A DNA stretch of 64,000 bases from Abditibacterium sp. (lineage in GTDB: Bacteria > Armatimonadota > Abditibacteriia > Abditibacteriales > Abditibacteriaceae): positions 3,036-67,035 of the forward strand of contig JAUJNG010000019.1 in assembly GCA_030448265.1 (NCBI GenBank), given 5' to 3'. Both the position numbers and the translations under genes were made by a program. This document shows, piece by piece, positions 1 through 64,000 of this stretch. Numbering within the stretch: the first letter of the stretch is position 1; each line of letters opens with the position of its first letter. The notes below the pieces were generated by a model. The model ran no database searches. It saw nothing but the letters and a program-made list of their open reading frames with translations, and had not been told where the DNA came from.

Positions 1-1799
1 CCATCGAAAAAACCGGCCTCAAGCGCGCTGTTGGTGTCGTCGGCGTCGGTTTGGTCGCTGTAAACGATGTAATCGGGAATCAAATCCCATTTGTGATTGA
101 CGGGCAGCTTTTCGCCCCACCAAGTCCCACTGCAAATCCCAATTAAACGCGCCTCGCTCCAGGGCGATTTCCACACCATTCGCAGCCCCAGATTTTGGCC
201 CGCGACGACCTTTTCGCCGTGCCGGTAGCCTTCGGGCGTGAGTTCGAGCGGCAAATCCGCGCCAATTTCGGCGATGAGCGGATTGGTGGCGCGCGTGCCG
301 AAGAGAATCAAATTGAAATTGGCTTTGTCGGCGTCGGAAATTTGCGTCGCGGCTTTGATTGTGGCCTTGCCGTCGCTGCTTTGCGCCCATTCGAGCGCGA
401 AACGCTCGGCGTCCATGCGCCCCTTTTCGTCGCCGTAAACGAGCAAAAACGGATCGCGCAGCGCGTTTTTGAAGGGGCCGGAGCGCGCGGGTGTTTTTCC
501 CAGTTTGGCGCCGCGTTTTTCCCACACGATGGGCGAAGATGGGTCGAAAGTTTGGGGCGCGGCCACGCCGTTGACGACGAGGGAAATTTTCTGTCCCGCG
601 CTCAGAAAACGCTGCGGTGGCTCCAAAACGAAGCGCGCCACATTTTGGGCCTCGACTTCGATGAGGTTGTCGCCGATTTGCGTGCTCAGACTCGCGCTTT
701 CGCCGTATTTTTCAAAGGCTTCGACGCGCGCCCAGGCGTTGCTCGCCTCGCGCAAATCGACGGCGACGAGTTCGATTTTGCGCGGCGGAATCGAGTCGGG
801 AAGCGCTTTGAACCAGTCGAGGGCGCGCTCCAGCGCCACGAATTGAAATTCGTCGTAATGGTCGCCGTCGGGCTGTTCGAAATAGCGAAAAGGCAGCTTC
901 AAACGCCGCGCATCGGCGGCGATGCGGCGCGAATGTTCGGGGGAAACTAAAGTGTCGAGCGCGCCGTGCTGCACCAGAAACGGCGTATTGCGCGCGTTGC
1001 GAATCAAAAATCGCGGGTCGTCGGCGTCGTAGAGTGCGCGTTTCCACGGCGGCAGGGTTTCGCGCTGAAGTTTGAACCACAAATAAAAATCGCTGCGGCC
1101 CGAAATCGCCGCGACCGCGTTCCACCCTCCCGCCGTGTGCAATCCCACCGCGTAGGCGCCGTAGCCGCCCATCGAAGTGCCCGCCAGGAAAACCCTATCC
1201 GCATCAATGGCATAACGCCGCAAAACTTCGTTTTTAACGCGCAACACGTCGTCCTGTCCCCACTGCACGAAATCGGAGTTGCGCCGTCCGTAGGGAATCG
1301 CCACGATGAAGCCGCGTTTGCGCGCGCTGTCGAGCATTTCGGGCGGAGGCAGCGCGGGAGTGACTTTGGAAATCTGGTCGGAGTAGCCGTGCAAATAGAC
1401 CACGAGCGGCCATTTTCGCGCCGGCGAATAATTGCTCGGCAGCGCGATCCAGTAGGGCTGGGGCGAGCCGTCGGGCGCGAAATAAGCGCGTTCGTGGAAG
1501 TTGTAGGGCGTGTTGGCGAAGTCGCCGGTGGCTTTCTCAACTTGCGCGGCGCGAGTTTTGAGGCCGGTTAGAAAAGTCCAGTATTCGGGCGGCGCGTCGG
1601 CGCCCAGGCGCTCGTTGTTGGCCTGCACGATGGCGATTTGTTCGCGCTTGAAGGCCAGAAGCGCGGCATTTTGCGGGTTGGTTTGGGCGTGGGAATCAAC
1701 CACAGAGACACGGAGACACAGAGCGAGAAAAAGAAGAGAAAGCCATTTCCTCCTCGGTTTTTTCCTCTGTGCCTCCGTGTCTCTGTGGTTTTTCTTCAT
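1..1799 (-). CDS. Exported alpha/beta hydrolase (prolyl oligopeptidase / esterase family), 3' end outside window
   Basis: An open frame of about 599 codons runs off the left edge, so the C-terminus is missing. A GxSxG nucleophile elbow (LAGTSMGGYGAY) lies near the middle. It is followed by a likely acid in HGALDTLVSPEHS and a histidine in QPDGDHYDEF, the order expected of a Ser-Asp-His esterase or peptidase. The preceding PLVVYLHGYSD is a typical oxyanion-hole strand. The start at 1799 lies 6 bases after the fabG stop and gives a complete Sec signal peptide: basic n-region, hydrophobic WLSLLFLALCL, and a cleavable DSHA-QT end. Much of that peptide is encoded by a dispersed inverted repeat (1698-1790). 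The substrate is unknown; an exported depolymerase or peptidase is an inference. Confidence 0.8.
   Translation of the reverse strand, partial: MKKNHRDTEAQRKKPRRKWLSLLFLALCLRVSVVDSHAQTNPQNAALLAFKREQIAIVQANNERLGADAPPEYWTFLTGLKTRAAQVEKATGDFANTPYNFHERAYFAPDGSPQPYWIALPSNYSPARKWPLVVYLHGYSDQISKVTPALPPPEMLDSARKRGFIVAIPYGRRNSDFVQWGQDDVLRVKNEVLRRYAIDADRVFLAGTSMGGYGAYAVGLHTAGGWNAVAAISGRSDFYLWFKLQRETLPPWKRALYDADDPRFLIRNARNTPFLVQHGALDTLVSPEHSRRIAADARRLKLPFRYFEQPDGDHYDEFQFVALERALDWFKALPDSIPPRKIELVAVDLREASNAWARVEAFEKYGESASLSTQIGDNLIEVEAQNVARFVLEPPQRFLSAGQKISLVVNGVAAPQTFDPSSPIVWEKRGAKLGKTPARSGPFKNALRDPFLLVYGDEKGRMDAERFALEWAQSSDGKATIKAATQISDADKANFNLILFGTRATNPLIAEIGADLPLELTPEGYRHGEKVVAGQNLGLRMVWKSPWSEARLIGICSGTWWGEKLPVNHKWDLIPDYIVYSDQTDADDTNSALEAGFFD
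1698..1790. repeat. Inverted repeat, family A copy 1, inside the hydrolase signal-peptide region
   Basis: Arms of about 26 bases at 1698-1723 and 1765-1790 contain the CACAGAGACACGGAGACACA type motif and its complement, around a spacer rich in A and G. The same motif recurs at 14053-14155, 20406-20490 and inside 21712-21942. Unlike the other copies, this one is translated, in frame, as residues 3-36 of the exported hydrolase. Confidence 0.9.
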
Positions 1800-1805
1800 G
1801 GAAAA

Positions 1806-2549
1806 TTACATCCTCAGCCCGCCATCGATGGCGAAAACCTGTCCGGTGACATAAGCCGCTTCTTCGGACGCCAGATAGGTCGCCAGGGCCGCGATTTCTT
1901 CGGGCCTGGCGAAGCGTTTGAGCGGCACGAGCGCGATTTGCGCCTCGCGTTTGGCGCCCTGCGTTTCGGCTGTGAGGTCGGTTTCGACAAAACCAGGCGC
2001 GATGGCGTTGCAGGTCACGTTCGAAGCCGCCAGTTCGCGCGCCGCCGCTTTGGTGAGGCCAAGGAGCCCCGCTTTGGCGGCGCTGTAGTGCGCCGCCATG
2101 ACTTCGCCGGTCTGCCCCGCCTGACTGGAAATGTTGATGATGCGTCCCGTTTTGCGCCGGTTCATGGCGCGCGCCGCCTTTTTGGAGAGCAAAAACGCGG
2201 CTTTGAGATTTAAATCGAGCGTTTCATCCCACGCCGCCTCGCTCATCAGGCCCAAAAAAGCGTGTTTGAACGCGCCCGCGTTGTTGACCAAAATATCGAT
2301 TGGAGCCAACTCTTCGGCGGCTTTCCACAACGTTTCAATCTCGGCAGATTGCGTCAAATCGGCGCGCAAAACGACGGCACGGCGCTTCAAACTTTCGATT
2401 TCCGATGCGACTTCGCGCGCGGCGTCTTCATTTTGGTTGAAATGGAGCGCGACATCGGCGCCCTGCGACGCCAAAGCGAGCGCGATGGCGCGTCCGATGC
2501 CACGACTCGAACCAGTGACGAGGGCGGTTTTTCCGCTTAAATCGAACAT
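1806..2549 (-). CDS. fabG: 3-oxoacyl-[acyl-carrier-protein] reductase
   Basis: This 247-residue short-chain dehydrogenase would reduce 3-oxoacyl-ACP with NADPH in fatty acid elongation. The Rossmann motif TGSSRGIG is at residues 12-19 and NNAGA at 89-93. The catalytic set is Asn114, Ser141, Tyr155 and Lys159 (YSAAK). The C-terminus VTGQVFAIDGGLRM is typical of FabG. Length is normal for the family. It is followed on the same strand by the exported hydrolase and preceded, across a hairpin repeat, by acpS, which supports a fatty-acid role. Other SDR substrates cannot be excluded from sequence alone. Confidence 0.9.
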   Translation of the reverse strand: MFDLSGKTALVTGSSRGIGRAIALALASQGADVALHFNQNEDAAREVASEIESLKRRAVVLRADLTQSAEIETLWKAAEELAPIDILVNNAGAFKHAFLGLMSEAAWDETLDLNLKAAFLLSKKAARAMNRRKTGRIINISSQAGQTGEVMAAHYSAAKAGLLGLTKAAARELAASNVTCNAIAPGFVETDLTAETQGAKREAQIALVPLKRFARPEEIAALATYLASEEAAYVTGQVFAIDGGLRM

Positions 2550-2555
2550 AACAAA

Positions 2556-2649
2556 GCTGAAGGCTAAAGGATGAAGGCTAAGGGCTAAAGCACTATCAGT
2601 TTTCGCAGCCCTGCTTGATTTAGCCTTCAGCCTTCATCCTTTAGCCTTC
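2556..2649. repeat. Inverted repeat, family B copy 1 (acpS-fabG gap)
   Basis: Two arms carry GGCTAAAGGATGAAGGCTAA-type units and their complement around a loop containing TTTTCGCAGCCCTGC. The repeat reaches into acpS and supplies its stop codon (2641-2643). It ends a few bases before the fabG start. Other copies: 4696-4842, 6242-6334, 39411-39493, 42268-42347. Confidence 0.92.
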
Positions 2650-3018
2650 AAAGATCACCACCGCCGCCGCGACTCCGGCATCGTGCGTAATCGAAACGTG
2701 CGCGCTTTTGACGCCCATTTGATCCGCCAATTCGCGCGCGCGCCCGTGAATGAGCAGCGCCGGTTTGCCGCTCCTTTCATGGGCGACTTCAAAACATTTC
2801 CAATGCACGCCCTGTCGCCAGCCGGTTCCCAGCGCCTTGGAGGCCGCTTCTTTGGCGGCGATGAAGCCCGCGACTCGTTCGCCCTTGACCTCGAAGCGCG
2901 CCACGAAAGCGCGTTCGTCGGGGGTCAGAATGCGGCGCATGAAACGCTCGCCGTAGCGCTCCAGAAACGCCTCGACGCGCTCGATGCGCGAAACGTCGAT
3001 GCCGATGCCCCTTATCAT
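2641..3018 (-). CDS. acpS: Holo-[acyl-carrier-protein] synthase
   Basis: This 125-residue enzyme would transfer 4'-phosphopantetheine from CoA to apo-ACP. The N-terminal GIGIDVSRIERV has the Mg-binding Asp8. The second metal and CoA motif FIAAKEAASKALG follows, and the C-terminal strand carries VSITHD. Length matches the trimeric AcpS type. The start at 3018 overlaps the stop of the upstream lipoyl protein in an ATGA junction, so the two are translationally coupled. The last residues and the stop codon lie inside the family B hairpin. An open frame that joins this gene to upstream sequence is a reading-frame coincidence, not a fusion. Confidence 0.93.
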   Translation of the reverse strand: MIRGIGIDVSRIERVEAFLERYGERFMRRILTPDERAFVARFEVKGERVAGFIAAKEAASKALGTGWRQGVHWKCFEVAHERSGKPALLIHGRARELADQMGVKSAHVSITHDAGVAAAVVIFEG

Positions 3019-3500
3019 GCGGAAAACGCCTTCACGTCGTCTTCGCCGATGACTTTGCCTGGGAATTTGGCGGCGACGTCTTCGATGGACACGCCCGCGT
3101 CTTTGGCGGCGCGGCGCGCGGCGGGTGTGGCGCGGATTCGAGAGGCCGCGCCCGAAGCGGGCGCTGGCGCGGCGAGATTTAAAACCGGCGCTTCGATTTC
3201 GCTGCTGGGCGCTTTTTTGGCGACAAGCGCCGCGTTTTCGGCTTCGATGTCGGGGAGGGGTTCGTTTTCGTCGCCGATGAGGGCCAGAATAGAGCCCGCC
3301 GGAACGATGGCTTTGGCGGGCGCGACGATTTTTCGCAAAATTCCGGCACCCTCGGCGGGCAGATCGAGGGTGGTTTTTTCGGTGATGAGTTCGCAGAGCG
3401 GCGCGCCGATTTCGATGCCGTCGCCCTCGCTTTTGAGCCATTTGCCGACGGTGGCTTCTTCCATGTTCTCGAAAATCTGGGGCAAGGCGACGCGAAACAT
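3015..3500 (-). CDS. Lipoyl-domain plus E3-binding-domain protein lacking an acyltransferase domain
   Basis: The start chosen (MFRVALPQIFENMEEATVG) gives about 161 residues. Residues 1-75 form a lipoyl/biotinyl domain with the attachment hairpin around LITEKTTLDL, where the Lys is the presumed lipoylated residue. A linker rich in Ala and Pro follows. Residues 123-160 (SRIRATPAARRAAKDAG to GEDDVKAF) match the peripheral subunit-binding domain of 2-oxoacid dehydrogenase E2 proteins. The catalytic E2 domain with its HxxxDG motif is absent, and the gene ends cleanly. It could be a swinging-arm adaptor of an oxoacid dehydrogenase whose core is elsewhere. It overlaps acpS by 4 bases. Confidence 0.8.
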   Translation of the reverse strand: MFRVALPQIFENMEEATVGKWLKSEGDGIEIGAPLCELITEKTTLDLPAEGAGILRKIVAPAKAIVPAGSILALIGDENEPLPDIEAENAALVAKKAPSSEIEAPVLNLAAPAPASGAASRIRATPAARRAAKDAGVSIEDVAAKFPGKVIGEDDVKAFSA

Positions 3501-3541
3501 GACAGCGAGTATAAAAGACGCGCGGGTAAACTGCGGCGGTA

Positions 3542-4375
3542 ATGCCCCAAGACCCCAATTTGCCGTTCGAAACCTCATGCGCGCTCGAAATCCTCGACAC
3601 CGCCACGCAAATGGCGCTCGAAATGCACGGGCGCGTGCGCGCGGTTCAAAAAGCCGATCACACCCTCGTTACCGAAGCCGACCGCTCTATCGAAGCCTTT
3701 TTGCGCGACAAACTCTCTGGGATTGCGCCCGATTGGTCGTTTCTGGGCGAGGAAGAAGGACTTTCCGGCGACCCCAAAGCGCCCTGCTGGGTGATCGACC
3801 CCATCGACGGCACCACCAACTACGCCAAAGATATTCCGCTCTGGTGCATTTCGGTGGGCGCGGTTTTCGACGGAATCCCGATTTTCGGCATGATCGCGGT
3901 GCCCGAAATGAACGAAACCCTGTGGGCGGCGCGCGGGCAGGGCGCGTGGCTCATTCGCGGGCAGCAAACGCGCCAACTGTCGATAAGCGACCATTTGCCG
4001 CTCCAGCAGGAAGATTTGATTGCTTCGAACACCACCGTGGAGCGCGTGATTGATTTTTCGAATGTGCCGTGCCGCCTGCGCAATTTCGGCGCGTTGGCGT
4101 ATCATTTAACGGCCCTGGCGCGTGGGAGTCTGATTTCGATTATCGCGCACTATCACAAGCTGTATGATGTCGCGGCGGGGCTGTGCATTTGCCTCGAAGC
4201 GGGCGCGGCGGTGCGTTATCTCGATGGCGGCGAGTGGAGCGCGCAGGTCAAAACCGCGTCGGAAACGCGCCCCATGCTGTGCGCCGCGCCGCAAACGCTG
4301 CAAGCGCTCATTGATGCGCTGGGGCCGAAACTCAAGTCGGAAGCCCTCGATCCGGCCCACGATATTGGCGACTGA
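3542..4375 (+). CDS. Inositol monophosphatase family phosphatase
   Basis: The protein is 277 residues long. The metal and phosphate motifs of the Li-sensitive phosphatase family are present: GEEEG near residue 70, WVIDPIDGTTNYA near 83-95, and the late LYDVAAGLCICLEAGA block that replaces the usual WD-A-A motif. Such enzymes hydrolyse inositol-1-phosphate, histidinol-phosphate or 3'-phosphoadenosine-5'-phosphate; the substrate cannot be told here. It is divergent from the lipoyl gene with only about 40 bases between starts, and is followed closely by a Dabb protein. Confidence 0.85.
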   Translation: MPQDPNLPFETSCALEILDTATQMALEMHGRVRAVQKADHTLVTEADRSIEAFLRDKLSGIAPDWSFLGEEEGLSGDPKAPCWVIDPIDGTTNYAKDIPLWCISVGAVFDGIPIFGMIAVPEMNETLWAARGQGAWLIRGQQTRQLSISDHLPLQQEDLIASNTTVERVIDFSNVPCRLRNFGALAYHLTALARGSLISIIAHYHKLYDVAAGLCICLEAGAAVRYLDGGEWSAQVKTASETRPMLCAAPQTLQALIDALGPKLKSEALDPAHDIGD

Positions 4376-4394
4376 ATTGCCGTTTTCCCTTTTT

Positions 4395-4685
4395 ATGATT
4401 CATCATCTGGTCTGGTTCAAACTCAAAGACGGCATTTCCGGCGAAGAAAAAGCCGAACTTAAAGCCAATTTCGAAGAAATGGTGCCGCAAATCCCGCAAA
4501 TTCTCGATATGGCATGCGGCGAAGATTTTTCGGGCCGCTCGCGCGGGTTCGACTGGGGTTTGTGGGTCAAATTCGCCTCGCGCGAGGACGGCCAGATCTA
4601 CGACAAACATCCGGCGCATCAAGCCTTTATCGCCAAATCGAAGCACCTGTGGAGCGATGTCGTGGCGCTCGACTTTCACGCGTAA
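4395..4685 (+). CDS. Dabb (stress-responsive alpha/beta barrel) family protein
   Basis: This 96-residue protein begins MIHHLVWFKLKDG, the hallmark first strand of the dimeric Dabb ferredoxin-like barrel. It continues with FDWGLWVKFASRED and a conserved KHPAHQAFI segment. Members are small dimeric proteins of mixed or unknown function. It starts 20 bases after the phosphatase stop and is probably cotranscribed with it. A longer frame extending upstream overlaps the phosphatase and is not favoured. Confidence 0.85.
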   Translation: MIHHLVWFKLKDGISGEEKAELKANFEEMVPQIPQILDMACGEDFSGRSRGFDWGLWVKFASREDGQIYDKHPAHQAFIAKSKHLWSDVVALDFHA

Positions 4686-4695
4686 CTTCACAAAA

Positions 4696-4842
4696 AAGGC
4701 TAGATAAAGGCTAAAGGATGAAGGCTAAATCACTTCCAGTTTCTCGCAGCCCTGCTTGATTTAGCCTTTAGCCTTCATCCTTTAGCCTTTAAGAGAGCCT
4801 TCATCCTTTAGCCTTTAAGAGAGCCTTCATCCTTTAGCCTTT
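4696..4842. repeat. Inverted repeat, family B copy 2, with tandemly triplicated arm
   Basis: One arm lies at 4696-4731 and the matching arm at 4757-4790. The second arm is followed by two extra direct copies of a 26-base unit (AAGAGAGCCTTCATCCTTTA plus GCCTTT) at 4791-4816 and 4817-4842. This is the only family B copy with a repeated arm. It fills the gap before der. Confidence 0.92.
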
Positions 4843-4879
4843 TTCAACTCGGTTGGGCCTTTGCCCAAGCACCGCAATC

Positions 4880-6241
4880 ATGTCCAAACCATTAATAGCT
4901 ATCGTGGGCCGTCCCAACGTCGGGAAAAGCGCCCTGTTCAACCGTCTGGCGCGCAAACGCATCGCGCTCGTCGAAGATTTCGAGGGCACCACGCGCGACC
5001 GCCTTTACACCGACATCGACATCTGGGGCCGCGCCTGCACCCTCATCGACACCGGCGGCTTCGACAACAAAGACAAAGAAGGTTACACCCCCGCGATTCT
5101 GGCCTCGACCCAGCTCGCCATCGAACAGGCCGATGTCATCATTTTCCTCACCGATGGCCGCGAGGAACCCACCACGCTCGATTTCGAAATCGCCGACGTT
5201 TTGAGAAAAACGCGCAAACCGGTGATCGTGGCGGCCAACAAACTCGACGCGCGCCACATGAAAAGCGCCAACCACTACGCGCTGCGACTGGGCGAAGTGG
5301 TAGAAATGTCGGCGATGGGCGGCCTGGGCGTGGCGGAACTGACCGAAAAAATTGAGGAAGTGCTGCCGCCGCCCGAAGAAGACGAGGACACCGGCGAAAA
5401 CATCAAAATTGCGCTCGTGGGGCGTCCCAACGTCGGCAAATCGCAGCTTACCAACACCATTCTGGGCTACGAACGGAGCATCGTTTCGCCCGTCCCAGGC
5501 ACGACGCGCGACGCCATCGACACCTATTTAAGCTGGAATGAAACGCCGCTCATGCTGATTGACACGGCGGGAATGCGGCGTAAATCGCGGGTCAAAAAGG
5601 ACGAAACTTCGGTCGAATACCACATGGTTTTGCGAAGCCTGCGCGCCATCGACCGCGCCGATGTCATTATTTTGCTCATCGAAGCCGGCGGCGTCACCGA
5701 CCAGGACACCAAAATCGCCGGTTACGCCCACGAAGCCGGAAAACCGATGCTGATTGCGGTCAACAAATGGGATTTAATCGAAAAACCCACGACTCTGGAA
5801 AAGCGCACGCCCGCGCAAAAGGATTTCGAGGCCAATCTCAAAAATTATCTGCCGTTTGTGAGTTACGCGCCGGTGCATTTTCTGTCGGGTTTGAATAACT
5901 GGGGCGTGGAAGAGTTGGTGGACGACGCCATCGCCATCAAGCCCAACGCCGAACTTCGCATCACGACGGGTCAGCTCAACGACATCATTCGCCGCGCCGT
6001 CGCCGAGCATCCGATTCCGAGTGTGAAAGGCCGTCCGGTGAAACTGCGCTACGCGACGCAGTTCGGCGTTAATCCGCCAAGCATCGCGGTTTTCGTCAAC
6101 CAGCCGGATCTGCTGCATTTTTCCTATGTGCGAAGGCTGGAAAACGTGATTCGCGCCAAGTTTCCGTTTCGCGGCGTGCCCTTGAAGATTGAAGTGCGAA
6201 AATCCAACCCGCGCGACGAGAAATGGGAGAAACACGACTAA
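4880..6241 (+). CDS. der: Ribosome-associated GTPase Der (EngA)
   Basis: A two-GTPase-domain protein required for 50S ribosome assembly. Domain 1 begins MSKPLIAIVGRPNVGKSALF, with DTGG and NKLD. Domain 2 begins at about residue 180 with a second GRPNVGKSQ, followed by DTAGM and NKWD. The C-terminal KH-like domain (about 360-453) is complete. The ATG at 4880 is preferred over an upstream TTG at 4853 because it starts exactly at the conserved N-terminus. Family B hairpins flank the gene on both sides. Confidence 0.96.
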   Translation: MSKPLIAIVGRPNVGKSALFNRLARKRIALVEDFEGTTRDRLYTDIDIWGRACTLIDTGGFDNKDKEGYTPAILASTQLAIEQADVIIFLTDGREEPTTLDFEIADVLRKTRKPVIVAANKLDARHMKSANHYALRLGEVVEMSAMGGLGVAELTEKIEEVLPPPEEDEDTGENIKIALVGRPNVGKSQLTNTILGYERSIVSPVPGTTRDAIDTYLSWNETPLMLIDTAGMRRKSRVKKDETSVEYHMVLRSLRAIDRADVIILLIEAGGVTDQDTKIAGYAHEAGKPMLIAVNKWDLIEKPTTLEKRTPAQKDFEANLKNYLPFVSYAPVHFLSGLNNWGVEELVDDAIAIKPNAELRITTGQLNDIIRRAVAEHPIPSVKGRPVKLRYATQFGVNPPSIAVFVNQPDLLHFSYVRRLENVIRAKFPFRGVPLKIEVRKSNPRDEKWEKHD

Positions 6242-6334
6242 GCTAAAGGCTAAAGGATGAAGGCTAAAGGCTAAATCAAGCCAAGCTGTGGAAACTGGAA
6301 GTGATTTAGCCTTCATCCTTTAGCCTTTAGCCTT
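6242..6334. repeat. Inverted repeat, family B copy 3 (der-plsY gap)
   Basis: The arm AGCTAAAGGCTAAAGGATGA begins directly after the der stop, and the complementary arm ends about 24 bases before plsY. The loop CAGCTTGG/ACTGGAAGTGA is the reverse complement of the family B2 loop, so this copy sits in the opposite orientation. Confidence 0.92.
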
Positions 6335-6357
6335 TAAGAGTCGCCTTCTTTGAATTT

Positions 6358-6960
6358 ATGCTTTTTCTCGCTCTTTTCCTCTCCTTTTTCATCGGCGCGA
6401 TTCCCTTTGGCGTTCTCATTGGACGGATGCGCGGCGTGGATGTGCGCTCGGTCGGTTCGGGCAACATCGGCGCGACCAACGTGTGGCGCGCGCTCGGCCC
6501 CAAAGCCGGAACGGCGGCGTTTGTGCTCGATGTTTTAAAAGGCGTCGCGGGGCCGGTTTTGGGACGTTTGCTCGTTCCAGGAAATGAAATTGGCATCGCG
6601 GCGTGTGCCATCGCGCCGGTTTTGGGGCACACTTTCTCGCCGTTTTTGGGTTTCAAAGGCGGCAAGGGCATTTCGACCAGTCTGGGCGGGCTTTTCGGGC
6701 TGATTCCCCTTGTTGGAATCGTGATTTTTTCGATCTGGGGCGTGATTCTGTTTTTCACGCGCATCATTTCGCTGGCGTCGGTGATTGTGTGCGTGATGCT
6801 GCCGTTTCTGGCCTACTTCATGGGCGCGCCAATGCCTTCGGTGATCGTCGCGGGGTTGATGGGATTGGTGGCGTTTTTGAAGCACGTTCCCAATATGAAG
6901 CGCATCGCGGCGGGAACCGAGCCGAAAATCGGCGCGAAAAAGACCGAGACGCCGGTTTAG
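6358..6960 (+). CDS. plsY: Acyl-phosphate:glycerol-3-phosphate acyltransferase
   Basis: This 200-residue polytopic membrane enzyme transfers an acyl group from acyl-phosphate to glycerol-3-phosphate, the first step of phospholipid synthesis. The three conserved loops are visible: VRSVGSGNIGATNVWRALG near residue 35, GHTFSPFLGFKGGKGISTSLG near 95-115, and the late KHVPNMKRIAAGTE. About five hydrophobic helices are present. It is followed 15 bases later by gpsA, which makes its substrate glycerol-3-phosphate, so the pair forms a functional operon. Confidence 0.95.
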   Translation: MLFLALFLSFFIGAIPFGVLIGRMRGVDVRSVGSGNIGATNVWRALGPKAGTAAFVLDVLKGVAGPVLGRLLVPGNEIGIAACAIAPVLGHTFSPFLGFKGGKGISTSLGGLFGLIPLVGIVIFSIWGVILFFTRIISLASVIVCVMLPFLAYFMGAPMPSVIVAGLMGLVAFLKHVPNMKRIAAGTEPKIGAKKTETPV

Positions 6961-6975
6961 GGGAAAATAGCATTT

Positions 6976-7959
6976 ATGATTGTGGCGGTGCTTGGAGCGG
7001 GCAGTTGGGGCACGGCGCTGGCGCACCTGGCCTCGCAAAACGGCCATAAGGTGCGCTTGTGGGCGCGCGAACGCGATTTCGCCGCGCAACTGAAAAACGA
7101 CGGCGAAAACGCGCGTTATTTATCGGGCGTTTCACTGCGCGACATCGCCGTCAGCGCCGACTTAGCCTCAACACTGCGCGGCGCGAGCTGGATCGTCTCC
7201 GCCGTGCCGTGCGCGGGCGTTCCGGCGCTGGCGGAACAGGTCGCGGCGCTGTGCGAGCGCGATGCGGCGCTGATTTCGGGCACCAAAGGCCTGCACCCGC
7301 AAAGCGGGGCGCGCTCGGCGCAGATGTGGGGGCAGAGCTTCGACGCGGCGCGTTATGTGGCGCTGTCCGGCCCCAATCTGGCGCGCGAAATCGCCTTTGG
7401 CGTGCCGACTTCGACCGTTGTGGCCTCGAAACAAGACGAAACGGCGGCGCGCGCGCAGGAACTGTTCACTTCGCGTCAGTTTCGGGTTTATACCAACACC
7501 GATTTGCTGGGCGTGGAGTTGGGCGGCGCCCTGAAAAACGTGGTGGCGATTGCGGCGGGCATTTGCGACGGCCTGGGCTTTGGCGACAACGCCAAAGCCG
7601 CAATTATGACGCGGCACTGGCGCGAAATGACGCGCTTGGCCGTCGCGCAGGGCGCTAAGGAAAGCACGCTGTTTGGACTGAGCGGGATTGGCGACCTATT
7701 TGCAACCTGCGCTTCGCCGCATTCGAGAAATCACAGCCTTGGCACTAAGCTGGGACGCGGTGAATCGCTCGAACAGGCGCAAAGCGAAGTGGCGCAAGTG
7801 GCGGAAGGCGTGCATACTACTCGCGCCGCACTTCGGCTTTCGCTTCAATGTGGCGTTGAACTTCCCGTCACCGAGCAGCTCGCGGCGCTTTTGTTTGAAA
7901 AACGCGATGTTAGTCACGCAGTGGAGGCGCTCATGGGGCGCCAGGGCTGCGCCGAGTAA
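6976..7959 (+). CDS. gpsA: Glycerol-3-phosphate dehydrogenase [NAD(P)+]
   Basis: This 327-residue cytosolic enzyme reduces dihydroxyacetone phosphate to glycerol-3-phosphate. The N-terminal VLGAGSWGTALAHLAS is the Rossmann GxGxxG motif. VALSGPNLAREIAFGVPT, the catalytic Lys in GGALKNVVAIAAGICDGLG, and GLSGIGDLFATCASPHSRN are the standard GpsA signatures. Length is normal. A GGGGAA ribosome-binding-like run precedes the ATG. It supplies PlsY, encoded directly upstream. Confidence 0.96.
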   Translation: MIVAVLGAGSWGTALAHLASQNGHKVRLWARERDFAAQLKNDGENARYLSGVSLRDIAVSADLASTLRGASWIVSAVPCAGVPALAEQVAALCERDAALISGTKGLHPQSGARSAQMWGQSFDAARYVALSGPNLAREIAFGVPTSTVVASKQDETAARAQELFTSRQFRVYTNTDLLGVELGGALKNVVAIAAGICDGLGFGDNAKAAIMTRHWREMTRLAVAQGAKESTLFGLSGIGDLFATCASPHSRNHSLGTKLGRGESLEQAQSEVAQVAEGVHTTRAALRLSLQCGVELPVTEQLAALLFEKRDVSHAVEALMGRQGCAE

Positions 7960-8074
7960 GACAGGAAACGAGCCGGACGCATTGCCAGGTTGTTTTTAGC
8001 TTTGTCGTTTGAAATTTTGGTCACAACGAGCGCAGATTTGAAGAGTTTTTTCAAGCCTGTGCTCTGCTGATGTT

Positions 8075-8091
8075 TATAATTCACACAGGAG
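8075..8091 (+). promoter_or_regulatory. Probable -10 box and ribosome-binding site of the HU gene
   Basis: A perfect TATAAT at 8075-8080 lies 21 bases before the HU start codon, and AGGAG at 8087-8091 is spaced 10 bases from the ATG. No good -35 hexamer is seen at 16-18 bases upstream. The short leader implies transcription starting close to the Shine-Dalgarno sequence. Confidence 0.5.
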
Positions 8092-8101
8092 AATCAATCC
8101 A

Positions 8102-8545
8102 ATGGCAGACATTCTGAGTCGCGGCGACATCATTAATTCGGTGGCCGCCCAGGTCGATATGCCCCAGGCCAAAGTTGACAGCGTCATCAAGGCCTTCGAG
8201 GGCGCTATCGCGCGTCACATCGGCACCGGCGGCGAAATCCGTATGGCCGGTTTCGGCACCTTCAAAACCACGCAGCGCGCCGCGCGCACCTCGCGCAACC
8301 CGCGCACCGGCGATCCCGTCCAGGTGCCCGCGCGCACCGCGCCCAGCTTCAAAGCGGGCAAAGCGCTCAAAGATGCTGCCAATACGTTGTCGGGCGGCGG
8401 CAAAAAAGCGTCCGCGAAAGCTGGTGCCAAGGCTCCGGCCAAAGCTGCTGCTAAAGCCCCCGCGAAAGCCGCAGCCAAAGCACCCGCCAAAGCTGCTGCG
8501 AAAGCTGCTCCCGCTAAAGGCGCAGCCAAAGGGAAAAAGAAGTAG
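8102..8545 (+). CDS. HU-family DNA-binding protein with Lys/Ala/Pro-rich C-terminal tail
   Basis: Residues 1-95 form a standard HU/IHF fold: helical N-terminus, then GEIRMAGFGTFKTTQRAART, then RNPRTGDPVQVPARTAPSFKAGKALK for the DNA-binding arm. The remaining 50 or so residues are a low-complexity tail of AKAPAKAA-type repeats ending GAAKGKKK, like the histone-H1-like tails of some actinobacterial and planctomycete HU proteins. Such tails are known to add DNA affinity and condensation. The gene has its own promoter and terminator and appears monocistronic. Confidence 0.93.
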   Translation: MADILSRGDIINSVAAQVDMPQAKVDSVIKAFEGAIARHIGTGGEIRMAGFGTFKTTQRAARTSRNPRTGDPVQVPARTAPSFKAGKALKDAANTLSGGGKKASAKAGAKAPAKAAAKAPAKAAAKAPAKAAAKAAPAKGAAKGKKK

Positions 8546-8561
8546 GTCGTTGAGACAAGCG

Positions 8562-8592
8562 AAAAGCCGTTCCACACTGTGGAACGGCTTTT
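8562..8592 (+). terminator. Rho-independent terminator of the HU gene
   Basis: The arm AAAAGCCGTTCCACA is followed, after a single C, by its complement TGTGGAACGGCTTTT and further T residues. It begins 16 bases after the HU stop codon. Confidence 0.9.
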
Positions 8593-8639
8593 TGTTTGGA
8601 TTTCTATGGCGCCGATTTCTAACCGGAAGCTATTGATGT

Positions 8640-8750
8640 TTGAGAATCTAATCCGCAAGTTCGTAGTAGCGCCGCGAGGCGCGTTTGGGCCAGAGTGACA
8701 ACAAACGCGCCTCGCGGCCGCTACTACGAACTTGAGGATTAGATTCTCAA
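8640..8750. repeat. Long inverted repeat, single copy in window
   Basis: Arms of about 48 bases at 8640-8687 and 8702-8750 begin TTGAGAATCTAATCCGCAAG and end with the complement CTTGAGGATTAGATTCTCAA, separated by 14 bases. It lies between convergent HU and the DnaJ-like fusion gene, together with a second palindrome at 8759-8898. Confidence 0.9.
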
Positions 8751-8758
8751 AGGTCAAA

Positions 8759-8898
8759 AGCATCCGTCGGGGGGCCTGCGGCCTTGGGGGCTTCGCACCC
8801 CCTCGTGACGCGAATCGCCACGTTTGAGACGGCGCGACCACCTTGCAGCGAGGACGGGTGCGAAGCACCCAAGGCCGCAGGCCCCCAGACGGATGCTT
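8759..8898. repeat. Long inverted repeat, GC-rich, single copy in window
   Basis: An arm starting AGCATCCGTCGGGGGGCCTG is matched by an arm ending CAGGCCCCCAGACGGATGCT. The arms are about 43 bases with nested GGGTGCGAAGCACCC hairpins and a spacer of about 50 bases. No protein-coding signal is evident. Confidence 0.88.
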
Positions 8899-8946
8899 CA
8901 GTTTCCGGTCTTGATATTACGGCCCTCTCGCTCACGACCCGCCCGT

Positions 8947-10893
8947 TTAACCAAACCGCTTGCCCCACTCGCGCGCGATGGTTTCCACCGCCGCCGCGTT
9001 GGGACGCTCGTCACGCGGCAGGTTCTCGCGCCGCGCGCCGCGCGCGCGAAGATTGGCGCTCAGAAACGGATTGTCGCGCGTTTTGGTATTCAAGCTGATT
9101 TCGGTAGGCCGAAAACCACTTGCCAGAAACCCTTTCTGCATCGGCGCGCCGCGCAAGAACTTTTCGAAACCGGCGCGTCCCTGCGCGACTTCGAGCGGCG
9201 CTCCCACGCGCTCGATGGGGCAAAAGGGATGGTCGGCGAGCGTGGTGCGCGGCAGGTAATAAATCTCCAGGGCTTTACCCGCTTTCATCCAGCGCAGCGC
9301 GTCGCTTTCGTAGGCGATGCCCCACCAGAAACGGCCCGTCGTGCCCAGAACCAGGTCTTTGACCATCGCGCCAGTCTGGGCGGGCGCGGTGGGCGCGTTG
9401 TCCTCGAAGGCGGCCATCCAGCGCCAGAATTCGGGCTTTTGCGCGGCTTGCTGGGCGCTCAAACCGCGAGACTGCCCCCATTCGCGCGCCATCGAAACGC
9501 GGGCCAGTGAGCCGGTGGAAGCGGTCTGCGGATTGGCGATGCCCAGATGACCCCGCGCGCCGGTGGGGACGGCTTCGCGCAACGCGCCCCACGAGGTGAT
9601 TTGATGATTGGGGAAACGGCGGCGCAGTTCGGCACCCCTCTCGGTGCGCGCGATGAGAACCATCGGGGTTTGCACGAGGGATTGGCCCGAAGCGATGTTT
9701 TCGCGCTTGAGACGCGGCGCCAGAGCGTTGTAACGTTCGGCCCACAAAGAGGCGGCGGGAATCCACGCATCGGGCATCTGGCCGCTCGTGCCCAGGGCGC
9801 GGCGCAGTCCGCCGCGCGAATCGACGGGCTGCACCACGATGTCGAAATTTGCGCCTTCGGGCGTGTTTTCCCACGCGGTTTCGGCGCGCAGCAGCGCGCT
9901 TTCCATTTCCGAAGCCACCGCCACGAAAATCGGCGTTCGCGGCGCACTGGTCGCAACGGCGGGCGTCACACCAAAACGTTGAATCACGATGAAAAGCGTG
10001 ACGCCAACACCCGCGACCAGGAAGTTCATCGAGGTGGGCGACATCAAACGTTTGCGCCCCACGCTGTCAACATCGCCCACCGAAAAGCGCGACACCGGCC
10101 CTTTCCCACGGGGATTTTTCGCGCGCGGAACCACCAGCGAGCCATCGCCGACATTGGGAGTGGGAACAGTGAAACCCGCGATGTGGGGATTGGAGTCGCG
10201 GCGGCGGCGAATCGCGGCGGCTTCCTGCGCCGTGATGACTTGGAGGCGCACCGGTTCACCTTTGGGCTGCACCGTTTCGACGCTCGGCTCCTCGCTGGGC
10301 GCGATGGCAGGCTGAGGCTGCGCTTCCACAACGGGAAGCGCGGGCAAAGGCACCGCAACCGATGGCGCGTCTTTGGGGGGCGCCGTCCATTGCGCCGGTT
10401 CGGGCGGCGCCTGGGCGACTTCGGGAGCCGCGACGGGTTCGGCTTTGCTCCACACGGCCTGCGTTGGCAAAAGTTCGAGTTCCGTGCCCTGCATCGCACA
10501 TTCCACGACTTCGCGCGCGGCGTTGATGTCGTCCTGAAGGCGCTGGGGCAGCACGTTGTCGCCCTCGGCCACGAAGTCGGCGCCGCGCATCGAGGCGATA
10601 AAGGCGACGTAAGACTGCGCCGAGGGGTCGGCGTTGGAGTGCAAAATGTGCTGGCGGTCGTATTTGGCGCGCCATTCGGGATCGAGCAAAACGCGGCGGC
10701 ACTGCGGCAAAACGCGCTCGACCAAAACCTGCGAGTAATGGCGGCGCGCCAAATCGCGGTGATCGGAATTGGCGGCGGCTTCGGAATACACCTTGCCGAT
10801 GCGTTTGCGAATCGCGTCTTCAGTTGCGCCGACAGGCACGTCGAGCAGGGCGTAAAAATCCAGCCACTGGCCATCAATGGGAAGCGTCATCAT
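8947..10893 (-). CDS. DnaJ-like N-terminus fused through one membrane helix to a periplasmic solute-binding-like domain
   Basis: The protein has 648 residues. Residues 8-85 resemble a J-domain (LDFYALLDVPVGATEDAIRKR to RRVLLDPEWRAKYDRQHIL), but the HPD loop is replaced by NSDHRD, so Hsp70 stimulation is doubtful. A long Pro/Ala/Glu linker follows. One hydrophobic helix lies at residues 289-308 (MNFLVAGVGVTLFIVIQRFG). Residues 320-648 resemble an extracellular solute-binding protein of the molybdate/iron class (IFVAVASEMESALLRAETAW, MVLIARTERGAELRRRFP, GIANPQTASTGSLARVSMA). A cytoplasmic N-terminus and an external binding domain are inferred. No permease genes adjoin it. Confidence 0.75.
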   Translation of the reverse strand: MMTLPIDGQWLDFYALLDVPVGATEDAIRKRIGKVYSEAAANSDHRDLARRHYSQVLVERVLPQCRRVLLDPEWRAKYDRQHILHSNADPSAQSYVAFIASMRGADFVAEGDNVLPQRLQDDINAAREVVECAMQGTELELLPTQAVWSKAEPVAAPEVAQAPPEPAQWTAPPKDAPSVAVPLPALPVVEAQPQPAIAPSEEPSVETVQPKGEPVRLQVITAQEAAAIRRRRDSNPHIAGFTVPTPNVGDGSLVVPRAKNPRGKGPVSRFSVGDVDSVGRKRLMSPTSMNFLVAGVGVTLFIVIQRFGVTPAVATSAPRTPIFVAVASEMESALLRAETAWENTPEGANFDIVVQPVDSRGGLRRALGTSGQMPDAWIPAASLWAERYNALAPRLKRENIASGQSLVQTPMVLIARTERGAELRRRFPNHQITSWGALREAVPTGARGHLGIANPQTASTGSLARVSMAREWGQSRGLSAQQAAQKPEFWRWMAAFEDNAPTAPAQTGAMVKDLVLGTTGRFWWGIAYESDALRWMKAGKALEIYYLPRTTLADHPFCPIERVGAPLEVAQGRAGFEKFLRGAPMQKGFLASGFRPTEISLNTKTRDNPFLSANLRARGARRENLPRDERPNAAAVETIAREWGKRFG

Positions 10894-11109
10894 CTCAATT
10901 CATCCTTGGGCGGCGCAGCCAAAGCCAAAAGCGGCGACACGGTTCTACTATTCAACAACTTTTCTGCCACGAATTTTCGGGGTTTTGAGCAAGGCGGGAA
11001 CGGAGAATTGAATAACTGTGATTGAAATGGACGAAAATGACGATCTTGGAGCGAGAATTCTGCTCTGCTGGGAGATTTAAGATGCCAGGGGGAACGCGAC
11101 GGGTCGGTT

Positions 11110-11475
11110 TCAGGCGAGTTTTTTGACTTCCTCAACGGCCTGCTTCAGAGAGACGTTGTGAAGTTCACGGTGCATCCTGATCGCTAAAATTTTATGTCCG
11201 GCTTGCAAAACTCGGCGCACATCCTCGTCTGTCACTTGACCTTGGGGATAAATGCCTTGTTGCCGGAGCAGAGTAATTTGCGCCTGGACACGCTCCTCAG
11301 GTGAAGGCGAAAGCAGAAGAGACACGGCCAGAACAACGCTGAGAAGCGCCAACACGCCCAGAAGAATGTCGGCAGTTCGCCAGCACAAAACCAGCATGAA
11401 GAGGCCGGCGATAAGTTGCACTCCCTGCCAAAACCTGGCGTTGGCCTTCATAACTTTCGATTTTATATCCGGCAT
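11110..11475 (-). CDS. Small membrane protein with a ribosomal L7/L12-like C-terminus
   Basis: The protein has 121 residues; a second start at residue 9 (MKANARFW) is possible. Two adjacent hydrophobic helices span about residues 17-55 (LIAGLFMLVLCW, LGVLALLSVVLAVSLLL). After a charged segment, the C-terminal stretch HKILAIRMHRELHNVSLKQA-VEEVKKLA resembles the helix-turn-helix of the bL12 C-terminal domain, a fusion seen in some uncharacterised bacterial membrane proteins. The function is unknown. Its neighbours do not suggest a pathway, and composition is slightly less GC-biased than the flanking genes. Confidence 0.65.
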   Translation of the reverse strand: MPDIKSKVMKANARFWQGVQLIAGLFMLVLCWRTADILLGVLALLSVVLAVSLLLSPSPEERVQAQITLLRQQGIYPQGQVTDEDVRRVLQAGHKILAIRMHRELHNVSLKQAVEEVKKLA

Positions 11476-11518
11476 TTAAGCGTCGCAACTGCGGCCAATG
11501 CTGGTGCAGTGGGCCACT

Positions 11519-11962
11519 TTATGATGGCTTGGAGTCAGGGTCAATCCCGTCTGTGAGTAAGTCAGCGCGCAAATCTTCAACATACTGCTTTGCCCACTCT
11601 GCAAAATTCGATTCAATAACACCTGTGGCTTTTGAGTCCACTGCATCGTAATCCACGAACCATACAGGTGCCAATTCATCACGCAAGTCGATGGCGTAAC
11701 TGGCAGAACAAAGTGAGTTGCCAATAAAAAACAAATAATCTGGCCAAGCATTAAAATGCATGACCCAAAGAATAAATCGCCTGTTCCTTGATGTATGACA
11801 TTGCTTGTTCCGTTCGATTATTCCCCCAGGACTATCCCATAAGTCAGTATGCTCATTCCCTGTTAAATAGCGCAACGGATAGTTTGTCATGAACTCTCTG
11901 TAAATGCGCGGTAAGAGGATGTTTAGCTCTATCTCTATTTTGTCCAAATCATTTTTAGTCAT
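11519..11962 (-). CDS. SMI1/KNR4 (SUKH) family protein
   Basis: This 147-residue protein has the SUKH fold signature: an N-terminal helix then ELNILLPRIYREFMTNYP, followed by strands ending in WPDYLFFIGNSLC and a C-terminal FAEWAKQYVEDL helix. Many stand-alone bacterial SUKH proteins are immunity proteins for polymorphic toxins, but no toxin gene is nearby. Base composition is clearly more AT-rich than pheT beside it, which suggests acquisition. It could be an orphan immunity gene; this is inference. Confidence 0.75.
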   Translation of the reverse strand: MTKNDLDKIEIELNILLPRIYREFMTNYPLRYLTGNEHTDLWDSPGGIIERNKQCHTSRNRRFILWVMHFNAWPDYLFFIGNSLCSASYAIDLRDELAPVWFVDYDAVDSKATGVIESNFAEWAKQYVEDLRADLLTDGIDPDSKPS

Positions 11963-12022
11963 TGTGATTTGTAGGCTGTAGCCCCTGTCTGTGAAGCGCT
12001 AAACCAATCTATTGTCCATTTT

Positions 12023-14047
12023 TCAAGCGCGCAACCGCGCCCCAAGCTGCCCCTGCTCGCTCATTATCTGCGCCATCGCGCTTTCGACTTCGCCCTCGGA
12101 AAGCGTGCGGTCGAAAGCGCGAAAACGCAGCGCGAGGGCGATAGATTTGGCATCGGCGGGGATATTCGGCCCTTGATAAACGTCGAAAATGCGCGCGCTT
12201 TCTAAAAGCTGCCCACCGCCGCGCCACGCCGCATCGACGAGGGTGCCCGCCGCCACGTTTCGCGGCACGACGAGCGCCAGGTCGCGCTCGATGGCCGGAA
12301 AGCGCGAAAACGGCCTGTATTGACGCACCAGGGAAACGTGGCGCACCAGGGCGTCGAAGTCGATTTGCGCGATGTAGGCGCGCTGTGACAACTCGAAGTC
12401 CGCCGCGACGCGGGGATGAATTTCGCCCAGCACGCCGAGTTCCTCACCGCCGAGCGCCAGACTCGCGCAGCGTCCTGGATGAAACGCGGGGTGTGTGGCG
12501 GGCCATAGAAGCGGAGTCGGGGCGCCGAATTCACGCAGCACGTTCTCCACAATCGCTTTGAGCGCGTAAAAATCGACCGGAGCCGCCGTTTCCTGCCAGT
12601 GCGGAGCGGGCGGCGCGTCAGAGAGCGCGAGGCCCAGCATCCGTTTTTCATCGGCGAGTTCGCCCGCGCCTTTGGCGAGATAGACGCGGCCTAACTCGAA
12701 GCCGCGTAGACGCCGCCCACGATTGCGTTTCAAGGCTTCCAACAGAGAGGGCACCAGCGAAGTTCGCAGCAGCGTGTAGTCTTCGGAAAGCGGATTGCGG
12801 AGCCGCACCGCGCCGTCCACATCGACTCCGGCGCGCTCGTGCGTCGCCTGATTGGAGAGCGAATACGAAGAAAGCTCGGTCAGCCCGCAGCGCAGTCCCG
12901 CCGAGCGCGCGCGGTCTTCCAGACGGCTGGCAAGCGGTCTTCCCGCCGAAGTATTGGTTCCGGCGTGGAGCGTGGTGGGCACGCGGTCGTAGCCGTAGAG
13001 CCGCGCGATTTCTTCGATGAGGTCGATTTCGCGCTCGATGTCGCGGCGATGCGTGGGAATCGCGGCGCGCAGATTTCCCTCGACTTCCGCCACCTTGAAA
13101 CCAAGCCGCGAAAGCAAATTTTTCTGGGTTTCGACGGGAATTTTTAGCCCCAGAATCGCGTTGCAGCGTTCGGGGCGCAGAGTCACAATCGCTTCATTGA
13201 TGGGCGACAGGTAACGGTCAACCGCGCCCGCCGCGACTCGTCCGCCCGCGATTTGCGCCAGCAACTGCGCGGCGCGGTCGGCGGCGCGGCGGCAGCCGTT
13301 GGGATCGACCCAGCGCTCGAATCGCTTGCTCGCCTCGGTCGCAAAACCGAGCAGATGCGCGCCGCGCCGCACCCTTTGAGGCGTGAAATGCGCGCTTTCC
13401 AACAAAATGTTGACAGTTGAAGCCGAAACTTCGCTCTCGGCGCCGCCCATCAAGCCCGCAATCGCAATCGGGCCGCTTTGGTCGCAAATCGTCAGAATCT
13501 CGCCCGATAATTCGCGCTCGTTTTCATCCAACGTCGTCAGTTTCTCGCCATTTTGGGCGCGGCGCACGATGATTTTTCCGCCCGCGATTTTATCGAAATC
13601 GAAGGCGTGAAGCGGCTGCCCCCACTCCAGCATGACGTAGTTGGTGACATCCACGACGTTGTTGATGGGCCGCACACCGCAATCCAGCAAACGCCCTTGC
13701 ATCCACTCCGGCGACGGCCCAATCGACACGCCCTCGACCAGACGCGCCACATAGCGCGGGCAATCGGCGGGATTTTCGATTTCAACCGACACGCGGCCTT
13801 CGATGGCTGGCCCGTCTTCCTCGACATCGGGCGAGGGCGCGCGAAACCGCGCTTCGGTCATGGCGGCGATTTCGCGCGCGATTCCGGTCGCGCACAGCCA
13901 GTCGCCGCGATTGGAGGTCACTTCGAGTTCAAAACGCTCGTCGTCGCGCGATTCGATGCCCAAACCCGCCATCAAAAGCGTGTTTTCCAGCTTGTCTAAA
14001 GGCGGCAGGGCGACGAATTCGCCCAGCCATTCGGCAGAAATTCTCAT
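12023..14047 (-). CDS. pheT: Phenylalanine--tRNA ligase beta subunit, short form
   Basis: The 674-residue beta chain of PheRS begins MRISAEWLGEFVALPPLDKL. The frame stays open another 12 codons upstream, but these lie in a dispersed repeat and are not conserved. B3/B4 core motifs are clear (EVTSNRGDWLCATGIAREIA, NNVVDVTNYVMLEWGQPLHAFD), as are the B5 DNA-binding-like domain and the C-terminal FDX-ACB domain (RQYRPFSRFPAIERDLALVV to AFDRTLSEGEVE). The N-terminal EMAP/OB tRNA-binding domain of about 110 residues found in most bacterial PheT is missing, since LMAGLGIES runs straight into FELEVTSNRGDWL. pheS lies upstream across a family A repeat. Confidence 0.95.
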   Translation of the reverse strand: MRISAEWLGEFVALPPLDKLENTLLMAGLGIESRDDERFELEVTSNRGDWLCATGIAREIAAMTEARFRAPSPDVEEDGPAIEGRVSVEIENPADCPRYVARLVEGVSIGPSPEWMQGRLLDCGVRPINNVVDVTNYVMLEWGQPLHAFDFDKIAGGKIIVRRAQNGEKLTTLDENERELSGEILTICDQSGPIAIAGLMGGAESEVSASTVNILLESAHFTPQRVRRGAHLLGFATEASKRFERWVDPNGCRRAADRAAQLLAQIAGGRVAAGAVDRYLSPINEAIVTLRPERCNAILGLKIPVETQKNLLSRLGFKVAEVEGNLRAAIPTHRRDIEREIDLIEEIARLYGYDRVPTTLHAGTNTSAGRPLASRLEDRARSAGLRCGLTELSSYSLSNQATHERAGVDVDGAVRLRNPLSEDYTLLRTSLVPSLLEALKRNRGRRLRGFELGRVYLAKGAGELADEKRMLGLALSDAPPAPHWQETAAPVDFYALKAIVENVLREFGAPTPLLWPATHPAFHPGRCASLALGGEELGVLGEIHPRVAADFELSQRAYIAQIDFDALVRHVSLVRQYRPFSRFPAIERDLALVVPRNVAAGTLVDAAWRGGGQLLESARIFDVYQGPNIPADAKSIALALRFRAFDRTLSEGEVESAMAQIMSEQGQLGARLRA

Positions 14048-14052
14048 GATCC

Positions 14053-14155
14053 AAATGAGCCACAGAGAACACAGAGGACACACAGAGAGGCACAGAGATT
14101 TTTCAATTCAATTCCTCTGTGCCTCTCTGTGTGTCCTCTGTGTTCTCTGTGGCTA
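14053..14155. repeat. Inverted repeat, family A copy 2 (pheS-pheT gap)
   Basis: Arms rich in CACAGAGAACACAGAGGACA and the complement TGTCCTCTGTGTTCTCTGTG surround a short AT-rich loop. It fills the whole space between pheS and pheT and ends 6 bases from the pheT start, leaving no room for a separate ribosome-binding site outside the hairpin. Confidence 0.92.
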
Positions 14156-14159
14156 AAAT

Positions 14160-15167
14160 TCAAAATTGCTCCAGGAATCGCAAATCGTTTTCGTAAAAAA
14201 GCCGCAAATCATCGATGCCGAATTTAATCATCGCCAATCGCTCGATGCCGAATCCAAACGCGAAACCGGTGTATTTTTCGGGATCGACGCCCACGTTTTC
14301 CAAAACTTTGGGATGAACCATGCCGCAGCCGCCCAGTTCGAGCCATTTGCCGTTGAACAAAACATCGAATTCGGCGCTCGGCTCGGTGAAGGGGAAAAAG
14401 TGGGGGCGAAAACGGCTTTGCACGCCGCCGCTTCCTGGCGCGGCCTCGAATAATTGCGCCAGAAATGTGGAAAGCGTGCCCTTCAAATCGCCGAACGTGA
14501 CGCCCTCGGCAACGCACAAGCCCTCGACCTGCTGGAACATGGCGCCGTGCGTCCTGTCAACGGCTTCGCGGCGATAAACCCGTCCTGGCGCGATGATTTT
14601 GACCGGCGGCTGGCGCGATTCCAAAACGCGAATTTGAACCGAAGAGGTTTCGGTTCGCAGCACCACGTCGTCGGAAACGTAAAGCGTGTCGCGCTCGTAG
14701 CGCGCCGGATGGTCGGGGCCGATGTTGAGCGCGTCGAAGTTGTAATACACGCTTTCGACTTCCGGCCCTTCGACAACCGAAAAGCCCAGATTGGAGAAAA
14801 TTCGCACGATGTCATCGAGCGTCTGGGTGAGCGGATGGCGGCGCCCGAAATCGATGTCGGGCGCGGGCAGCGTGACATCAATGGTTTCCCCCGCGAGTTT
14901 TTGATCGAGCTGCGCGCTCAGGATTTCAGTCTTGCGCGCGTCAAAGGCGCTTTCGAGGCGGGTTTTGACTTCGTTGACCAGTTGGCCGATGCGCGGGCGC
15001 TCTTCGGCGGGAACGGCTCCCATGCCGCGCAGAATTTGAGTTAAATCGCTTTTTTTGCCGAAAAACGCGACGCGCGTGGTTTCGAGTTCGGCGGAGTTGG
15101 AAAGGTGAGAAATCGCGCTTTGGGTTTGCGTTTCGAGTTGTTGGAGGCGCGTTTCGAGATCGGACAT
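14160..15167 (-). CDS. pheS: Phenylalanine--tRNA ligase alpha subunit
   Basis: The 335-residue catalytic chain of PheRS charges tRNA-Phe. An N-terminal coiled coil (MSDLETRLQQLETQTQ) is followed by class II motifs, including ETSSVQIRVLESRQPPVK, FHQ-like AMFQQVEGLCV, and the terminal motif 3 block GFAFGFGIERLAMIKFGIDD. The start at 15167 is chosen because it begins the coiled coil; the frame extends a further 15 codons without similarity. The C-terminal LRFFYENDLRFLEQF-type end is intact. It forms an operon with pheT. Confidence 0.95.
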   Translation of the reverse strand: MSDLETRLQQLETQTQSAISHLSNSAELETTRVAFFGKKSDLTQILRGMGAVPAEERPRIGQLVNEVKTRLESAFDARKTEILSAQLDQKLAGETIDVTLPAPDIDFGRRHPLTQTLDDIVRIFSNLGFSVVEGPEVESVYYNFDALNIGPDHPARYERDTLYVSDDVVLRTETSSVQIRVLESRQPPVKIIAPGRVYRREAVDRTHGAMFQQVEGLCVAEGVTFGDLKGTLSTFLAQLFEAAPGSGGVQSRFRPHFFPFTEPSAEFDVLFNGKWLELGGCGMVHPKVLENVGVDPEKYTGFAFGFGIERLAMIKFGIDDLRLFYENDLRFLEQF

Positions 15168-15257
15168 AGAAGTTGGGCCTTGGGGCGAAGCGGGCAGTTT
15201 AGCGCGCTTCAATTCGCGCCGCTTTCAGCTCTAAAAACCCTCGCCATTCCCTGGCTC

Positions 15258-15428
15258 ATTAGACCTCTTGCAAAAGTGCCTGTCCTAAAAAGGCAGCGAC
15301 TCAAGTCACCGCAACACCAGCGCGAAGTCCGCCGGCGCGGACTGGAGACTCCCCAACCTGCGAAGGCCGGTTTCGCGTCGTTGTTGCGGTGACTTCAGTC
15401 GCTGCAAGCCACTTTTGCAAGAGGTCTA
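15258..15428. repeat. Long inverted repeat, single copy in window
   Basis: An outer arm beginning AGACCTCTTGCAAAAGTG is matched by CACTTTTGCAAGAGGTCT, with an inner pair CAGCGACTCAAGTCACCGCA / TGCGGTGACTTCAGTCGCTG. The centre carries a GC-rich GTCCGCCGGCGCGGAC hairpin. It occupies the gap between pheS and the large exported protein. Confidence 0.88.
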
Positions 15429-15429
15429 T

Positions 15430-18400
15430 TCAATAATCGGGGGCTTCCCAGTTCAAATACTGGTTGAAATTGATGCGCTGCTCCGGCCTGGCCCACAGCG
15501 TGGCCGCAATCAACGCTTTGGATTGGCCGTAGCCGTATTTCTTCTCCGGCAGCGCTTTGATCCATTCCAGAGCGCGCGTGGGGTCGAAAACACTCATCGC
15601 CCAGGCCAGATAAACGATGTGGCTTTCCTGCTGGTTGTAAGAATTTTGGGCTTTTTTGGCGGCTTCTGCGGCCTGGTAAGCGGGCAAACGCCAACTCCAT
15701 TCGCGCTCCAGGATAACGCGCGCCAGAGCCGCGTCAAAAGGCGCCTGCTCGAAAGCCCAACTTGCGACCGAGGGCTGGTAGCGCCGGTTGTCGTCGGTGG
15801 GCGCCGCGCGTTGGAGCGACTTTTGGAAAAGCTGCGCGCCCAGTCTGGGATTGAACCCCATCGCGATGGCTGCGGCGCGCCCGCCGTGATCGGCGCTGTA
15901 TTGAGCGTCGGTGACGCGGCGCAGAGCGAGGGCTGCGACCTCATCGTTGCCGGCGCGGTGCGCCGCCGCACCGATTTGCAACAGTGCGTCCAATTGCTGC
16001 ATGGTGTTGTTGGCGTTGCCGGTGTCCCCCGCGATTTCCAGAGCGGCGGCGGCATCGGTGGGTGCCAGCGCGCGGGCGAGTTCCACCCGCGCGCTCGAAA
16101 GCAGATTGGCGGATTCGAACTTCCGTCCGTTGGGTTCGCGCTCCGCCAGGTCGGCGGCTTTGATGGCGCGAGAGAGTTGCAGCTCCTCCATTTTCTTCAA
16201 ACCCAGCCGCGCGTTTTGGACATCGCCGCCGCGAGATAGAGCGCGAACCGCGCCGCCCAGAGCGAGGAAGCGCGGCACATCTTCCAAATCCTGGAGCAGC
16301 AGATCCAAAGCGTCTTGGCCGATGCGCGCGACCTTATGGCCCCAGTTGTCGGCGTTGTCGCGGCGCACTTTTTCGGGCAGCTGCACGGCGAAAGTCAGCG
16401 CCAAATCGAGCAGAGTGGCGGCGTCTGGACGCTCCAGTTTGGTCGCCACCTCGGCCATTGCCAGCAACTGCGCCACGCTCTGGGTATTGATGCCGCGCGT
16501 CGCCGCTTTCTCGCGTTCCAGCCACACCGCCGCCGCTTTATGAGCCTCGACATCGCTCGAAGCGGCCTGCACGCGCGCTAAAATGGCCTCCGCTTGAGTT
16601 TTGGCGCTTCCGGCGCGAAAAATCGGCAGCAACTGCGGCCCGCGTTCGAGAAGTCGCGCCGCATCGCGGCGCGCGAGGTCGGCAAAGTAAACCGACAAAT
16701 GGTAGCTGCCCCGCCCCGCAACCGGCTGGTCGTTCGCATCCAGAGCTTTGTCGGCGCGCAGCGCGATGACTTCCATGGCGGGCGCGCCGAAAATGTTCCA
16801 GGCCAATCGCCAATCGCCGCGCTCCGGCTGCTCTCTCACCAAATCGTTGGCCAGCGCCCTGGCATCGACAACCGGCACGGCTTCGAGATTCAGCGTCACA
16901 TCTCTGGCATCGCCGCGCGTTTTGAGAGCCGTGAACCCCGTCGCGCTCGCGGCCAGAAGCTCGATTTCGCCCTGGGGCAAATCCTCGAAACGAAAAGTGC
17001 CCGTCGCGTCGGTTGTGGCCGGTTCGCGCCAGTTGTTGCCCGCAATGGCCACGCGCGCCCCCGCGACCGGTTGTCCCGCCTGCAAAACGCGCCCGCTCCA
17101 AATCTGACCGCTCGGCTGCAAAACGATGTCGCCCACCTGCCAGTTCGCCGCGACTCTGGAAACCTCGCCGCCCTTGCCCAGCACGAAACCAGGACGCTCG
17201 ATGCCCAAAAACTCCGGTTTGTCTTGATCGACAAAAAGTTCGCTCCAGCGGCCATCGGCGCCCGAAATCGCCTCAATGGTCGGGATTCCCATGTTCGGGC
17301 TGCCTTTGAACATCACCTTCGCGCCCGCGACGGGTTGGCCCGCTCCGTCCACCACGCGACCCGCAAGAGAGCCGATTTGTGAGGGCACATCGGCTTCGGG
17401 TTTGACAATCACTTCCAACGGCGCGAACGACCTTCCGGCGGCGGGCACGGTGATAGTTTTGGGCGAAATAATCTCCTGCCCCTGCGCTGCCAGGTTGTAA
17501 GTTCCGGCGGGCACCGCGAGCGGAGTGAAAACGCCATCGACGGCGCCGACTTGCTCGGAGAAACCTTTCTCCTTGTTTTCGAGGTTGAAATAAAAATAGC
17601 GCGGCGCGGCGCCCTTTTCATCGCGCACCGTGCCCGCGATGCGCGTTCCTGGCGCGAGCGCAATAGTGCCGAAATCGTATTGCGCCGCGCCTTGAGGAAT
17701 CGAGACGTTCTGGATGGTTTTCTCGACATGGGTTTCGCTGCGCAGCCGCGCGAAGTAGATGTCGCGGCTGGTCAGGGCTTTGAAACGGCCCTGCGCGTCG
17801 GTGACGACCCGCCCCTGTGCTTCGGCCATGATTTCAACCCGAACACTCGGCAGCGGCTTTTTGGAGACGGCATCCACGACTTGCCCCGTTACTTCGAGTG
17901 CGCGCGACGCCACCCAATCGGGCAGACGGCGCGTTTCCCCGCCCTGAAGCGGCTCGAAAGCGAGTTCCTTCAAAACCCAGCCGTCGGCAACGGTGAAGGC
18001 GCGCAGTGAAGTGGCGTCGGGCCGCAGCCCGCCAATCGAAAACGTGCCGTCGGGCGCCGCCTGGTAATTCTGGAAGGCTCCCGCACTCAAAACCCCGATG
18101 GGGATGTCGCCGAGCGGTTTGCCATCGGGAGTCACGATGCGGCCCGTGACGGTTCCACCCGCTTTGACGAAAAGCGGCGGCGCTTCTTTTTGCGCTAAAT
18201 CGAGGCTGTAAGTCGCTTTTTGAAAGCGCGGGTCGTTGATTTCGAGGAGCGCGCGCCCACTTGTGGGCAGGTTGTCGAAATGGTAGCGTCCCTGTGCGTC
18301 GGTGATGGCATCGAGTCCCAGACTCGAATCGAGGGTCGTGGCCGCATTGGAAACGCTCCATTTTTCGGGAGTCCAACCGCTCAAGCGCAGCGCCGCGCCC

Positions 18401-18780
18401 GCGACGGGTTTTTGTGCGGCATCCAGCACCACGCCGCCCCATTTTTGCGCGGCCTGAAGCTGAAATTTGGTTTCGCCCGCCTCGATATTTCGCCCCGCGA
18501 CCGCAAACCCTGGCACCAAAACGCGCACCGCGTAGGAATGGCGCGGCGTTTTAGCCTCGTCGATTTCCAGAATCACCACGCCGTTGGCGTCAGTCACCAG
18601 ATCGCGCGGCGGGAGTGGTTTGTAATAGTCGAGGCGCTCCAAAACGCGCACGGGGGCGCCCGCGAGCGGTTTGGCATCGGTGCCCAGCACGAGTATGCGC
18701 GCCGGAGCCGCCCACAGCGAGGCCGAAAAACAGAGCAGCGTGCCCAGCGAAATCAGAAATGGCAAGCGTGAGAAAAGCAT
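15430..18780 (-). CDS. Large exported protein with carboxypeptidase-regulatory-like repeats
   Basis: The start MLFSRLPFLISLGTLLCFS gives a Sec signal peptide ending near WAAPA, for 1116 residues. About residues 25-620 consist of six or more beta-sandwich CarboxypepD_reg-like repeats, each with a PVAGA-V-L...TDAQGRY.F..LP signature (AGAPVRVLERLD..TDANG; VAGAALRLSGWT..TDAQGRYHFDNLPTSG; GAKVMFKGSPN..GADGRW). The last 450 residues are predicted to be mainly helical with repeated short Ala-rich units such as LLQIGAAAHRAGNDEVAALA, possibly TPR-like. The function is unknown; surface or periplasmic scaffolding is an inference. Confidence 0.8.
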   Translation of the reverse strand: MLFSRLPFLISLGTLLCFSASLWAAPARILVLGTDAKPLAGAPVRVLERLDYYKPLPPRDLVTDANGVVILEIDEAKTPRHSYAVRVLVPGFAVAGRNIEAGETKFQLQAAQKWGGVVLDAAQKPVAGAALRLSGWTPEKWSVSNAATTLDSSLGLDAITDAQGRYHFDNLPTSGRALLEINDPRFQKATYSLDLAQKEAPPLFVKAGGTVTGRIVTPDGKPLGDIPIGVLSAGAFQNYQAAPDGTFSIGGLRPDATSLRAFTVADGWVLKELAFEPLQGGETRRLPDWVASRALEVTGQVVDAVSKKPLPSVRVEIMAEAQGRVVTDAQGRFKALTSRDIYFARLRSETHVEKTIQNVSIPQGAAQYDFGTIALAPGTRIAGTVRDEKGAAPRYFYFNLENKEKGFSEQVGAVDGVFTPLAVPAGTYNLAAQGQEIISPKTITVPAAGRSFAPLEVIVKPEADVPSQIGSLAGRVVDGAGQPVAGAKVMFKGSPNMGIPTIEAISGADGRWSELFVDQDKPEFLGIERPGFVLGKGGEVSRVAANWQVGDIVLQPSGQIWSGRVLQAGQPVAGARVAIAGNNWREPATTDATGTFRFEDLPQGEIELLAASATGFTALKTRGDARDVTLNLEAVPVVDARALANDLVREQPERGDWRLAWNIFGAPAMEVIALRADKALDANDQPVAGRGSYHLSVYFADLARRDAARLLERGPQLLPIFRAGSAKTQAEAILARVQAASSDVEAHKAAAVWLEREKAATRGINTQSVAQLLAMAEVATKLERPDAATLLDLALTFAVQLPEKVRRDNADNWGHKVARIGQDALDLLLQDLEDVPRFLALGGAVRALSRGGDVQNARLGLKKMEELQLSRAIKAADLAEREPNGRKFESANLLSSARVELARALAPTDAAAALEIAGDTGNANNTMQQLDALLQIGAAAHRAGNDEVAALALRRVTDAQYSADHGGRAAAIAMGFNPRLGAQLFQKSLQRAAPTDDNRRYQPSVASWAFEQAPFDAALARVILEREWSWRLPAYQAAEAAKKAQNSYNQQESHIVYLAWAMSVFDPTRALEWIKALPEKKYGYGQSKALIAATLWARPEQRINFNQYLNWEAPDY

Positions 18781-18814
18781 GACAGGGGCCAATGAAAACC
18801 AAATTGGCCTCAGT

Positions 18815-19477
18815 TTACTGCGCCAATAGTTCCGCATTATGTCTCGGCATTTCCCACGGCCCGACGTGCGCGATTCCACGTTTGGAAACCCATTTCGAGC
18901 CGTCCAAATACCAGCGAAGCGGCCAATCGGCGCCGCGACTCAAACCGATGCGCGCCGCGCGAATTTGCGGCGCGCGGTTTTCTAAAAACGATTCGCGGTC
19001 GGGATTATGGGCCACAATCAAGGGCGAAGAGGGCGAAGTCAAATCGAGGCCGTTTTCATCGCGGTCGATGTCGAGCGCGAGACACAATTTCGACGGCCCA
19101 TTCGTTAAATCGCGCTCTTTTTCGACCGGTCGCAGCGATTTCATGGTTTCGGGGCCGAAACGCGGCTCGATGGCGCGAATTAAGACCGCTTCGGCGAGTC
19201 CGGCGGGCCGCGTCACGGCGTTGACGCAAAAATAGCTGCCGTAAATGCGAAACACGTAGGCGAAACCTTCTTCGCCCCACATCATCGCGTTGCGCGGCGT
19301 TTCCCGCACATAAGCATGGCAGGCCGGATCGCCGACTAAATAAGCCTCGGTTTCGACAATTTCGCCGCCAATCCACTCATTCCCAACTTTGCGAAGCAGA
19401 AAGTGGCCCAGCAGCGCGGGCGCCACGCTGTCGGCGGCGGGAGCGTAGAAATCGCGGGACAAGGGATGAATTTCCAT
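18815..19477 (-). CDS. DNA-3-methyladenine glycosylase (AAG/MPG family)
   Basis: This 220-residue base-excision repair enzyme removes alkylated purines. Family motifs are present: LLGHFLLRKVGNEWIGGEIV-ETEAY with the catalytic Glu, RNAMMWGEEGFAYVFRIYG with the DNA-intercalating Tyr region, and NGPSKLCLALDI. Length is typical of bacterial AAG. The start lies only about 5 bases from a family D hairpin. The downstream neighbour on the same strand is the large exported protein, with no functional link visible. Confidence 0.9.
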   Translation of the reverse strand: MEIHPLSRDFYAPAADSVAPALLGHFLLRKVGNEWIGGEIVETEAYLVGDPACHAYVRETPRNAMMWGEEGFAYVFRIYGSYFCVNAVTRPAGLAEAVLIRAIEPRFGPETMKSLRPVEKERDLTNGPSKLCLALDIDRDENGLDLTSPSSPLIVAHNPDRESFLENRAPQIRAARIGLSRGADWPLRWYLDGSKWVSKRGIAHVGPWEMPRHNAELLAQ

Positions 19478-19481
19478 AGCT

Positions 19482-19569
19482 TAGAGAACGCGAAGCGTCA
19501 GCGAGTGAGGCATGACTGCAACCAACAAGTCACAGCCATGCCTCACTCACTGACGCGTCGCGTTCTCTA
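19482..19569. repeat. Inverted repeat, family D copy 1
   Basis: The arm TAGAGAACGCGAAGCGTCAG and its near-complement around 19537-19569 (CTGACGCGTCGCGTTCTCTA) flank a 23-base loop. It lies just upstream of the 3-methyladenine glycosylase start. Other copies: 54813-54898 and 55888-55975. Confidence 0.92.
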
Positions 19570-19662
19570 CTTCAGTGCCCTGCGCTGTGATGGACTTCGC
19601 GCAGGAAGATAAACAGGCGGAGGAGCAGAGAAGGCCAATGAAGCGAATTTGCTGTCTGGCCT

Positions 19663-20046
19663 TTACTCTCCTTCTCCCCTTCTCCCCTTCTCCCCTTCTT
19701 CGAAGCGTGCCGTAATGATGAAGTCGATGCCGCCGCGAATGTTGAAATGGCCCGTCACGGTCATCCAGCGCGGCGCGCAGGCGGTCACCATCGCGTTGAG
19801 AATCTGGTTGGTGACATCCTCGTGAAAATGGCCCTCGTCGCGAAAACTCCACAGAAACTGCTTGATGGATTTCGATTCGAGGCACCATTCGAGCGGCGAG
19901 TATTCGACGGTGAGAGTGGCGAAATCGGGCTGGCCGGTGAGCGGGCAAAGTGTCGTGAATTCGGTCGTGGAAAATTGAATGGTGTAGGTGTTATCGGGAT
20001 GCGGATTGGGAAAAGTTTCAATTGTCTTGGAAGGTTGAAGCGCCAT
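19663..20046 (-). CDS. queF: NADPH-dependent 7-cyano-7-deazaguanine (preQ0) reductase
   Basis: The product has 127 residues, the single-domain YkvM-type QueF that makes preQ1 for queuosine. The catalytic Cys lies in FTTLCPLTGQPDFA, the substrate Glu in SKSIKQFLWSFRDEGHFHED, and the C-terminal GHFNIRGGIDF block is complete. The start at 20046 (MALQPSKTIETFPNP) is favoured over an upstream TTG. The last dozen residues (EEGEKGRRGEGE) are encoded by a tandem CTCCCCTTCTCCCC repeat beyond the usual family end and are probably not functional. No other queuosine genes are nearby. Confidence 0.93.
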   Translation of the reverse strand: MALQPSKTIETFPNPHPDNTYTIQFSTTEFTTLCPLTGQPDFATLTVEYSPLEWCLESKSIKQFLWSFRDEGHFHEDVTNQILNAMVTACAPRWMTVTGHFNIRGGIDFIITARFEEGEKGRRGEGE

Positions 20047-20088
20047 AGCCAACTCATTTTACGAAATGATTCGAGATTCAGGATTTTT

Positions 20089-20397
20089 TCAATCGGGAAT
20101 TTCGACTTTGACAACGCCCTCTTCGATCACGACGCGATAAGTCTCGACATCCATGCCTTCGACGCTCAGACATTTTCCGGTCTGGCAGTCGAATTCCCAG
20201 GCGTGCCAGGGGCAGGAAACGGTGTTTCCCTCGGTGTAGCCGTCGGCGAGCGAGGCGCCGGCGTGAGGGCACACGTTGTCGATGGCGTGGGCGGTTTCGC
20301 CGGCGCGAAAGACGGCGATTTGATGCGCGCCGGAGCGAAACAAAAAGCCTTCGCCATCGGGAAGTTGTTCTAAAGGAGCGACAGGTTCTAATTTCAT
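20089..20397 (-). CDS. Rieske [2Fe-2S] ferredoxin-like protein (NirD type)
   Basis: This 102-residue single-domain Rieske protein has cluster ligands in CPHAGASL (Cys, His) and CPWHAWEF (Cys, His), spaced as in small ferredoxin subunits of dioxygenases and NirD. The chain ends soon after the fold with VKVEIPD. It would carry electrons in the cytoplasm to an unknown oxygenase or reductase; no partner enzyme adjoins it. It begins 9 bases from a family A hairpin. Confidence 0.9.
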   Translation of the reverse strand: MKLEPVAPLEQLPDGEGFLFRSGAHQIAVFRAGETAHAIDNVCPHAGASLADGYTEGNTVSCPWHAWEFDCQTGKCLSVEGMDVETYRVVIEEGVVKVEIPD

Positions 20398-20405
20398 CTC
20401 TTTAA

Positions 20406-20490
20406 ATTAACCACAGAGACACGGAGACACAGAGATTTTTTGAGATTTTTTACTCCAACTCCGCTTTTTCTCTGTGTCTCTGTGGTTAAT
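20406..20490. repeat. Inverted repeat, family A copy 3
   Basis: The arm AATTAACCACAGAGACACGG with the complement CTCTGTGTCTCTGTGGTTAA surrounds a loop rich in T. It fills the gap between the Rieske gene and the first TrkA-type gene and ends 4 bases from the stop of the latter. Confidence 0.92.
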
Positions 20491-20494
20491 CTCC

Positions 20495-21151
20495 CTAAAC
20501 CAGAAACTCGCGCAAAGTCGATTCGAGCGCGGCGGGCACCAAAATCAGCAGCACGTCGCCGGACTCGAACACGGTTTCGCCCTTGGGAATTTGCGCTTCG
20601 CCCTCGCGCAGAACTGAGATGACCAAACTCTGCGGCGGCAGCTTCATTTCGCTCAGTTTGGCTCCACAAAGCGGCGAATCGTCTTCAACGATGATTTCCA
20701 CCACTTCCAGACTCGATTTTTCCAGCGCGCCCAGCAAAATGACGGGCGATTTATCGACTTTCTGGCCGATCATGTTGAGAACCGCCGCCGTGCCCGACAA
20801 ACGTTCGTGAACGCCGAGTTTTTCGAAAAGCGCTTCGTTATCGGGGTTGTTGACGCGCGCCAGAATGCGCTGGCGATTGAAACAAAGCCGCGCCATCTGG
20901 CAAATCACCAGGTTGTCGGGGTCATCGCCGGTGGCGGCGAAAAGCAGATCGGCGCGCTCGATGCCCGCCGATTTGAGAACGAGCGGGTCGCAGCCATCGC
21001 CCTGCATCACGACATCGCCTAGATCGGCGCTCAGGCGGCGCGCGTTGACGTGGTCTTTTTCCATCAAACACACCTCGTAGTTGCGGTTGATGAGCGAGCG
21101 CGACAGGTAATAACCGATTTTTCCGCCGCCGATGATAATTGCGTAAGCCAT
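20495..21151 (-). CDS. TrkA/KtrA-type potassium channel regulatory protein (RCK-N and RCK-C)
   Basis: The start MAYAIIIGGGKIGYYLSRSL at 21151 begins the Rossmann RCK-N domain, with the nucleotide motif GGGKIG and the acidic MEKD strand end. The TrkA-C domain covers about residues 140-218 (SLEVVEIIVEDDSPLCGAKL to GDVLLILVPAALESTLREFL). The total is about 218 residues, the KtrA/KtrC size. It is expected to sit in the cytoplasm as a nucleotide-sensing ring on a potassium transporter. A second TrkA-N protein and a KimA-like permease follow upstream on the same strand. Confidence 0.9.
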   Translation of the reverse strand: MAYAIIIGGGKIGYYLSRSLINRNYEVCLMEKDHVNARRLSADLGDVVMQGDGCDPLVLKSAGIERADLLFAATGDDPDNLVICQMARLCFNRQRILARVNNPDNEALFEKLGVHERLSGTAAVLNMIGQKVDKSPVILLGALEKSSLEVVEIIVEDDSPLCGAKLSEMKLPPQSLVISVLREGEAQIPKGETVFESGDVLLILVPAALESTLREFLV

Positions 21152-21153
21152 AA

Positions 21154-21228
21154 GATAGAGGTGAGAGGTGAGAGGTGAGAGGCGAGACAATAAGAGCCGA
21201 AATTCTCGCCTCTCGCCTCTCGCTTCTA
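21154..21228. repeat. Short inverted repeat between the two TrkA-type genes
   Basis: GAGGTGAGAGGTGAGAGG direct repeats at 21157-21186 are complemented by CTCGCCTCTCGCCTCTCGC at 21205-21224. It fills the 82-base space between the two genes. Confidence 0.8.
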
Positions 21229-21233
21229 ACCTT

Positions 21234-21695
21234 TCAGTCATTAAGTGCGCTCGCATCGCCCGAGGCCGACATTTCGCCAGGGAGTTCGGGAAATTCGCCG
21301 TTTTGCGCCCACAGTTCGACGAGTCCTTCGACAACCGTGGTAACGCACAGCGTTTCGACGCCCAGTTCGCGGTATTTGGCAGCGCGAATCGGGTCTTTGA
21401 GGCGTGCCAGCGCGCGCGGCGTGGCGAACTGCTCCTTGGCCATCTGCACGATCATCAAATTGCGATTATCGCCGCCCGTCACGGCCACCAGAGCATCGCA
21501 CGAACCGGCTCCGGCGCGTTTGAGCGTGGGAGCGTCGAGGCCGCTGCCGTGAAACGTCGCGCCGCGAAAATCGCCGCCCAGACTCGCAAAAGTCTCGCGG
21601 TTTTCGTCGATGACCACGACTTCGCTGCCGCCGCGTTCGAGGCGCTGCGCCAGACGCGAGCCGACGCGCCCGCAGCCTACGATGAGGATTTTCAT
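21234..21695 (-). CDS. TrkA-N (RCK-N only) protein
   Basis: The protein has 153 residues from MKILIVGCGRVGSRLAQRL. It has the GCGRVG nucleotide motif, VVVIDENRETF, and a CDALVAVTGGDNRNLMIVQM strand-helix, all of the RCK-N type. The RCK-C domain is absent, and the chain ends with a Gly/Ser-rich tail. Together with the adjacent full-length TrkA-like protein it could form a hetero-oligomeric ring controlling potassium uptake. The longer open frame upstream lies in a palindrome and is not coding. Confidence 0.88.
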   Translation of the reverse strand: MKILIVGCGRVGSRLAQRLERGGSEVVVIDENRETFASLGGDFRGATFHGSGLDAPTLKRAGAGSCDALVAVTGGDNRNLMIVQMAKEQFATPRALARLKDPIRAAKYRELGVETLCVTTVVEGLVELWAQNGEFPELPGEMSASGDASALND

Positions 21696-21711
21696 GGTTG
21701 ATTTTAATTGC

Positions 21712-21942
21712 GTGACGCTCGAAACCTCCCCCGCCCCCTCCAAACGAACGGGTGTGCGGGTTGGAGATTTCAACACAGAGAACGCAGAGAGACAGAGAAA
21801 GCAGAGGACTTTTCAAAGAGGATTTCGCTTGAAACTCCCCAAAAAATCTCTGTGGCCCTCTGTTTCTCTGCGTTCTCTGTGTTGAAAACACCAACCCGCA
21901 CATCCGTTCGTTTGGAGAGGGCGGGGGAGGTTTCGAGCGTCT
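21712..21942. repeat. Nested inverted repeat with a family A element in its centre (family A copy 4)
   Basis: Outer arms (CGAAACCTCCCCCGCCCCCT onward, and the matching AGGGCGGGGGAGGTTTCG at the right) enclose CAAACGAACGGGTGTGCGGG / CACATCCGTTCGTTTGG. Inside these, family A arms (AACACAGAGAACGCAGAGAG and complement) surround a loop. It spans the whole gap between the TrkA-N gene and the permease stop. Confidence 0.9.
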
Positions 21943-23950
21943 AATGCCTCGCCAACTCCCGTTCGCGCGCCTTTTCCTCTTCCGAAACCGGCACGAACGC
22001 TTCGATATGATACGGCACGTTCACCACCACCACGCCCTGCATGAAATGCAGCCGCACCGCGAGCGCGAACGCGGCGTGTCCATGCAGCAGTTTGGCGAAC
22101 CAGCCGCGCGGCTCGAATTCGGGGATGATCATCATCACCGTGCAGCCAGGATCGAGTTTTTGCAAACGCTCGACGTATTCCACGACCGGAATCGTCAGCG
22201 AGCGAAACGGCGACTCCAAAATCGTGAGCGGCAGACCGCGCGAATAGAGCGTCCAGCGCGCTCGCACGCGGCTTTCGCGTTCGGGATTGATGGAAACGTG
22301 CAGGGCGCGCGCATCGCTGGAAATCGAGCGCGCCAGCTGCATCGCCGGAATCACGCCGCGGTGAATATCCGGCACCAGAACGCAAACGTGCTGCTGCGCG
22401 CCCTGCGCGGGCCGGTAGCCTTCGAGCGACAACTGCTTGGCCACGCTGCGATAATGCGCCTTGATTTTGAGAAACAAAAAAACCAGCGCCGGAATCACGA
22501 TGACGATGATCCAGGCGCCGTCGCGGAATTTGACGATGGCGAAAATAATCATCACCACGAAGGTGCAAAAACAGCCGAAACCGTTGACGGCGGCTTTGAG
22601 TTGCCAACCCTTTTCGCGCAGTCGGAGCCAGCGCCTGACCATGCCGCCCTGCGAAATGGTGAAGCAGAGGAACACGCCGATGGCATAAAGCGGGATGAGA
22701 TGGTGAACGTCGCCCTTGAAAATGATGATGGCGAGCGCTGAAAAGAACGCCAGAATGAAAATGCCGTTGTTATAAACCAGACGGTCGCCGATGTTGGCCA
22801 ACTGGCGCGGCAAAAAGCCGTCGCCCGCCTGCAAAGCGCACAGGCGCGGAAATCCGGCGAAAGCGGTGTTGGCGGCCAGAATCAGAATGATGCAGGTGAC
22901 GATCTGCATCCCGATATAAAGCAGCGAAGTGCCGAAAACGGCGCGCCCGATCTGGGAAACGACGGTTTCACCCAGCGTCACCTCACGTCCGGCGGCGTGA
23001 GCGGCTTCGATGGCGGCGGGTGACATCAGTGTCGCGTTGGGCGGCAGAGCGTGGGAGTGAACCGCGAGAAACGAAAGCCCGAAGAAAATCGTGCCCAGCA
23101 AAACCGCCAGAATCCCCATCGTCTTCGCCGCGTTTTTGCTCGCGGGTTCTTTGAAAGCCTGAGTGCCGGTGGCAATCGACTCGACGCCGGTGAGAGCCGT
23201 GCAGCCTGAAGCGAAGGCGTGCAAAATGAGAAACAGTCCGGCGAAACGCGACAATTCCCCAAAATTCTCGAACGCGATGCGCCCCGTATTTTCGTTCAAA
23301 TAGCGCGCATTTTGCAAATCGACGGCGCTATGAACGGGCGTCAGATGGCCGGAAAAGTATTGGTAAACGCCGTAGCCGATCATGCCATACATCAACACCA
23401 GAAACGAATAGGCCGGAAGCGCGAAAGCGAGACCGCTTTCCTTGGCGCCACGCAAATTGATGAGCGTGATGAACAAAACCGCCGCCAGACACATATGGAC
23501 GGTGTATTGCGCGATGTTGGAACTGGGATTGAGTCCTTTGACCAGGGAAACGATGGCCGCGATGCCCGCCGACGACGAAACCGCGACGGTGAGAATGTAA
23601 TCGACGAGCAGCGAAGCGCCCGCGATTTGCGCCGGAAGCGGCCCCAGATTATCGCCCGCCACGACGTAGGAGCCGCCGCCCGACGGATAGGCCATCACGA
23701 TCTGCCGATAGGACACCACAACGATGGAAAGCAAAACGATAATCGCCAGCGCCAGCATCGGCGTGATGTTGAACAGACTCGTTCCGGCCTGGAGCAGCGC
23801 CGCCATGATTTCTTCCGAGGCGTAGGCCGTCGAGGAAAGCGCATCGGAGGCGAAAATGGGCAGCGCGAGAAGAATGGGAAGCCGCTCGTGCGCCATACGC
23901 TCGGTGGCGATGGGCGCGCCGATGACAACGCGGCGAAGGGACAGGGGCAT
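21941..23950 (-). CDS. KimA-like APC-superfamily potassium/amino-acid permease
   Basis: The protein has 669 residues and about 12 membrane helices, followed by a cytoplasmic C-terminal region of nearly 190 residues (from about 480). The N-terminal LPIFASDALSSTAYASEEIM and the VMAYPSGGGSYVVAGDNLG loop match the KimA/YdaO branch of the APC superfamily, which imports potassium with protons and is inhibited by c-di-AMP in Bacillus. Two TrkA-type proteins directly downstream support potassium as substrate. An amino-acid substrate remains possible. Start ATG at 23950. Confidence 0.85.
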   Translation of the reverse strand: MPLSLRRVVIGAPIATERMAHERLPILLALPIFASDALSSTAYASEEIMAALLQAGTSLFNITPMLALAIIVLLSIVVVSYRQIVMAYPSGGGSYVVAGDNLGPLPAQIAGASLLVDYILTVAVSSSAGIAAIVSLVKGLNPSSNIAQYTVHMCLAAVLFITLINLRGAKESGLAFALPAYSFLVLMYGMIGYGVYQYFSGHLTPVHSAVDLQNARYLNENTGRIAFENFGELSRFAGLFLILHAFASGCTALTGVESIATGTQAFKEPASKNAAKTMGILAVLLGTIFFGLSFLAVHSHALPPNATLMSPAAIEAAHAAGREVTLGETVVSQIGRAVFGTSLLYIGMQIVTCIILILAANTAFAGFPRLCALQAGDGFLPRQLANIGDRLVYNNGIFILAFFSALAIIIFKGDVHHLIPLYAIGVFLCFTISQGGMVRRWLRLREKGWQLKAAVNGFGCFCTFVVMIIFAIVKFRDGAWIIVIVIPALVFLFLKIKAHYRSVAKQLSLEGYRPAQGAQQHVCVLVPDIHRGVIPAMQLARSISSDARALHVSINPERESRVRARWTLYSRGLPLTILESPFRSLTIPVVEYVERLQKLDPGCTVMMIIPEFEPRGWFAKLLHGHAAFALAVRLHFMQGVVVVNVPYHIEAFVPVSEEEKARERELARH

Positions 23951-24089
23951 ACGAAAAACGGCGCTTTCACGCGGGAGTGCAAAAGTGCCAATCGGATATT
24001 ATGGCGCAAGGTGTCGAGGCTGCCAACGCGCGCAGCTTATCGCAATGTTGACCGGTTCTCTTGCCACTTGCGGAGAGGGTTCGCGCCAC

Positions 24090-24806
24090 TCAAACCCCAA
24101 CTCGTTCGTGCCCCGCCGGACACAAATCCAGCAGCACGCACTTCCGACACGCTGGCGCGTTGAAATTGCAGACACGCTGTCCGTGCAGCATCAAAACTTC
24201 GTGATTGTCATACACCTGCTGGGCGTCCCACTCGGCGGGCAGCATCGCTTCCAAGACCGCGTGCGACGGCCCGACCGGCAGCGATTTGGGAATCAGTCCC
24301 AATCGCGCCGCGACGCGGTGATGATGCGAATCGACGGGCAGGGCGCGGCGCCGCAGCCGCGAAAAGCACAAAACGGCGGCGCTGGTTTTGGGGCCGACGC
24401 CAGGCAGCCTTTCGAGCCACGCTCGCGCCGCTTTCACGCTCATTTCTGCCAGAAAATCGAGCGACAAAACGCCGCGCTCTTCCTCAATGGCGCGCAAAAT
24501 TTCCTGCAAACGCGGCGCTTTTTGTTCGGGCCAGGTCGCGGGCGCAATCGCCGCTTCGATTTCCTGCACAGGCGCAGTTGAAATTTCGTCCCAGGTCGGG
24601 AATTTGGCCCGAAGCTGCCGAAAAGCGCGCGAGGAATCGGCGTTTTTGGTGCGATGCGAAAGCAGCGACGAAACCAGTTCATCGAGCGGTTCGAGATCGT
24701 GAAAATAGGCGATGGGACAACCATATTCGCCACATAAGCGCGCGTGAACTTCGAGTAGTTTTTGGTTTGGCGCGGCGTCTGGGGAATCGAACAGGGTCAG
24801 GGCCAT
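24090..24806 (-). CDS. Endonuclease III-like DNA glycosylase/lyase
   Basis: This 238-residue HhH-GPD protein has the helix-hairpin-helix LERLPGVGPKTSAAVL with the catalytic Lys, the acidic partner Asp in LPVDSHHHRVAARLG, and a C-terminal [4Fe-4S] cluster motif C-x6-C-x2-C-x5-C (CNFNAPACRKCVLLDLC). It would excise oxidised pyrimidines in base-excision repair. The N-terminal extension of about 20 residues is longer than in E. coli Nth. It is divergent from the CBS-domain gene. Confidence 0.92.
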   Translation of the reverse strand: MALTLFDSPDAAPNQKLLEVHARLCGEYGCPIAYFHDLEPLDELVSSLLSHRTKNADSSRAFRQLRAKFPTWDEISTAPVQEIEAAIAPATWPEQKAPRLQEILRAIEEERGVLSLDFLAEMSVKAARAWLERLPGVGPKTSAAVLCFSRLRRRALPVDSHHHRVAARLGLIPKSLPVGPSHAVLEAMLPAEWDAQQVYDNHEVLMLHGQRVCNFNAPACRKCVLLDLCPAGHERVGV

Positions 24807-24937
24807 GGTGCCAAATTTTGCAGATTCGGCGCCGCCCCTCAGTATGTTGTCGCTTGACTGCTGAACCTCAAAAGCTCCAGGCGCGCCCTTGTCCCTGCGT
24901 TCTGCGACGTTCGCGCTCGCGAGTGAAACTTCCTCCC

Positions 24938-25651
24938 ATGCCCGAAGCCATCACCGTGACAAACGAAGAGCTGGCGCGCATCGAGCGATTCATCGCCGCC
25001 TACAACGCCATCGACGACTTTTTGCAGCGTCAAATGGGCGTGCCGCAAACGTTTCGCAGCGCGGTCGATGCCTTCGCCAAACGCCGTCCCTACTGGCGCG
25101 ACGCCGAAACCCTGCGCGTTTTCGCGGCGCTGCGCAACTTCCTGGTGCACGAAAAAACGCGGCCCTTCGATTATCCCTGCGTCCCAGGCGAGGCCGCGAC
25201 GCGCGAAATCGAGGCGATCCGCGAGCGTCTGACCCATCCAGCGTCCATCGGCGAACGCTTCGCCAAGCCGGTTTTGACGCTTTCACCCCAGGCGCCGCTC
25301 AAAACCGCGCTCGAACTGGTCGCCAAACGTGGCGTGAGCCGTTTTCCGATTTACGACGGGTCAAAATTCGTCGGCCTTCTCACCGAGAACGGCATGGCGC
25401 GTTTCGTGGCCGAAGTGGTGGCACGCGGCGCCGTTTTCGATGCCCACACTCCGATCCAAGACGTGCTGCCGCGCGAACCCAAACGCCCCAACTTTCGCTT
25501 TGCCGACGGGCAAGCGGCAGTGATGGAAGTCGCGTTTTGGTTTCACGAAGAGACGTTTTTGGAAGCGGTTCTCATCGCCGACGGCGCGAACCAGAAATCG
25601 CCCCTGCGCGGCATCGTCACGCGCGGCGATGTGGCGGGCTGGAGCGATTAA
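24938..25651 (+). CDS. CBS-domain protein with an N-terminal helical domain
   Basis: This 237-residue protein starts at MPEAITVTNEELARIERFIA. Residues 1-95 are helical (IAAYNAIDDFLQRQMG, LRVFAALRNFLVHEKTRP) and resemble the helical partner domain of small CBS-pair proteins. A pair of CBS motifs follows (FAKPVLTLSPQAPLKTALELV to FPIYDGSKFVGLLTENGMARF, and a second to GIVTRGDVAGWSD). CBS pairs bind adenine nucleotides; the target is unknown. The stop codon lies within the first attC-like core site, marking one boundary of the cassette array. Confidence 0.8.
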   Translation: MPEAITVTNEELARIERFIAAYNAIDDFLQRQMGVPQTFRSAVDAFAKRRPYWRDAETLRVFAALRNFLVHEKTRPFDYPCVPGEAATREIEAIRERLTHPASIGERFAKPVLTLSPQAPLKTALELVAKRGVSRFPIYDGSKFVGLLTENGMARFVAEVVARGAVFDAHTPIQDVLPREPKRPNFRFADGQAAVMEVAFWFHEETFLEAVLIADGANQKSPLRGIVTRGDVAGWSD

Positions 25652-25751
25652 CGGCCAAGCTCACCCGCCGCCGGAAGCCGAAGCGAAGCCGAGGAACGAG
25701 GCGTAGCGCAAGCTGTAGCTGTAGGCGGTCGGGCGCAGCGCCTTGTTAGGC
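25646..25751 (-). other. attC-like integron recombination site 1
   Basis: On the minus strand the site runs from GCCTAAC (25751-25745, fits the RYYYAAC consensus) to GTTAATC (25652-25646, close to GTTRRRY). Next to these are AAGGCGCTGCGCCCGACCGC and, at the other end, GGCGGCGGGTGAGCTTGGCC, which pair imperfectly as the L boxes of attC sites do. The central part forms further hairpins. It follows the DUF1259 gene, as a cassette attC should. Confidence 0.8.
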
Positions 25752-25799
25752 CGTTGTTGGTTGGCATCGGCACCTGTTTGGGATGCCAACGCCAACCTT

Positions 25800-26789
25800 T
25801 TAGCCCATCCCCATCATGCCTTTGTGCTTGCCCAACTCGTTGAGCGCGGCGCGAAAGCCTTGCGCCAAAGTGGTTGCCGAACCGCGTCCGTAATAATGCA
25901 GGAACATCATGCGCGGCTGCTCGCCAATCATGTGGTTATGAACTGCAACGACTTCCAGATTGTTGCGGCGCAACGCCTGAATAACCGGATTGACTTCCGG
26001 CTCCAGCATAGCAAAATCGCCCGCAATGTGCGCCGCATCCGGCTCACCCGCGAACGCCGCCCAAGTATTCAAGCCGATGGACTTCGTGATGTGCGCGCCC
26101 ATTGCTTGAACGGTCAAGTCGTCGCGCCCAATGGTGTATTTATACGTTGGGCCGTTGACTTTGCCGGTGTTCCCGACAACCCTATCGAGTGCAGGCAGGT
26201 CGAAAATCTCCTTGCCGGTGCGCTCTGGCGGTGGCCCTGCGGGCGGCTGATTCGCTGGAAAGAGTTTGGTCGCTTGAATAGCAGCCGCATAACGGCGGGC
26301 TAAACTGGCTACATCGCCCATGCCGTGAACATGCATATAGAAGATGCGCGGCTGCTCGTAGAAAAAGTGGTTGTGAATGGCGCTGACTTCCAAACCGTTG
26401 GCGTGCGCTGCGGAAATGAGCGGATTGACTTCTTCTTCCAACAAGACCGTATCGCTCATCAAGACGGCGCTTTGGCCGTTGAGCGTGCGCTTGACCGACA
26501 CCCAACCGCCAAAGCCCAACGCGGTGGGCACGGCTTCGCCTTTGACCCTCACCTTGAGGTCGGCGCGTGGCAGTGGGATGGTGTAAACACCTTCTTCTTC
26601 AACGTAGTTCCCTTTCTTCCCCAATGCGGCATCCAGCGCGGCCATGCCCTCTGGCATCAGCGGCGGAGTTTTGTCCCGCCTCGGCTTGGCTTCGGCTTGT
26701 TCAACACTCTTAAAACCTACGGCTCCTGCTGCACCTAAAGCAGCGACGGCGCGCAACAGTTGGCGACGGTTGAAACTATTTCCGTTCAT
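25800..26789 (-). CDS. DUF1259 (LppY/LpqO-like) protein in a gene cassette
   Basis: The protein has 329 residues. The N-terminus NRRQLLRAVAALGAAGAVG looks like a twin-arginine or lipid-free export signal. Two DUF1259 units follow, each with an HNHxxxEQPRxxxxHxxGxG signature (AIHNHFFYEQPRIFYMHVHG near 143-162 and AVHNHMIGEQPRMMFLHYYG near 288-307). The His-rich signatures suggest metal binding. DUF1259 proteins are exported and of unknown function in actinobacteria and others. The gene is bounded by attC-like sites on both sides and oriented like a cassette gene. Confidence 0.82.
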   Translation of the reverse strand: MNGNSFNRRQLLRAVAALGAAGAVGFKSVEQAEAKPRRDKTPPLMPEGMAALDAALGKKGNYVEEEGVYTIPLPRADLKVRVKGEAVPTALGFGGWVSVKRTLNGQSAVLMSDTVLLEEEVNPLISAAHANGLEVSAIHNHFFYEQPRIFYMHVHGMGDVASLARRYAAAIQATKLFPANQPPAGPPPERTGKEIFDLPALDRVVGNTGKVNGPTYKYTIGRDDLTVQAMGAHITKSIGLNTWAAFAGEPDAAHIAGDFAMLEPEVNPVIQALRRNNLEVVAVHNHMIGEQPRMMFLHYYGRGSATTLAQGFRAALNELGKHKGMMGMG

Positions 26790-26865
26790 TGTTTTGCCCC
26801 TTCACTTTTCATTTTCTGTCTTTTTCGTGTAATTTACAAGATTGCGGGACACATCCAAGTCGCGC

Positions 26866-26975
26866 GCACCAACACAACGACCAAGCTCACCCGCCGCCGG
26901 AAGCGCAACGAGGAGGAACGACGAGCGAAGCTGTAGGCGGTCGGATGAAGCGCCTTGTTCCGCGGCTGTTGGTGC
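26866..26975 (-). other. attC-like integron recombination site 2
   Basis: On the minus strand GCACCAACA (26975-26967) pairs with TGTTGGTGC (26874-26866) as the outer arms. Internal GGAACAAGGCGCTTCATCCG and CGGCGGGTGAGCTTGGTCGTT match the L-box regions of site 1 almost base for base. It starts 9 bases after the stop codon of the unknown zinc-ribbon gene, the usual cassette arrangement. Confidence 0.8.
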
Positions 26976-26983
26976 CTTTTGGG

Positions 26984-28150
26984 TCAATCGTCGAGTTTGG
27001 GTGTTTCATCGAATCCTACTTGTCCAATTTGTAAGGCAACATTAAATAGCACTTGACTAACCATTGACTGAGGGCATCTACGATCCCGTTTGAAAGGCTT
27101 AAGTTCCCATCGTTCGACCCGCGCACGATCAACTTGGCGTTGTATTGATCCTACCACAGTGTTGGCAGCGTGTTGCTTCGCCACGCGCTCACGCATATAA
27201 AAAGCTGCTGCGTCTCTGCCAGCTCGCCAAATCATATTGTATGCTTGACCAACTGAATAACTTTCCAACAATTCTGTAACGACGAGCAAAGTCTTCTCGC
27301 CAAAATTCAGTGGAAGTTGATGTTCCTTCAGAACTACCGCAAGGTATTCGAGACATTCGTTTAATGCGACTTTTCGCCAAAGTTGTAATCTTTGGTCATG
27401 CCATCTGTAAGGCCACCATTCTTTTGTTCTGAGTGTTGTCTCAAGTTTAATCACCAGTTGTCGTGTCGCCTCAACATCATTACCGGTCGTTAGCGCCCAA
27501 TACACTTGAGGAAGTCCCATGCTAACAGGCTCTCCGTTTTCAAATATGAAAACGTCGGGCGGTGTCATAGGATGAATAATCAAAAGGCCATTTTTGAACA
27601 ACTGTCTCACAATCTCCACGTTGTAAGATTCAGTGGGCGAAAGTGGTTGGGTGACGGCAGATAAAGGCCCGAAATAGCTCAGGTCTTCGGAAGCGCCAAT
27701 GCGGACAAATGCCAGTAAGTAAACCGCATCCTCGAAGGAAATTGAGTGAATATCTAATGGTTTTCGCGGTTCAAGCGGAAATGTCTCTTGAATAATTTTA
27801 CGCTGATGTTCAATTTCTGCTAACCGTTGAGCTTTCTGGATTTCCCTTTCTTCACTTACACATACAGCACATAATTCGTCGGTTTCCCCCCAACGATACT
27901 TTTGCTGATATTCAGAACGGCTTGTATAAATTTGCGGTTGTTCGCAACGTGGGCAAGTGTGATTTGAAGAGAAGGCATTGCAATTTTCATCTACAATGGC
28001 TTTGAGGTCTCGGCTGGACAACGCAAAATCACGCGCCAAGCTCGTTACGCTGTGCGTGAAATTTGGTTCCTCTGCGAGTTCCCAGTAGAGATGACAGATT
28101 TTCTTGAGACGTTCGTCATCCGTCAGAAACTCCACGCGGATTGAAAACAT
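26984..28150 (-). CDS. Unknown protein with a zinc-ribbon-like Cys motif, in a gene cassette
   Basis: I do not recognise a family for this 388-residue protein. A C-x2-C...C-x2-C pair (CPRCEQPQIY and ELCAVC, residues about 70-97) suggests a zinc ribbon. A charged segment follows (SEEREIQKAQRLAEIEHQRK), then a long mixed alpha/beta region with several Trp (TKEWWPYRWHDQRLQLWRKV) and a C-terminal helical part. No membrane helix is present. Codon use is more AT-tolerant than in the neighbours. attC-like sites bracket it, so it was probably acquired as a cassette; a defence or stress function is only a guess. Confidence 0.7.
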   Translation of the reverse strand: MFSIRVEFLTDDERLKKICHLYWELAEEPNFTHSVTSLARDFALSSRDLKAIVDENCNAFSSNHTCPRCEQPQIYTSRSEYQQKYRWGETDELCAVCVSEEREIQKAQRLAEIEHQRKIIQETFPLEPRKPLDIHSISFEDAVYLLAFVRIGASEDLSYFGPLSAVTQPLSPTESYNVEIVRQLFKNGLLIIHPMTPPDVFIFENGEPVSMGLPQVYWALTTGNDVEATRQLVIKLETTLRTKEWWPYRWHDQRLQLWRKVALNECLEYLAVVLKEHQLPLNFGEKTLLVVTELLESYSVGQAYNMIWRAGRDAAAFYMRERVAKQHAANTVVGSIQRQVDRARVERWELKPFKRDRRCPQSMVSQVLFNVALQIGQVGFDETPKLDD

Positions 28151-28251
28151 AATAATTGCCTAATGAGGATAGATTTGCCATATCAATTTTACAAAAAAAG
28201 AGATTATAGGCTCTGATATTTCAAACGGGCACGGCCAAGCCGCGCGCAGCC

Positions 28252-28333
28252 GCAGAACGGCAAGCTCACCCGCGCGTTAATCGGTTTGGTAAAGAACGAA
28301 AAACTAAGCGCGCGTCGGGTGCAGCGGTTTGAT
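28252..28333 (-). other. attC-like integron recombination site 3
   Basis: On the minus strand ATCAAAC (28333-28327), CGCTGCACCCGACGCGCG and, after a loop of about 35 bases, CGCGCGGGTGAGCTTGCC with GTTCTGC (28258-28252). Core spacing and the GGGTGAGCTTG box match sites 1 and 2. No gene lies between it and uppS upstream, so it may be the residue of a lost cassette or the array's first site. Confidence 0.7.
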
Positions 28334-28382
28334 TTACTTGCAGCGTCTATCGGTTCCAGTTTCCTGGTTTTTGAACTTCCCT

Positions 28383-28439
28383 GAGAACCCGCAAAGGGCA
28401 GGTTTTGGCCCGACCAAATCCTGCCCTTTGCGGGTTCTC
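28383..28439. repeat. Perfect hairpin downstream of uppS
   Basis: The arm GAGAACCCGCAAAGGGCAGG is complemented perfectly by CCTGCCCTTTGCGGGTTCTC, with a 17-base loop. No T-run follows on the minus strand (uppS sense), so it may be a repeat or an mRNA 3'-end structure rather than a canonical terminator. It separates uppS from the cassette array. Between it and uppS (28443-28618) only a small CCGCAAA/TTTGCGG hairpin is seen. Confidence 0.75.
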
Positions 28440-28618
28440 TTTTGCTTGTCAAACTACAACTTTGCCTCATCGCGCTGTCAGTAAATCAATGTTATTCACC
28501 CGCAAATTTGTCGGGGAAACGACGTGTTTTAGACGTAAAACAGGGCTTAAAAAACCGCAAATTTTCCTTTGCGGTAAAAGTCCGTTTTGACTGGTCGTTA
28601 CCCCGCAAAAGTGATTCT

Positions 28619-29383
28619 TTAACTTCCTACACGACGGTCGCGGAATTGGAAGTCGCGGATGGCCTGGCGCAGTTCGAGGGGCTGGAATTCGGGCCACAGC
28701 GTCGGGGTAATCCACAGTTCGGCGTAGGCGATTTGCCAGGGCAGAAAATTGGAAATTCGCATTTCGCCGCCGGTGCGAATCATTAAATCGGGTTCGGGCA
28801 GATCGCCGGTGTAAAGCGAGCGGCCAATGAGTTCTTCGGTGACTTCTTCGGCCCGCAAAAGCCCGTCCTGCACCTTGCCCACGAGTTTGCGAAAAGTGTC
28901 GGCGATTTCGGCGCGCCCACCGTAGTTGAGCGCCAGATTGAGCACTAAACCGCTGTTTTTGAGCGTCGAATCCACGCATTCATCGAGCTGGCGCAGCAGA
29001 TAATCGGGCAGGTTGTCGCGGCGTCCGATGTGGCGGATTTGCACGTTGTCGCGCTGCATTCGCGGCAGCTGGTCGCGCAGGTTTTTGGTGATGAGGCGCA
29101 TCAAACCGCCGACTTCGGCGCTCGAACGCTTCCAGTTCTCGGTTGAAAAAGTGTAAAGCGTGAGTGCGCCGATTTTCAAATCGACGCACTCCTGGATGAT
29201 GTTTTGGGTCACGTCGGCGCCCACGCTGTGGCCGCGAATCGCCATCCAGCCCTGTTGTTTGGCCCAGCGACGGTTGCCGTCCATGATGATGGCGATGTGG
29301 CGCGGCATATGACCGAAATCGAGTGGCGCTTCGGGTTCGGGCGAGGGGGAAACTTTGTCGGGTTTCACGGTGCGAGAAAACAT
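28619..29383 (-). CDS. uppS: Isoprenyl (undecaprenyl) diphosphate synthase
   Basis: The start MFSRTVKPDKVSPSPEPEAP gives 254 residues with a short N-terminal extension. The cis-prenyltransferase motifs are complete: HIAIIMDGNRRWAKQQG with the catalytic Asp, LTLYTFSTENWKRS, LVLNLALNYGGRAEI, and DLMIRTGGEMRISNFLPWQIAYAELW. It makes the C55 lipid carrier for cell-wall synthesis. frr and a small protein gene precede it, a conserved arrangement; cdsA, which often follows, is replaced here by the cassette array. Confidence 0.95.
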   Translation of the reverse strand: MFSRTVKPDKVSPSPEPEAPLDFGHMPRHIAIIMDGNRRWAKQQGWMAIRGHSVGADVTQNIIQECVDLKIGALTLYTFSTENWKRSSAEVGGLMRLITKNLRDQLPRMQRDNVQIRHIGRRDNLPDYLLRQLDECVDSTLKNSGLVLNLALNYGGRAEIADTFRKLVGKVQDGLLRAEEVTEELIGRSLYTGDLPEPDLMIRTGGEMRISNFLPWQIAYAELWITPTLWPEFQPLELRQAIRDFQFRDRRVGS

Positions 29384-29385
29384 TG

Positions 29386-29595
29386 TCAGGTGCGAGGTGA
29401 GGCTTCGTCGCTCAGTAATTCGCGTGCGACGAGAAGTTCGAGGCCGCTTTCGCGCTCCACAACGCGCAAAACGCGGGGTTCGCCCCAAGCTTGAACGCGA
29501 TTTTTGGGCGCGAAGGGCGGCGCGGTTTCGATGATGGTCGGCGCGGTTTCGAGAAGTTCGAGCGCGAGAGGGAGCGGAAGGCCGAGAATATCCAT
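29386..29595 (-). CDS. Small conserved-looking protein between frr and uppS
   Basis: The 69 residues begin MDILGLPLPLALELLETAPT and end in a strand-rich EPRVLRVVERESGLELLVAR. The helix followed by PTIIETAPPF and alternating hydrophobics resembles a single PASTA-like or YoaK-type unit, but no firm family is assigned. Its TGA is 2 bases from the uppS ATG, so the two are probably cotranslated. Codon use fits the neighbours, which supports it being real. Confidence 0.6.
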   Translation of the reverse strand: MDILGLPLPLALELLETAPTIIETAPPFAPKNRVQAWGEPRVLRVVERESGLELLVARELLSDEASPRT

Positions 29596-29616
29596 TTAGA
29601 GGTGGAAGCAGTAGGG

Positions 29617-29756
29617 GCTCGACTCCCTCTCCCTGCGGGAGAGGGTTGGGGTGAGGGAGAAAAGTCGCAGTTTCCTCAACTTAACTCGAAAAATGGTGAA
29701 AGCAGTGAGTTTTCTCCCTCACCCCAACGTCTCGCGCAGGGAGAGGGAGTCGAGCG
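29617..29756. repeat. Long inverted repeat containing a CTCTCCCTGCGGGAGAG hairpin
   Basis: The left arm (29617-29666, GCTCGACTCCCTCTCCCTGC onward) and right arm (29710-29756, TTTTCTCCCTCACCCCAACG onward) are complementary, with a 43-base spacer. A related CTCCCGCTTGCGGGAGAGGG hairpin occurs in the 62727-62885 palindrome. It lies between frr and the small gene. Confidence 0.88.
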
Positions 29757-29781
29757 CTTCGTTTGTCGATTTTTAGCGAAA

Positions 29782-30339
29782 TCAAACTTCCATGATGTCT
29801 TTTTCTTTCGCGGCGCGCGATTTTTCGACATCGGCGATGAAGCGGTCGGTGGTTTTCTGCACGTCGCCTTCGTGACGCGCCAGCTCGTCTTTCGACAGAG
29901 CGCCGTCTTTTTCCATCTTTTTGAGGGCGTCGTTGGCGTCGCGGCGGATGTTGCGAACCGCGATTTTGTGCGCTTCGGCTTTTTTACCGGCCAGTTTCAC
30001 CATTTCCTTGCGGCGCTCGGTGGTGAGATTGGGCACCGAAACGCGCACGTTGTTGCCGTCGGTGACGGCGCCGACTCCTAAATCCGATTTGGCAATCGCG
30101 TTGGCAATCGCGCCGACGGCTCCCTTGTCGTAGGGCGCGACCAGCAATTGACGCGCATCGGGAACGGTGATGTTGCCCAGCGATTTGAGCGGCGTGGGCG
30201 TGCCGTAATAATCCACTAAAATCTTGTCGAGCAGGGCGGGCGTGGCGCGGCCCGTGCGCAGCGTGCCGAAATCGGCGTCCAAATCTTCGAGCGCCTTTTT
30301 CATGCGCTTTTCCATGTCAGAAATCACTTGGTGGGGCAT
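29782..30339 (-). CDS. frr: Ribosome recycling factor
   Basis: This 185-residue RRF has a three-helix bundle and small beta domain. The signature FGTLRTGRATPALLDKILVDYYGTPTPL is at residues 25-52, and the C-terminal helix includes KKMEKDGALSKDELARHEGDVQKTTDRFIADVE. It splits post-termination ribosomes together with EF-G. The start MPHQVISDMEKRM at 30339 is chosen over an upstream TTG-type extension. It is upstream of the small gene and uppS in one likely operon. Confidence 0.96.
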   Translation of the reverse strand: MPHQVISDMEKRMKKALEDLDADFGTLRTGRATPALLDKILVDYYGTPTPLKSLGNITVPDARQLLVAPYDKGAVGAIANAIAKSDLGVGAVTDGNNVRVSVPNLTTERRKEMVKLAGKKAEAHKIAVRNIRRDANDALKKMEKDGALSKDELARHEGDVQKTTDRFIADVEKSRAAKEKDIMEV

Positions 30340-30441
30340 TTTTTTCCTGTTTCTCCTCAAAAGGGACGATAAAACAGCTTAACATAGAAAAATTCGCGCG
30401 TTTTTCGATGCAGGCGGTTTTTGCCGTTAAACTTTGGCGCC

Positions 30442-32049
30442 GTGCTTTCAATCGAAAATATCAACAAAAATTATGGCCCTCAAATTATTTACGAGGATGC
30501 CAATCTCTTTATCGGCCCTGGTGACCGCATCGGCTTGGTAGGCCCCAACGGAACCGGCAAAACCACGCTTTTCCGCATGATCGTCGGCGAGGAAACGCCC
30601 GAGGGCGGCAGAATTCGCTTCGATCCCCACGTCACGGCAGGAATGCTGTCGCAGGAATCGCAGTGCCGTCTGGGAATCACCGTGCGCGAGGAAATGGAGA
30701 GCGCCTTTCCCGAAGCCGACGAAGCGCAAAATAAAATCGAAAATCTGGCCGCTCGACTCGAATTCGCCGGCGGTCACGAGGCCAAAGAAGCGCTGCGCCA
30801 GCTTTCGCAGGCGCAAATCGACCTCGAAATGCAATCGACCGACACGATGGAACAGCGCATCGGGCGCGTTTTGCACGGTCTGGGCTTTCCTACCGATTCC
30901 CTCGACCGCCTCACCGACACGTTTTCCGGCGGCTGGCAGATGCGAATCGCGATGGCGAAGCTGCTTTTGCGCGAACCGGATGTTTTGCTGCTCGACGAGC
31001 CAACCAACCATCTCGACACGCGCGCCGTGAAGTGGCTGCAAGGCTACATCGCCGAGTATCCTGGCGCGGTTTTTGTGATTTCGCACGAACCCAAATTCCT
31101 GGACGAAATTTGTTACACGATTGTGGAGTTGGAGGGTGGAAAACTGCACGAATACACCGGTAATTATTCCCAATACAAGCGCCAGAAAGAAGAAAACGAA
31201 AAAGCGACGGCCTCGGCCTACGAGCGCCAGCAGAAAGAAATCGAGCGCGCTCAGGGCTTTATCGACCGCTTCGGTGCCAAAGCGAGCAAAGCGTCGGCGG
31301 CCAAATCGCGCGAAAAAGCCATCGAACGGATGGACAAAATCGAGGCGCCGCGCGCCAACACGCGCGGCATTTCGCTTCAATTTCCCGAAGCGCCTCAGTC
31401 GGCGGCGGAGCCGATGCGCCTCAAGGATGTTTGCAAAACCTACGGCGATAAAGAGGTTCTGCAAACCATCAATTTGCGCCTCAAACGCGGCGACCGTCTG
31501 GCGCTGATGGGGCCAAACGGCGCCGGAAAATCGACGCTTCTCAAAATTCTGGCGGGCGAAGAAACCCTCGATACGGGCGAACGCGAAGAGGGGCGCAATT
31601 TAGTCATCGGCTATTTCGCGCAGCATCAGGCCGAGGCGCTCGACCCCAAACGCTCGGTCTTGGATGAAACCCTCGCCGGACTGATTCAGCGCCCTGAACC
31701 TCTGGCGCGCAATCTTCTGGGACGGCTTCTCATTCGCGGCGAAGCGGTTTACAAGCCGATTGGGGTGCTGTCGGGCGGCGAACGCTCCCGCGTCGCGCTC
31801 GCCAAGTTTTTGCTGCGCCCCGCGAATCTGCTGCTGCTCGACGAGCCGACCAACCATCTCGACGCCGGCTCGCGCGAAGTCTTGATTGAGGCGCTCAAAG
31901 GCTTCAAAGGCACCATCGTTCTGGCCTCGCACGACACGCCGTTCGTGCGCGCCGTTGCGACCGAGAGTTACACCCTTGATGACGGCGTTTTGAGCGAAGT
32001 TCGGGCGCCGATGAATCCGGTCGGCGGCGCGAAAAAGAACAAGAAATAG
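30442..32049 (+). CDS. ABC-F family ATPase (ribosome-associated)
   Basis: The GTG at 30442 starts MLSIENINKNYGPQ and gives about 535 residues with two ABC domains and no membrane helices. Walker A motifs are GPNGTGKTT (near residue 40) and GPNGAGKST (near 360). Signature motifs are FSGGWQMR and LSGGERSR, each followed by LLLDEPTNHLD. The linker between them is rich in charged residues (KRQKEENEKATASAYERQQK), as in the P-site interaction motif of ABC-F proteins. It is likely an EttA/Uup/YbiT-type translation factor; an antibiotic-protection role is possible but unsupported. Confidence 0.92.
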   Translation: MLSIENINKNYGPQIIYEDANLFIGPGDRIGLVGPNGTGKTTLFRMIVGEETPEGGRIRFDPHVTAGMLSQESQCRLGITVREEMESAFPEADEAQNKIENLAARLEFAGGHEAKEALRQLSQAQIDLEMQSTDTMEQRIGRVLHGLGFPTDSLDRLTDTFSGGWQMRIAMAKLLLREPDVLLLDEPTNHLDTRAVKWLQGYIAEYPGAVFVISHEPKFLDEICYTIVELEGGKLHEYTGNYSQYKRQKEENEKATASAYERQQKEIERAQGFIDRFGAKASKASAAKSREKAIERMDKIEAPRANTRGISLQFPEAPQSAAEPMRLKDVCKTYGDKEVLQTINLRLKRGDRLALMGPNGAGKSTLLKILAGEETLDTGEREEGRNLVIGYFAQHQAEALDPKRSVLDETLAGLIQRPEPLARNLLGRLLIRGEAVYKPIGVLSGGERSRVALAKFLLRPANLLLLDEPTNHLDAGSREVLIEALKGFKGTIVLASHDTPFVRAVATESYTLDDGVLSEVRAPMNPVGGAKKNKK

Positions 32050-32054
32050 ATACA

Positions 32055-32163
32055 AAAGCGAAATAAATTCGCAGCCAACGAAATTGTCGGCCTTCGCCGA
32101 CAGTGTTCGAATGTCATGTCGGCGAAGGCCGACAATTTCGTTGGCTGCGAATTTATTTCGCTT
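32055..32163. repeat. Inverted repeat, family C copy 1
   Basis: Arms of about 47 bases (32055-32102 and 32117-32163) contain CGCAGCCAACGAAATTGTCG and its exact complement, with inner TGTCGGCCTTCGCCGACA, itself a palindrome. The loop is 14 bases. The sister copy at 50107-50217 differs at several positions in both arms in a compensating way. Confidence 0.95.
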
Positions 32164-32177
32164 AAAAATCAAACATT

Positions 32178-33014
32178 ATGAAAATCGCACTTCAACTCGG
32201 CCTCATTCCTGGCTCCAACGTGGCCGACAAAGCAAAATGGGCCCAAGATCACGGCGTCGAAGGCATTGAACTCGGCGCTATCGGCGTCACCAACGAAAAA
32301 CTGCGCCAGCAGGCCGACGAAATCAACGGCATGGTGCCGATTTGCAGCGTGTGCGCCAACGCCACGCCCGACGGGGTCAAATCTTTCGACTTTCTCCATC
32401 CCGAAAAGGCCAAGCGGCGCGCTTCGATTGACGGCTCCAAAACAGTCCTCAAATTCTGCGGCGAAGTCGGCGCCGTCGGGCAAATCGTGCCGCCGATTTT
32501 CGGGCCGGCTGTCGTGCCCGATTTATCGCCCGTCATTTCCGTCGCCGAACTCGAAGAACAGTTGATGCTCGCCGCCTGTCACGAACTGGGGCCTTACGCA
32601 GCGGAAAACAAAACCCTTTTCATGCTGGAGCCGCTCAATCGCTACGAGCAGCATTATCTCCGCAAACAAAGCGACGGAATGCGGATTATCGACGCCGCGC
32701 AGGTGCCAGGAATCGGTTTGCTCTCCGACTTTTTCCATATGCACATCGAGGAAACGTCGTCGCCCAACGCCTTTCGCCACGCCAAGGGCTATACCAGCAG
32801 CATCCATCTCGCCGACAACACCCGTCAGGAGCCAGGAACCGGCGACATCGACTTCGTTTCCAGCTTCAAAGTGCTGCTCGAAAACGGTTACAGTGGCTTC
32901 ATGGCCTACGAATGCGGCATTTCCGGCGATTCGAGCGAGGAGAAAGCGGAAAATCTGGCGAAATCGCTGGATTATGTGCGCGATTGTATCAACAAAGCAA
33001 AACAGGGTGGTTGA
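32178..33014 (+). CDS. TIM-barrel sugar isomerase/epimerase (hydroxypyruvate isomerase-like)
   Basis: This 278-residue AP-endonuclease-2/xylose-isomerase-like barrel starts MKIALQLGLIPGSNVADKAK. Metal-binding acids are expected in LFMLEPLNRYEQHYL, in the SDFFHMHIEE strand, and in the late MAYECGISGD. A SIHLADNTRQEPGTGDIDF strand matches the Hyi/IolE-like branch. It acts on a sugar or keto-sugar, unknown here. It precedes a Gfo/Idh/MocA dehydrogenase with one palindrome between them, a frequent partnership in inositol or sugar catabolism. Confidence 0.85.
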   Translation: MKIALQLGLIPGSNVADKAKWAQDHGVEGIELGAIGVTNEKLRQQADEINGMVPICSVCANATPDGVKSFDFLHPEKAKRRASIDGSKTVLKFCGEVGAVGQIVPPIFGPAVVPDLSPVISVAELEEQLMLAACHELGPYAAENKTLFMLEPLNRYEQHYLRKQSDGMRIIDAAQVPGIGLLSDFFHMHIEETSSPNAFRHAKGYTSSIHLADNTRQEPGTGDIDFVSSFKVLLENGYSGFMAYECGISGDSSEEKAENLAKSLDYVRDCINKAKQGG

Positions 33015-33072
33015 AGTTGTTGGGTGGTTAGGTTGTTGATAACCACCCAACAACCTAACTACCTAACAACCC
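33004..33072. repeat. Inverted repeat between sugar isomerase and dehydrogenase genes
   Basis: GGTGGTTGAAGTTGTTGGGT / ACCCAACAACCTAACTACC-type arms meet at a TTGATAACC centre. The left end overlaps the isomerase stop and the right end is 6 bases from the dehydrogenase start. It consists of degenerate GGTTGTTG units. Confidence 0.85.
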
Positions 33073-33077
33073 CTATT

Positions 33078-34085
33078 ATGAAAGCAATTCTCACTGGACT
33101 GGGCGGGCGCGGCCTGCATTGGCTCAAAGCGATGAAAGAGCGCGACGATGTTGAGTTCGTCGCTTTTGTTGAGCCGTTTGAAGGCTCGATTACGCGCGCT
33201 GTTGAACAACACGGCGTGCCGCGCGAACTGATTTTTCCTTCGCTCGATGAGGCGATCCAAAATTCGAGCGCCGATTTCGTGCTCGATGTGACGCCGCCCG
33301 CCGTGCATCACGAAATCGCGCTGCGTGCTTTTGACGCCGGTTTGCACGTCATCGGCGAAAAACCGCTTTCCGACGATTTCCAAAACGCCAAACGGGTCGC
33401 CGAGGCGGGCGCGGCGGCGGGTTTGACGCACATGGTGACCCAGAACTACCGCTTCGGCGCCCAGCCACGCACCACGCGCAAGGCGATTGAAGAAGGACTG
33501 ATTGGGGCGCCAGGGCAGTGCGACGTGCGCTTTTACATGAACTGGGCCGATAATCCTGGTTCGCATTACGTGACCGAGCCGTTCATGGTCATCAACGACA
33601 TGATGGTGCATCATTTCGATTTGATCCGCTACATTTCGGGCCAGGAACCGGCTACGGTTCACGCCATGACGTGGAATCAGCCCTGGGGCTGGCACGCCGG
33701 CGATGCCTGCCATGCCATCGTTTTCCAATTCGCGTCGGGATTGGTGGCGACGCACGTCGCTGTGGGTTGCGCCGTCGGTTCGCGCACCAACTACAACGGC
33801 GACTGGCGTATCGAAGGCCCTAACGGCTCCATCGACTGGAACATGGGCCAGACGTCCTATTCGCATTTGCACCGCACGCAGGAAAAAGTCGATAAACGTC
33901 CCCTCGAACATCTGGAAGTCAAGGCGGGCGAGCAGGCGATGATGGACGAGTTTTTTGCCGCGATTGCCGAAAAACGCGAGCCGGAATGCGGCGCGCGCGA
34001 CAATCTTAAGTCGCTCGCGATGGTTTTTGGCGCGATTCAAAGCGCCAAAGAAGGCCGCGTTGTGGCGCTCGATGAATTGAGTTGA
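33078..34085 (+). CDS. Gfo/Idh/MocA family oxidoreductase
   Basis: This 335-residue NAD(P)-dependent dehydrogenase starts MKAILTGLGGRGLHWLKAMK, with the GLGGRG Rossmann motif. The conserved EKP (HVIGEKPLSDDF, residues about 93-104) carries the catalytic Lys. The C-terminal domain includes YVTEPFMVINDMMVHHFDLIR with the conserved Asp/His pair. The substrate is unknown. It probably acts with the upstream isomerase. Confidence 0.9.
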   Translation: MKAILTGLGGRGLHWLKAMKERDDVEFVAFVEPFEGSITRAVEQHGVPRELIFPSLDEAIQNSSADFVLDVTPPAVHHEIALRAFDAGLHVIGEKPLSDDFQNAKRVAEAGAAAGLTHMVTQNYRFGAQPRTTRKAIEEGLIGAPGQCDVRFYMNWADNPGSHYVTEPFMVINDMMVHHFDLIRYISGQEPATVHAMTWNQPWGWHAGDACHAIVFQFASGLVATHVAVGCAVGSRTNYNGDWRIEGPNGSIDWNMGQTSYSHLHRTQEKVDKRPLEHLEVKAGEQAMMDEFFAAIAEKREPECGARDNLKSLAMVFGAIQSAKEGRVVALDELS

Positions 34086-34113
34086 ATATTTTTGGCTCCC
34101 TCGTGGGGTGCAG

Positions 34114-34159
34114 AAAGCAATGGCACCGCTTCCCCTTGGGGCGCGGTGCCATTGCTTTT
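34114..34159 (+). terminator. Likely terminator after the Gfo/Idh/MocA gene
   Basis: AAAGCAATGGCACCGC pairs with GCGGTGCCATTGCTTT across a CTTCCCCTTGGGGC loop, followed by TTGTTCTTG. It ends the isomerase-dehydrogenase operon 29 bases after the stop. Confidence 0.85.
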
Positions 34160-34165
34160 GTTCTT

Positions 34166-34420
34166 GACCTGGGCGCGAAATCAGTTTGTGGCTCGAATTC
34201 GGGCCGGAAATGCTCCAATATGTGAAAATGATTGGTGAAAACTCTTATTCCCAACGCGGTGCAAAGATTGAAATGCCGCGCCATCGTCACGGCGACGTGT
34301 GATGACACTGCACAAGTGTCTTCTTGCTGAAACGTTGTCGGGGAAGATGACTGGATTAAGTCTGGTTTTCGGGGAGTTTTTCATCTCGATGGTTCAAATG
34401 AAGAGGCAAACGGGCCTGGC
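34166..34420 (+). promoter_or_regulatory. Leader region of the GGDEF/EAL gene
   Basis: About 255 bases precede the GGDEF/EAL gene. I see no coding signal, palindrome or recognisable riboswitch core, only AT-richer patches such as ATATGTGAAAATGATTGG that may hold the promoter. A GEMM-type c-di-GMP aptamer was looked for and not found. Confidence 0.35.
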
Positions 34421-37400
34421 ATGACGCTTCGTGTCAAAACCCTGCTCAGTGTGGGCGCGGCGCTCGCGGGGCTGCTTTTCGCGCTCTACGCGACGCTGCG
34501 GCCCGTTGTCTTGGACGAGTTCGCGCGCGCCGAGGCGAGCGCGGCGACCCATCGTTTGAATCGGGTTCAGGCCGTTTTAAACCAGACGCTGGCCGAATTC
34601 GCCGCCGGCTACCGCGACTGGGCCGCCTCCAACGACACTTATCGTTTCGTGGCCGAGGGCGACGAGGATTTCGTGCAGAACCGGCTCCAGGCCGGCTCTC
34701 TGCTCGCGGCGCGCGCCAATTTTGTAGCCATTGTCGGCAGTGACGGCGAAGTGCGCTTCGCCACCCTCTTCGATAACCGCACCCGTCAAAACGTCCCCCT
34801 TCCCATTGAACTGCGCCAGCACTTGCAGCCGCAAGCCCCGCTTTTACAGCATCGCAGTGCGCGAGATTTCCAGGCGGGACTGATTTCGCTGCCCGACGGC
34901 CCCATGATGGTGGCATCGCTGCCCATCACTTCCAGCGATGGGCGGGCGCCGGTGCGAGGCACGATTCTCTTCGGGCGCTATCTCAATCGCGAGGGATGGG
35001 CAACCGGTTGGGAAACCTCACTGCGCGCCATCGGGCGCGAAGTCGAATTTCGCGCCTTCGATGGGAGCCTGTCGCCCAACTTCGCGCTCGCCAAAACGCA
35101 GCTGCTGGGCGAGACGCGCCGTTCTTTCGTGCAAATGGAGAGCAATCGGGAAGGCGTGGGAGAGATGGCGGGCTACGTTTTGCTGCGCGATGTTTCAAAC
35201 CGGCCCATCGGTTTGGTGCGCGTCGCCTCGCCGCTCGCATTCGCCAATCAGGGCCGTCTCACGCTCGCTTACATCGCCGCGATTATGGGTTTGAGCGGCA
35301 TTTTGTTCCTGATTTTATCGCTGTGGCCCATCGAACGGCTGGTTCTGGCGCGTCTGGCGCGCCTCAACCACCTGGTCGATGAAGTGCGCGTGGGCGGCGA
35401 CCTTTCCAAGCGTCTCGACGAGCGCGGCGGCGATGAACTCTCCCAGCTCGCGGCCAATATCAACCGCACTTTCGCGGCGCTTCTGGCGGCGGCGCGGCGC
35501 CAGAAGCGCTCGGAGCGGCTTTATCAATTGATGGCCGAAACCGCGCTCAGCGCAGGCGACGCTTATTTCGTGTGGCAGGCGGGCGAAGAGTTTCTCGACT
35601 GGCACGGCGACATCGACGCGCTTCTGGGCTACTCGCCTGGCGGCATGAAACGAACCCAGAAAGCGTGGCTCCAGCACATTCATTTTCTGGATCAGGGCCG
35701 CGTGGTGCGCTCCTGCGCCCGCGCTTTGGCGTTGCAACAGCCGGTGCAAATCGAGTTTCGCGTGATTCGCTGCGACGGCACCACGCGGCACTGGATGATT
35801 CGCGGCAGGCCGCTTTCGCCCGACAAAATCGAGGCTCGCACCGAGAGCCTGCGCGTGGAAATTCGCGCCGAAAACGACGGCGCGCCGCGTTTGCTGGCGG
35901 TTTGCATCGACATCACGGCGCGCAAACTGGCCGAGGAAGCCTTGCGCCAGAGCGAAGAGCGTTTGCAGCGCATCTTCGAGACCGCCGCCGACGCCATCGT
36001 CATCGCCGACCGCGAGGGTCAAATCACCTTCGCCAATCCCGCCGCCGCGCGCATTTTCGGCCTGATGCGCGAAGAAATCACCGCGCGCAGCATCGACGAC
36101 CCCGCCTGGGGTTACAGCGCGCTCGACGGCGGTGTTTTTGACCCCTCGGAAAACCCCTTTCATCGCGTTCGCGCTATGGGCGAGCCGGTTTACGAAGTGC
36201 AATACGGCGTGGCCGGAGCCGACGGCGCGCGCGTCATCGTGTCGGTCAACGCCGCGCCGCTTCTGGACGCGCGCGGCAGCTTTTCCGGCATGGTCGCCTC
36301 CTTCACGGATGTCACCGAGCGCCGCACGCTTCAAGAGCGCCTGCGCCATCAGGCGTTTCACGACGCGCTCACCGGACTGGCGAACCGCTCCCTGCTGCGC
36401 GACCGCCTCGAACACGCGCTTTTGCGGCGCGGCAAGGGCGATAATCCGGTCGCGGTGTTGTTTATTGACCTGGACAACTTCAAATACATCAACGATTCTC
36501 TGGGCCACGCGGCGGGCGACGAACTCCTCGTGGCCATCGCCAACCGGCTGCGAATTTCGCTGCGCGGCGCGGATACAGCGGCGCGTTTCGGCGGCGACGA
36601 GTTCGTGGTGCTTTTGGAAGACGTGGACAGCCCGCACTACGCCATTCAGGTCGCGGAGCGCTTGCTGGAAGCCTTGCGCGAGCCGCTCATTTTGAGCGGG
36701 CGCGAAGTGTTCACCACGCCCAGCATCGGCATCGCGTTTTCGACCGGCGACTACGACCATCCCGATGAAATGCTGCGCCACGCCGACGCCGCCATGTATG
36801 AGGCCAAACGCAACGGCAAGGCCCGCTACGAAGTGTTTCATTCGAGCATGAGTGCCTCGGCGCTCAATCGCCTCGAAATCGAAAACGATTTGCGGCGCGC
36901 TCTGCAAAACAACGAGTTTTTTCTGCACTTCCAGCCCAAATGGCATCTCGCCACCGACTCGATCACCGGTTTCGAGGCCCTGGTGCGCTGGCGCCATCCC
37001 CAGCGCGGCCTGGTGCCGCCTGGCGAATTCATTCCCATCGCCGAAGAGACCGGCCTCATCGTGCCGCTCGGTTTTCAGGTTCTCAAAAGCGCCTGCGAAC
37101 AGGCGCGTCTCTGGAGCCGGCAAGTGTCGAGGCCCCTCACAATGGCCGTCAACGTTTCGGCCCGCCAGCTTCAAATGCCGGAAATGGTGCCTTTAGTCGC
37201 GCGGGTGTTAGAGGAATCGGGCTTCGCGCCAGGCTGTTTGATTTTGGAAATCACCGAAAGCGCCATCGTGGAGCGCACCGGCGCCATGCTCGACACGCTC
37301 AATGCCCTCAAAGCCCTGGGCGTCAAACTCGCCATCGACGATTTCGGAACCGGCTATTCATCGCTGGCGTATTTGCGCGCTTTTCCCTTCGATTATCTCA

Positions 37401-37666
37401 AAATCGACCGCCAGTTCGTGACCAACGTGCATGAAGAAAGCGGAAGCGGCGTCATCGTTTCTTCGATGATTACCCTCGCTCACGCCCTCAATCTGGTAGT
37501 GATTGCCGAAGGTGCCGAGCAAGCCGAAGAAGTGGCGCATTTGCGGCGTCTGGGCTGCGATCTGGCGCAGGGCTATTATTTTGGCCGTCCCATGTCCGCA
37601 GGGGAAATCGAAGCGCGCCTGGGGCTGCATTCCAACGGCGTCGCGGCGCTTCGCGCGGCGGTTTAG
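34421..37666 (+). CDS. Membrane receptor with CHASE4-like, HAMP, PAS, GGDEF and EAL domains
   Basis: A 1081-residue bifunctional c-di-GMP protein. Two membrane helices (about 8-27 and 283-305) enclose a periplasmic CHASE4-like domain (FAAGYRDWAASNDTYRFVAEGDEDF). A HAMP-like segment and two PAS domains follow. The GGDEF domain (about 650-800) has an intact ARFGGDEFVVL site and a RGAD I-site five residues before it, so cyclase activity and product inhibition are expected. The EAL domain (about 815-1070) has GFEALVRWRHP, NVSARQL, EITESA and AIDDFGTGYSSLAYLR, so phosphodiesterase activity is also plausible. The external ligand is unknown. Confidence 0.93.
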   Translation: MTLRVKTLLSVGAALAGLLFALYATLRPVVLDEFARAEASAATHRLNRVQAVLNQTLAEFAAGYRDWAASNDTYRFVAEGDEDFVQNRLQAGSLLAARANFVAIVGSDGEVRFATLFDNRTRQNVPLPIELRQHLQPQAPLLQHRSARDFQAGLISLPDGPMMVASLPITSSDGRAPVRGTILFGRYLNREGWATGWETSLRAIGREVEFRAFDGSLSPNFALAKTQLLGETRRSFVQMESNREGVGEMAGYVLLRDVSNRPIGLVRVASPLAFANQGRLTLAYIAAIMGLSGILFLILSLWPIERLVLARLARLNHLVDEVRVGGDLSKRLDERGGDELSQLAANINRTFAALLAAARRQKRSERLYQLMAETALSAGDAYFVWQAGEEFLDWHGDIDALLGYSPGGMKRTQKAWLQHIHFLDQGRVVRSCARALALQQPVQIEFRVIRCDGTTRHWMIRGRPLSPDKIEARTESLRVEIRAENDGAPRLLAVCIDITARKLAEEALRQSEERLQRIFETAADAIVIADREGQITFANPAAARIFGLMREEITARSIDDPAWGYSALDGGVFDPSENPFHRVRAMGEPVYEVQYGVAGADGARVIVSVNAAPLLDARGSFSGMVASFTDVTERRTLQERLRHQAFHDALTGLANRSLLRDRLEHALLRRGKGDNPVAVLFIDLDNFKYINDSLGHAAGDELLVAIANRLRISLRGADTAARFGGDEFVVLLEDVDSPHYAIQVAERLLEALREPLILSGREVFTTPSIGIAFSTGDYDHPDEMLRHADAAMYEAKRNGKARYEVFHSSMSASALNRLEIENDLRRALQNNEFFLHFQPKWHLATDSITGFEALVRWRHPQRGLVPPGEFIPIAEETGLIVPLGFQVLKSACEQARLWSRQVSRPLTMAVNVSARQLQMPEMVPLVARVLEESGFAPGCLILEITESAIVERTGAMLDTLNALKALGVKLAIDDFGTGYSSLAYLRAFPFDYLKIDRQFVTNVHEESGSGVIVSSMITLAHALNLVVIAEGAEQAEEVAHLRRLGCDLAQGYYFGRPMSAGEIEARLGLHSNGVAALRAAV

Positions 37667-37695
37667 GAGCGTGAGCGGATTCTTAAAACGATGCC

Positions 37696-37798
37696 CGCCA
37701 ACTAAGCTCATCCGTTGGAAGCCAAAGTGACGAACGAGCGAAGCAAGATCGGAGCAATAGACGGTCGGGTGCAGCGCCTTGTCGTGCGGTCGTTGGGA
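37696..37798 (-). other. attC-like integron recombination site 4
   Basis: On the minus strand TCCCAAC (37798-37792), ACAAGGCGCTGCACCCGACCG, a loop of about 45 bases, CGGATGAGCTTA and GTTGGCG (37702-37696). It has the same L-box layout as sites 1-3. It closes the cassette carrying the CHAT-like gene, about 180 bases after that gene's stop codon, and lies 29 bases from the GGDEF/EAL gene end. Confidence 0.75.
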
Positions 37799-37899
37799 TA
37801 TTTAGCGACGTGAGGCGTGTGTTAGGAGAAATTATAAGTTGGAGCCACTAAATCTATCGATATCAGTCTTCTCGAAACGATCAACAAAGCAGCAATGAG

Positions 37900-37958
37900 C
37901 GAACTCACTCACCGCTTGAAGGGTGCCATTGCCATCTTTCAAGCCGTGAGTGAGTCGT
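37900..37958. repeat. Hairpin within the second cassette island
   Basis: CGAACTCACTCACCGCTTGA pairs with TTCAAGCCGTGAGTGAGTCG around a 17-base loop, with TTAGTTGGCC outside. It starts 24 bases downstream of the CHAT-like gene stop on the minus strand. It could be that gene's terminator or a degenerate attC; the core boxes are poor. Confidence 0.7.
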
Positions 37959-37981
37959 TAGTTGGCCGGAATCAAAGACTC

Positions 37982-38599
37982 TTACTCAAAGTGTTGGAAC
38001 GTTTGAACCGAGTCTTTGATCTTCAAGTCATGCAAAGCAGCTAATGCAGCCGCTTCTTTATCGCTGTATTTAACTGCTGTGAAAACCGGATCGTCACTGT
38101 CCTCAGCGAGCAGGTGATGGAAAAATCCCGTTAGAAACAAAGTGCCTGCATCGTTCCAATCGGTTGGTGCAATGTAACCTTTGTAGCCAGCCTTTAGAAA
38201 AGCATCGGCTAATGGTTTGCGCCCGCTGGCACATGCAACGCTGATGAGCGTGCCTTGTGCTTTTGTGACAAGCTCCGGAATGTTTTGCGGCGTCAGGTAA
38301 AACTTGATGCCTTGCCACATCTCTCGTCCGTAATGATCAAGCTGACCTTCAATTCTGTCTATCACATCAAATCGCAGGCTTGGCTCTTCGTTCGTGCCGT
38401 CACCATGACACATTATGATGACGTATTCCGTTTCAGGATGATTGCGAGCCAGAAAATCCAATACGTGTTGTTTGTGTATCAACTTGTGCAGGTAAACTCG
38501 AATATTACGACTTTCCAGCATCGTTCGCAACATCAAGGCGCTTTCAACCATGCCAAACGCCATATCGCAGCCGATAACGACTGTATCAAATTTTTTCAT
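37982..38599 (-). CDS. Caspase/CHAT-like clan CD peptidase candidate in a gene cassette
   Basis: This 205-residue protein consists almost entirely of one Rossmann-like fold. A first strand FDTVVIGCD is followed by a hydrophobic strand ending in the His block YVIIMCHGDG (His65), then TLISVACASG with Cys123 at the end of a hydrophobic strand, and KPLADAFLKAGYKGYIAPTD plus LFLTGFFHHLLAED. This His-Gly then x-Cys order and the following AFLxAG helix match clan CD cysteine peptidases, especially CHAT domains. No death or sensor domain is attached. Codon use is AT-richer than in the neighbours, and attC-like sites flank it. A protease role in defence or regulation is inferred. Confidence 0.68.
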   Translation of the reverse strand: MKKFDTVVIGCDMAFGMVESALMLRTMLESRNIRVYLHKLIHKQHVLDFLARNHPETEYVIIMCHGDGTNEEPSLRFDVIDRIEGQLDHYGREMWQGIKFYLTPQNIPELVTKAQGTLISVACASGRKPLADAFLKAGYKGYIAPTDWNDAGTLFLTGFFHHLLAEDSDDPVFTAVKYSDKEAAALAALHDLKIKDSVQTFQHFE

Positions 38600-38769
38600 G
38601 TTTCCTCCGCTAATACCATTTAAAAAGTGATTATGTAGAAGTCGCGCGGCAACGCAACCGCGCTAGTAGTGGCGACAACTACATTGCATTCGTAAAAAGG
38701 CTATTAGAGAAAGGCGGGCATATGTAAATGATTACTCAACTCAATAGCTGTGTCAAGCCGCGCACCGCG

Positions 38770-38861
38770 GTAGAACGATCAAGATAATCCGCCGCCTGAA
38801 ACGCAGTGAGGAGAAGCGACGAGCGAAGCTCTGGGCGGGCGGGTGTGGCGCCTTGTTGTGC
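38770..38861 (-). other. attC-like integron recombination site 5
   Basis: On the minus strand GCACAAC (38861-38855), AAGGCGCCACACCCGCCCGC, a central loop of about 35 bases, GGCGGCGGATTATCTTGATC and GTTCTAC (38776-38770). It lies upstream of the CHAT-like gene in the same orientation as sites 1-4. The 38600-38769 stretch between them holds only a small TGTAG...CTACA hairpin. Confidence 0.72.
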
Positions 38862-38941
38862 CTTTATGAGGCGCTTTGGGGCGAAGGCTTTTGGCCGAAC
38901 ACAAGCCAAAAATAAGATAACAACCCCTCAGCGCAACTTTA

Positions 38942-38986
38942 AATAAAGAACACGAGGATTCAATTCAATCCTCGTGTTCTTTATCA
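38942..38986 (-). terminator. Terminator of the atp operon
   Basis: AATAAAGAACACGAGGATT pairs perfectly with AATCCTCGTGTTCTTTAT around a six-base loop (CAATTC). It lies 8 bases downstream of the atpC stop on the minus strand and ends in TTTATTTAAAG. Confidence 0.88.
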
Positions 38987-38993
38987 TTGGACT

Positions 38994-39404
38994 TTAGCGT
39001 CCCGCCGCGACGCGACTTCGCGCCCGCGCACGCTGCAACGCCGACGTCGCGCGTTCGCGCTGCAAAACTTCGCCTTCAAACTTGCCCGCTAAACGATTCA
39101 AAGCGCGCTCTTCGGCCTGCTTCGCGCGTTCGGCGTTGATATCGGACGCAAATTCAGCAGAATCGGCCAGAAGCTGCGCCGTGTTGTTGGAAACCTGAAA
39201 AAAGCCGCCGCCCACGAAGAGGCGCAGTTCGCGGCCATCGGCGTCGGTGATGCGAACCAGACCAGGCTGAAGCGCCGCGACCATCGGCGCGTGATTGGCC
39301 AAAACGCCAAACGAGCCTTCCATGCCAGGCGCCTGAATCGATTCGACGGGCGCACTGAAAATCTCGCGTTCGGGCGTCACGACGGACAGGGTGAAAGTAG
39401 CCAT
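38994..39404 (-). CDS. atpC: ATP synthase epsilon subunit
   Basis: This 136-residue subunit starts MATFTLSVVTPEREIFSAPV. The beta-sandwich carries GMEGSFGVLANHAPMVAALQPG and the C-terminal helical hairpin is Arg/Ala-rich (ERALNRLAGKFEGEVLQRE to SRVAAGR). It couples the central stalk and can inhibit ATP hydrolysis. Last gene of the operon, separated from atpD by a family B hairpin that leaves no clear ribosome-binding site. Confidence 0.95.
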   Translation of the reverse strand: MATFTLSVVTPEREIFSAPVESIQAPGMEGSFGVLANHAPMVAALQPGLVRITDADGRELRLFVGGGFFQVSNNTAQLLADSAEFASDINAERAKQAEERALNRLAGKFEGEVLQRERATSALQRARARSRVAAGR

Positions 39405-39410
39405 TGTTTT

Positions 39411-39493
39411 TGAAGGCTAAAGGATGAAGGCTAAAGGCTAAATCAAACACAGCGCGAATGATTTAGCCTTTAGCCTTCATCCTTTAGCCTTTC
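39411..39493. repeat. Inverted repeat, family B copy 4, between atpD and atpC
   Basis: Arms of TGAAGGCTAAAGGATGAAGG type and complement surround a loop CAAACACAGCGCGAATGATT. It begins immediately after the atpD stop codon and ends 6 bases before the atpC start. Confidence 0.93.
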
Positions 39494-41378
<1,885 letters not shown>

Positions 41379-42260
41379 TTAACCTTTGAGGGCTTCCGAA
41401 CCGCCGATAATGTCGAGCAGATCTTTGGTGATGCCCGCCTGACGGGTGCGGTTGGCGATCAGCGTCAGGTTGTCGATTTGTTCGCCCGCGTTTTTGGTGG
41501 CGGCGCTCATCGCCGTCATGCGCGCGCCGTATTCCGAAGCCGTCGCTTCCATCAAAAGCTGATAAACCCGCGTTTCAACATAGCGCGGCAGCAACACGCC
41601 CAGCAATTCCTCGATTTTCGGCTCGAAAATGAAGTCGCTGCGCCCGCCTTTCTGGTCGCCTTCCTCGGCGGCGGGCGGTTCGATGGGCAGAAACTTCACG
41701 GTTTCCGGTCGCTGCACGAGGGCCGAAACGAATTCGGTGTAGCAAATGTAAACCTCGTCCACCTGACCGACTGAAAACTGGCCTGTGAGGGTGTTGGAAA
41801 CGGCGCGAATGGTGTCGTAAGGCGTGTCCGGCCCAATCGCCGGAAAAGTTTCGGTGAGCGCGTAGCCGCGTTTGGCGAAGTATTCGTTCGCTTTGCGGCC
41901 CAGACTCACGATTCTGACGTTGGCCGCGCCGTGCTGTGCGATTTGGCTGTCAACGAAACGGTGCGCGAGGCGCAGCAAGTTGGAGTTGTAAGCACCCGCC
42001 AGACCTTTATCGGCGGAAATGACGACCACCATCACGCTTTGCACGGGCCGCACCGTCAGAAGCGGATGCGAAAAGTCTTTGACCGAGGGCGCGAGGGTGC
42101 CGACGAGTTCAGCCATCGTATTGGCGTAGGGCTTGCCTTTTTGCACGCGCTCTTGGACGCGGCGCAGTTTGGCGGCGGCCACCATTTTCATCGCCTGAGT
42201 GATCTGAGCGATGTTTTTGACGACGCGGATTTTGCGTTTGATGTCGCGGAGTGATGCCAT
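41379..42260 (-). CDS. atpG: ATP synthase gamma subunit
   Basis: This 293-residue central-stalk subunit starts MASLRDIKRKIRVVKNIAQI, the long N-terminal coiled-coil helix. It ends with the matching C-terminal helix RMTAMSAATKNAGEQIDNLT-LIANRTRQAGITKDLLDII. VVISADKGLAGAYNSNLLR is conserved. Its start is 8 bases from a family B hairpin on the atpA side. Confidence 0.96.
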   Translation of the reverse strand: MASLRDIKRKIRVVKNIAQITQAMKMVAAAKLRRVQERVQKGKPYANTMAELVGTLAPSVKDFSHPLLTVRPVQSVMVVVISADKGLAGAYNSNLLRLAHRFVDSQIAQHGAANVRIVSLGRKANEYFAKRGYALTETFPAIGPDTPYDTIRAVSNTLTGQFSVGQVDEVYICYTEFVSALVQRPETVKFLPIEPPAAEEGDQKGGRSDFIFEPKIEELLGVLLPRYVETRVYQLLMEATASEYGARMTAMSAATKNAGEQIDNLTLIANRTRQAGITKDLLDIIGGSEALKG

Positions 42261-42267
42261 TATTTAG

Positions 42268-42347
42268 AAGGCTAAAGGCTAAAGGCTGAAGGCTAAATCA
42301 TTCGAACTTGGTTGATTTAGCCTTTAGCCTTTAGCCTTTAGCCTTTT
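42268..42347. repeat. Inverted repeat, family B copy 5, between atpA and atpG
   Basis: AAGGCTAAAGGCTAAAGGCT arms with their complement surround an ATCATTCGAACTTGGTTGAT loop. It starts 4 bases after the atpA stop and ends 7 bases before the atpG start on the minus strand. Confidence 0.93.
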
Positions 42348-42350
42348 CTC

Positions 42351-43886
42351 CTATGCGCTCGCGGTGAACTGCCCGTTGAAGTCGCCCGCCGCACTTTTCA
42401 AAGTCTCTTCCGCTTCTTTGGAAATCGCTTTTTCGGTGCGAATCGCCTGCACCACTTCGGGGTAGCGCTCTTTCACGAAACTCAGAAACTCCCGCTCGTA
42501 ACGCTGCACGTCTTCGACCGGAAAAACATCCATGAAGCCGTTGGTCGCGGCCCAGATCGAAAGCACCTGGTCTTCGACAGGGTAGGGCGCGTAGTTGCCC
42601 TGCTTCATCAGTTCCGTGAGGCGCTGGCCGCGCGCCAACTGCGCCTGCGTCGATTTGTCCAAGTCCGAAGCGAACTGCGCGAACGCCGCCAGCGAGCGAT
42701 ACTGCGCCAGCTCGAGCTTGAGTTTGCCCGCAACCTGCTTGGTGGCCTTGATTTGCGCCGCCGATCCAACGCGCGATACGCTCAGACCCGCGTTGATGGC
42801 GGGGCGCACACCGGCGTTGAACAAGTCCGGCTCCAGGAAGATCTGGCCGTCGGTGATGGAAATCACGTTGGTCGGGATATACGCCGAAATGTCGTTGGCC
42901 TGGGTTTCGATGATGGGAAGCGCGGTCAAAGAACCGCCGCCCAGATCGCGGTGCATTTTGGCCGAGCGCTCCAGCAAGCGCGAATGCAGGTTGAAAACGT
43001 CGCCAGGATAAGCCTCGCGGCCAGGCGGACGGCGCAACAGCAGCGACATCGAGCGATAGGCGACGGCGTGTTTGCTCAAATCGTCGTAGACGATGAGCGC
43101 GTGCTGCCCCTTGTCGCGGAAATACTCGCCCATCGCGGTGCCGGCGAAGGGCGCGATGTATTGCAAGGGCGCGCTGTCGTTGGCCGAGGCGACCACGACA
43201 ATCGTGTATTCCATCGCGCCCGCTTTTTCGAGCGCCGCAACCAGCGCGGCAATCGTGGACTGCTTCTGGCCGATGGCGACGTAAATACAGTAAACGCCGC
43301 TCTCTTTCTGGTTGATGATGGCGTCGATGGCGACGGCGGTTTTTCCGGTCTGGCGGTCGCCGATGATAAGTTCGCGCTGGCCGCGCCCAATCGGAATCAT
43401 GGCGTCGATGGCCTTGATGCCGGTCTGAAGCGGCTCCTTGACGCCCTCGCGCTGCATCACGCCTGGCGCTTTGACTTCGATGAGCTGGCGCGTGTCGGTG
43501 ACGATGGGGCCTTTGCCGTCAATCGGCTCGCCCAGCGCGTTGACGACGCGGCCCAGAAGGGCGGGGCCAACCGGAACATCGGCGATGCGGCCCGTGGTTT
43601 TCACCGTCGAGCCTTCTTCGATGTGGTTGTAATCGCCCGCGATAACGACGCCGACGTTGTCGTCTTCGAGGTTGAGCGCGATGCCCATGGTGGGCAGGCC
43701 GGTGTCGGGCGAAACGGGAAATTCGAGCAGTTCGCCCGATTTGGCGCCCTGCAAGCCGTAAACGCGCGCGATGCCGTCGCCGATTTCCAGCACGGTGCCG
43801 ACATCGACCATTTGCAGGTCGGTTTCGAGGCCGCCTTCCAACTCGCGTTGGAGGACAGAGGTGATTTCTTCCGGTCTAATTGCCAT
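42351..43886 (-). CDS. atpA: ATP synthase alpha subunit
   Basis: This 511-residue non-catalytic subunit starts [20 protein letters not shown]. The P-loop [19 protein letters not shown], the arginine-finger region [15 protein letters not shown]-type ([20 protein letters not shown]) and [20 protein letters not shown] are intact. Expected length and all domains are present. It follows atpH and is followed by a hairpin then atpG. Confidence 0.97.
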
Positions 43887-43926
43887 TATGAACTCTGATG
43901 GACACGGCGTGCCGTGTTCCTTATTT

Positions 43927-44478
43927 TTAAACGACCTTGACGCGCTTCAATCGCTCGTTCAAGGTTTGTAGGCGCGATTCTACGCTGCCGTCAATCAGTT
44001 TATCGCCCACCCGCACTACGAGGCCGCCCAGAATATTGGGGTCAATGCGCGTTTTGAGGCGCACTTTGACGCCGAATTTGGCCTGAAGCGCGCGTTCGAG
44101 CGCGAAATGCTGCGCCATCGAAAGCGGAACCGCCGAAACGACTTCGCCATCGGCCTCACCGCGAAATTCGTCAAAAAGCCGGTTGAACTCGCTCAGAATC
44201 TGCGGCAGGATGTTGGCGCGGCCTTTGTCCACCACCAGAAACAGAAATTTCTCGACATCGGGGCTGGCCGAGCCGCCAAAAATGCCGTGCATCACGGCGC
44301 GCTTCTTTTCGACGGTCAGAAGCGGGTGATGCAGCACGCTCGCCAGTTCGCGCGAGCTTTCCACCGTCGCCACCACTTCGGCTAAATTCGACGCGATGGT
44401 TTCGACCTGGCCGCGCTTCTTGGCGACTCCAAAAAGGGCGCTCGCATAGCGGCGCGCCACGCTGAGATCGCCGGTCAT
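43927..44478 (-). CDS. atpH: ATP synthase delta subunit
   Basis: This 183-residue peripheral-stalk subunit starts [20 protein letters not shown]. The helical N-domain and the C-terminal strand region [30 protein letters not shown], the family's best-conserved segment, are present. It overlaps atpF by 4 bases (ATGA), giving translational coupling. Confidence 0.95.
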
Positions 44479-44999
44479 CGGGCGCTTCCCATTGAGGTTT
44501 GCGCCCCTATTTTGGCAATCGCGTCGTCAATGAGTCCGGTCTGACCCGCCGCGCTGAGGTTTTCGCGCGCGCTCTGACGGGCCATCAAAGTCGCCAGATC
44601 GACGATCTGATTGCGCGCTTCGACCAGCGATTTGCTCCGCTCCGACGCCGCTTCTTCCTGACCGCGCAAAACAATCGCCTGCGCGTCGGTGTGGGCGCGG
44701 GCGAGAATTTCGTCGCGCGCGCTCTGGGCTTCCTTGACGGCGGCCTGAATTTTATTGCGCGCTTCGTCCTCGATGGTCGCCAGACGAGTTTCGTAATCGC
44801 GCTGCAGCGCGACCATTTCATCGCGCCGCGCCTGCGCGTCGTCCAGATCGCCGCGAATTTTGTCCTGGCGCGCCTGGAGAGTGCGAACGAGCGGGCCAAA
44901 GGCGAATTTGCTCAAAACGAAGAGCAAAATCAGAAAGCCGACCAGCGATATGAGGATGAATCTGGGTTCGATACCCAGCGTTTCTAAAATTGAACCCAT
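44475..44999 (-). CDS. atpF: ATP synthase b subunit
   Basis: This 174-residue subunit has one N-terminal membrane helix (FILISLVGFLILLFVLSKFA) and a long charged coiled coil typical of the peripheral stalk (DDAQARRDEMVALQRDYETR). Only one b gene is present, so a homodimeric stalk is expected. A hairpin separates it from atpE. Confidence 0.94.
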   Translation of the reverse strand: MGSILETLGIEPRFILISLVGFLILLFVLSKFAFGPLVRTLQARQDKIRGDLDDAQARRDEMVALQRDYETRLATIEDEARNKIQAAVKEAQSARDEILARAHTDAQAIVLRGQEEAASERSKSLVEARNQIVDLATLMARQSARENLSAAGQTGLIDDAIAKIGAQTSMGSAR

Positions 45000-45020
45000 T
45001 GTTTTGTTGGAAGACGCTGA

Positions 45021-45050
45021 GGCGGAAGCGACTCAAAAGCCGCTTCCGCC
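45021..45050. repeat. Hairpin between atpE and atpF
   Basis: GGCGGAAGCG (45021-45030) pairs perfectly with CGCTTCCGCC (45041-45050) around a 10-base loop. On the sense strand it follows the atpE stop. It is not followed by a T-run, so it is unlikely to be a strong terminator. Confidence 0.85.
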
Positions 45051-45057
45051 GAAAAAA

Positions 45058-45345
45058 TTAACCGCCACCGCCAGCAGCGCCGCCCATCGCTCCGATAGCC
45101 TGGGTCACCGAGGGCAGTTTGCCCTGCAAAATGAAGAACATGAGTAGCGCGTAGATGACCAGCGATTCGATCAGCGCCAGACCGATAATCATCGCGGTTT
45201 GAATCGTGCCCGACGCTTCGGGCTGGCGCGCCATGCCCTGAACCGCGCCGTAGATGGCGATGCCCTGTCCCAGACCCGCGCCGATAACGGCGATGGGAAG
45301 TCCCAAACCAGTCGCAAGTGCGAGTTGACCAAAATAATTTTCCAT
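45058..45345 (-). CDS. atpE: ATP synthase c subunit
   Basis: This 95-residue proteolipid has two membrane helices joined by the conserved ARQPE loop (39-43). The ion-binding Glu60 lies in GLALIESLVIYALLMFF. Gln27, Ser61 and Tyr65 occupy the positions that bind sodium in Ilyobacter/Propionigenium c rings, with the same 33-residue spacing from Gln to Glu, although Thr next to Ser is replaced by Leu. A Gly-rich tail (GAMGGAAGGGG) extends the C-terminus. Confidence 0.96.
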   Translation of the reverse strand: MENYFGQLALATGLGLPIAVIGAGLGQGIAIYGAVQGMARQPEASGTIQTAMIIGLALIESLVIYALLMFFILQGKLPSVTQAIGAMGGAAGGGG

Positions 45346-45407
45346 AGTGTTCTTATCTCCTTTCCCCGAAAAATTGCGGGGAAGTGGAAAGCAAAGTGAA
45401 TCCGGTT

Positions 45408-46496
45408 TTACGCGACCGGAGACGCGCTGGCACGACCCACGACCTGATCATGCCCGCCGGTGTGAGCGTGCTCGGTGTGTTCGTGCCCGCCATGCTCATC
45501 ATGATGCGTGGCGAGAATTGAAATGTAGATGGCCAGCAGTGTCGAAAACACCAGAGCCTGCAAAAATCCGAAGAGAACGCCCAGAAACAACACCGGCAAC
45601 TGAAACGGAATCGGCAGCCAGATCGGCAAAAGCGCCACAGCCAAGCCTATCAGAGTCGCCACCACTTGCTCTTCGCCGAACACGTTGCAAAGCAAACGCA
45701 GTGACAGAGAAAGCGGCTTAATCAGTTCGCCGATTAGATGAAGCGGGAAGTTGAGCGGCGCCAGCCAGATCGGTTCGCCCACGAAATGCATAAACCACGA
45801 TTTGAATCCCGCTTCCGAAATGGCGATGATGTGAACCGCGATAAATGCGACGATAGCGAGCGCGATGGGAATGGCGGGCATCGCCGTCGGCGCCAGCATT
45901 CCAGGCACGAGGCCCAGGTAGTTGGACACCAGAATGGTGAAGAAAAACGAGGCGATGAGCGGCGTGTATTTGCGCGCCAGAGGCGCACCCATCACACCGA
46001 CCAGATAATCCTGAAAACCGGCGACTCCGGCTTCGACCAAATTCGCCGCCGAAGCGGTCTTGCCTTCGGGCCGAATTTTGACTTTACGCGCCGCCGAAAC
46101 CATCAAAAGTCCCAGAAATGTCCACACCAGGGCCGTGATGACCAAAAAGTCGTATTTCACGACCGGCCCATGTGGCCCTTTCTCACCAGGCTGCGCGAAA
46201 AGAGTGCGCGCGACACCGTTGAACCAGGTGCCGTGTTCGGGATCGAAAACCGCGCGCGGCTCGGCAGAGTGCCCGTCGCCATGTCCGCCTTTGCCGTGTC
46301 CGCCTTCACCGTGCGAACCGGTGATGGCGCTGGCGTGTTCGCCAGTGCCGCCGTGCGCCGCGCTATCGACGGCTTCGGTCGCGCCGCCCGCTTTGGTCGT
46401 GCCGCCCGCTTCGGGCGCAGCAAACGCGACGCGCGGCGCCGCAAAGGTCGCAAGAAGGGCGAAAAGCGCGGCGTGGCGAAAGAATTTGGCGATCAT
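45408..46496 (-). CDS. atpB: ATP synthase a subunit with signal-like N-terminus and His-rich segments
   Basis: This 362-residue subunit is longer than the usual 240-280. Residues 1-26 look like a signal peptide (ALFALLATFAAPRVAFA-AP). A Gly/His-rich stretch follows (SHGEGGHGKGGHGDGHSAEP, about 60-79). The five-helix a-subunit core then carries the essential Arg in KPLSLSLRLLCNVFGEE. The C-terminus is again His-rich (THHDEHGGHEHTEHAHTGGH). Exported His clusters suggest metal or proton buffering at the outer face, by inference. It follows the atpI-like genes. Confidence 0.94.
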   Translation of the reverse strand: MIAKFFRHAALFALLATFAAPRVAFAAPEAGGTTKAGGATEAVDSAAHGGTGEHASAITGSHGEGGHGKGGHGDGHSAEPRAVFDPEHGTWFNGVARTLFAQPGEKGPHGPVVKYDFLVITALVWTFLGLLMVSAARKVKIRPEGKTASAANLVEAGVAGFQDYLVGVMGAPLARKYTPLIASFFFTILVSNYLGLVPGMLAPTAMPAIPIALAIVAFIAVHIIAISEAGFKSWFMHFVGEPIWLAPLNFPLHLIGELIKPLSLSLRLLCNVFGEEQVVATLIGLAVALLPIWLPIPFQLPVLFLGVLFGFLQALVFSTLLAIYISILATHHDEHGGHEHTEHAHTGGHDQVVGRASASPVA

Positions 46497-46526
46497 GTTG
46501 AGAAAAAGCGCCTCAGCGCGAGAAAC

Positions 46527-47021
46527 TTAATTTTTAGCGGCCCGTGTCAGCATCCAGCCGACGACTTTGGCCACAATCACAAGCTGTCCGGCGAAAAAAC
46601 CCAGCGCCAGAATCGCTGGAAGAATCAACCCAAAACCATTCAGCACCGCCAGAACCGCGACGATGAGAACGAACTTGAGCGGCAGCAGCAACGCCAAAAT
46701 CAAACGCGCATCGAAGCCGCCCAACTGTTCTTTGGGCCGCATCAGAGCGCGCACGCCGATTTCGTGAGCGCGCAGCAAAAGCGCGGCTAAAACCAGCCCC
46801 GACGCCAGCGACGCCACAATCGCGCCGTTTTTGGTTCCCAGCGCCGCCAGAACGACTAAAACCGCGCCGAACCACGCCATCGAGCGGTAGATGCGCGCCA
46901 AAAAAGCGGCGTCCAAAGGCGATTGAGCTTTGGGCGCCGAAGTGCGCGCTTCACCGGATTTTTCGCTGGCTCGCGCCGAAAATTCGACATCGGGCGCGGC
47001 GGGCACCAAAATCTTACTCAT
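46527..47021 (-). CDS. AtpI-like ATP synthase accessory membrane protein
   Basis: A 164-residue protein with a polar N-terminal 40 residues and four hydrophobic helices (AWFGAVLVVLAALG, IVASLASGLVLAALLL, RLILALLLPLKFVLIVAVLA, LILPAILALGFFAGQLVIVA), as in ATP synthase subunit I. AtpI members help c-ring assembly or Mg uptake. Its start overlaps the upstream AtpZ-like gene by 4 bases, and atpB follows 30 bases later. Confidence 0.8.
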   Translation of the reverse strand: MSKILVPAAPDVEFSARASEKSGEARTSAPKAQSPLDAAFLARIYRSMAWFGAVLVVLAALGTKNGAIVASLASGLVLAALLLRAHEIGVRALMRPKEQLGGFDARLILALLLPLKFVLIVAVLAVLNGFGLILPAILALGFFAGQLVIVAKVVGWMLTRAAKN

Positions 47022-47515
47022 TTCGCTTCGTCTTTGTCGTCTTCCAGCAAGCGTTCGATGAGTTCATCGACGCTTTCCGGCTCGTCCGGCGCGGTTTCGC
47101 TCGGTTTTTGGCCCGCGAGCGGCGGAGGCGGCACTTTGAAAATGCGGTCTCGCGCCGGAGCCTCGCGGATTTCTTCGACCGGCGACGGGTGAGGCGCCAG
47201 TTGAATTTTTTGCTGTTTTTCGCGTTTGGCCTGTTCCTGCTGGCGAGAAACCCGACCCAGAACCACGAACATTTCGCGGAATCCGGCGGCCACGCCCACC
47301 AGAAACAAAATCGGCAGCCAGTAGCCCGTCCCAAAGCGGCTGTCGAGGTAGTAACCCAGCCCCGAACACGCCGCGATGCAGCCCACGAGGGTAAACCCGA
47401 TGGTTGTCGCTTCCCATCCGCTCGAACCGCTCGCGTTCATGGCGCGAGTGCGTCCCAGAAAGAAGGGAAAACGCGCGGAAGCCGGTTTTTTCGGCTCGTT
47501 GTCGCGGCCTGACAT
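47018..47515 (-). CDS. AtpZ/AtpI-type (F0F1 ATPase gene 1) protein
   Basis: The 165 residues contain two membrane helices in the pattern TIGFTLVGCIAACSGLGYYLDSRFGTG...LFLVGVAAGFREMF, the DUF/AtpZ signature with GYYLD. A long charged cytoplasmic tail rich in Pro and Glu (KREKQQKIQLAPHPSP to LIERLLEDDKDEAK) follows and is unusual. First gene of the ATP synthase operon; the operon promoter should lie in 47516-47680, shared with divergent crtB. Confidence 0.85.
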   Translation of the reverse strand: MSGRDNEPKKPASARFPFFLGRTRAMNASGSSGWEATTIGFTLVGCIAACSGLGYYLDSRFGTGYWLPILFLVGVAAGFREMFVVLGRVSRQQEQAKREKQQKIQLAPHPSPVEEIREAPARDRIFKVPPPPLAGQKPSETAPDEPESVDELIERLLEDDKDEAK

Positions 47516-47682
47516 AATAGGAAACGTTGCTGTGGGATTGACGAATCAATTGTAACCGTGCATTTGCCTTTGGGTCAACCCGCAAACCGCCCTCAAATGA
47601 AGAGATTAGAAGATGTGATGAAATGAACGGGCCGCGCCCTGCGCGATGGAGCATACTTTGCCTCGACCTGCGCCCACTTTTC

Positions 47683-48591
47683 ATGGAATCCGCGATATCC
47701 GCCTTCGACCGACCCGCCGCACTGCGTCAGGCGCGCGCCATTTTGCGGCATCACGGCAAATCGTATTACTACTCGACCTGCCTTTTCCCCCGCGAACTTC
47801 AGGACGCCACCTGCGCCGTTTACGCCTTCGTGCGCCTGCCCGATGAAATCGTCGATAACTCGCCCTGCGAAACGCCCGAAGACTTAGCGCGCGTCAAAAG
47901 CGAATTGGCCGACTTCGGCGCGCAGTGGCGGCGCGCCTACACGACCGGCGAATCGAATCACGCGGTTTTGCAACTCGCCGCGCAAACCTGGCACAAATAC
48001 CGAATTCCCTATGAGTATTCCGAGGAATTTCTGCGCGCCATGATCCAGGACACCCACCAGACCGATTACGCGACTTACGTTGATTTGGAAGGCTATATGT
48101 ATGGTTCGGCGGCGGTCATTGGCCTAATGATGAGCCACCTCGTCGGTTTTCAGGAACCGAAAACCCTCGATCACGCGCAGAAACTCGGCTATGCGATGCA
48201 GCTCACCAATTTCCTGCGCGATATTGACGAAGATTTCCAGCTGCGAAATCGTGTTTATATGCCCTCTGACGAACTGGCGCGCTTCGGTTTGAGCCGCGAT
48301 GACATCGCCGCTCGCCGTTTCTCTCCCAATTTTCGCGCTTTTATGGAATTTCAGGGCGCGCGCGCACACCGTCTGTATGAAGAAGCCAACGCCGGAATCC
48401 CGCTTCTCAACCGCGAAGGCCGCTTCGCGGTTGCGACCGCTTCCACACTTTACCGCGCCATTCTGGGGAAACTGGAAAAGCAGGATTGGAATCCCTTTCC
48501 CCAACGCGCCAAAACTTCGCTTGGGGAGAAAGTCGTCTTGACAGGCAAAGCGTGGAAACTGTCGCGTTCATCTGCGGTTAATTCTTTCTAA
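47683..48591 (+). CDS. Phytoene/squalene synthase family protein
   Basis: The ATG at 47683 (MESAISAFDRPAALRQARAI) gives 302 residues. The two Asp-rich metal motifs, VRLPDEIVDN (near residue 52) and LTNFLRDIDEDF (near 172-187), and YMYGSAAVIGLMM are those of the CrtB/CrtM family, which joins two prenyl diphosphates head to head. Whether C30 or C40 product is made cannot be told. The stop overlaps the desaturase start (TAATG). Together they begin a carotenoid operon divergent from atp. Confidence 0.92.
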   Translation: MESAISAFDRPAALRQARAILRHHGKSYYYSTCLFPRELQDATCAVYAFVRLPDEIVDNSPCETPEDLARVKSELADFGAQWRRAYTTGESNHAVLQLAAQTWHKYRIPYEYSEEFLRAMIQDTHQTDYATYVDLEGYMYGSAAVIGLMMSHLVGFQEPKTLDHAQKLGYAMQLTNFLRDIDEDFQLRNRVYMPSDELARFGLSRDDIAARRFSPNFRAFMEFQGARAHRLYEEANAGIPLLNREGRFAVATASTLYRAILGKLEKQDWNPFPQRAKTSLGEKVVLTGKAWKLSRSSAVNSF

Positions 48592-50093
48592 TGAATCAAA
48601 AAATCATCGTTATCGGCGGCGGCATCGGCGGATTGGCTTTCGCTAACCTCGCCGCGAAAAAGGGCTACGCGGTCACCCTCTTGGAAAAAAACGCGCGGCT
48701 GGGCGGCGTCGCCAATCAGTTCAGCGCGGCAGGTTTCACTTTCGATATGGGGCCGTCGTGGTATTTGATGCCCGATGTTTTTCAGTCCTATTTCGACTTA
48801 CTGGATGAAAAAGTCGAAGATCATCTCGACTTGGTGCGCCTTGACCCATCGTATCGCATCTTTTTCCAGAATCAGGGCCGCTCTTTCGATTTCTACTCCG
48901 ATTTAGAACGCGACATTCCCACCTTTGAAAGTCTCGAACCAGGAGTTGGCCCAGTCTTGCGCGATTATCTGGAGAAATCGAAATATCAATATGAAATCGC
49001 GATTCGCGGCTTCATGTATAAAAACAACGACACGGTTTTCGATTTTCTCAATAAACAAGTCGCCATCGAAGGCCCCGAACTGGAAGTGTTTTCCAAGATG
49101 TCGGATTACGTTAACAAACACTTCAAAACCGACGAAGTGCAAAAGATCATGCAATACACGCTGGTCTTTCTGGGTTCTTCGCCCTACAATACGCCCGCGC
49201 TTTACAACATCATGTCGCATATTGATTTCAATATGGGCGTATTCTATCCCCAGGGCGGCATTCACGAAATTCCCAAAGCCCTGGTTCGCATCGGCGAGAA
49301 ACTGGGCGTCGAATATCGAACCAATGTCCCCGTCGCGCAAATCAACACTCGGCGAGGCCCGTCGGTGAAAAGCGTGGTTTTGGAAAACGGTGAAGAAATT
49401 GAGGCCGACATCATCGTTTCCAACACTTCAATCCATCACACCGAATCGCTTCTTCCCAAACCTTATCGCGATCATTCACAGCGCTACTGGAATAGCCGCA
49501 AACTGGCGCCCTCGGCTTTGATAATGTATCTAGGCGTGGAAGGCAAAGTCGATTCTCTGACGCATCATAACTTGCTCTTTTCGCCGGACTGGAAGAAGAA
49601 CTTCGCCGAAATCTTCGATGCCCCGCAGTGGCCAACCGACCCTTCGCTCTATATTTGCGCGCCTTCCAAAACCGATCCCAACGTTGCGCCCGAAGGCTGC
49701 GAAAACCTGTTCGTGCTGGTTCCAATCGCGGCGCGAACCGAGTATACGGAAGACGAATTGGAAGACCAGTCGAATCGAATTCTGCGACTCATCGAAAAGG
49801 AAATGGATTGCCCAGGATTGCGCGAGCGCATCGTTTATAAAAAGCTGTTTTCGGTCAAAGATTTCGCCTCGCATTACAATAAGCTCGGCGGCACCGCGCT
49901 GGGATTGTCACACACCATGATGCAGACCGCGATTTTGCGGCCCAATAACCGTTCGAAAAAGGTCGAAAACCTGCTTTACGTCGGCGCCGACACCAATCCT
50001 GGCATCGGAATGCCGATTCAACTCATCTCGGCGGAACTGGCGCTCAAACGCATCATCGACGACAAAACTTCGGGCCATTTGAGCGCAATTTAA
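48591..50093 (+). CDS. Phytoene desaturase family (CrtI/CrtN-like) FAD protein
   Basis: This 500-residue protein starts IIVIGGGIGGLAFANLAAKK, an FAD dinucleotide-binding motif. FTFDMGPSWYLMPDVFQSYF and the C-terminal LYVGADTNPGIGMPIQLISA-ELALKRI are diagnostic of carotenoid desaturases. It likely desaturates or oxygenates the product of the upstream synthase. No cyclase or hydroxylase gene is in the window. Confidence 0.93.
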   Translation: MNQKIIVIGGGIGGLAFANLAAKKGYAVTLLEKNARLGGVANQFSAAGFTFDMGPSWYLMPDVFQSYFDLLDEKVEDHLDLVRLDPSYRIFFQNQGRSFDFYSDLERDIPTFESLEPGVGPVLRDYLEKSKYQYEIAIRGFMYKNNDTVFDFLNKQVAIEGPELEVFSKMSDYVNKHFKTDEVQKIMQYTLVFLGSSPYNTPALYNIMSHIDFNMGVFYPQGGIHEIPKALVRIGEKLGVEYRTNVPVAQINTRRGPSVKSVVLENGEEIEADIIVSNTSIHHTESLLPKPYRDHSQRYWNSRKLAPSALIMYLGVEGKVDSLTHHNLLFSPDWKKNFAEIFDAPQWPTDPSLYICAPSKTDPNVAPEGCENLFVLVPIAARTEYTEDELEDQSNRILRLIEKEMDCPGLRERIVYKKLFSVKDFASHYNKLGGTALGLSHTMMQTAILRPNNRSKKVENLLYVGADTNPGIGMPIQLISAELALKRIIDDKTSGHLSAI

Positions 50094-50106
50094 AGCGTTC
50101 TATTTG

Positions 50107-50217
50107 AAGCGACATGAAGTCGCAGCCAACGAAGTTGTCGGCCTTCGCCGACAGCGTTCCAATCCCTTGATGTCGGCGAAGGCCGACAACTTCGTTGGCT
50201 GCGACTTCATGTCGCTT
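50107..50217. repeat. Inverted repeat, family C copy 2
   Basis: Arms 50107-50153 and 50170-50217 carry CGCAGCCAACGAAGTTGTCG and its complement. The inner TGTCGGCCTTCGCCGACA palindrome is shared with copy 1 at 32055-32163. The loop is 16 bases. It separates the desaturase from the convergent AraC regulator. Confidence 0.95.
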
Positions 50218-50252
50218 TTGACACATTGACTCAATCGAGAACCGATTTAGAA

Positions 50253-51066
50253 TTAAAAACGGCGCCGATGCTGTGCGGGACTCTGGCCGGTGCCCGCGCG
50301 GAAACTGCGCGTAGGAACCAAAACCGGCACGCGCCGCGATTTCCGAAAGCGAAAGATTGGCGTTATCGCACAAGCGCAGGGCGCGGTGCAGACATTGCGC
50401 GGCGCGAAAATCAGTGAGACTGCGGCCCGTTTGCGCCGCGAAAAGCCGCGACAAACGCGAGGGCGAAAGCCCCACCTGGCGCGCCAGAGCGGGCACCGAA
50501 GGCGGCGGATTCTGGTCGCGCAGCAAACGCGCCGCCCGCTCGACGGCGGGATGAACCGCGCCGCCGACCGCGTTTTCTTCGCCCTGCCCAAACGCTCCCC
50601 AGAAACGCCCCAACAAATAACCGAGGCCCGCGCGATATTGGTCGTCTTCATGGGTGCAAATGCGCTCGCACAGCGCCTCGATTTCCTCGTTTTCCGCTTC
50701 ACCGAGACAGCGATGCAGAATTTGCTGCGGATCGTCTTGCAGCAGCATTTGCGAACTGGGCGCGCGACAGAGGAAGTGCAGATATTCGGGCTTCCAGACG
50801 GCGATCCACATCGAAAAATCGCTCGACTGCTCGATGAGAACGTGATTTTGAGAGGGAAAAAGCCACAGCAAATCACGCCGCGCGAGGCGGACGCGGCGGT
50901 TTTCAATGAGATAGGTCGCATGGCCGCGCGTGACGAAGTTCGCTTCCAGTTCGATGTGGCGATGAAAGGTGCTGCGCGGCGTCTTGGAGCGGTAAAACCA
51001 CAGGCGCCCGCCGAGCTGGTGGTCGAGTTGGAGGGTTTCCGGTTGAGAATGGAGAGAATGCGACAT
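50253..51066 (-). pseudogene. AraC-family regulator with a frameshift near the C-terminus
   Basis: From MSHSLHSQPETLQLDHQLGG the frame reads an N-terminal cupin-like sensor (FHRHIELEANFVTRGHATYL) and two helix-turn-helix motifs (VPALARQVGLSPSRLSRLFA; LSEIAARAGFGSYAQF). Right after AQF the family ending (FRAGTGQSPAQHRRRF, then stop at 50253) is in a different frame; the two frames join if one base is removed at the AAA run near 50302-50304. Without correction the protein runs on through a repeat to 50053. It is either a sequencing error, a decayed gene or recoding. It is divergent from phyH and likely controls it. Confidence 0.75.
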
Positions 51067-51144
51067 CAAATGCGAAGTTTGCGCCCATTTTTGCGAAGCG
51101 CGCCAGTTGGTGAGAAGGCACAATGGAAAGAGAGGTTTTTAATT

Positions 51145-51915
51145 ATGACCAATCAACTTGTTTCTCCCGTGACGCCCGCGCACCGCGAGCAATTTCAGCG
51201 CGAAGGCTACTTCATTCTCGAAAGCGTCGTGCCGCCCGAACATTTGCAGCTTTTGCGTGACAAGGTGATGCAAAACATCGCGCGCATCGATGCCGAAATG
51301 GAAGAAAAGGGCGTCGAGAAACTGGGCATCAACCACAAAGGCAGCCGCTACTTCGTGGGCGCCTATCGCGCAGGCGACCAGGAAATCGGCGACTTCATTT
51401 TTTCCGATTTGATGGCCGAAGTCACGCGCGCCACGCTCGGCGACGATGTGTTTCTATTTTTTGAGCAATACGTCGTCAAAGCGGCGGAAAAAGGTGGCAA
51501 ATTTTCCTGGCATCAGGATTCGGGCTATGTCGGCCATCCCAATCACAAGCCGTATTTGACGTGCTGGGTCACGCTCGATGATGTCAATGAGGAAAACGGC
51601 ACCGTCTATTTGCTGCCCTACGACCGCGCCGGAACGCGGGATTTCGTGCCGCACCGTTTGGATGCCGAAAGCAACGATAAAGTCGGCTATTTTGGCGACG
51701 ATCCAGGACTTCCCATCATCGCTCCGGCGGGCAGCGTCGCGTGTTTTTCCTCGACGGTTTTTCACCGCAGCGGGCCGAACTCAACCGACAAAATGCGCCG
51801 CGTTTATCTGCCGCAGTATTCGGCGGAGCCGCTCATGAACGCCGACGGCACCAAGCTGTGGAATCTCGCCGAACCGTTCATTCAAAACGGTGAGCGCGTG
51901 CGTTTCGGGAAATAA
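51145..51915 (+). CDS. Phytanoyl-CoA dioxygenase (PhyH) family oxygenase
   Basis: This 256-residue Fe(II)/2-oxoglutarate oxygenase has the HxD metal motif in KFSWHQDSGYVGHPNHKPYL and the distal His in SSTVFHRSGPNSTDKMRRVY, where the Arg that binds 2-oxoglutarate follows. The N-terminal region (QFQREGYFILESVVPPEHLQ) is typical of PhyH. An AGAGAGG element lies just before ATG 51145. It is divergent from the AraC-type regulator; a shared 78-base gap presumably holds the operator. Confidence 0.92.
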   Translation: MTNQLVSPVTPAHREQFQREGYFILESVVPPEHLQLLRDKVMQNIARIDAEMEEKGVEKLGINHKGSRYFVGAYRAGDQEIGDFIFSDLMAEVTRATLGDDVFLFFEQYVVKAAEKGGKFSWHQDSGYVGHPNHKPYLTCWVTLDDVNEENGTVYLLPYDRAGTRDFVPHRLDAESNDKVGYFGDDPGLPIIAPAGSVACFSSTVFHRSGPNSTDKMRRVYLPQYSAEPLMNADGTKLWNLAEPFIQNGERVRFGK

Positions 51916-51919
51916 TTCA

Positions 51920-51985
51920 CCGCAAAGGCGCAAAGATTTTATTAAGTTTTCTCTCTGCGCCTTCGCGTCTCTGCGCGAGATAAGA
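51920..51985. repeat. Degenerate inverted repeat of CGCAAAGGCGCAAAG type
   Basis: CCGCAAAGGCGCAAAG (51920-51935) is loosely complemented by CTGCGCCTTCGCGTCTCTGCG after a T-rich loop. It lies between phyH and the larger palindrome at 51999-52158. Confidence 0.7.
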
Positions 51986-51998
51986 GCGTGTTTCAACA

Positions 51999-52158
51999 GT
52001 TCGCTCGACTGAAGTCGGCGCTGACCCAGAGGGTGCCCCGCGGCTCCGCCGCTAACTTCGGCCTGCGCCGAAACCAGGCAGTTGTTTTCCCGCGCAGGCG
52101 GGAAGGCACGAAGTGCGGGGCACCCTCTGGGTCAGCGCCGACTTCAGTCGAGCGAACT
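51999..52158. repeat. Long perfect inverted repeat with nested hairpins
   Basis: Arms of about 42 bases (51999-52040 and 52117-52158) start GTTCGCTCGACTGAAGTCGG and match essentially perfectly, ending in GGGTGCCCCGC. The 76-base interior holds smaller hairpins (GGCCTGCGCC, TTCCCGCGCAGGCGGGAA). It lies between convergent phyH and rhaB and ends 2 bases from the rhaB stop. Confidence 0.92.
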
Positions 52159-52160
52159 CT

Positions 52161-53642
52161 TTAACGTGCGAACGTTGCAAAGCGCGCGAATTTTTCGTCC
52201 CAGCGCGCTTTTTCATTTGGGTTCGGCTCGAAAGTCTCGGTTTGGAAGGAGTGGCGCACTACGGCGCGAATATCGGAGGCACCGCCGATTTCGCCGCGCG
52301 CCATCGCCTGAATCAGGATGTTGCCCGCCGCCGTTGCTTCGACCGGCCCGCAAATGACGGGCACGCCCAGGCAATCCGCCGTGAGTTGTGAGAGCAGCCG
52401 GTTTTGCGTGCCGCCGCCCACGATGTGCAGCGTGTCGAGCTTCTGGCCGCGCAAAAGTTCGAGTTTCTCAAACGTCCAGCGATATTTGAGCGCGAGCGAG
52501 TCGAGGCAGCAGCGCACCACTTCGCCCTGCGACTGCGGCACGTTTTGACCGGTTTCGCGGCAGTAACTTTGGATCGCGTCGGGCATCGAGGGCGGCGCGG
52601 CGAAGCGGGCGTCGTCGGGTTCGACGAAGGGGCCGTCGTCGCCCGCCATCTCCGCCATCGTGGTCAGATCGGCGTAGGAAATCTCGTTTCCCTCGCGCGC
52701 GAAAGCGCGGCGGCACTCCTGAACCAGCCACAAACCGGCGATGTTTTTCAAAAAACGAATCGTATTACCCGTCCCACCCTCGTTGGTGAAGCCCAGTTCC
52801 TGCGATTGCGGCGAAATGAGCGGCGCGGGGAGTTCCAGGCCCATCAAACTCCAGGTTCCACTCGATAAGTAGGCGCTATTGGCGCCCGATTCCCAGGGCA
52901 CGGCGGCGACGGCGCTGGCGGTGTCGTGTCCGGCGGGCGCGATCACCGGCGTTTTCGACTTCAGGCCCAGACGAAGGGCCACGTCGTCGCGCACGTTGCC
53001 CAGCACCGAGCCAGGCGGCACGATGTCGCACAGAATTTGGGTCGGCAAATCGAAACGGCGCAGCAGGTCTTTGTCCCAGAAACGGGTTCGGGCGTCGAGC
53101 ATTTGCGAGGTCGAGGCGATGGTGTATTCGCTTTTTTTGATGCCGCAGAGCCAGAAATGCAGCAAATCGGGCACGAAAAGCAGGCTTTTGGCGACATCGA
53201 GCTGCGACGAACCGGAGTTTTTGAGCGATAAAAGCTGAAAAAGCGTGTTGAAAGGCAGAAATTGCAGTCCGGTGCTGGCGTAAATTTCCGCAGGGGGCAC
53301 AAGCGAGGCGGCGAGTTCGATCATGCCGTCGTTGCGCGCGTCGCGGTAGTGAACCGGAATGCCCAGAAGCTGGTCGCGGTTGTCGAGCAGGCCGAAATCG
53401 ACGCCCCAGGTATCGACGCCGATGCCGGAAATTTCGCCCTCGCGCGCGACTTTGGCAAGACCGTCCTTGATGTCGCGCCACAGGCGCAAAACGTCCCAGT
53501 AGAGCGTGCCGGCAGCGCGCGCGGGCGTGTTGGCGAAGCGGTGGGCGACTTCGAGACTCAGTTTCTGGCCGTCGAATCGTCCCGCGATGACGCGGCCCGA
53601 TTCGGCGCCTAAATCGACAGCGGCAAAGAGAAGTTCGGACAT
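52161..53642 (-). CDS. rhaB: Rhamnulokinase (FGGY carbohydrate kinase)
   Basis: This 493-residue kinase starts AAVDLGAESGRVIAGRFDG, the FGGY phosphate-binding motif, with GIGVDTWGVDFGLLDNRDQL and PVHYRDARNDGM typical of RhaB. The C-terminal domain carries GHDTASAVAAVPW and LHIVGGGTQNRLLSQLTADC. It would phosphorylate L-rhamnulose; a related ketose is possible. No rhaA or rhaD adjoins it. Confidence 0.88.
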   Translation of the reverse strand: MSELLFAAVDLGAESGRVIAGRFDGQKLSLEVAHRFANTPARAAGTLYWDVLRLWRDIKDGLAKVAREGEISGIGVDTWGVDFGLLDNRDQLLGIPVHYRDARNDGMIELAASLVPPAEIYASTGLQFLPFNTLFQLLSLKNSGSSQLDVAKSLLFVPDLLHFWLCGIKKSEYTIASTSQMLDARTRFWDKDLLRRFDLPTQILCDIVPPGSVLGNVRDDVALRLGLKSKTPVIAPAGHDTASAVAAVPWESGANSAYLSSGTWSLMGLELPAPLISPQSQELGFTNEGGTGNTIRFLKNIAGLWLVQECRRAFAREGNEISYADLTTMAEMAGDDGPFVEPDDARFAAPPSMPDAIQSYCRETGQNVPQSQGEVVRCCLDSLALKYRWTFEKLELLRGQKLDTLHIVGGGTQNRLLSQLTADCLGVPVICGPVEATAAGNILIQAMARGEIGGASDIRAVVRHSFQTETFEPNPNEKARWDEKFARFATFAR

Positions 53643-53657
53643 AAATCGGGTTCGAGT

Positions 53658-54194
53658 TTAATTGGGGTTGCGCGCAAGAGTTTCATCGTGCGAATCGGGC
53701 GGCAAAAACGGGTTAAAATCGGCGGGAATGACCGTCGTGGCGTCGGCGCCAGGCAGCAAATCGAGTCCGGCGCGGCGCCACGATGTCAACACGAACTCGC
53801 CGCACGAGTAGCAGTGGTGGTTATCGAAGGGGATTCTCAGGTGCGGCACATAGTGGCGCAAAATAATCCACACCACGCCCACGATGTCGTAGTTGAGGCC
53901 CAGACACTCCCGCGCGCGGTCGAGCGCCCTCTGTCCGGCGCCTTCGGGCATGGGAATGACGCGAAACACCTGATTTTTTTCTTTAGTGATGTCGCGCCGC
54001 ACCACGCCGCCAGGACGGGCTTCGAGAACCATGCCGTGCCCTTCGTAGAGGGCGACGTGATAATAGCGCGAGCCGGTGAACCAGGGAATGATGCGCCCCA
54101 GCCGTGTGGCGTGAGTAAAAAGCAGAATATCGCCAGGCCGAGGCCCGTCGGGGCGCGCGAGAGAGCGGCGTCGTTTGGTAAAACTGAGACCCAT
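53658..54194 (-). CDS. YiiX-like permuted papain-fold (NlpC/P60-related) hydrolase
   Basis: From [20 protein letters not shown] the protein has 178 residues and no signal peptide. [22 protein letters not shown] leads to the His in [13 protein letters not shown]. The Cys lies later in [18 protein letters not shown], the permuted order (His before Cys) of YaeF/YiiX and LRAT-like enzymes. It could be an amidase or acyltransferase on cell-wall or lipid substrates. The start is one base from the divergent leuD start. Confidence 0.8.
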
Positions 54195-54195
54195 T

Positions 54196-54813
54196 ATGCA
54201 ACCATTCACCGTTTTAACCGGCATCGCCGCGCCGCTCGACCGCGCCAACGTCGATACCGATCAAATCATCCCCAAGCAGTTTTTGAAGCGCATCGAGCGC
54301 ACCGGATTCGGCCAGTTTTTGTTTTACGACTGGCGTTATCTCGCCGACGGCAAAACGCCCAATCCCGAATTTGAACTCAACGACCCCAGACTTGCGGGCG
54401 CCACGATTCTGGTGACGGCCCGCAATTTCGGCTCCGGTTCGAGCCGCGAACACGCGCCCTGGTCGCTCGACGACTACGGTTTTCGCTGCGTCATCGCGCC
54501 CTCGTTCGCCGACATTTTCTATAACAACTGTTTTCAGAACGGCATTTTGCCCATCGTTTTGCCCGAAGAAACCACCGCGATTCTCATCAAACACCTGCAA
54601 AACCATCTCGGAATGCAATTGACGATTGATTTGCCCGCGCAAACCGTGTCAGGCGAAGGTTTTGTCGCCGATTTTGAAATCGACCCGTTTCGCAAGCACC
54701 GTTTGCTGGGCGGATTGGACGACATCGGCATGACGATGCAGCACGAAAGTGAAATCACGCAGTTCGAGAGCAGCCGTCCGGCGTGGAAGCCGACGCTGAC
54801 TTCGGCGGCGTGA
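54196..54813 (+). CDS. leuD: 3-isopropylmalate dehydratase small subunit
   Basis: This 205-residue LeuD starts [31 protein letters not shown], the defining swivel-domain N-terminus. It continues with [20 protein letters not shown] and [21 protein letters not shown]. With LeuC it isomerises isopropylmalate in leucine synthesis. leuC is not adjacent. Divergent start codons (54194 and 54196) leave no separate promoter space. Confidence 0.95.
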
Positions 54814-54898
54814 AGAACGCGAAGCGTCAGCGAGTGAGGCTCGACTGCAAAGACACAGTGGCAGTCAGGCCTCACTCGCTGACGCTTCGCGTTCTCTA
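54813..54898. repeat. Inverted repeat, family D copy 2
   Basis: AGAACGCGAAGCGTCAGCGA and the complement TCGCTGACGCTTCGCGTTCT surround a loop containing GACTGCAAAGACACAGTGGC. It begins at the leuD stop codon and ends 2 bases into the stop region of the convergent flavoprotein. Confidence 0.93.
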
Positions 54899-55864
54899 CG
54901 CGCCCAGTTTTCGCGCTGCCTCCAATCCCGATAACGCCGCGCCCTCGATTTTGGCGCCCTGGAAAATATCGCCCGCGAAACTCAAGTTGAGCGAACGGAG
55001 CCGAAAAGTGCCAATTTCGACGGGGTTTTCCGGTTTGGAATAGCGCCAGCGCCGCACCTCGAAACTTTCGAAGGGCGCGCCCAGAAACGGCGCGGCTGCC
55101 TGCAAAAGCGCCGCGCCGACTTCATTTTGCGGCTCGTCGTAGTGCGCCCGCGCCCAGACGCCGCTCGAATGAACCGTGACGCTGCCCTCGCGCGGCGAAA
55201 TGCCTTTTTGAAAATTGTCGGCCAGCCACCACAGAATTTCGCCGTTGATGTAAAGCGCGCCAGGCGGCGCAATTTGCGACGGCCCCGCCAGATTCGCCAT
55301 CACCGCGAAACACGGCTCGTAACGCAAACTTTCCAGCGTTTTGGCGTCGTTTTCGGGAATTTTAATGCCCGAATTTCGCAGCAAAGCGAGCGATTGCGGC
55401 ACCGGCGCCGTCAAAATCAGTTCGTCGCCCTCGAAAGTGTTTCCGCTCTGCGAAAACGCCGTCCAGCGTCCATTTTGAAATTCCAGACGCTCGATTTCTT
55501 CGCCCGAATGCACTTCTAAATCGCGCGCGAGCCATTTGGCGATGCCCGTCATCCCGCTTTCGCCGCGAAAACGCGGGTGCGCGTCGCTCGGTTTATCGTT
55601 TTCAGGCGAGGGATAGCCGCGAAACCACTCGCCCGCCACGTTGTTTTCTCGCCATTCTTCCAGCAAAGCGCGAAATTCCTCGCTGCGCGCGGTGAAAAAC
55701 TGCGCGCCGTGATCGAAAACGCCGCCCTCGAAACGCCGCGTCGCCATGCGCCCGCCCACGCCGCGCCCTTTATCGAGCAAAATCGGCTTGAAACCGGCGT
55801 TTTTTAACTGGCGCGCGGCGCACAGGCCGGACATTCCGGCGCCTAAAATTAGAATTTGCTTCAT
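54896..55864 (-). CDS. FAD-dependent amine-oxidase-like protein (renalase type)
   Basis: This 322-residue protein starts MKQILILGAGMSGLCAARQL with the FAD GxGxxG motif and KGRGVGGRMATRRFEGGVFDHGAQFFTARSEEF, typical of the bacterial renalase/NAD(P)-FAD oxidoreductase group. The C-terminal NLSFAGDIFQGAKIEGAALSG helix closes the FAD site. The substrate is unknown (renalases oxidise isomeric NADH forms). Family D hairpins lie on both sides. Confidence 0.85.
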   Translation of the reverse strand: MKQILILGAGMSGLCAARQLKNAGFKPILLDKGRGVGGRMATRRFEGGVFDHGAQFFTARSEEFRALLEEWRENNVAGEWFRGYPSPENDKPSDAHPRFRGESGMTGIAKWLARDLEVHSGEEIERLEFQNGRWTAFSQSGNTFEGDELILTAPVPQSLALLRNSGIKIPENDAKTLESLRYEPCFAVMANLAGPSQIAPPGALYINGEILWWLADNFQKGISPREGSVTVHSSGVWARAHYDEPQNEVGAALLQAAAPFLGAPFESFEVRRWRYSKPENPVEIGTFRLRSLNLSFAGDIFQGAKIEGAALSGLEAARKLGA

Positions 55865-55887
55865 ATTGAGGAATGTCTTTCGGCAAT

Positions 55888-55975
55888 TAGAGAACGCGGA
55901 GCGTCAGCGAGTGACGCTGGACTGTAACTTCAACGGGGCGGTTATGCCTCACTCGCTGACGCTTCGCGTTCTCCA
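55888..55975. repeat. Inverted repeat, family D copy 3
   Basis: TAGAGAACGCGGAGCGTCAG with the complement CTGACGCTTCGCGTTCTCCA and a loop around GGACTGTAACTTCAACGG. It lies between the flavoprotein and moxR genes. Confidence 0.92.
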
Positions 55976-55991
55976 TTGCACAGCAGAATTC

Positions 55992-56954
55992 TCAACGCGG
56001 CACCGCCACGCTTTGCAGCAGTTCGTTCACCACATCGCCCGCCGCCGCGCCGCTGTAGCGCGCTTTGGTATCGAGAACCAGACGGTGCGCCAACACCGGC
56101 AGCGCCAGAGCGCGCACGTCTTCAGGCAAAACGAAGTCGCGGCCATGCCACCACGCGCGCGCCTGCGAAGTGCGATAGAGCGCCAGACTGCCGCGCGGCG
56201 AAAGGCCGATGCGCAGGCGCGCGTCGTCGCGCGTGGCGTGAATCAGGCGCACCACGTATTCGCCCACGGCGCGGTCGAAGCGCACGTTTTTGACTTCGGC
56301 CTGAATCGCCAGAATGTCCCCCGTCGAAACCACGGCGCGCAAATCTTCGAGCGGATGATGCTGGTTTTGCGAATAAAGAATGTCGAGTTCCGAAGCCGCA
56401 TCGGGGTAGCCGAGCGAAACGCGCAGCAAAAAGCGGTCGATTTGCGCTTCGGGAAGCGGATAAGTGCCGGCGTAATCGGAGGGATTCTGGGTTGCTACTA
56501 CGAAAAACGGCGTGGGCAGAGCGTGGCGGCGCCCGTCGGTCGAAACCTGATTTTCGCCCATCACTTCGAGCAAAGCCGACTGGGTGCGCGGGCTGGTGCG
56601 ATTGATTTCGTCGGCCAGAAGCACGTTGGCGAAGACGGGGCCAGGACGAAATTCAAAGGAGCCGTCGGCGGGGTTGTAGAAAGAGGAGCCGGTGATGTCG
56701 GCGGGCAGGAGGTCGGGCGTGAACTGCACGCGGCGAAAAATGCCGTCCATCGAGGCGGCGATGGCTTTGGCGAGCGTGGTTTTGCCGGTTCCTGGCGCGT
56801 CTTCGAGCAAAATGTGCCCGCCCGACGCCAGCGCGATGAGAATGAGTTCCAAATCGGCGCTTTTGCCCTTGATGATCGAGGACAAATTGGTTTCGACGGC
56901 GCGCAGGGCGTCGCGCGAAGCGGTGTGGGGACGAGTGCCGTTTTGGGTTTGCAT
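55992..56954 (-). CDS. MoxR-family AAA ATPase
   Basis: This 320-residue MoxR ATPase has Walker A EDAPGTGKTTLAKAIAAS near residue 55, Walker B VLLADEINRTSPRTQSALLEVM with sensor-like FFVVATQNPSDYAGTYPLPEAQIDRF, and the C-terminal lid with ARDDARLRIGLSPRGSLALYRTSQARAW. MoxR proteins act as chaperones with DUF58/VWA partners. It is the last gene of a DUF58-TgpA-propeller-MoxR cluster on this strand. Confidence 0.93.
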   Translation of the reverse strand: MQTQNGTRPHTASRDALRAVETNLSSIIKGKSADLELILIALASGGHILLEDAPGTGKTTLAKAIAASMDGIFRRVQFTPDLLPADITGSSFYNPADGSFEFRPGPVFANVLLADEINRTSPRTQSALLEVMGENQVSTDGRRHALPTPFFVVATQNPSDYAGTYPLPEAQIDRFLLRVSLGYPDAASELDILYSQNQHHPLEDLRAVVSTGDILAIQAEVKNVRFDRAVGEYVVRLIHATRDDARLRIGLSPRGSLALYRTSQARAWWHGRDFVLPEDVRALALPVLAHRLVLDTKARYSGAAAGDVVNELLQSVAVPR

Positions 56955-56969
56955 GATTTTTAAATGGCG

Positions 56970-59198
56970 TTAGCGCGCGACGCGAACCAAAGCTCGGGCT
57001 GGCGCCGAACCGGAAACCGCGCCGCGAGGAGGGAGAGAAAGCCAGTCGGGACGGGCGTCGGAGCCGGTTTTCTGGGGTTTCCAGATGGCTTGGGAGTTCG
57101 ACAGAGAGGGCCAGGCGTAAAGCGAAGCGATGCGCGTGCCCGCTTTCACGTCGTAAATTTCGATGCAATTGCGCCGCGCCAGCGCGAGAAAGCGATTGTC
57201 GGGCGACCACGCGGCGACGCCGATGCCGCTCGCATCGGAGGCGATCTGGCGCGTTGGTTTTTCGCTTAGCGGCGCGAAAAAACGCAGTCCGTTGGGCCCG
57301 CCGCGCAAGAGGGAAGTTCCGTCGGAATTGAGCGCGAGGGCGGGGCCGTCGGAAAAACGCGCGGGCGCGCTCAACGGGCGGCCCGAAGGCAGTTCCCACA
57401 ATCGCGCGCCCCACGCCAGACGCTTGCCGTCGCCAGAAAACACTGGTTCAAGATCCCACACGCCGTTGCCCTTTGCGTCTTTGAGAGGGGGATGCAATAA
57501 CTGAAGTGTGCGGTTCGGCACCCGCAGGTCGAATATCCGCAAATACGTTTTGCCGTTTATGTTGTGGTTGAAACACAAAAATCGCTCGTCGGGCGAGAGA
57601 ACTTCGCCGAAACTGCCAGACTGAGCCTTTTTGTAGAGCAACTCCGGCTCACTCGCGCCCGCATTCCAGCGATAAATTTCGCCACCCAAACCGTCGGGAA
57701 GTTCGAGTTTGGTTTTGTCATCGGCCAGAGCGAAGAGGCCGCGTGAGGGCGGGAGATTGCTCGGATTGCCTTTTTGGGTTTGACCGATGAAAGGTGCGTT
57801 CCAAACTTCGTGGCGCCAGTTTTGGCGCCCATTCCAAAACGTGATCCGATAAAAATCGCTGCTCCAGACGCGATGGGAGCGCGTCCAGCCGATGTGCGAC
57901 GGCGAAGGCGACAAGCCGAGATTGGCGAGCGAAAACCGTCCATTTTCTGCCTCGCGCCGCCAGGCTTGCACGCCGTTAGCAGTTCCGTAGAACGAGGCCG
58001 CCAGAAATCGCCCGTCGCGGCTCCAGGCGAGGTCTTCGAGGCGAGCCGGCACGCGGAAAATCGCTTTCGAGGGCCAGAGGGCGCGCTCGCCGGTGAGAAA
58101 AAAGAAGCGGTTGTGGGAAAAGAGGCGCGAAGCGTCGGGCGCCAGGGCATAAGGCGCGCGCCCCCTGAAATCTTCCTTCACTTTGGGCGCCACAACGCTT
58201 TTGCGGCGGCTCACGCTGTGAATCTGGAAACCATTCTTTGCACCGGCGAAAAGGCGGTCGTTGTCGAGCCAATCGAGTTGAATTCGCGCGTCGTTGTTGG
58301 AATCTACGACGCTGAACCATTGCAAAAGCGCGCCGGTGCGCGCGTCCCAGATTTTGACAACCGCCGGATGTTCGTTGACGCTGCCGTCGTTGGGGCCTTC
58401 CTCGTAATAAAAGTTGCGATGCGAAGGGTCTCCGCCCAGCGTGGCCACTTTGCGACCATCGGGCGACCACACCACCGGCCCCGTCACGGCGGGATAGGCC
58501 ATTGAAGTCACTTTGTCGCGCAAAATGGCGCTGACTTTGGCATTTTTGACATTCCACAAACGCATCCGGCCATCGCCGAGTTGATCGGCGGCGTGCTTTC
58601 CGTCGGGCGAAAAGGTGATTTCAGGTGCCCATAATTCCTCGTTTGGAGGGAAATTGGGGTCGATTTGCGCCGGTCTGGAGTTTGTTTCGCGGAGCGGCAA
58701 ACGAACATCGAACCAGCGCCGCGCCGCGAAGTTCAAAACCCGAAAACGGCCTTTGCCATCCGAGAAAAAGAGCGTGCGATTGTCGGGCGAAACCCGCGCG
58801 CGCCACAGCGCGAGGCGGCGCCCGTCGCGCGCCGACACCAGGCGCGTGAAACCAGGAACATAACCTCTGGCGTAATCGGGAAGTTGGAAAACGAGGTTGT
58901 CGCCGCACCACGCCACCAGAGTGGGTGGTAGGTTGGACTCGGAGTCGAAATCGAAATACGAAGCGCCCAGTGCTTTCGCGTTCAGAAACCGCTTGAGGCG
59001 CAGTGTCGCGGCGTCTCGAATCGCCACTCCTTCGGCGCCTTCCACCGCGATTTCGCGCCCGTCATCTTTCCACGCGGCGGCAAGCGCGCCCGCAGCGAAA
59101 TCGATATCGACAACTCGATTCGGCTCCGGCGCCGCGACTGCGGCACCGCAGAGCGCGTAAAAAATTCCGCAAATCAGGCCGCAGTCATTTATTTTCAT
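56970..59198 (-). CDS. Exported beta-propeller (WD40-like) protein
   Basis: The 742 residues have a signal peptide (MKINDCGLICGIFYALCGAA, ending near VAAPEP). Repeated blade-like segments follow with W-SPDG-R patterns (VVWSPDGRKVATLGG, EITFSPDGKHAADQLGDGRM, AWSPDNRFLALARRNCIEIY), totalling perhaps two propellers. No catalytic motif is seen. It sits between tgpA-like and moxR with 15 bases to moxR, so it is cotranscribed; exported protein interaction is inferred. Some blades are divergent, so the repeat count is uncertain. Confidence 0.78.
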   Translation of the reverse strand: MKINDCGLICGIFYALCGAAVAAPEPNRVVDIDFAAGALAAAWKDDGREIAVEGAEGVAIRDAATLRLKRFLNAKALGASYFDFDSESNLPPTLVAWCGDNLVFQLPDYARGYVPGFTRLVSARDGRRLALWRARVSPDNRTLFFSDGKGRFRVLNFAARRWFDVRLPLRETNSRPAQIDPNFPPNEELWAPEITFSPDGKHAADQLGDGRMRLWNVKNAKVSAILRDKVTSMAYPAVTGPVVWSPDGRKVATLGGDPSHRNFYYEEGPNDGSVNEHPAVVKIWDARTGALLQWFSVVDSNNDARIQLDWLDNDRLFAGAKNGFQIHSVSRRKSVVAPKVKEDFRGRAPYALAPDASRLFSHNRFFFLTGERALWPSKAIFRVPARLEDLAWSRDGRFLAASFYGTANGVQAWRREAENGRFSLANLGLSPSPSHIGWTRSHRVWSSDFYRITFWNGRQNWRHEVWNAPFIGQTQKGNPSNLPPSRGLFALADDKTKLELPDGLGGEIYRWNAGASEPELLYKKAQSGSFGEVLSPDERFLCFNHNINGKTYLRIFDLRVPNRTLQLLHPPLKDAKGNGVWDLEPVFSGDGKRLAWGARLWELPSGRPLSAPARFSDGPALALNSDGTSLLRGGPNGLRFFAPLSEKPTRQIASDASGIGVAAWSPDNRFLALARRNCIEIYDVKAGTRIASLYAWPSLSNSQAIWKPQKTGSDARPDWLSLPPRGAVSGSAPARALVRVAR

Positions 59199-59235
59199 CT
59201 CGCCAATTCCTCTTCCTCAGTTGACAATCTCAAAC

Positions 59236-61218
59236 CTACTTTTCCAACTTCCTCAATTCCTGTTCCAACTCCCGTATCTCTTCTTCTTCGACCCTATCAA
59301 AGCGCGCGCGGTTGTAGCCCTCGACCCAGCCGCGCTCGTTGTGCAGTTCATCGGGCAAGGTTTCGCTCCAGGGACGCCCCGCGACGAGCGTGATGCCGCG
59401 CTTTGCCAGCAACCTTTCAAAGCGGCGCGCGAGCGGCGCGAGCTGCGGCGGCGGAAGCGGCGTCAGGGCGCGTTTACGCGCGATTTTGCGATGTTGGCGC
59501 CAGCGTTCCAGGCCCCACAGCGTCAAAACCACGGCGACGAGGCCCAGAATTTGAAGCTGCGTCAGGTTGCCGAACCAGTTTCGCACCCTTGCGAAAGCGT
59601 CCTGCGCCTTTTCGAGCGGCTTTTGATAGGCGGGAAGCGGGCTGACGGCGGGATCGGCGCGGCCCGAGGGCGGCGTCGCATCGAGGCGCACCCAGCCGAT
59701 GCCGCGAAAATAGGCTTCCGTCCAGGCATGAGCGTCGCGCCCGCGCACGATGGTGGTGCCATCGTCGTCGCGTTCGTGGGCGTAGTAGCCCGTCACATAG
59801 CGCGCCGGAATGCCGACTGCGCGCAGCATCATGGTGGCCGCCGACGCAAAATACTGGCAGTGCCCGCCCTTTTTGTTGAGCACGAAATCCGAAATCGGGT
59901 CTTGGCTCCCACGCACGAATTCGAGCGAGTATTTATTCGTGCTGAAAAGATAATCGACGATCATGGCCGCTTTTTCGGCCTGCGTGCTGCCGTTTTTGGC
60001 GATGTCGCGCGCTAACTGCGTCACGCGCGGGTCGATTTCGGGGGGGACGATCATCAACGCGGCGCGGGTTTGGGCGATTTGCTCGACGTTTTCGACGGCG
60101 GGCACTTCTTTGTTCGCTTGTTCGAGCGAAACCGTGAGCGGCCCTTGCTCGATGAGAAAGTCGTAGGCTTCTTTTTGGGAATCGATAACGTAATAGGAAA
60201 TCGGCGTCGGCTCGTCGATTTTGACGGGGCCTTGAAATCTGTCCCAGTCGAACGACTGGCCGTTTTCGGGCAAAATCGCCCAGGCGTTGAGGGGCAGAAA
60301 GACCACGCCGCCGGTGTCGCGCAAAACCGTGAATTTGGCGGCGCTGGCGGTGCTGCGGCGCGTTCGTTCGGCATCTGGTTCTTCTTCGTTGGTCTCTTTG
60401 GGAAGCGCGGCTTTCATGGTGCGCCTGGAAAGCGGCGGCCCCCAGGTGCCGTCTTTGTAGACATCGAAAGCGGCGGCGCGCAAATGCGAGTCGCTCAAAG
60501 CGCCCTGGACGCGCACCAAGCGCGTGGTTGAAGCGTTGGCCGCGAAAGCAGAGGAAAGCTGCGCGGTGTCGCCCACGCTGTTGTTTTGCACCGCATTGGA
60601 TGAGGCCGCGCGGGAGATGAGCCGCGCGCCCATCGCCATAATCGAGCCCCGATAGACCCACAGGCTTTGATGCAGGACGGCGCCAATCACAACTGCGCCC
60701 ACGATCATCGCCACGCGACGCAAGTTGGAACGGGCGCTCCGCGAAGCGGCGCGGGGCCTCAAATCGGGCAGCGCGAGCAGCAAAAACAGCATATAAAGCG
60801 GCGCCAGAACCCAGATGTGAATCCGAAACGTGTTGGAGGCGATCAGAAAAATCACGCCCGAAAGCGACACCATCCAGCCATCGAAGCGCGCGCCTTCGGG
60901 CGGGCGCCGAAAAGCCTGGAGGAGCAGTTCGCCGCCCGCGATGAGTCCCGCCGTCGTAAACGCCTGGGAATCGACGAAATAGCCAGGCGCGCCCGTCGGC
61001 GCGCGCCCCAGAACCGCAAAAACGGCATAGACCAGTAAACGCACGCCCCAGATGCCGGCGGAATCGCGCTCGAAGCGATAGGGCAAAAGCAGCGAGCCGA
61101 GATAAATCACCGGCAAAATAAGGGCGAAAGGCGAAGTGGTCGAAAGAAAAAACGCCGCGAACGCCGTCAACACGGCGGCAGCCATCCACGATGAGTGGGG
61201 CGGGGTTTTTGAGTTCAT
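59236..61218 (-). CDS. TgpA-like membrane transglutaminase (DUF3488/DUF4129 type)
   Basis: This 660-residue protein has about six N-terminal membrane helices (to residue 190). A periplasmic transglutaminase core follows (about 410-540) with the Cys in KGGHCQYFASAATMMLRAVG and the His/Asp in GRDAHAWTEAYFRGIGWVRLDAT, giving the Cys-His-Asp triad. One more helix (QILGLVAVVLTLWGLERW) leads to a cytoplasmic tail. TgpA proteins are encoded next to DUF58 and MoxR, as here. Confidence 0.92.
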   Translation of the reverse strand: MNSKTPPHSSWMAAAVLTAFAAFFLSTTSPFALILPVIYLGSLLLPYRFERDSAGIWGVRLLVYAVFAVLGRAPTGAPGYFVDSQAFTTAGLIAGGELLLQAFRRPPEGARFDGWMVSLSGVIFLIASNTFRIHIWVLAPLYMLFLLLALPDLRPRAASRSARSNLRRVAMIVGAVVIGAVLHQSLWVYRGSIMAMGARLISRAASSNAVQNNSVGDTAQLSSAFAANASTTRLVRVQGALSDSHLRAAAFDVYKDGTWGPPLSRRTMKAALPKETNEEEPDAERTRRSTASAAKFTVLRDTGGVVFLPLNAWAILPENGQSFDWDRFQGPVKIDEPTPISYYVIDSQKEAYDFLIEQGPLTVSLEQANKEVPAVENVEQIAQTRAALMIVPPEIDPRVTQLARDIAKNGSTQAEKAAMIVDYLFSTNKYSLEFVRGSQDPISDFVLNKKGGHCQYFASAATMMLRAVGIPARYVTGYYAHERDDDGTTIVRGRDAHAWTEAYFRGIGWVRLDATPPSGRADPAVSPLPAYQKPLEKAQDAFARVRNWFGNLTQLQILGLVAVVLTLWGLERWRQHRKIARKRALTPLPPPQLAPLARRFERLLAKRGITLVAGRPWSETLPDELHNERGWVEGYNRARFDRVEEEEIRELEQELRKLEK

Positions 61219-61239
61219 GGTTTTGCCTCGCTCTTTCCA

Positions 61240-61315
61240 GAAGGGGAGAAGGGGAGTGACTGCTGAGCGTGCAGGTTACAATCTCGATTCTTACTCCCCT
61301 TCTCCCCTTCTCCCT
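61240..61315. repeat. Inverted repeat of GAAGGGGAGAAGGGGAG type
   Basis: AGAAGGGGAGAAGGGGAGT (61240-61258) pairs with ACTCCCCTTCTCCCCTTCT (61292-61310) around a 33-base loop. The repeat ends at the DUF58 gene stop. CTCCCCTTCTCCCC units also occur at 19668-19700, inside the queF tail. Confidence 0.85.
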
Positions 61316-61317
61316 TT

Positions 61318-62637
61318 CTATAATTGCCGCATGCCGTTTTCAAACTCGGCGCGGCCCAGAATCGGCACTTCGCTGGGCCACGATTCTTTGGGGTCGAGCG
61401 TCGGCTGCCCGTCGCGCACCACGATGCACTTCACGGCGGCGCCTTCTTCGAGGAGTTGGGTGGCGAAAGTGCGCCGCTCGTCGTCCCAGTCCAGGAAAAT
61501 ACAAATAACCGAGGTGATACGCTCCAAATTTTCCGCGACGGCGGGCCACAAAACCCCCCAAGGCGACCTCGAATGAGATTCGACGCGCGCCAGAATGTCG
61601 AGCATCTGATCGAGCGAGGCGAGGCCGCGCCCCGCCGTGAGATGATGCAGATCGGGCCCCGCCGTCAAAATATCGACCAGATAATCCGCGCGGTTCATGT
61701 AGTCGCCGCAGGCGGCGCACAGCGAGACGGCGCGCTCGAAATCGGCGCACGGTTCGGGCGAAATCTGCGGCACGTGAGTATCGAGGACGACGGCGGCGCG
61801 CAAAAAATACTCTTCGCGGTATTCGCGCACGATGGGATGGCCCAGCCGCGCCGTCGCGCGCCAGTCGATGTCGCGCACGGCGTCGCCTTCGCGGTAGTCG
61901 CGGTTGCCGATGTATTCCACCGACTCGCCGCGCGACGACACGAACGCCATCCCGCCAGGCTGGTAGCGCCGTCCCATCGACAAATCCATGCGGTCGAGCG
62001 GCTCGAATTTCGGATAAACCACCAAAGATTCTTCACTCCCGAACACGCGCGAGGCGTTGACCAGGCCAAAAGGAAAGTCGGTTTCGACGCGGTAGCCGTG
62101 CAGGACGTAAACGCCGCGTTTTTCGGGCCTCAGGCGAAACGTCACGCGCGCGCTTTGTCCGATTTTAAGCGGCGGAACCGGCGCGCCGGTCGCGGGCACG
62201 ACTTCGATTTCGTTGGGCAAACGATGCGGAATCACCGCGCTTTCGCCCCCCCCGCTTTTGCTGCCGCCCGCGACTTCGATTTCCACGTTCAATTCCTCGC
62301 CCGCCGCGATGCACGGCGCGTGAGTGGCGCTCAGCGAAACGCGCGGTTTTTCCCACAGCATCGCCAGACCCGCGAAAAGCCACACCACGGATGCATAAGC
62401 GAGCGGCACGAACGCCTGAAATTCGAGTGAAGTCGTGCCGTAGCCGAAAAACAGGCCCGTGGCGAGCAGAAAATAGCGTCCGCCGCTCGACAGCCGCCGC
62501 GCCCACAGTCCCCACAGCCAGCGCAGCGTTTTGGAGCGAAACAGCGACGTATCGGGCAACTCGTGCGCGGGCGAGAGGCGCGGCACGTCGAAAAGGTTTT
62601 GGTTGAGCGCGTCGTAGATTTTGGAGCGGGCGAGCAT
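61318..62637 (-). CDS. DUF58 domain membrane protein
   Basis: This 439-residue protein has two N-terminal membrane helices (YFLLATGLFFGYG, AYASVVWLFAGLAMLW) and a CARDB-like extracellular segment (LNVEIEVAGGSKSGGGESAV). The DUF58 motif REGDAVRDIDWRATARLGHPIVREYREE leads into a VWA-like domain. It is probably the first gene of the DUF58-TgpA-propeller-MoxR operon. Such operons affect cell-envelope assembly, but the exact role is unknown. Confidence 0.9.
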   Translation of the reverse strand: MLARSKIYDALNQNLFDVPRLSPAHELPDTSLFRSKTLRWLWGLWARRLSSGGRYFLLATGLFFGYGTTSLEFQAFVPLAYASVVWLFAGLAMLWEKPRVSLSATHAPCIAAGEELNVEIEVAGGSKSGGGESAVIPHRLPNEIEVVPATGAPVPPLKIGQSARVTFRLRPEKRGVYVLHGYRVETDFPFGLVNASRVFGSEESLVVYPKFEPLDRMDLSMGRRYQPGGMAFVSSRGESVEYIGNRDYREGDAVRDIDWRATARLGHPIVREYREEYFLRAAVVLDTHVPQISPEPCADFERAVSLCAACGDYMNRADYLVDILTAGPDLHHLTAGRGLASLDQMLDILARVESHSRSPWGVLWPAVAENLERITSVICIFLDWDDERRTFATQLLEEGAAVKCIVVRDGQPTLDPKESWPSEVPILGRAEFENGMRQL

Positions 62638-62726
62638 TAATCAGAGTGTGGCAAAGCGAGGGGGGAGAAGCGGCGGTTTGAGTCGGGAGTTGGGGGCACT
62701 TGAGTGTGTTTTACCCGCCTTCGGCG

Positions 62727-62885
62727 GCCCTCACCCGTCGCTTCGCGCCACCCACGCCCAGAGGGCACCCGCGCAAGGAGAAGGACATACTGCCACTTTC
62801 GTGTTTTCACTGCTCGGTCTAAAGTGCGCGCGTTGTCCTTCTCCCGCTTGCGGGAGAGGGTGGCGCGAAGCGACGGGTGAGGGCC
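62727..62885. repeat. Long inverted repeat upstream of the DUF58 gene
   Basis: GGCCCTCACCCGTCGCTTCG (62727 onward) pairs with CGAAGCGACGGGTGAGGG at the right end, with CGCCACCC...GGGTGGCG inside. The inner pair AAGGAGAAGGAC / GTCCTTCTCCCG encloses a loop. A CTCCCGCTTGCGGGAGAG hairpin resembles the one at 29617-29756. Confidence 0.88.
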
Positions 62886-62905
62886 GGAGCGCAGCGACGG
62901 GAAAC

Positions 62906-63043
62906 CTAACGCTTCCCCCGACACCGATCCGAACAACTCTTCACCTCATCCCAGACTTTCGCCCACTTTTTGCGCCACGAGAACGGTCTGCCGCACACGG
63001 CGCACACTTTTTGCGGTAAATCCACTTTCTTGACGCCTTTCAT
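62906..63043 (-). CDS. DUF2256 small zinc-ribbon-like protein
   Basis: The 45 residues begin [20 protein letters not shown] and continue [25 protein letters not shown]. The CxxC and CxxxC pair with FSWRKKWAK is diagnostic of DUF2256, a tiny conserved family of unknown function that likely binds zinc. The start at 63043 avoids overlap with the divergent YihY gene, whose start is 11 bases away; an upstream in-frame ATG at 63055 would overlap it. Confidence 0.85.
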
Positions 63044-63053
63044 TTCGATTCCC

Positions 63054-64000
63054 ATGAATTCACGCCCCAAACTCACCCTCGCTTCCTTTTTCGACATCGT
63101 GCGCACGACCGCGATGGCTTTTGGCGAAGATCGCATTGGTCGCCACGCCGCCGCGCTCGCTTATTTCACCGTTTTTTCGCTCTCGCCGATGCTGATTCTG
63201 CTGGTTTCCATCGCCGCGTTTTATTTTCACGACGAGGCCAAAGCTGCGGGCGCGATTCAATCCCAAATTCAGGGCGCCATCGGCCCGACGGCGGGAAAAG
63301 CCGTCGAGCAAATGATTCAAACCGCCAACGAGCATGGCAGCGATAAATCCAAACCCATTACCGCCACCATCATCGCGCTCGCCGTCGCGCTGTGGGGCGC
63401 GAGCGGGTTGTTCGGCGCGTTGCAGGATTCGCTCAACTCCATCTGGGGCGTGATGCCAAGACCCGATCTGGGCATCTGGGGCGTGATTCGCGCGCGTTTT
63501 CTGTCGTTCGCGATGGTTTTGGGCGTCGGGTTTTTGCTGTTGGTGTCTTTGGTTGCGACGACAGCGTTCGCGGCGTTCTCCCAAACCGTGAGCGGCGCGC
63601 TCGGCGATTCGATTTATGTGGCGTGGGTTCTCAATTTCGCGCTCGGACTGGGGATTTCGATGCTCCTTTTCGCGGCGATTTTCAAAATCTTGCCCGACGC
63701 CAAAATCCAGTGGCACGATGTCTGGATTGGCGCTTTCGTGACGGCGCTCTTGTTTTCGCTGGGACGTTTGGCCTTGGGCTGGTATTTGGGGCAGTCCAGC
63801 GTTTCGTCGGCGTATGGTTCGGCGGGCGCGCTGGTGGTTTTGCTGTTGTGGGTCAATTACGCCTCGACGATTTTATTCGTCGGCGCCGAATTCACCAAAG
63901 CCTACGCCAATAAATTCGGCTCTAAAATCGAACCCGCCGAAAACGCGATTCTCATCTCCCCCGAAGCACGCGCCCGACAGGGCTTGGCGCCCTCTTCGGT
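63054..64000 (+). CDS. YihY/BrkB family membrane protein, 3' end outside window
   Basis: About 315 residues are visible from [20 protein letters not shown]. The hallmark N-terminal [20 protein letters not shown] is followed by at least six membrane helices ([91 protein letters not shown]). The last conserved motif, [24 protein letters not shown], is present, so only the variable tail is missing. The function is unproven; it is sometimes called ribonuclease BN in error. Confidence 0.9.

Follow-up and report, generated by a model that had tools for sequence, protein, structure and literature searches.

In Yersinia, the dispersed stem-loop repeat RU-2/YPAL makes up most of the signal peptide predicted for YPO1552, and the signals of the homologous proteins are unrelated to it; RU-2 was described as a mobile element with target duplication (Delihas 2007, PMC2759123). 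In Rickettsia, palindromic elements are located in frame inside protein genes (Ogata et al. 2000, as summarised in PMC2229807), and REP super-families carry GTAG/CGTC tags according to the account in PMC3733652.

The locus described here lies in a 64,000 nt stretch of Abditibacterium DNA (the window). It resembles RU-2/YPAL in that a dispersed stem-loop repeat is fused in frame to the N-terminus of a protein and forms most of its predicted signal. It differs in that the repeat belongs to another family and the host to another phylum, in that both arms together give the n- and the h-region, in that the host gene, coding for an esterase, is conserved and syntenic, and in that the genome holds a second, independent case. 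Moreover, RU-2 is described as mobile with target duplication, whereas mobility of the repeat studied here (family A) is inferred from its dispersal. What it shares with the Rickettsia elements is that a palindrome is read through in frame within a protein-coding gene; those are summarised as adding an apparently neutral internal peptide, whereas the esterase repeat would supply an N-terminal targeting signal, which by description sets the two apart. Like REP/RAYT systems, the genome contains short, high-copy intergenic palindromes and Y1 transposase genes, but family A elements are longer (60–105 bp) and their arms begin with AACCACAGAG, in which by inspection neither GTAG nor CGTC occurs. 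A search for earlier papers on this repeat sequence returned none of relevance. The esterase case is a strong new example of a kind of event that has already been published for Yersinia (PMC2759123), and synteny and the second case lend it additional support.

The palindrome within the esterase gene

The open reading frame from the ATG at 1797–1799 (minus strand, as all features of this locus) is intact and stays open across both arms of the palindrome, just as the initial annotation had read it. Its product starts with MKKNHRDTEAQRKKPRRKWLSLLFLALCLRVSVVDSHAQTNPQNAALLAFKREQ and from there on reads as an alpha/beta hydrolase (Esterase PF00756/Peptidase_S9 PF00326), the mature part of which occupies 1–1685 and extends past the window edge. 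In an alignment with orthologs the catalytic-site motifs GTSMGGYG, D282 and H314 are intact. Upstream, at 1806–2549, lies a conserved neighbour, fabG, coding for a 3-oxoacyl-ACP reductase-like SDR, whose stop codon precedes the ATG by 6 nt.

The family A palindrome, 93 bp at 1698–1790, accounts in frame for residues 4–34 of the precursor. Its arms of 44 nt each are 82% complementary and enclose a 5-nt loop. The first arm (1747–1790) is purine-rich on the coding strand and encodes the charged n-region NHRDTEAQRKKPRR; the complementary arm (1698–1741) is pyrimidine-rich and encodes the hydrophobic LSLLFLALCLRVSVV. The loop region is itself partly palindromic and aligns with the loops of the ordinary copies L077, L081 and L107. 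As RNA the element folds with −68.8 kcal/mol (z = −8.5), far better than shuffled sequences, and this hairpin, which starts 10 nt into the coding region, could reduce initiation or expression.

Every part of a Sec signal peptide is present in the precursor N-terminus, MKKNHRDTEAQRKKPRRKWLSLLFLALCLRVSVVDSHA followed by Q. The putative signal peptide comprises 38 codons (1686–1799), with cleavage placed after SHA (A38) on the basis of the reading frame and of the homology to the same-genus orthologue G001, which resumes at HA. The n-region MKKNHRDTEAQRKKPRRK, with about 18 residues a long one, carries a net charge of +7 ahead of the core, and the h-region (KD11 = 2.56) is comparable to those of nine orthologues (2.11–3.49). 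By inspection, S36-H37-A38↓Q39 has small residues at −3 and −1, and a cleavage after SHA, as had been suggested initially, is also credible from its alignment with VHA↓D of G001. The further suggestion of a basic n-region from the left arm and a core LCLRVSVV stood in part: the charged residues do lie within the arm, but the KK preceding NHRDTE sits just outside it, and hydrophobicity over 11 residues peaks at WLSLLFLALCL, spanning loop and arm, rather than at LCLRVSVV. The predicted function of the palindrome-derived peptide is that of a Sec export signal for the esterase.

A Shine-Dalgarno-like GAGG can be recognized in the sequence of the fabG end (1812–1815), 12 nt ahead of the ATG; it is weak, and its spacing counts against this start. 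The position itself is backed by comparison with orthologues, several of which, at class level, start like this one 4–10 nt past, or overlapping, the fabG stop, and ATG 1799 appears a credible start. Downstream of the repeat the reading frame offers no ATG start, unlike nearly all other gene-adjacent copies. The only near candidate is an in-frame GTG within the right arm (1701–1703), whose product would have no signal peptide; it was rejected, as it lacks both a Shine-Dalgarno sequence and conservation. The source assembly is a draft in 43 contigs, and an N-gap lies past the end of the window. Given a gene order like that of relatives and a repeat of no more than 93 bp, a misassembled join at this locus is unlikely.

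Probable replacement of the native signal

The initial annotation had reasoned that orthologues without the repeat, if they started inside the mature domain, would speak against a donated signal. This comparison was made, and they were found to possess signal-peptide-like N-termini of their own instead. Indeed, the class-level orthologues sit directly behind fabG and, like all orthologues examined, have their own basic-plus-hydrophobic N-terminus, unrelated in sequence and free of the repeat. Among named genomes there was no closer orthologue than matches of 33–35% identity in Armatimonadetes/Ca. Zipacnadia. The nearest of all orthologues examined, that of G001, is 51% identical in one alignment and 53% in another comparison. 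Its N-terminus reads ...NRRRSSSPCAVVGAALLLVTGFGQVHADVLPQNRALLAFKREQ, and similarity picks up exactly at HA, the presumed −2/−1 residues: where ...GQVHADVLPQNRALLAFKREQ is aligned against ...VDSHAQTNPQNAALLAFKREQ, everything ahead of HA is replaced. Since homology resumes at HA, before the cleavage site, the repeat would have replaced the native signal. Its removal would leave MKK-DSHA without a core, and therefore a replacement rather than an addition is indicated. A search of 291 genomes from the phylum for translated copies of the 38-aa signal peptide found none beyond the source genome. The proposal that the palindrome donated the export signal is supported as a genomic inference, the repeat standing in for the ancestral export signal of the esterase.

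In our opinion it is highly probable that a palindrome copy replaced the native signal peptide of an esterase which is translated behind fabG and exported via Sec. An abundant intergenic copy would have landed at, or recombined into, the 5' end of the gene. Translation would proceed from ATG 1799 just past the fabG stop, presumably coupled to that of fabG. The purine-rich arm would then give the basic n-region, the loop together with the pyrimidine-rich arm the hydrophobic core, and start codon and cleavage site (SHA↓Q) would still come from the host gene, so that the esterase could be exported by Sec and cut by signal peptidase I. Such a swap may work because signal peptides need just charge and then hydrophobicity, and the strand asymmetry of the palindrome encodes that order.

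Three other readings have to be weighed against this. The palindrome might have destroyed the signal, with the true start at GTG 1703 or further in, ATG 1799 a chance extension, and the enzyme cytoplasmic or the gene decaying. The usual placement of the repeat, intergenic and just ahead of starts, would fit this, as would the codon-usage gene finder, which placed the start at 1703, and a hairpin that could hinder initiation at 1799. We nevertheless regard a destroyed signal as improbable, considering that 1703 has no Shine-Dalgarno sequence and no ATG is nearby, that all aligned orthologues have signal-like N-termini, that the frame in use is among the best signal frames of the family, and that the catalytic site is preserved. 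Somewhat less improbable, though still unlikely, is a translated but uncleaved segment, holding the esterase in the membrane as a signal anchor. Its n-region is long and strongly basic and its core, of only about 9–15 residues, is broken by R30, but SHA↓Q fits the −3/−1 rule and has its counterpart in G001.

The native core could also survive as the loop (WLSLLFLA), with the arms merely added around it. What speaks for this is a native signal in G002 containing VLSLLFVVL, which resembles WLSLLFLAL. LSLLF-like stretches are, however, common in signal peptides, and the loop corresponds to the loops of ordinary family members. A surviving core was rejected for this latter reason and appears very improbable. 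Replacement of the native signal by the palindrome, the reading we prefer, would make this a clean case of a conserved enzyme whose targeting signal was taken over by an abundant non-coding repeat, relatives still showing the ancestral state. It would also mean that "junk" palindromes can act as ready-made secretion signals and that gene callers will misplace starts at loci captured in this way.

A second case

A related palindrome overlaps another gene start at G000:C16 near 121,830–121,945 (L070:2533–2645). It has the sequence ACCGCA..GCGCAAAG / CTTTGCGCC..TTTGCGGT; in its left half a Shine-Dalgarno-like GAGAGG precedes the ATG, and the core of MNRFFHISSSFWLLKSLRLCVFAVWFLLGSAQA↓KEVQNHG comes from its right arm. 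In G002 the orthologue, at 51% identity, carries the native signal MQLWKLRLQALLLCLLFVPAAVQA↓KPEG instead. Thus, for the esterase and for this second gene alike, orthologues lack the repeat and possess unrelated signal peptides, and the second case suggests that the process recurs. In G002 a palindrome of a third type, untranslated, ends a few bases before the ATG of the orthologue, which hints at a route: palindromes would take up positions just ahead of start codons and occasionally be captured there.

Such capture is rare: of about 178 elements that were screened across three genomes only 2 qualify, in a pattern-based count over sampled loci rather than an exhaustive one. In-frame upstream ATGs occur by chance ahead of one or two other copies (L105, L056), which were rejected as read-through cases for having plausible starts downstream; L137 (plus strand) was likewise rejected, being antisense to a gene with an EF-Ts-like product.

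Why palindromes can read as signals

Purine-rich codons specify charged and polar residues and their complements L, F, V and S, so that complementary strands encode opposite hydropathy. For this reason palindromes are biased towards a role as signal. In family A copies the purine content is 71% in the left and 31% in the right half. Using a home-made, plain measure of hydropathy and charge, we found 84 of 384 frames (64 copies, six frames each) to be both open and signal-like, compared to 50 of 3840 in dinucleotide shuffles and 56 of 2286 in flanking DNA, that is 22% versus 1–2%. The family is pre-adapted: its purine-rich and then pyrimidine-rich arms read charged and then hydrophobic. The frame used by the esterase is the only one among the 384 with a core of at least 2.5 and a charge of at least +5, suggesting that a good copy was retained, although for selection a single case counts as weak evidence. 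With regard to sequence, signal peptides are known to be tolerant (Kaiser et al. 1987, as cited in PMC4585086). The chances seem to us evenly divided on whether purine-then-pyrimidine palindromes form, as a class, ready-made export signals, which repeatedly overwrite the signals of secreted proteins in palindrome-loaded genomes. If so, signals of conserved secreted proteins should be overwritten by different palindrome families, and there are two cases in one genome.

Distribution of the repeat family

Genome-wide, the arm pattern matches 214 times with up to two mismatches, against 23 for a reversed-pattern control, and 174 times against 0 with up to one. Matches number 49 in the same-genus genome and 117 in a same-family genome, with a patchy occurrence across the phylum. 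The family is thus, as Delihas described for Yersinia, spread over the genome beyond the gene concerned. The untranslated copies that the initial annotation had mentioned elsewhere in the window were found between genes at 20406–20490 and, with family-A-like arms at 21781–21797 and 21858–21874, inside a larger intergenic inverted repeat with 84-nt arms (21714–21941).

Around each of 69 family A places about 3 kb were read, and genes were called with a simple finder based on codon usage. By these calls nearly every copy lies between genes, often with the upstream stop codon within 15 nt and the next ATG 9–50 nt downstream, and the flanks of the copies are variable and partly complementary. At L039–L107, copies frequently lie at most 15 nt from the upstream stop in operon-like gene pairs, and the outer flanks are often complementary (for instance, TGAACC..GGTTCA). 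Placement and complementary flanks together suggest that the element prefers such sites or acts at the ends of genes.

Mobilisation of these palindromes by a RAYT was rejected for want of linkage to Y1 transposase genes: across ten Y1 loci checked in the genome none is flanked by the repeat or has it adjacent, and in only two places does it occur, more than 1 kb away. Five Y1 (IS200/RAYT-like) transposase genes with strong matches are located at G000:C5, C24, C40, C12 and C39 (L108–L112), and the main palindromes do not flank these.

The source genome holds several unrelated palindrome families side by side. One of them (AAGGCTAAAGGATGAAGGCTAAA) is mostly intergenic and occurs in the window at 2558–2650, 4703–4845, 6242–6336, 39413–39491 and 42268–42345. 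Two others have near-perfect arms, GCGAAGCGTCAGCGAGTGA at 19482–19569, 54808–54901 and 55890–55973, and TGTCGGCGAAGGCCGACA at 32056–32163 and 50107–50217.

Follow-up and report, generated by a model that had tools for sequence, protein, structure and literature searches.

Small cassette arrays that open with attI-like modules in an Abditibacterium genome with one integron integrase gene: a probable dispersed chromosomal integron

The window analysed here, a stretch of 64,000 nucleotides from one contig of an Abditibacterium genome, would carry two small gene cassette arrays of a dispersed chromosomal integron, in which satellite attI-like modules hold cassettes at many loci and the integron integrase (IntI) encoded on contig C21 of the same genome most likely acts in trans. 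We put the probability of this reading at about 0.7. The unusual aspect of the genome is the number and placement of its attI-like sites, and not the presence of cassettes outside Proteobacteria, which the first-pass annotation of the window had regarded as an extension of their known range. That surprise is weak, because complete integrons have already been published from outside Proteobacteria, including other phyla and Archaea (PMC9024848, PMC9668308), and IntI relatives are listed in many phyla.

attC sites and cassettes in the window

Three attC-like sites pointing in the same direction, with a site directly following each of two minus-strand genes, had been proposed from the letters of the window, and covariance scoring had been suggested as a check of their quality. 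A strict attC string pattern returned one site only, and a covariance model, R1, was used instead; it was built from six attC sites on other contigs of the genome, which avoids a circular test. Trained without the window sites, R1 recovers all three, each on the minus strand and with scores between 39.6 and 72.8 bits, and both successions of ORF and attC stand as proposed (Table 1). Across the whole window R1 has five strong matches, every one of them on the minus strand; beyond these the best E value is 0.25. The same model also detects sites near intI in named integron hosts, such as L092 and L098. The sites have the RYYYAAC/GTTRRRY ends of attC and imperfectly paired L boxes with unpaired bases. 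When 11 attC are aligned, 90.6% of cells are standard pairs, as compared to 33-47% when the alignment is slid by 1-3 columns, and the 11 sites contain eight two-sided (compensatory) changes in the structure. An Rfam search of the window at gathering thresholds gave no matches, and ARAGORN found no tRNA in it.

A second pair of attC (37693-38861), lying around a 205-aa ORF and here called array 2, was absent from the first-pass annotation.

Table 1. Features of the two cassette arrays, in coordinates of the window
Feature	Position	Strand	Evidence
attC, distal (last) of array 1	25646-25751	-	R1 64.3 bits, E 1.6e-16
Cassette ORF, 329 aa, two DUF1259 (PF07485) repeats	25800-26789	-	Pfam 263 bits
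attC, middle of array 1	26872-26963	-	R1 72.8 bits, E 4.5e-19
Cassette ORF, 388 aa	26984-28150	-	ORF list; no match in Pfam and PADLOC searches
attC of first cassette, array 1	28252-28337	-	R1 39.6 bits, E 3.6e-9
First cassette, ~150 bp, apparently ORF-less	28338-28487	-	Cassette-end match
Satellite attI-like module, without intI	28478-28579	+	BLAST 89% over 101 bases, E 1.1e-31
attC, array 2, distal, degenerate	37693-37787	-	R1 39.7 bits, E 3.5e-9
Cassette ORF, array 2, 205 aa	37982-38599	-	ORF list; no match in Pfam and PADLOC searches
attC, array 2, proximal	38770-38861	-	R1 49.6 bits, E 3.7e-12

Array 1 spans 25646-28579 and comprises three attC, two ORF cassettes and one first cassette that lacks an ORF. 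The cassettes of the genome generally have the usual form of one ORF followed by an attC, with ends that form a complementary core when the cassette is circular. The first cassette begins with GATTTACTGACA at its 5' end, which differs at two positions from the complement of its own attC, GATTTACTTGCA, and an inverted repeat with 26-bp arms occupies 28383-28439 within it.

Array 1 looks partly decayed. The attC of its first cassette has a non-canonical R'' box, GTAAATC, in which the GTT core is changed, and in the canonical form the three attC of the array have bottom-strand pfold values of 0.02, 0.02 and 0.002. The 3' GTT of the distal attC overlaps the stop codon of a CBS-domain gene at 24938-25651. 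The GTT core is also shifted in the distal attC of array 2, for which the pfold of the canonical fold is below 1e-6 on both strands. Elsewhere in the genome, the attC that comes first in the intI array on C21 has a pfold of 0.79, and bottom-strand values of 0.67 and 0.46 were obtained for satellite attC on C33 and C4, respectively. Among 11 sites for which pfold was computed, it favours the bottom strand over the top in nine, and the distal attC of array 1 is not one of these nine.

The C21 integrase and the attI-like modules

The genome examined comprises 4.95 Mb in 43 contigs and is 93% complete, and a single protein in it, encoded on C21, scores above the cut-off of the integron-integrase family (384 bits, cut-off 265). 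The open 333-aa frame can be aligned over its full length with Vibrio cholerae IntI4 (2a3v) at 279 bits, and the alignment includes the integron-specific insert and the RHRY-type motifs. To the left of the gene are three minus-strand sites of the same attC family with small ORFs in between. The C21 locus is a complete chromosomal integron, and only there do intI, attI and an array occur together. The claim of the first-pass annotation that the window lacks an integrase gene agrees with a profile search that found nothing above the cut-off in the window and with an equally empty tblastn search using IntI, and the search for intI in the rest of the genome, which it had recommended, yielded the one intact gene on C21. 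Because that gene is intact and adjoins an array, the genome from which the window comes has an integrase that could potentially work.

Exactly at the 5' start of array 1 sits a module, overlooked in the first-pass annotation, that is an 89% copy of the attI/Pint segment, the ~100 bp directly in front of the C21 intI; it would either have been copied from that segment or share common ancestry with it. The end of uppS lies about 40 bp past the module, with no trace of intI there. The module has the features of an attI sequence, namely a segment in common with the flank of intI and a joint of the G|TT type, which in the window copy (position 28487) reads GAT, not GTT, a change matched by the altered R'' of the same first cassette. 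The low pfold of the attC of array 1 and the GAT junction suggest that the window array may be inactive; it may be what is left here of a system that other parts of the genome still use. Upstream of the proximal attC of array 2, no attI-like motif was found.

With at least two attC and no intI nearby, the window contains what is called a CALIN, a cluster of attC lacking an integrase, and the first-pass annotation had read it as such. The integrase-free cluster is there, but the reading is incomplete, because the genome has the C21 intI and array 1 starts with a copy of its attI/Pint segment. A CALIN is not expected to carry an attI.

Twelve attI-like sites, belonging to two related families, were located in the genome. 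Each of them marks the 5' end of a cassette, and one of the 12 has intI beside it. The core of family 1, ATGTTATTNACCCGCAAATNTG, occurs at seven places with 0-1 mismatch, as compared to none in the control (up to 3 mismatches searched); all seven open a cassette cluster, in the same polarity, and the C24 module contains a weak second box with 3 mismatches, 80 bp away. The core of family 2, GCGGCATAATATACTG|TT, occurs at five places, all of them cassette starts, with no copy elsewhere in the genome and none in the control, and its conservation extends over ~75 bp. Four of these five sites were located from cassette boundaries, and therefore only one, C21:29962, is an independent match. The signature used to locate cassette starts was a match between the first 12 bases of a cassette and the reverse complement of the opening 12 bases of its own attC.

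To examine the joints between modules and cassettes, cassette starts were placed by means of the attI motif only. The starts of the 12 attI-adjacent cassettes complement their own attC at 98 of 108 positions, as compared to 55.4 on average (sd 5.6) in shuffles that exchange attC ends between the 12 cassettes, and 0 of 10000 shuffles reach 98. Module and cassette therefore meet where a joint is expected. The distal cassettes of the arrays have a poorer end match than the attI-adjacent ones.

Genome-wide, at least 42 attC (R1, E up to 0.01) are distributed over at least ~31 scattered clusters of 1-3 sites on ~20 contigs, the figure of 42 being a lower bound from 150 first-look candidates scored with R1. 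By the patterns used, ~19 of the at least ~31 clusters, array 2 included, are without an attI-like motif. The first-pass annotation had named, as evidence that would speak against attC, occurrence of the same sequences throughout the genome with no relation to gene ends; they do occur throughout the genome, but as parts of ORF-plus-attC cassettes with matching ends.

IntI recombines the folded bottom strand of an attC with a double-stranded attI, and cassettes are placed at attI as a result. In the dispersed integron proposed here, cassettes would likewise be joined to a module at its G|TT-type core, through a folded attC bottom strand and the double-stranded attI-like site. The C21 IntI, most likely acting in trans, would insert and remove cassettes at the satellites as well as at its own attI, a proposal drawn from sequence comparison, and several attI sites would each gather a few cassettes, replacing one long array. 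Action in trans fits the data because one attC family is common to the intI array and the satellite arrays, several satellite attC fold well and the junctions are exact. An IntI located elsewhere is able to mobilise CALINs in trans (PMC12444791).

Relation to known integron arrangements

The window array is like a CALIN in having attC cassettes and no intI nearby. Unlike CALINs, 12 clusters in this genome have an attI-like module at their start, and in one case the module is 89% identical to the attI/Pint segment of the genome's own intI. The likeness to sedentary chromosomal integrons, such as those of Vibrio, consists of a chromosomal intI, an attI, a genome-wide attC family and mixed small cargo, and the difference is that the cassettes occupy ~31 loci of 1-3 sites and do not form a single long array. 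The number of attI-like sites also contrasts with the one attI beside intI that is called typical (PMC9024848). In Xanthomonas, as treated in part of one paper, one intI locus is similarly accompanied by CALINs at several other fixed chromosomal loci, and that part makes no mention of attI copies in these CALINs (PMC12444791).

Two further systems involve recombination sites other than the usual pair. The attG sites (Loot et al. 2024, as summarized in citing papers) are comparable in that cassettes stand at chromosomal sites away from intI. The attG sequence is characterized as neither attC nor attI (PMC12444791), whereas the modules described here share extended sequence with a true attI. The Delta-attI cassettes of class 1 and 2 integrons (PMC12901181) are comparable in that extra pieces of attI are found in cassette arrays, and their cores, AAACAAAG|TT and AATAAAATG|TT, resemble AATAACATTG|TT of the present genome. 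In Delta-attI cassettes, a partial attI replaces attC at the cassette 3' end within one integron (PMC12901181), whereas each module here opens a chromosomal array of its own on the 5' side. In the open-access library searched, no paper was found that describes a genome with one intI and several attI sites spread over it.

If the dispersed arrangement is true, cassette capture would be possible at many loci that differ in their chromosomal context, and at least some of the clusters that look like CALINs would own a landing site. Standard tools do not, to our knowledge, search for attI other than those of class 1, and such satellites would therefore be missed. The attI site itself is poorly described outside class 1 (PMC9024848), and two natural sets of attI variants, one formed by the two families here and another in a sister genus, make it possible to read which parts of the sequence an attI needs. 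The satellites also suggest a route by which arrays without an integrase may arise.

Related genomes and rival explanations

A second genome of the same family (G002) has one intI and 73 attC matches that are also scattered, and further copies of the segment that precedes intI lie next to other attC clusters. The core of this segment, GCGGCATAATATATTG|TT, is equivalent to family 2 and is found perfectly conserved at five places and with 1 mismatch at four more. Six copies have a common module of ~165 bp with constant spacing that ends just before the start of intI, and in two modules fragments of IntI are still present, which points to duplication of the platform followed by loss of intI. G002 shows the same pattern independently, built on an attI module of its own. 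The modules of the present genome would likewise stem from integron platforms that were duplicated and then lost intI, and beside its satellite modules no IntI remnants were found.

Such an origin is shared with the strongest of the rival explanations, which we consider unlikely, namely that the modules are dead relics: whole platforms of intI, attI and cassettes would have been duplicated, all but one would have lost intI, and what is left would be unused debris. The IntI fragments that adjoin the two G002 modules are in its favour, as are the degenerate attC and GAT junction of the window and the fact that, among the family 1 modules of the genome, the TATAAT-like Pint box is kept only at the intI copy. 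Disuse is less easily reconciled with the state of the cassettes, since 10 of the 12 attI-adjacent ones match their own attC at 8-9 of 9 positions, several satellite attC fold well (those on C33 and C4 cited above), and an attC on C39 closely resembles, by alignment, the first attC of the intI array. Moreover, each satellite holds different cassettes with almost no paralogy of cargo, which duplication alone would not yield.

Far less probable is insertion of the attG type, by which cassettes would have entered ordinary chromosomal repeats, such as promoters or terminators, of chance likeness to one another, with intI happening to lie beside one of them. Many clusters do start at G|TT without a module, as attG predicts (Loot et al. 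2024, as cited in PMC11023631 and PMC12444791), and the modules contain hairpin-like CCGCAAA/TTTGCGG elements. Against this explanation, the cores are nowhere in the genome without cassettes; the similarity spans 75-165 bp and in the window reaches into the intI promoter. The uppS locus also argues against it: in G001 and G002 this locus lacks both attC and the core, and ordinary chromosome follows uppS. Because these two relatives lack attC after uppS, the window array is lineage-specific or was lost in the others. In G001 the flanks uppS/frr and CBS/nth are on different contigs, and the flanking order has changed. Its attC matches, on tiny contigs without intI, were excluded from use. As for the family 1 core, 290 other genomes of the phylum gave only matches with 2-3 mismatches, which were read as chance.

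That the sites are generic intergenic repeats and not attC is strongly disfavoured: the single-strand folding energies of the window sites are indeed not below those of shuffles, but covariation, blind recovery by R1, complementarity of cassette ends and an intact IntI whose gene has sites of this family next to it all stand against it.

The dispersed chromosomal integron may be taken one step further, tentatively and at somewhat less than even odds, as a polycentric integron, in which one IntI acting in trans would feed a dozen dispersed attI modules and the duplicated units would diverge with their host lineage. Each module would then consist of an attI core and, in the best conserved copies, the intI promoter region, and capture would take place in many contexts. 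A genome from another family (G023) has a long array and a second copy of the segment upstream of intI, 81% identical over 146 bp, on a short contig with an attC match; because this copy is on an attC-bearing contig, short as the contig is, satellite attI sites may be a feature of more than one family.

First cassette of the window array

Both ends of the first, apparently ORF-less cassette of the minus-strand array carry GATTTAC in place of GTTRRRY, so that R'' (one of the boxes of attC, the cassette recombination site) and the cassette start still agree with each other, and the core is non-canonical yet self-consistent. Within this cassette lies an inverted repeat with arms of 26 bp that are 96% complementary, possibly a terminator.

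Coordinates of the features discussed
Feature	Sequence	Positions
GATTTAC ends	window	28331-28337, 28481-28487
Inverted repeat	window	28383-28439
AAAGGCTAAAGGATGAAGG copies	window	2559-2649, 4706-4842, 6245-6335, 39412-39492, 42274-42346
Nudix-like cluster	L075 (C24)	121052-122416
Aspartyl protease cassette	L011	16759-17142
Mini-ORF copies	L245	~1400-1430, 2041-2252, 3060-3216
Mini-ORF copy	L234	6981
Mini-ORF copy	L244	3456

Cassettes elsewhere in the genome and in its relatives

Elsewhere in the same genome, a three-cassette cluster encodes Nudix-like proteins, two of which are ~31% identical, and the product of one cassette in the intI array has a retroviral-type aspartyl protease domain and a weak PADLOC candidate match, PDC-M08B.

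A mini-ORF of ~45 codons, ending C-terminally in HSVTV(E/A)VD and preceded by GGCTGTGGCATAATAGCGGGT, recurs in G002, a genome of the same family. Directly 3' of most copies is half an attI-like end (GCGGCATAATATATTG|TT or a variant), and the unit looks like a cassette type in which a terminal attI-like site replaces attC. The attC-rich contigs of G001, a genome of the same genus with no detectable intI, are merely 4-5 kb long (L294-L297), and could represent an unassembled array or contamination.

An intergenic repeat

The repeat AAAGGCTAAAGGATGAAGG lies between genes in inverted and tandem copies, with 14 matches in the window, where none is expected; a similar sequence was matched in G001 as well.
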